From assembly GCA_022600695.1 (NCBI GenBank), contig JAHZJY010000058.1:1-11279 (forward strand): a stretch of DNA of 11,279 bases. The letters are read 5' to 3'. This DNA is from Actinomycetes bacterium (GTDB lineage: Bacteria; Actinomycetota; Actinomycetes; Mycobacteriales; Mycobacteriaceae). How positions within the stretch are numbered: position 1 is the first letter of the stretch; every line of letters begins with the position of its first letter. The notes below the pieces were generated by a model. The model did no database searches and was not told the origin of the DNA. It worked only from the letters and a program-made list of their open reading frames with translations. Below, in pieces: positions 1 to 11,279 of this stretch. The position numbers and the translations under genes were made by a program.

Positions 1-6
1 CAGGGG

Positions 7-921
7 CTAGAAGTAGCGCGGGAAACTGCTCCAGTCCGGGTCGCGCTTCTCCAGGAAGGCGTCTCGGCCCTCGACGGCCTCGTCGGTCATGTAGGCGAGA
101 CGGGTGGCCTCGCCGGCGAAGATCTGCTGGCCGACCAGCCCGTCGTCGAGGAGGTTGAACGCGAATTTCAGCATCCGCTGCGCCTGCGGCGATTTGCCGT
201 TGATCTTCTCCGCCCAGTGCAAGCCGACCCGCTCCAGATCCGCATGATCGATGACCCGGTTGACCGCCCCCATCCGGTGCATCTGCTCGGCGGTGTAGGC
301 CTCCCCGAGGAAGAAGATCTCGCGGGCGAACTTCTGGCCCACCTGCTTGGCGAGGTATGCGCTGCCGTAGCCGCCGTCGAAGCTGCCGACGTCGGCGTCG
401 GTCTGTTTGAAACGGGCGTGCTCCCGGCTGGCCAGGGTCAGGTCGCAGGTGACGTGCAGACTGTGCCCGCCGCCGGCCGCCCAGCCGTTGACCAGGCAGA
501 TGACCACCTTGGGCATGAACCGGATCAGCCGCTGAACCTCCAGGATGTGCAGGCGTCCCGCCCGCGCGGGGTCCACGGTGTCGGCACTGTCGCCGGCGGC
601 GTACTGGTAGCCGCTGCGGCCCCGGATGCGCTGGTCACCGCCGGAGCAGAACGCCCAGCCGCCGTCCTTGGGCGAGGGGCCGTTGCCGGTCAGCAGAACC
701 ACCCCGACGGCGGGCCACATCCGGGCGTGGTCCAGGACCCGGTAGAGCTCGTCGACGGTGTGCGGCCGGAACGCGTTGCGCACCTCGGGACGGTTGAAGG
801 CCACCCGGACCGTCGGCCGGGCCTCGCCGCCGAGAACATGCCGGTGATAAGTGATGTCGGTCAGATCCCCGAAGCCCTCGACAGGTTGCCAGAGGGCGGG
901 CTCGAACGGGTTGTCGCTCAC
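7..921 (-). CDS. menB: 1,4-dihydroxy-2-naphthoyl-CoA synthase (MenB)
   Basis: Crotonase-fold enzyme of menaquinone synthesis. It closes the ring of o-succinylbenzoyl-CoA (Dieckmann-type condensation) to give 1,4-dihydroxy-2-naphthoyl-CoA in the cytoplasm. The protein matches M. tuberculosis MenB from memory along its length: RPEVRNAFRPHTVDELYR, the oxyanion segment CSGGDQRIRG, NGWAAGGGHSLH, the catalytic acidic segment QTDADVGSFDGG, and the C-terminal end FPRYF. The QTDAD aspartate fits the Asp-dependent MenB type. The chosen start is GTG at 921 (304 aa), which gives the familiar N-terminus SDNPFEP. An in-frame TTG at 945 gives 312 aa, nearer the annotated 314 aa of the tuberculosis protein, and is preceded 10 bases upstream by a purine-rich AGGAGAAGGGG. 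The start is therefore unsettled. The gene lies 140 bases downstream of the PucR-type regulator on the same strand, but no functional link between them is evident. Confidence 0.95.
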   Translation of the reverse strand: MSDNPFEPALWQPVEGFGDLTDITYHRHVLGGEARPTVRVAFNRPEVRNAFRPHTVDELYRVLDHARMWPAVGVVLLTGNGPSPKDGGWAFCSGGDQRIRGRSGYQYAAGDSADTVDPARAGRLHILEVQRLIRFMPKVVICLVNGWAAGGGHSLHVTCDLTLASREHARFKQTDADVGSFDGGYGSAYLAKQVGQKFAREIFFLGEAYTAEQMHRMGAVNRVIDHADLERVGLHWAEKINGKSPQAQRMLKFAFNLLDDGLVGQQIFAGEATRLAYMTDEAVEGRDAFLEKRDPDWSSFPRYF

Positions 922-982
922 GGCACGAAACCTACGCCACGGCAATCACCGCTGACCCCTTCTCCTACGGGTGCGCTCTTGT

Positions 983-1035
983 CCACCTGTCAGCGACACC
1001 GGACGCCCTGATCCGGAGTTGTCGCGCTGAGGTGG
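983..1035 (-). terminator. Long imperfect hairpin between regulator and menB (candidate terminator or leader structure)
   Basis: Four consecutive helices nest around an 8-base loop at 1004-1011. They are CCACCT (983-988) with AGGTGG (1030-1035), CAGCG (991-995) with CGCTG (1025-1029), ACA (996-998) with TGT (1020-1022), and CCGGA (999-1003) with TCCGG (1012-1016). Small bulges lie at 989-990, 1017-1019 and 1023-1024. It lies just after the regulator stop in the direction of transcription and before menB. No U-run follows on the minus strand, so it is not a classical intrinsic terminator; many mycobacterial terminators lack one. It could equally be a structured menB 5' leader. Confidence 0.4.
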
Positions 1036-1045
1036 GCAAACGAGC

Positions 1046-1073
1046 CAGCGGTTCGGACAGGTCAGCGGTTCGG
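1046..1073. repeat. Short direct repeat across the regulator stop codon
   Basis: The 11-base word CAGCGGTTCGG occurs at 1046-1056 and again at 1063-1073, a 17-base period. The second copy overlaps the stop codon of the PucR-type gene (1062-1064). It may be a local duplication; no function is evident. Confidence 0.5.
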
Positions 1074-2291
1074 GACGTCCGACAGCCCGGCTGATACCCG
1101 CGGCGATATCCCGAGCGCCACGGTGAGTTCCAGAACGGTCTGCGGGTCGCTGAGCCGTTCCCCGTAGAGATCGCGCAACTGGGTCATCCGGTAGCGCACG
1201 GTCTGGGCGTGAACGAACAGATCCGCCGCAACGGCCTCGCGCTGCCCCTGGTGCAGTAGCCACGCCCGCAATGTCTCGGTGAGCCGCTCAGCGGTGCTGG
1301 GCCGCAACGCTGCCAATGGTTCCAGCGCGCGCCGTCGCAGATCCTCAAGAGCTCCGGCATCGGCACTGAGCACGATCTCGACCAGGCGTTCGTCGGTATC
1401 GATGACATCGCCACCGTCACCGTCGAGGTGAACCGCTCGCACCGCACGCCGGTAGGACGATTCCACCAGCAGCCACGGCCGCGCGGGACCGACCACCGCC
1501 GACCGACCGGCCAACGTCGACATCAGCCTCGATCGTCGATCACCGTCCATATCGGGCACCAGTGCCGCCGCCCAGGCCTGCTCGGGGTCCAGACCGGGGA
1601 GCTCGTCGGTGGCCTGCAGGATTTCGCCGCTGAAGAGGCTGTCCAGCCCCCTGGCATTGGCCGCGGGCAGTAGCACCGCTGTGAGCGTCTGCGGGACAAC
1701 CCAATTCGCCCGTTCCGCGCTCCCGCGCAGCACCTCCGGCGAGTCGCCGGTCAGCAGTTGCGCGGTGAGCAGGTCGAGGTAGCGCTGCCGCACCCGGCCC
1801 GCGGTGGCCGACTCATCGGCATGCCCCGAGACACTGGAGGCCGACAGTTCGTCGATATAGGCGAACACCAACTCGGCGAAGCGCGCGATGGTCGTTGCCG
1901 GCAGTCCGGCACCGACCGCGGTACCCGACAGTTCCCGCCAGGCCACCCGCGCCCCGACCCGGTACGCAGACAGCAACGCATCGATGGATCGGCCGTTACG
2001 GGCCTCACCGCGGCCCAGTTCGTAGGCGCCGTCGACGGCGGGCGACAGCTGGGTGCCGGGATCGGAGCCCTCGGCACGGGTGGCCAGGCGGAGGAACGCC
2101 CCCAGCGAGGTCTGTACGGCGTTCTCGATGTTCTGACCCATCTGCCCGCTGAACGGGTCGGTGTAGGCCGGCACCTCGGCGATGATCGCCTCGACGGTGC
2201 GCTCCGCCATACGCGGTAGGACGCCCTCCAGTGCGGCAGCGACCTCCGGCTCGAGTGCCAGACCGGAAAGTCGCGTCTCCGAACTCAGCAT
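1062..2291 (-). CDS. PucR/CdaR-family transcriptional regulator
   Basis: A 409-aa cytoplasmic DNA-binding regulator. The C-terminal part (about 333-395) is the PucR-type helix-turn-helix: TLRAWLLHQGQREAVAADLF, then VHAQTVRYRMTQLRDLYG, then a helical LSDPQTVLELTVAL tail. Residues about 20-155 are helical and resemble the RsbRD N-terminal-type sensor domain common in actinobacterial PucR proteins. The middle (about 200-300) would correspond to the degenerate GGDEF-like region of this family. No signal peptide or membrane segment is visible. The ATG at 2291 is preceded by AAAGAG about 6 bases upstream. The gene diverges from the reductase/desaturase/hydrolase operon across 89 bases, the usual arrangement for a local regulator, so it probably controls that operon and perhaps itself. 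The effector is unknown; an acyl-CoA or fatty acid is a guess from context. Confidence 0.88.
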   Translation of the reverse strand: MLSSETRLSGLALEPEVAAALEGVLPRMAERTVEAIIAEVPAYTDPFSGQMGQNIENAVQTSLGAFLRLATRAEGSDPGTQLSPAVDGAYELGRGEARNGRSIDALLSAYRVGARVAWRELSGTAVGAGLPATTIARFAELVFAYIDELSASSVSGHADESATAGRVRQRYLDLLTAQLLTGDSPEVLRGSAERANWVVPQTLTAVLLPAANARGLDSLFSGEILQATDELPGLDPEQAWAAALVPDMDGDRRSRLMSTLAGRSAVVGPARPWLLVESSYRRAVRAVHLDGDGGDVIDTDERLVEIVLSADAGALEDLRRRALEPLAALRPSTAERLTETLRAWLLHQGQREAVAADLFVHAQTVRYRMTQLRDLYGERLSDPQTVLELTVALGISPRVSAGLSDVPNR

Positions 2292-2380
2292 TTATCTCTT
2301 TCGAACAAAGTTAGGGATTTTTTCCACACTTGATCGTCAAGATTTTATCGCGGGAGCAGGTGAATGGTGGAGATATGACG
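2292..2380. promoter_or_regulatory. Divergent promoter region between regulator and desaturase operon
   Basis: This 89-base spacer is clearly richer in A+T than its surroundings, particularly 2291-2350. It must hold the promoters of both divergent units unless transcription enters from elsewhere. On the minus strand TAACTT (complement of 2308-2313) fits the mycobacterial TANNNT -10 pattern, 16 bases before the regulator ATG. No convincing plus-strand -10 was found. For the reductase gene, GGAG at 2369-2372 is the ribosome site; its 8-base spacing favours the ATG at 2381 over the one at 2375. Confidence 0.5.
2329..2341. promoter_or_regulatory. Inverted repeat, candidate operator
   Basis: CTTGA-TCG-TCAAG is a perfect 5-bp inverted repeat with a 3-base centre, placed in the middle of the divergent spacer. 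A second, weaker dyad, CTTT-CGAAC-AAAG, lies at 2298-2310 near the regulator start. Either could bind the adjacent PucR-type protein. Assignment rests on position and symmetry only. Confidence 0.4.
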
Positions 2381-3481
2381 ATGACAGCGCCCCGCACCAA
2401 CTCCGCCGCGATCCTGCGAGGGCAGGTGTTGAGATTGGCCGCGAGGCTGACCACTCCCCTGGTTCCGTCGGACTACCTCGACGTGATCGACCCCCTGCGC
2501 TCGGGTGCAGCACTGCGCGGACGCATCGTGGCGATCAACCCGGAAACCCGTGACGCCGTCACCCTGGTGATCAGGCCCGGCCGCGGATGGCGTGGCCACA
2601 TTCCCGGTCAGTACATCCGGGTCGGCGTCGATGTTGACGGCGTCCGGCAGTGGCGGGCCTACTCGCTCACCTCGGCCGCCGGCCGGGCGGACGGCTGCAT
2701 CACCATCACCGTCAAGGCCATTCCGGACGGCCTCGTCAGCGGCTACCTGGTGCGACGCGCAACAGTCGGCACGGTCATTCAACTCGACCAGGCGGCCGGC
2801 GATTTCACCCTGGCATTCCCGGCCCCGGCAAAGGTCCTGTTCGTCACCGCCGGCAGCGGTATCACCCCGGTGATGGGGATGCTGCGCACCATGCAGCAGA
2901 CCCAGCCCCCGGGCCGCGCCCCCGATACCGTGATCGTGCACTCCGCTCCGACCGCCGCCGACGTCATCTTCGGCGGGGAACTTCGCCGGCTCGCGCGCGA
3001 GGGGCGGTTCCGCCTGGTGGAGATTCACACCGATACCGACGGCGTGCTGGACGCCGGCGATCTTGACGGCCTCGTCGGCGACATCACCGATCGACACACC
3101 TGGGCGTGCGGCCCCGTCGGACTGCTGGACAACCTCGAAACCCATTGGGCCGGTGCCGGTATCGCGAATCGTCTGCACACCGAAAGGTTTCGGCCAGCCG
3201 TCATCGCCACCGGCGAAGGCGGCACAGTGAACTTCACTGCCACCGACACCGCCGTGGAGAACGACGGCACCCGCAGCCTGCTCGACAGCGGTGAGGACGC
3301 CGGAGTCCTGATGCCGTCGGGCTGCCGGATGGGCATCTGCTTCGGCTGTGCGGCCCCGCTGCGCCGCGGCGCGGTCCGCGACCTGCGCACCGGCGAGCTC
3401 ACCACCGCCGCCGAGGGTGACGGCGTCGTCATCCAGACCTGCATCTCCGCAGCCGCGGGGCCCTGCGCCATCGAACTCTGA
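2381..3481 (+). CDS. FAD/2Fe-2S NAD(P)H oxidoreductase (desaturase electron donor, Rv3230c-like)
   Basis: A flavin reductase with a fused plant-type ferredoxin, 366 aa, cytoplasmic or membrane-associated. It should pass electrons from NAD(P)H through FAD and the cluster to the desaturase encoded next to it. In order: an FAD-binding barrel with RAYS (92-95); a nucleotide domain with GSGITP (158-163) and ACGP (242-245); and a C-terminal ferredoxin domain with cluster ligands Cys315, Cys320, Cys323 and Cys354 (C-x4-C-x2-C-x30-C). The segment upstream of the flavin domain (1-45) matches the style of M. tuberculosis Rv3230c, the known partner of DesA3. The ATG at 2381 is chosen because GGAG lies 8 bases before it; ATG 2375 (368 aa) is the alternative. 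It is followed after 24 bases by the desaturase and is clearly in the same operon. All cofactor residues are present. Confidence 0.92.
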   Translation: MTAPRTNSAAILRGQVLRLAARLTTPLVPSDYLDVIDPLRSGAALRGRIVAINPETRDAVTLVIRPGRGWRGHIPGQYIRVGVDVDGVRQWRAYSLTSAAGRADGCITITVKAIPDGLVSGYLVRRATVGTVIQLDQAAGDFTLAFPAPAKVLFVTAGSGITPVMGMLRTMQQTQPPGRAPDTVIVHSAPTAADVIFGGELRRLAREGRFRLVEIHTDTDGVLDAGDLDGLVGDITDRHTWACGPVGLLDNLETHWAGAGIANRLHTERFRPAVIATGEGGTVNFTATDTAVENDGTRSLLDSGEDAGVLMPSGCRMGICFGCAAPLRRGAVRDLRTGELTTAAEGDGVVIQTCISAAAGPCAIEL

Positions 3482-3505
3482 ACGCTCCGGAAAAGGAACA
3501 CCGAT

Positions 3506-4615
3506 ATGACTGCTGTCCAGGAAACATTGACCGACCCGACCACCCACCTCACCGACGCCGACATCGAGGACCTCGGCGCCGAACTCGATGCCATCCGCGA
3601 TCAGGTCATCGGCAGCCGCGGCGAACGGGACGCCGCCTATATCCGCGCCGTGATCGACGCCCAGCGCAAACTCGAACTCGGTAGCCGCGCGGTCCTGCTG
3701 TTCTCGCTGTTCCCACCCGCCTGGCTGGCCGGCACTGTGGGACTGTCGATCTCCAAGATCGTCGAGAACATGGAGATCGGCCATAATGTGATGCACGGTC
3801 AGTGGGACTGGATGCGCGACCCCGCCATCCACTCCACCACGTGGGAGTGGGACAACGCCTCACCGGCAGATATGTGGAAGCACTCCCACAACGAGTTGCA
3901 CCACACCTACACCAACGTCCGCGGTAAGGACAACGACCTGGGCTACGGCATCATGCGGGTCGACGAGGAGCAACCCTGGAAACCGCTGTATCTGATTCAG
4001 CCGCTCTCCAACGCCGTCAACGCCTGCTTCTTTCAGTACGGAATCGCCTTCTACGACCTGGAGGTCGGCAGGTACCTCAAGGGCAGGGTGGAGAAGAAGG
4101 ACTTCGTCAGCCGCGGAAAGAAAGTGCTGGCCAAGATCCGTCGGCAGGCCACCCGCGACTACGTGTTGCATCCGCTGCTGTCCGGCCCCTCGGCCCTGAG
4201 CACGCTGACCGCCAACCTCACCGCCAACCTGGTCCGCAATCTGTGGACGCACTCGGTGATCATGTGCGGGCACTTCCCCGAAGGCGTCCAGACGTTCGCC
4301 AAGGACTCCATCGAGGGTGAGACCCGCGGCCAGTGGTACCTCCGGCAGATGCTGGGCTCCGCCAATATCTCCGGTAGCCCGGCGATGCATTTCATGACCG
4401 GCAATCTGTCCTACCAGATCGAGCATCACCTGTTCCCCGACCTGCCGAGCAACCGCTACCAGGAGATCGCGCCCAAGGTGCGGGAAATATTCGATCGTTA
4501 CGGCCTGACCTACACCACCGGGCCGCTGCCCAAACAGATCGCCTCGGCCTGGACGCAGATCATCCGACTTTCGGTTCCCAACCGAACGACACAGCAAGCC
4601 AAAGGAATCCACTGA
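3506..4615 (+). CDS. Membrane fatty acyl desaturase, DesA3-like
   Basis: An integral-membrane di-iron desaturase, 369 aa, of the mycobacterial DesA3 (stearoyl-CoA delta-9) type. It introduces a double bond into an acyl chain using O2 and electrons from the preceding reductase. The three histidine boxes are intact: H93-x3-H97 in EIGHNVMHGQ, H128-x3-H132-H133 in HNELHHTY, and QIEHH (304-308). An extra conserved His256 lies in CGHFP. Hydrophobic segments lie near 62-85, 160-182 and 235-255. Compared with M. tuberculosis DesA3 (427 aa) it stops soon after the LSVPN region, so it lacks that protein's roughly 60-residue basic C-terminal tail. The ATG is supported by AGGA 8 bases upstream. It overlaps the hydrolase start by one base (TGATG). 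Substrate chain length, regiochemistry and carrier (CoA or ACP) cannot be read from sequence. Confidence 0.93.
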   Translation: MTAVQETLTDPTTHLTDADIEDLGAELDAIRDQVIGSRGERDAAYIRAVIDAQRKLELGSRAVLLFSLFPPAWLAGTVGLSISKIVENMEIGHNVMHGQWDWMRDPAIHSTTWEWDNASPADMWKHSHNELHHTYTNVRGKDNDLGYGIMRVDEEQPWKPLYLIQPLSNAVNACFFQYGIAFYDLEVGRYLKGRVEKKDFVSRGKKVLAKIRRQATRDYVLHPLLSGPSALSTLTANLTANLVRNLWTHSVIMCGHFPEGVQTFAKDSIEGETRGQWYLRQMLGSANISGSPAMHFMTGNLSYQIEHHLFPDLPSNRYQEIAPKVREIFDRYGLTYTTGPLPKQIASAWTQIIRLSVPNRTTQQAKGIH

Positions 4616-5481
4616 TGAGCGAACTCAAACACCTCGACCTGCACGGTGAACGACTGGCCTATGTCGATGAGGGCAGCGGCGAGGTACTGCTACTCCTGCA
4701 CGGAATGGCCGGCAGCTCGCAGACCTGGCGGTCGGTGATCGGACCGCTGTCACGCCGCTACCGGGTCGTCGCGCCGGATCTTCCGGGCCACGGCGAGTCG
4801 GCCAAACCCCGCAGCGACTACTCCCTCGGCGCGTTCGCCGTCCTGCTGCGTGACCTGCTCGACGAACTCGCCGTCACCCGCGCCACCGTCGTCGGGCACT
4901 CACTCGGCGGCGGTGTCGCCATGCAATTCCTCTACCAGCACCCCGACTACTCCGAGCGGCTGATCCTGATCGGCAGCGGCGGCCTCGGCCCAGACGTGGG
5001 CCTGACGCTGCGACTGCTGTCCGCACCCGGTGCGGAGCTGATCATGCCGATCATCGCGCCCCGAAAGGTCCTCAACGCCGGTGAACGGGTGTGGTCGTGG
5101 TTGCGCGGTGCCGGCATCGAATCACCGCGCGGCGAGGAGATCTGGCGGTCTTACAGCACGTTCGCCGACGCCCCCACCCGGCAGGCCTTCCTGCGCACGC
5201 TGCGATCCGTCGTCGATTATCGCGGTCAGGCCGTCAGCGCCCTGAACCGGCTCAACACCAAGACCGAACTGCCGATCATGGCGATCTGGGGCGACAGTGA
5301 CGCCATCATCCCGGTCGAACACGCCTACGCCGCCCAACAGGCCCGCCCCGACATCCGGCTGGAGGTGCTGACCGGCGTCGGACACTTCCCACAGGTGGAA
5401 CGGCCCGCTGAGGTGATTGAGCTGATCGAGGACTTCCTGGCCGCCGCTCCGAGGCCGGCTCACAATCGCTCCGAGGCATAG
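4615..5481 (+). CDS. Alpha/beta-fold hydrolase
   Basis: A 288-aa alpha/beta hydrolase with a complete triad: nucleophile Ser96 in GHSLGG (94-99), acid Asp229 in WGDSDAIIP (or Asp227), and His257 in GVGHFPQVERP. The HGMAG motif (29-33) supplies the oxyanion hole. A cap of about 125-205 separates the strands. No signal peptide is visible, so it is probably cytoplasmic. The ATG is preceded by AGGA 8 bases upstream and overlaps the desaturase stop by one base, so it is translationally coupled to it. That context suggests an ester or thioester hydrolase acting on the lipids or acyl-CoAs that the desaturase handles. The family also includes haloperoxidase-like and ring-cleavage hydrolases, and nothing in the sequence fixes the substrate. 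Its last 22 bases overlap the 3' end of the convergent acyl-AMP ligase gene. Confidence 0.85.
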   Translation: MSELKHLDLHGERLAYVDEGSGEVLLLLHGMAGSSQTWRSVIGPLSRRYRVVAPDLPGHGESAKPRSDYSLGAFAVLLRDLLDELAVTRATVVGHSLGGGVAMQFLYQHPDYSERLILIGSGGLGPDVGLTLRLLSAPGAELIMPIIAPRKVLNAGERVWSWLRGAGIESPRGEEIWRSYSTFADAPTRQAFLRTLRSVVDYRGQAVSALNRLNTKTELPIMAIWGDSDAIIPVEHAYAAQQARPDIRLEVLTGVGHFPQVERPAEVIELIEDFLAAAPRPAHNRSEA

Positions 5482-7133
5482 AGCTCCCGCACCGTCAGCC
5501 TCCGGATCTTCCCGCTGGTGGTGCGCGGGATCCCCGTCCGCGGAACCAGCACGACATCGTCGAGGGAGAATCCGAAGACCGCCCGCACCCGGGTTGTCGC
5601 CTCGGCTCGGAGCCGTTCCCGCTGCTCGGGCTCGCTGACCGCGGTGGCCATCACCGCGACGACACGCTCCCGGCCGCGGCGCTCGTCCGGGGTGCTGAAG
5701 ACGACGACCTGCCCGGGGCCGACCTCTGGCAGCTCGCCGATAGTCCGCTCGACATCGTAGGGCGGCAGGTTCCGGCCCCGGATGATCAGCATCTCCTTGC
5801 TACGGCCCACCACGAATAATTCGCCGTCGTGCAGGAATCCGCGGTCACCGGTGTCATGCCAGCCGCCCGGCGGGTGGCCCACCGTGCCGTCGGACCGGCG
5901 GTAACCGGTCATCACCGAGGCACCGCTGATCCGGATATCGCCCACCGAACCGGGATTCACCTCGACACCGTGGGCGTCGCGCACCGACACCCGCATCCCG
6001 TCGATGGGCGACCCACAGGAGACCTGCGGCCCCCGAACGCTGTCGGAGTCCACCACCCGGACCCGTCCGAAGTTGCCCGGCCCATCCGGGGCCGGTTTCA
6101 GCGCCACTGTGGTGGCCAGCACCGACTCGGCCATCCCGTAGCAGGGCACCAGCGCATCGGTGCGAAGCCCCAGCGGCCCGAAACCGTCGGTGAAGTACCG
6201 CAGGGTGGAGTGCGTGATCGGCTCCGCGCCCACATAGGCGTAACGCAACTCGGCGAGATCGATCCGCGACGCCGGGTCGGGGGCCCGGGCCAGCGCGTCG
6301 GCGGCGGCCCGGTAGGCAAAGGTCGGGCCGGCGGTCACCGTCGAGCCGTGATCGGTCATATGCCGCGGCCACGACAGCGGGTCGCGCAGGAATCCCAGCG
6401 GGGTCATCCACGCGATCGGTGACCCGTAGAGCAGGGCGGCGAGAACCTGGATGAACCCCATATCGTGGTACATCGGCAACCAACTGAACACCCGATCGCG
6501 GCCCCAGCGGGTGCCTATCGCATGCCCGATCACCGCGATGTTGTGCGCGACATTGTGCTGCGACAGCACAACCGCTTTCGGTGCCGATGTCGAGCCGGAG
6601 GTCAGCTGAATATGGTGCGGGTCCGATAGCAACGGCACTGCCCGACCCGCCCGCGACCACGGCCGGGCTTCGGCGATGTCCTCGTAGGCAATCAGCCCGG
6701 GGTGCTCCACGGCAGCCGCGGATCGGTGGTCGGTCAGCACCATCGTGGGGTCGACGACGTCCAGAGCGGCCCGAAGGTGTTGCACTCCTGCGGAATCCGC
6801 CCGCATGGGTGTAGTCGGAGGTGCCACCGCGCAGGGCACGGCGCCGAGCAGCAGAACGGCGAGCAGCGTCACCAGGTATTCCTCGGTATTGGCGGCCACC
6901 ATCAGCACCCGGTCGCCGACGCCGAGACCGTTCCGGTCGAGTGCCCCCGCCCGGCCGCGGACACGCTGCGCCAGGGCCGGACCTGATATCGAGGCGAGGT
7001 GCCTGCGACTGTCGTAGAAGTCGAGTTGCCCGAGTCGCCCGCCGATCAGGAGTCCGTAATCGACTGCGCCGCTTGCCAGCGCGGGCGCGTTCGCCGCTAT
7101 GTGAGCCTGGATGGCCGCCGGGAACGGGGTCAT
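5460..7133 (-). CDS. Fatty acyl-AMP ligase (FAAL/FadD-type)
   Basis: A 557-aa ANL-superfamily adenylating enzyme. It activates a fatty acid with ATP to acyl-AMP; FAAL members pass the acyl group to a carrier protein rather than to CoA. Motifs in order: P-loop LTSGSTSAPKAV (177-188); SWLPMYHDMG (217-226), typical of FAALs; GPTFAYRAAADAL (269-281); YGMAES (332-337); the hinge region DTGD (427-430) and GRSKEML (443-449); GRNLPPYDVE (453-462); and TTSGKIRR with catalytic Lys542. Placement in the FAAL branch is by resemblance of these blocks to mycobacterial FadD26/28/32-type ligases. The FAAL-specific insertion was not confirmed by alignment. The ATG at 7133 overlaps the stop of the acyl carrier gene (ATGA), which argues that the carrier is its acceptor. 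No NRPS or PKS domain is fused. The 3' end overlaps the convergent hydrolase gene by 22 bases. Confidence 0.88.
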   Translation of the reverse strand: MTPFPAAIQAHIAANAPALASGAVDYGLLIGGRLGQLDFYDSRRHLASISGPALAQRVRGRAGALDRNGLGVGDRVLMVAANTEEYLVTLLAVLLLGAVPCAVAPPTTPMRADSAGVQHLRAALDVVDPTMVLTDHRSAAAVEHPGLIAYEDIAEARPWSRAGRAVPLLSDPHHIQLTSGSTSAPKAVVLSQHNVAHNIAVIGHAIGTRWGRDRVFSWLPMYHDMGFIQVLAALLYGSPIAWMTPLGFLRDPLSWPRHMTDHGSTVTAGPTFAYRAAADALARAPDPASRIDLAELRYAYVGAEPITHSTLRYFTDGFGPLGLRTDALVPCYGMAESVLATTVALKPAPDGPGNFGRVRVVDSDSVRGPQVSCGSPIDGMRVSVRDAHGVEVNPGSVGDIRISGASVMTGYRRSDGTVGHPPGGWHDTGDRGFLHDGELFVVGRSKEMLIIRGRNLPPYDVERTIGELPEVGPGQVVVFSTPDERRGRERVVAVMATAVSEPEQRERLRAEATTRVRAVFGFSLDDVVLVPRTGIPRTTSGKIRRLTVRELYASERL

Positions 7134-7447
7134 AAGTCGCCGGAGCGCCGGGCACGGCCGGCGATGCGGGTGCGGATGTAGTCCGCGATGTCGCCGAGCA
7201 CGGTGAACGAGAATGCAGCCTCCTCCTCGATGAACACCGAGAACGTGTCTTCCATTTCGTTCATCAGGGCCATCAAGGTCGCCGAATCGACCGGAAGACT
7301 CAGCAGTGGCGTCTGGGCGTCAAGTCCACCGAGATCGACCTGGGCCAGGTCCTCCGGCGGCAGCAGCTTGATCAGACCGGCCCGGACCGCGTCAAGGACA
7401 TCAGCGGTTTCGGGACGTTGTGACGGGTTCATCGGATCTACTTTCAT
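7130..7447 (-). CDS. Acyl carrier protein
   Basis: A stand-alone phosphopantetheine carrier of about 105 aa. The attachment motif LPVDSATLMALMNEMEDTF has Ser55 after Asp54. It is followed by the usual acidic helix II and by VLGDIADYIRTRI, which matches carrier helix IV. The spacing to the C-terminus is normal for the family. It would hold the acyl chain made by the ligase encoded immediately downstream. The start chosen (ATG 7447) overlaps the permease stop as ATGA. A second in-frame ATG at 7432 gives 100 aa and has a weak AAAG upstream, so it is possible. The stop overlaps the ligase ATG, again as ATGA, so permease, carrier and ligase are translationally coupled. The motif has Pro-Val-Asp-Ser rather than the common Gly-x-Asp-Ser of fatty acid synthase carriers, consistent with a specialised carrier. 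Confidence 0.87.
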   Translation of the reverse strand: MKVDPMNPSQRPETADVLDAVRAGLIKLLPPEDLAQVDLGGLDAQTPLLSLPVDSATLMALMNEMEDTFSVFIEEEAAFSFTVLGDIADYIRTRIAGRARRSGDL

Positions 7448-8550
7448 CGGCGGAACGCGAGTGCGGGGTCGATGCGGGCGACACGGCGCAACGGCAGCAG
7501 CGACCCGAGGGCCGCCATGACGGCGGTGGCCAGTGCCATCCACGCCAGCATCACCGGGGTGACCGCTATCGTGACATCGCCGAGGCGATCACCGATCAGG
7601 AACTGTGTCGCGTACGCGAATGCGGCACCCAGCAGATAGCCCAGCGCGGCAATCAGCGCGGCCTGGCCAAGGACGGTGCGGATCAACTGAACCGGACGGA
7701 CCCCGACGGCGCGCAGGACACCGAAGTCGGCCATCTGCTCATTGGTCGCCGCCAGCACCGTCAGACCGATCAACGCGACGCCGACCAGGGCGGCGATGGC
7801 GATCATGGCCTTCAGCGGCCGGCCGATCATCGAGATGATGATGTCGCGACTGTTCTGGGCGAAGGAGGCCGATGTCAGGGCGTCGACGCCGGGTATCGCG
7901 GCCCGGATCGCCTGTGCGGCCTGATCGGGGGTGTAACCGGGCGCGGGTTGCACCAGAACATAGGACACCCGGTCGCCGGCGCGCATCACGCGTCCTGCGT
8001 CGGGCAGCGAGAGGAATGCGTAGTAGTTACCCAGTGCGGCAGTCTGATCAGACAAGCCGACGACGGTGAAATCCCCATCGACGATCCGGACCGGATCGCC
8101 GAGACCAATCCCGTTCTTGGAAGCCAGCACCCGATCGAGCACCACCTCCCCGGGTGCTGTCACCCCGCTGCCCTGGGCCAGCGACCACGGCCCGCCGACT
8201 CCGGTTTCGGTGTCGTAGCCCAGCACGAAATAGGCGGTCTGCTCACCCTCGTGGATGAAGTCCGACGGCTGGCCGAGGATCGGATCGGCCGAGCCGACCT
8301 CCGGCAGTGCCACCAGTTGCCGTTCGACATCCGCCGGCAGCCACGACACCGCCCGGAACATCTGCGACACCCCGGGTTGCATCACCCACACGGCATTCCG
8401 CGCATGGTCGATGTAGGTGGTTACCTGCTTGGTGGTACCGGCGAAGATACCCGCCATCACCAGCACCAGCAGCACCGCGAAGCCGACGCCGACCACCGAC
8501 AGCAGCAACCGGGTGCGTTCGGCGACCAGGTTTTTCACGGCAACGATCAC
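7444..8550 (-). CDS. MacB/FtsX-type ABC transporter permease (copy 1)
   Basis: A 368-aa inner-membrane permease with the four-helix FtsX/MacB/LolC/DevC layout. TM1 is at about 15-37, a large extracytoplasmic domain at about 40-245, then TM2 about 248-268, TM3 about 293-318 and TM4 about 331-354. The cytoplasmic loop FGVLRAVGVRP (276-286) and the end RRVARIDPALAFR are family hallmarks. Such permeases move lipids, lipoproteins or peptides, or transmit force, rather than form import channels. The GTG at 8550 is supported by a near-perfect AAGGAGGT (complement of 8560-8567). It heads the operon with the carrier protein and acyl-AMP ligase. There is no ATPase in this operon. It is closely similar to the permease at 10186-11279 (about two-thirds identical by eye), so the two may form a heterodimer sharing the ATPase at 9413-10174. 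Confidence 0.9.
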   Translation of the reverse strand: MIVAVKNLVAERTRLLLSVVGVGFAVLLVLVMAGIFAGTTKQVTTYIDHARNAVWVMQPGVSQMFRAVSWLPADVERQLVALPEVGSADPILGQPSDFIHEGEQTAYFVLGYDTETGVGGPWSLAQGSGVTAPGEVVLDRVLASKNGIGLGDPVRIVDGDFTVVGLSDQTAALGNYYAFLSLPDAGRVMRAGDRVSYVLVQPAPGYTPDQAAQAIRAAIPGVDALTSASFAQNSRDIIISMIGRPLKAMIAIAALVGVALIGLTVLAATNEQMADFGVLRAVGVRPVQLIRTVLGQAALIAALGYLLGAAFAYATQFLIGDRLGDVTIAVTPVMLAWMALATAVMAALGSLLPLRRVARIDPALAFRR

Positions 8551-8567
8551 TCGATCGTGACCTCCTT
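8543..8567 (-). promoter_or_regulatory. Strong ribosome site followed by a hairpin holding the permease start codon
   Basis: On the minus strand AAGGAGGT (complement of 8560-8567) is followed at once by a 6-bp inverted repeat, ACGATC-GAGT-GATCGT (8543-8558). The GTG start of the permease begins in its 4-base loop. Translation could be tuned by this hairpin, or the dyad could be a protein site. Both sequence elements are clear; the function is inferred. Confidence 0.5.
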
Positions 8568-8585
8568 ACCAACCTCGTCCACCAT
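8547..8585 (-). CDS. Possible 12-codon upstream reading frame (leader peptide candidate)
   Basis: An ATG at 8585 opens a frame encoding MVDEVGKEVTIE, whose stop overlaps the permease GTG as GTGA. It contains the permease Shine-Dalgarno sequence within it. No good ribosome site precedes it, only GGCGGG, and chance occurrence of so short a frame is quite possible. If translated it would couple to permease translation. Confidence 0.15.
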   Translation of the reverse strand: MVDEVGKEVTIE

Positions 8586-8664
8586 CAGCCCGCCATCAGT
8601 ATGTCGGACGGCACCGGGCCGGAGTTCCCGCTGATTCCCGCCCCGGTGTCGGCGTTGGCGTCGG

Positions 8665-8670
8665 TAGGCT
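8665..8670 (+). promoter_or_regulatory. Leaderless-type -10 box of the transglutaminase-like gene
   Basis: TAGGCT fits the mycobacterial TANNNT -10 pattern. It ends 7 bases before the ATG at 8678, the spacing expected when transcription begins at the A of the start codon. No Shine-Dalgarno sequence is present before this ATG, which agrees with leaderless translation. No -35 hexamer is evident. Confidence 0.5.
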
Positions 8671-8677
8671 TACCGGT

Positions 8678-9406
8678 ATGGGCGATCGCTATCTCGGGGC
8701 CACCACATTGCTCGATATCGACGATCCGCGAGTGCGTGCGGTCGGGGAACGCCGCGGTTGGCCGCAGCTTCCCGAGGCAGACCGGATCGGTGCGGTGTAC
8801 GGGTTCGTGCGTGACGCAATTCCGTTCGGGTACAACGCCTCCGATGACCTGCCGGCCTCGGCGGTGCTCGCTGATGGTTACGGCCAGTGCAATACCAAGA
8901 CGACCCTGCTGATGGCGCTGCTGCGGGCCAACGGGATCGGCTGCCGCTTCCACGGGGCCACGATCGACAAACAACTCCAGCAGGGTGTGATGGTCGGTCC
9001 GTTCTACCGGTTCGCCCCGCGCGACATCATCCACAGTTGGGCCGAGGTTTTCACCGCTGACCGATGGGTGGGCCTGGAAGGCGTCATCCTCGACGAGGCC
9101 TACCTGGCCGGTCTCCGGAATCGGACCGGTCAGCATCAGGGCCCGTTCCTCGGTTACGGCGTCGGCACCGAGGATCTGGCCGACCCGCCGATCGACTGGA
9201 ACGGGACCGACACCGCCATCCAGGCAACCGGGGTCAACCGGGACTTCGGCGTGTTCGACGACCCGGACGCGTTCTACCGCGAGCACGGCGTGAATGCCTC
9301 CGGCGTCAAGGGATTTCTGTATCGCACCATCATGCGCACGGCGATGAACGCCAGGGTCAAGGCGATTAGGCTGACCGGCGACCGGGCCGGCGCTGTTCGG
9401 AGCTGA
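8678..9406 (+). CDS. Transglutaminase-like (cysteine protease fold) domain protein
   Basis: A 242-aa protein with the transglutaminase/papain-like core. Cys71 lies in DGYGQCNTKTTLLMALLRA, His119 in IIHSWAEVF, and Asp139 in GVILDEAY is the probable third residue. The order and spacing match the bacterial transglutaminase-like superfamily, whose members mostly act as proteases, amidases or peptide-modifying enzymes. No signal peptide or membrane segment is seen, so it is probably cytoplasmic. The ATG at 8678 has no ribosome site but has a well-placed -10 box. The gene runs opposite to its neighbours: divergent from permease 1 across 127 bases, and convergent with the ABC ATPase with 6 bases between stop codons. 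It may be a later insertion or part of the system, for example acting on a peptide moiety of the exported product. The substrate is unknown. Confidence 0.82.
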   Translation: MGDRYLGATTLLDIDDPRVRAVGERRGWPQLPEADRIGAVYGFVRDAIPFGYNASDDLPASAVLADGYGQCNTKTTLLMALLRANGIGCRFHGATIDKQLQQGVMVGPFYRFAPRDIIHSWAEVFTADRWVGLEGVILDEAYLAGLRNRTGQHQGPFLGYGVGTEDLADPPIDWNGTDTAIQATGVNRDFGVFDDPDAFYREHGVNASGVKGFLYRTIMRTAMNARVKAIRLTGDRAGAVRS

Positions 9407-9412
9407 CACTTT

Positions 9413-10174
9413 TCAGCACGCGGTTTCCAGGATCCGGCCGTCCTCCAGATGGATCACCCGGTCGGCGATAGCGTCCAGGCGCGGATCGTGCGTGACGATG
9501 ATCACCGCGGCCCCGTGCGCCCGCGCGGCGGCGGCGAGTTGCTCGCTCACCTTGCGGCCGGTGGCGGAGTCAAGGTTGGCGGTCGGTTCGTCGGCCAGGA
9601 TCACCTCCGGTCCCATCGCCAGCGCCCGCGCGGTCGCGACCCGCTGCTTCTCCCCACCGGACAGCTCGGACGGCCGGTGTCCGGCCCGGTGCGCCAGGCC
9701 CAGGGAATCCAGCAGTTCGGTGGCCCGGGCCGTCGCGGCGGACTTTCGCACGCCGGCGTAGCGCAGGGGCACCGCCACGTTCTCGGCGCTGGTCAGCGAA
9801 TTGAGCAGATTGTAGTCCTGGAACAGGAAGCCCAACCGCATCAACCGCAGGGTGGCACGCTCCCGCTCGGTCAGCGTGCGAGCATCCCGGCCGCCGACGC
9901 TCACCGTGCCGGAATCGGGTGTCAGCAACAGGCCCATCACCAGCAGGGCGGTGGTCTTGCCGCCGCCGGAGGGTCCCATCACCAGCACCACCTCGCCGCG
10001 GTCGACCGACAGCGAGATCCCGCTCAATGCCTGCACCGCGGCCTCACCCGTGCCGTAGTGATGGGTGACATCGGCTAATGCCAGCACCGGGTCGGCCGTG
10101 TCCGGCAGCACCGATCGGTGGCAGCGGCCGCATCGGGGCGGCGCCGCGTCTACGTGACATACCGGGCAACGCAT
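9413..10174 (-). CDS. MacB/LolD-type ABC transporter ATPase with N-terminal zinc ribbon
   Basis: A 253-aa ATPase that would power the FtsX-like permeases from the cytoplasmic face. Motifs: Walker A GPSGGGKT (67-74), Q-loop Gln119, signature LSGGEKQR (171-178), Walker B VILADEP with Glu196, D-loop NLD (200-202) and H-loop His229. The QDYNLLNSLTSAENVAVPL stretch is typical of the MacB/LolD/FtsE branch. Before the ABC domain, residues 1-25 hold C3-x2-C6 and C15-x2-C18, a compact zinc-ribbon knuckle that is not standard in this family. The start at 10174 is set by AGGAAGGA (complement of 10180-10187), 5 bases upstream. Extending the frame further would overlap the permease and lose this site. It follows permease 2 with 11 bases between, so the two are one operon. 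It is the only ATPase in view for both permeases. Confidence 0.92.
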   Translation of the reverse strand: MRCPVCHVDAAPPRCGRCHRSVLPDTADPVLALADVTHHYGTGEAAVQALSGISLSVDRGEVVLVMGPSGGGKTTALLVMGLLLTPDSGTVSVGGRDARTLTERERATLRLMRLGFLFQDYNLLNSLTSAENVAVPLRYAGVRKSAATARATELLDSLGLAHRAGHRPSELSGGEKQRVATARALAMGPEVILADEPTANLDSATGRKVSEQLAAAARAHGAAVIIVTHDPRLDAIADRVIHLEDGRILETAC

Positions 10175-10185
10175 CAGTGTCCTTC

Positions 10186-11279
10186 CTAGTGCCGGAACGC
10201 GAGGGCGGGGTCGATCCGGGCGACGCGGCGGGCGGGCAGCACCGATCCCAGCACCGCCATCACCGCGGTGCCCACCGCCACCACCAGCAGCATGGTCGGG
10301 GTGATCGCGATCGAGACATCGCCCAGACGGTCGCCGACCAGGAACTGCGCGGCGTAGGCGGCGCCGGCGCCCACCAGATAGCCCAGCGTCGCGATGACCG
10401 CCGCCTGGGTCACCACGGTGCGCCACAGTTGCGGTGAACGCACACCCAGCGCGCGCAGGACGCCGAAGTCTCGCACCTGCTCGGCGGTCAGCGCCCACAT
10501 GGTCAACCCCACCAGGGCGATGCCCACCAGCGCGGCGATACCGATCATCGTCTTCAGCGGACGGCCGATCATCTTCACGATGATGTCGCGGCTGTTGTCG
10601 GCGAAGACAGCCGACGTCAAGGCGTCCACGCCGGGGACGCCGGTCCGGATGGCCGCCGCCAACTGCTCCGGGCTGTCACCGGCCCGGGGCTGGGTCAGAA
10701 AGTAGGACACCCGGTTGCCCGCGCGCAGCAGCCGGGCGGCGTCCCGAAGCGTGATGAACGCGTAGTAATTCGTCGCCGCAGCGGTCTGATTGGACAGGCC
10801 CACGACGGTGAAGTCCTCATCGATCAGCTGAACCGTGTCGCCGGGGCGGATGTCGTTCTTGGCGGCCAGAATACGGTCCAGGACGACCTCACCGGGTTGA
10901 TCGATGTTGCGCCCCTGCGCCAGCGACCACGGCCCACCGACACCGGTGGCAGTGTCGTAGCCGAGGACGAAGTAGGCGCTGTGGGTGCCGTTGTGGACGA
11001 AGTCCGATGGCAGTCCCAGGATCGGATCGGCGGAGGCAACCTCGGGCAGCGCGGTCAGCCGCTGTTCGTCGTCGGCGGGCAACCAGGAAACCGCCTTGAA
11101 CATCTGGGAAACCCCGGGTTGCGTCACCCACACGGCGTCCCGGGAATTGTCGATATAGGTGGTCACCCCGCGCGTGGTGCCGACGAAGATACCCGCCATG
11201 ATCAGGACCAGCAGCACCCCGAGCGCGACCCCGAGCACCGAGAACCCGAGACGGGTCTTCTCGGCGAGAAGGTTCTTGA
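10186..11279 (-). CDS. MacB/FtsX-type ABC transporter permease (copy 2, 5' end cut by window)
   Basis: The reading frame stays open to the right edge of the window. Its first visible residues KNLLAEKTRL align with KNLVAERTRL near the N-terminus of permease 1, so only about five residues are missing. An internal GTG at 11238 should not be taken as the start, because it would remove the first part of TM1. The architecture is as in copy 1: one N-terminal helix, a large extracytoplasmic domain, three C-terminal helices, the FGVLRALGVRS loop and the end RRVARIDPALAFRH. Long shared blocks include QPGVSQMF, AVSWLPAD, GVGGPWSLAQG, PGVDALTSA and NSRDII. It is joined to the zinc-ribbon ATPase (11-base gap). 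It probably pairs with copy 1 as the second half of the transporter; two homodimers are the alternative. Confidence 0.9.
   Translation of the reverse strand, partial: KNLLAEKTRLGFSVLGVALGVLLVLIMAGIFVGTTRGVTTYIDNSRDAVWVTQPGVSQMFKAVSWLPADDEQRLTALPEVASADPILGLPSDFVHNGTHSAYFVLGYDTATGVGGPWSLAQGRNIDQPGEVVLDRILAAKNDIRPGDTVQLIDEDFTVVGLSNQTAAATNYYAFITLRDAARLLRAGNRVSYFLTQPRAGDSPEQLAAAIRTGVPGVDALTSAVFADNSRDIIVKMIGRPLKTMIGIAALVGIALVGLTMWALTAEQVRDFGVLRALGVRSPQLWRTVVTQAAVIATLGYLVGAGAAYAAQFLVGDRLGDVSIAITPTMLLVVAVGTAVMAVLGSVLPARRVARIDPALAFRH

What the first reader, a model, noticed from the sequence alone, without database searches (positions are those of the whole stretch)
5460..11279. Fatty acyl-AMP ligase and carrier protein coupled to a two-permease MacB/LolCDE-like exporter
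A permease, an acyl carrier and a FAAL-type ligase are joined by two ATGA overlaps. A second near-duplicate permease plus an ATPase lies just upstream. FAALs normally feed PKS or NRPS lines, and none is present here. The genetic coupling of acyl activation directly to one half of an FtsX-type transporter suggests that the acyl-carrier product is loaded onto, or modified for, something this transporter extrudes. I do not recognise it as a described system. Motifs and overlaps are read directly; the joint function is inferred.
Basis: partly seen in the sequence, partly recalled or inferred. Interest (0 to 1): 0.7.

Follow-up and report, generated by a model that had tools for sequence, protein, structure and literature searches.

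The report
Copper-starvation lipid-sulfur export gene cluster
A mycobacterial gene cluster that couples fatty-acid activation, sulfur mobilisation and a membrane exporter lies in the copper-starvation region where other mycobacteria keep genes for a copper-scavenging lipid, so it may make and export a different, sulfur-based copper scavenger.

Summary
In detail: FAAL, ACP and permease 2 are joined by two ATGA overlaps, with an ATPase and a 71%-identical permease upstream. The cluster is bigger than the window: its right end overlaps contig C29 by 141 bases, and C29 adds NifS, NifU and LuxE genes. Sixteen of 19 mycobacterial LuxE loci with room for it keep permease, ACP and FAAL together; the other three are decayed or lack ACP/FAAL. 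No NRPS/PKS cluster was seen. A LuxE-NifU-NifS core reaches Streptomyces, Bacillota and a Chloroflexota MAG, mostly with other exporters.

On C29, beside LuxE, lie SigC, copper-ATPase (CtpB-like), CtaG and DUF5134 genes, the setting of the known isonitrile chalkophore (nrp) operon. A promoter motif shared by ctpB and nrp-type operons (GGAACY-N16-CGACY) precedes this cluster too, including all ten chelonae-type loci, although only two of those ten have a CtpB-like gene in reach.

Best explanation (0.5): a SigC-controlled, NRPS-free cluster that makes and exports a sulfur-bearing acyl metallophore. Gene content, context and motif are shown; regulation, chemistry and metal are inferred. Nine paper searches returned no description; no product is known.

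The parts
5460..7133 (-). FAAL (fatty acyl-AMP ligase), last gene of the operon
   Evidence: PF00501; best PDB match 3pbk; orthologues at 57-66% beside the same genes
7130..7447 (-). ACP (acyl carrier protein)
   Evidence: PF00550; DS serine conserved; ATGA overlaps on both sides
7444..8550 (-). Permease 2, MacB_PCD + FtsX
   Evidence: Pfam; tree
8603..8628 (-). Promoter-like site GGAACY-N16-CGAC upstream of permease 2 (misses the last Y of the motif)
   Evidence: the full motif has an expected count of 0.035 in the window by shuffling
8678..9406 (+). Transglutaminase-like gene, divergent; present in the two-permease clusters and two Lysinibacillus cassettes
   Evidence: PF01841; alignment
9413..10174 (-). 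ABC ATPase with N-terminal zinc ribbon
   Evidence: PF00005; start and ribbon
10186..11279 (-). Permease 1, MacB_PCD + FtsX; its start lies on contig C29
   Evidence: Pfam; overlap
11139..11279 (.). 141-base overlap with contig C29 (L005), which continues with NifS 159-about 1325(-), NifU 1303-1701(-), LuxE 1705-2844(-), PGRS-like 2914-4815(-), DUF4395 4879-5364(-) and the copper genes up to SigC 11597-12169(+)

Best explanation
The window holds the downstream half of a copper-starvation biosynthesis-and-export cluster. Under copper limitation SigC would switch on the cluster together with the copper ATPase gene. The FAAL adenylates a fatty acid and loads it on the ACP. NifS takes sulfur from cysteine as a persulfide and passes it to the NifU-like carrier. 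LuxE, an acyl-protein synthetase with its acyl-accepting cysteine kept, activates an acyl group and hands it to a thiol partner, most likely the sulfur carrier, giving a thiocarboxylate-like acyl-sulfur product that can bind Cu(I). The FtsX-type ABC pump exports it, and copper returns through the neighbouring CtpB/CtaG-type proteins. Shown by sequence: gene content, conservation, genomic position, shared promoter motif. Inferred: SigC control in these species, the chemistry, the metal and the cargo.
For: Operon: LuxE-NifU-NifS-Perm-ATPase-ACP-FAAL complete in ten distinct chelonae-type loci; two-permease form in L093, L096, L099, L100, L101 and this genome. Copper setting: C29 carries SigC (NF007231, 242.9 bits, cut-off 219), a Cu P-type ATPase, CtaG, DUF5134, zf-HC2; each of the 11 distinct cluster loci has at least one homologue of these, as do 6 of 12 FcoT (nrp-type) loci clearly. 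Promoter: GGAACY-N16-CGACY 40 times in 488 kb of 29 cluster entries (23 of 29) and 29 times in 240 kb of 12 FcoT loci (12 of 12), against 1 in 270 kb of 14 other FAAL loci and 1 in 372 kb of 20 other LuxE loci; in G000 4 of 20 sites lie on C29 (Poisson p 3e-6), 36-88 nt before the likely start codons of four genes. [quoted passage not shown] Chemistry: NifS keeps the PLP lysine and cysteine loop; LuxE C353 aligns with Cys364 of Photobacterium LuxE, the acyl site as recalled; NifU has Val at the third scaffold cysteine in all actinobacterial rows but L130. Export: other lineages pair the core with other pumps. The PGRS-like protein before LuxE has a Met/Cys-rich tail in five of five loci.
Against: No product, metal binding or expression has been measured. 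The motif was derived here partly from the cluster's own upstream regions; its -35 half is shared with other ECF sigma factors (recalled), so the sigma factor is inferred, and no paper confirming the motif was found. In G000 the genome-wide excess is modest, 20 sites against 12 for the reversed pattern. The window has only an imperfect copy. Only 2 of the 10 chelonae-type loci (L078, L127) have a CtpB-like gene (53%) in the fetched stretch, and none has CtaG or SigC there. Outside mycobacteria heavy-metal ATPases appear in 3 of 34 loci (L131, L138, L139) and the motif is not found. No clean replacement of the nrp cluster: 10 of 22 LuxE genomes also have FcoT, odds ratio 3.2, p 0.014. G129 lacks ACP/FAAL and, like M. 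simulans, has no exact motif (G129 has a copy with a 15-base spacer). Relatives are not independent samples.
Confidence: 0.5

Rival explanations
1. A sulfur-containing acyl antibiotic or copper ionophore made under copper starvation for competition, exported by the same pump, not a nutrient scavenger.
For: Patchy distribution across phyla, exchangeable exporters and plasmid carriage in Priestia fit a specialised metabolite.
Against: The shared motif and position with ctpB and nrp-type operons fit copper uptake better.
Confidence: 0.17
2. A sulfur/Fe-S maintenance operon for copper stress: NifS and NifU supply Fe-S clusters or repair, and the acyl enzymes and pump remodel envelope lipids independently.
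For: NifS and NifU are close to Fe-S assembly proteins.
Against: The third scaffold cysteine is lost in nearly all actinobacterial rows; LuxE, NifU and NifS stay together across phyla with FAAL and ACP or with exporters.
Confidence: 0.13
3. One reading: the acyl-ACP product acylates a substrate of the transporter, such as an envelope lipid or lipoprotein.
For: Operon overlaps; permease related to MacB and LolC.
Against: Does not use LuxE, NifS and NifU, which are conserved with it; MFS pumps take the exporter's place elsewhere.
Confidence: 0.1
4. FAAL and ACP feed a PKS or NRPS elsewhere in the genome and their place beside the pump is incidental.
For: Usual role of FAALs (recalled); the genome is incomplete.
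Against: Adjacent in 16 of 19 loci; no NRPS/PKS cluster seen nearby.
Confidence: 0.05

Closest known systems
nrp (ppe1-Rv0101) diisonitrile lipopeptide chalkophore operon of mycobacteria (PMC9600254, PMC7924339: passages read)
   Same: FAAL (FadD10) and, as recalled, an ACP; near ctpB; same promoter motif as FcoT-type loci here; a repeat-type protein gene at the start (PPE1 there, PGRS-like here)
   Different: No NRPS and no FcoT hit in this genome; instead LuxE, NifS, NifU and an FtsX-type ABC exporter in the operon
LuxE acyl-protein synthetase of bacterial bioluminescence (7xc6)
   Same: PF04443 family; acyl-accepting cysteine aligned and conserved
   Different: No LuxC-like gene among the cluster genes; NifU and NifS instead
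IscS-IscU / SufU sulfur and Fe-S assembly
   Same: Cysteine desulfurase plus scaffold-type carrier
   Different: Third scaffold cysteine is Val in the mycobacterial form; located in a biosynthetic operon
MacB, LolCDE and DevCA type ABC exporters
   Same: MacB_PCD + FtsX permease; LolD/DevA/MacB-like ATPase
   Different: Below every curated cut-off shown; no adaptor gene found in the cluster; zinc ribbon on part of the ATPases
Thiocarboxylic-acid natural products such as thioplatensimycin (PMC6006322: start of abstract seen)
   Same: Proposed product type
   Different: Their genes were not compared with these

Membership tests
nrp-type isonitrile chalkophore cluster | FAAL and ACP pair | tested here: met
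nrp-type isonitrile chalkophore cluster | FcoT (PF10862) | tested here: not met
   no match in G000 (86% complete); 87 of 396 genus genomes have one
nrp-type isonitrile chalkophore cluster | NRPS in the operon | tested here: not met
   no condensation, KS or adenylation motif in window or C29 (motif scan only); gene content by Pfam
nrp-type isonitrile chalkophore cluster | isonitrile synthase (Rv0097 type, recalled) | not tested
   not searched genome-wide
SigC copper-starvation locus | sigC and a CtpB-type Cu ATPase nearby | tested here: met
   met in this genome; only 2 of 10 chelonae-type loci have a CtpB-like gene in reach
SigC copper-starvation locus | promoter motif shared with ctpB and nrp-type operons | tested here: met
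   imperfect in the window itself
SigC copper-starvation locus | induction by copper limitation | not testable with these tools
   -
LuxE acyl-protein synthetase | PF04443 with acyl cysteine (Cys364 in Photobacterium, recalled) | tested here: met
IscU/SufU scaffold | three conserved cysteines | tested here: not met
   C34 and C60 kept, third is Val
Cysteine desulfurase (IscS/NifS) | PLP lysine and catalytic cysteine loop | tested here: met
   alignment to 4isy
MacB / LolCDE / DevCA | score above the curated cut-off of the named family | tested here: not met
MacAB / DevBCA | membrane-fusion adaptor gene alongside | tested here: not met
   no such Pfam hit among the cluster genes scanned
Jam-type alkyne cassette (recalled) | desaturase in the FAAL-ACP operon | tested here: not met
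   desaturase at 3506-4615 is on the other strand, with no homologue near the 53 loci

The most novel reading that the evidence does not exclude
LuxE-NifU-NifS is the core of a new NRPS-free class of sulfur-based acyl metallophores spread over Actinomycetota, Bacillota and Chloroflexota, each lineage pairing it with its own exporter. In mycobacteria, the chelonae group included, it forms a second chalkophore system wired to SigC, beside or instead of the isonitrile one.
Probability: 0.33. Interest if true: 0.9.

Novelty: new variant of a known kind. Interest (0 to 1): 0.78.

Why it matters
Mycobacterial copper scavenging is so far tied to one chemical type, the isonitrile lipopeptides. A second, sulfur-based system sharing their promoter motif would change how copper nutrition is understood in environmental and chelonae-group mycobacteria. 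It would give a function to a LuxE-NifU-NifS cassette found in several phyla and not described in anything our paper searches returned, and it would name a likely small-molecule cargo for an FtsX-type ABC pump.

Tried and rejected
Alkyne (Jam-type) cassette: the neighbouring desaturase, ferredoxin reductase and hydrolase (2330-5481) have no counterpart beside the 53 loci, apart from weak 23-25% hydrolase hits. DevCA, MacB and LolCDE membership: below cut-offs. A SigC consensus recalled from memory was scanned in nine loci and gave scattered matches; it was replaced by the motif read from upstream regions, so motif and cluster are not fully independent, while the control loci are. A paper confirming the motif was not found. 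Acylsulfenic/thiocarboxylate papers: two listed, neither on this gene set. The transglutaminase had no PDB match. Structure prediction was not used. Mutual exclusion with the nrp cluster was tested and does not hold overall.

Rows left out of counts: LuxE hits under 79% (G031, G273, G033, G370) and the second, partial hit of G032 are not in the 22; partial or about 33% permease hits (G013, G098, G103, G116, G242) are not in the 24. The 19 mycobacterial loci leave out those cut short by contig ends (L094, L095, L097, L098, L114, L144), this genome (split over two contigs), and G081 and G245 (no LuxE). Of 29 motif entries the six without a site are the window, L095, L101 and L114 (upstream part cut off), L086 and L028. 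Loci held under two ids were counted once in the 10, 11 and 19; the 29 count window and L005 apart. The 20 other LuxE loci were labelled actinobacterial in my script but include the Chloroflexota MAG L116, which has their one hit.
Full report
What is there. FAAL (5460-7133), ACP (7130-7447) and permease 2 (7444-8550) run on the minus strand with two ATGA overlaps. A transglutaminase-like gene (8678-9406) lies divergently, then the ATPase (9413-10174) and permease 1 (10186 to beyond the end). Families are from Pfam. The left half of the window (MenB, PucR-type regulator, ferredoxin reductase, desaturase, hydrolase) has no counterpart beside the 53 loci except weak hydrolase hits and one weak MenB hit.

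The rest of the cluster. The last 141 bases equal the start of contig C29. C29 carries, upstream of permease 1, a cysteine desulfurase (Aminotran_5), a NifU_N protein and a LuxE-family protein. The same gene order on single contigs of relatives (L093, L096, L099, L100, L101) supports the join.

Conservation. Among 396 genus genomes a LuxE of 79% or more is in 22 and a near-full-length permease of 69% or more in 24, both in 21. Of 19 mycobacterial LuxE loci with enough downstream sequence, 16 keep permease, ACP and FAAL together: five two-permease loci, ten chelonae-type loci and M. persicum, where one permease-ATPase pair lies before LuxE. The exceptions are M. lacus (pieces of ACP and FAAL after the ATPase), G129 (no ACP/FAAL match) and M. 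simulans (LuxE and the NifU start run into the FAAL end). The ten chelonae-type loci have one permease. In the permease tree the window's two copies go back to a duplication within the two-permease clade; its Perm2 branch is weakly supported (80/67), and G129 and G182 (M. persicum) show separate recent duplicates. In an order-wide sample 3 of 397 genomes, this one included, pass E 1e-60 with the LuxE profile.

Wider family. A pattern scan of 84,980 species genomes gave 53 loci, a lower bound. NifU and NifS follow LuxE in Streptomyces, Mangrovihabitans, Actinokineospora, a Kineosporiaceae MAG, a Herpetosiphonaceae MAG, several Bacillota and a Clostridiales MAG, and on Priestia plasmids. FAAL and ACP accompany them in the Actinomycetota and Chloroflexota loci with full flanks and in Priestia, Cytobacillus and Metabacillus; L133-L135, L137 and L140 have neither by tblastn beyond one partial 26% FAAL hit in L135. 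Two U32-type proteins and an acyl-CoA-dehydrogenase-fold protein occur in Streptomyces and relatives and in several Bacillota (Pfam finds Peptidase_U32 only in the first of the pair). Exporters differ: FtsX-type ABC in mycobacteria, the Kineosporiaceae MAG and the Clostridiales MAG; MFS in L110-L112, L131, L133-L135, L137, L140 and L141 (Pfam run on L140 only, the rest by similarity or by eye). Arthrobacter, Pseudarthrobacter and Citricoccus loci have the LuxE without adjacent NifU and NifS. A changing exporter beside a constant core points to a small exported product (inference).

Copper context. Beyond LuxE, C29 carries a PGRS-like protein, DUF4395, zf-HC2, DUF5134, CtaG, a copper P-type ATPase and SigC; SigC passes its NCBIfam equivalog cut-off. 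Each of the 11 distinct cluster loci examined has at least one homologue of SigC, CtpB, CtaG, DUF5134 or zf-HC2; L099 has a SigC piece at the contig end, L100 only zf-HC2, L204 only a 53% CtpB-like ATPase. In the chelonae-type group just 2 of 10 loci (L078, which is the same place as L204, and L127) show a CtpB-like gene in the fetched stretch and none shows CtaG or SigC. FcoT (PF10862), used as a marker of the nrp-type cluster (link recalled), is in 87 of 396 genomes; of 12 such loci read, six sit with clear copies of the same genes, three have only partial CtpB matches and three, chelonae-type, have none beyond one 24% SigC hit. [quoted passage not shown] outline); FadD10, nrp and PPE1 are needed under copper starvation (PMC9600254); CtpB and copper-limited growth (PMC9147137). 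PMC12140626 was only searched for six terms.

Promoter. Upstream regions of ctpB, DUF4395 and LuxE share GGAACY-N16-CGACY. Counts: 40 in 488 kb of 29 cluster entries, 29 in 240 kb of 12 FcoT loci, 1 in 270 kb of 14 loci around other FAALs, 1 in 372 kb of 20 other LuxE loci; not every site lies before a gene. In this genome there are 20 sites against 12 for the reversed pattern, four of them on C29, before the PGRS-like gene, DUF4395, DUF5134 and the copper ATPase; for the last two I take start codons inside the listed ORFs. All ten chelonae-type loci have a site 74-84 nt before LuxE with nearly one sequence, so they are not independent; M. lacus, M. persicum, G081, G245 and the two-permease loci have it with other spacers. 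The window has a copy before permease 2 that misses the last base.

Mechanism. NifS keeps its lysine and cysteine loop and is closest to cysteine desulfurases. The NifU-like protein keeps C34, D36 and C60 but has Val at the third scaffold cysteine in all actinobacterial rows except the MAG contig L130; the Bacillota rows and the Chloroflexota MAG keep it. This speaks for sulfur carriage rather than ordinary Fe-S assembly (inference). LuxE matches Photobacterium LuxE and keeps the cysteine aligned with Cys364. In the lux system LuxE passes the acyl group to LuxC (recalled); no such gene is seen here, and in several Bacillota cassettes no ACP is seen either, so the nearest thiol acceptor in the shared core is NifU or NifS. 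That gives the acyl-sulfur product proposed. In four of ten chelonae-type loci (L081, L102, L106, L107) an FMO-type flavoprotein follows the FAAL. A Met/Cys-rich tail on the PGRS-like protein in five of five loci looked at fits copper but is only suggestive.

Limits. There are no product, metal or expression data. The copper link rests on mycobacteria; outside them heavy-metal ATPases were found in 3 of 34 loci. LuxE and FcoT are positively associated over the genus because nine chelonae-type genomes have both; among the other 13 LuxE genomes only M. simulans, whose cluster is decayed, has FcoT, which with a genus rate of 87 in 396 is weak evidence of replacement. Nine paper searches were run and seen as listings, one of them capped at 15 of 2,627; none listed a description of this gene set, but the library lacks preprints and most subscription journals.

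Noticed in passing
L115, L117-L126, L128, L129 (Arthrobacter, Pseudarthrobacter, Citricoccus): LuxE-like genes (53-60%) without adjacent NifU or NifS; in L124, read by eye, beside SbnB-like, TauD-like and carrier-domain genes.
   Followed up: partly
L088, L089 (G031, G273): A diverged LuxE (58-60%) whose match stops before the conserved CC motif, followed by a NifS (62%) and no NifU match.
   Followed up: no
L005:2914-4815(-): PGRS-like secreted protein directly upstream of LuxE with a Met/Cys/His-rich C-terminal tail; similar in L093, L096, L099, L100.
   Followed up: partly
L131, L111, L112, L113: BlaI-type repressor (PF03965 in the three tested) and an M48-like membrane protease gene divergent from LuxE, a possible sensor pair; the L113 protease had no Pfam hit.
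   Followed up: partly
L137, L140 (Lysinibacillus): LuxE-NifU-NifS-U32-U32-ACAD-MFS cassette followed by a transglutaminase about 41% identical to the window's.
   Followed up: partly
L028, L085, L202, L203: Decayed versions of the cluster: M. simulans internal loss, M. lacus ACP/FAAL pieces, G081 and G245 with Perm-ACP-FAAL only (a stop in the G245 permease).
   Followed up: partly
window 2330-5481 (+): Ferredoxin reductase, fatty acid desaturase and alpha/beta hydrolase in tandem; the last overlaps the FAAL end by 22 bases tail to tail.
   Followed up: partly
L005:15683-16492(+): A second transglutaminase-like ORF, with an N-formylglutamate-amidohydrolase-like ORF before it (read by eye), at the far end of C29.
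   Followed up: no
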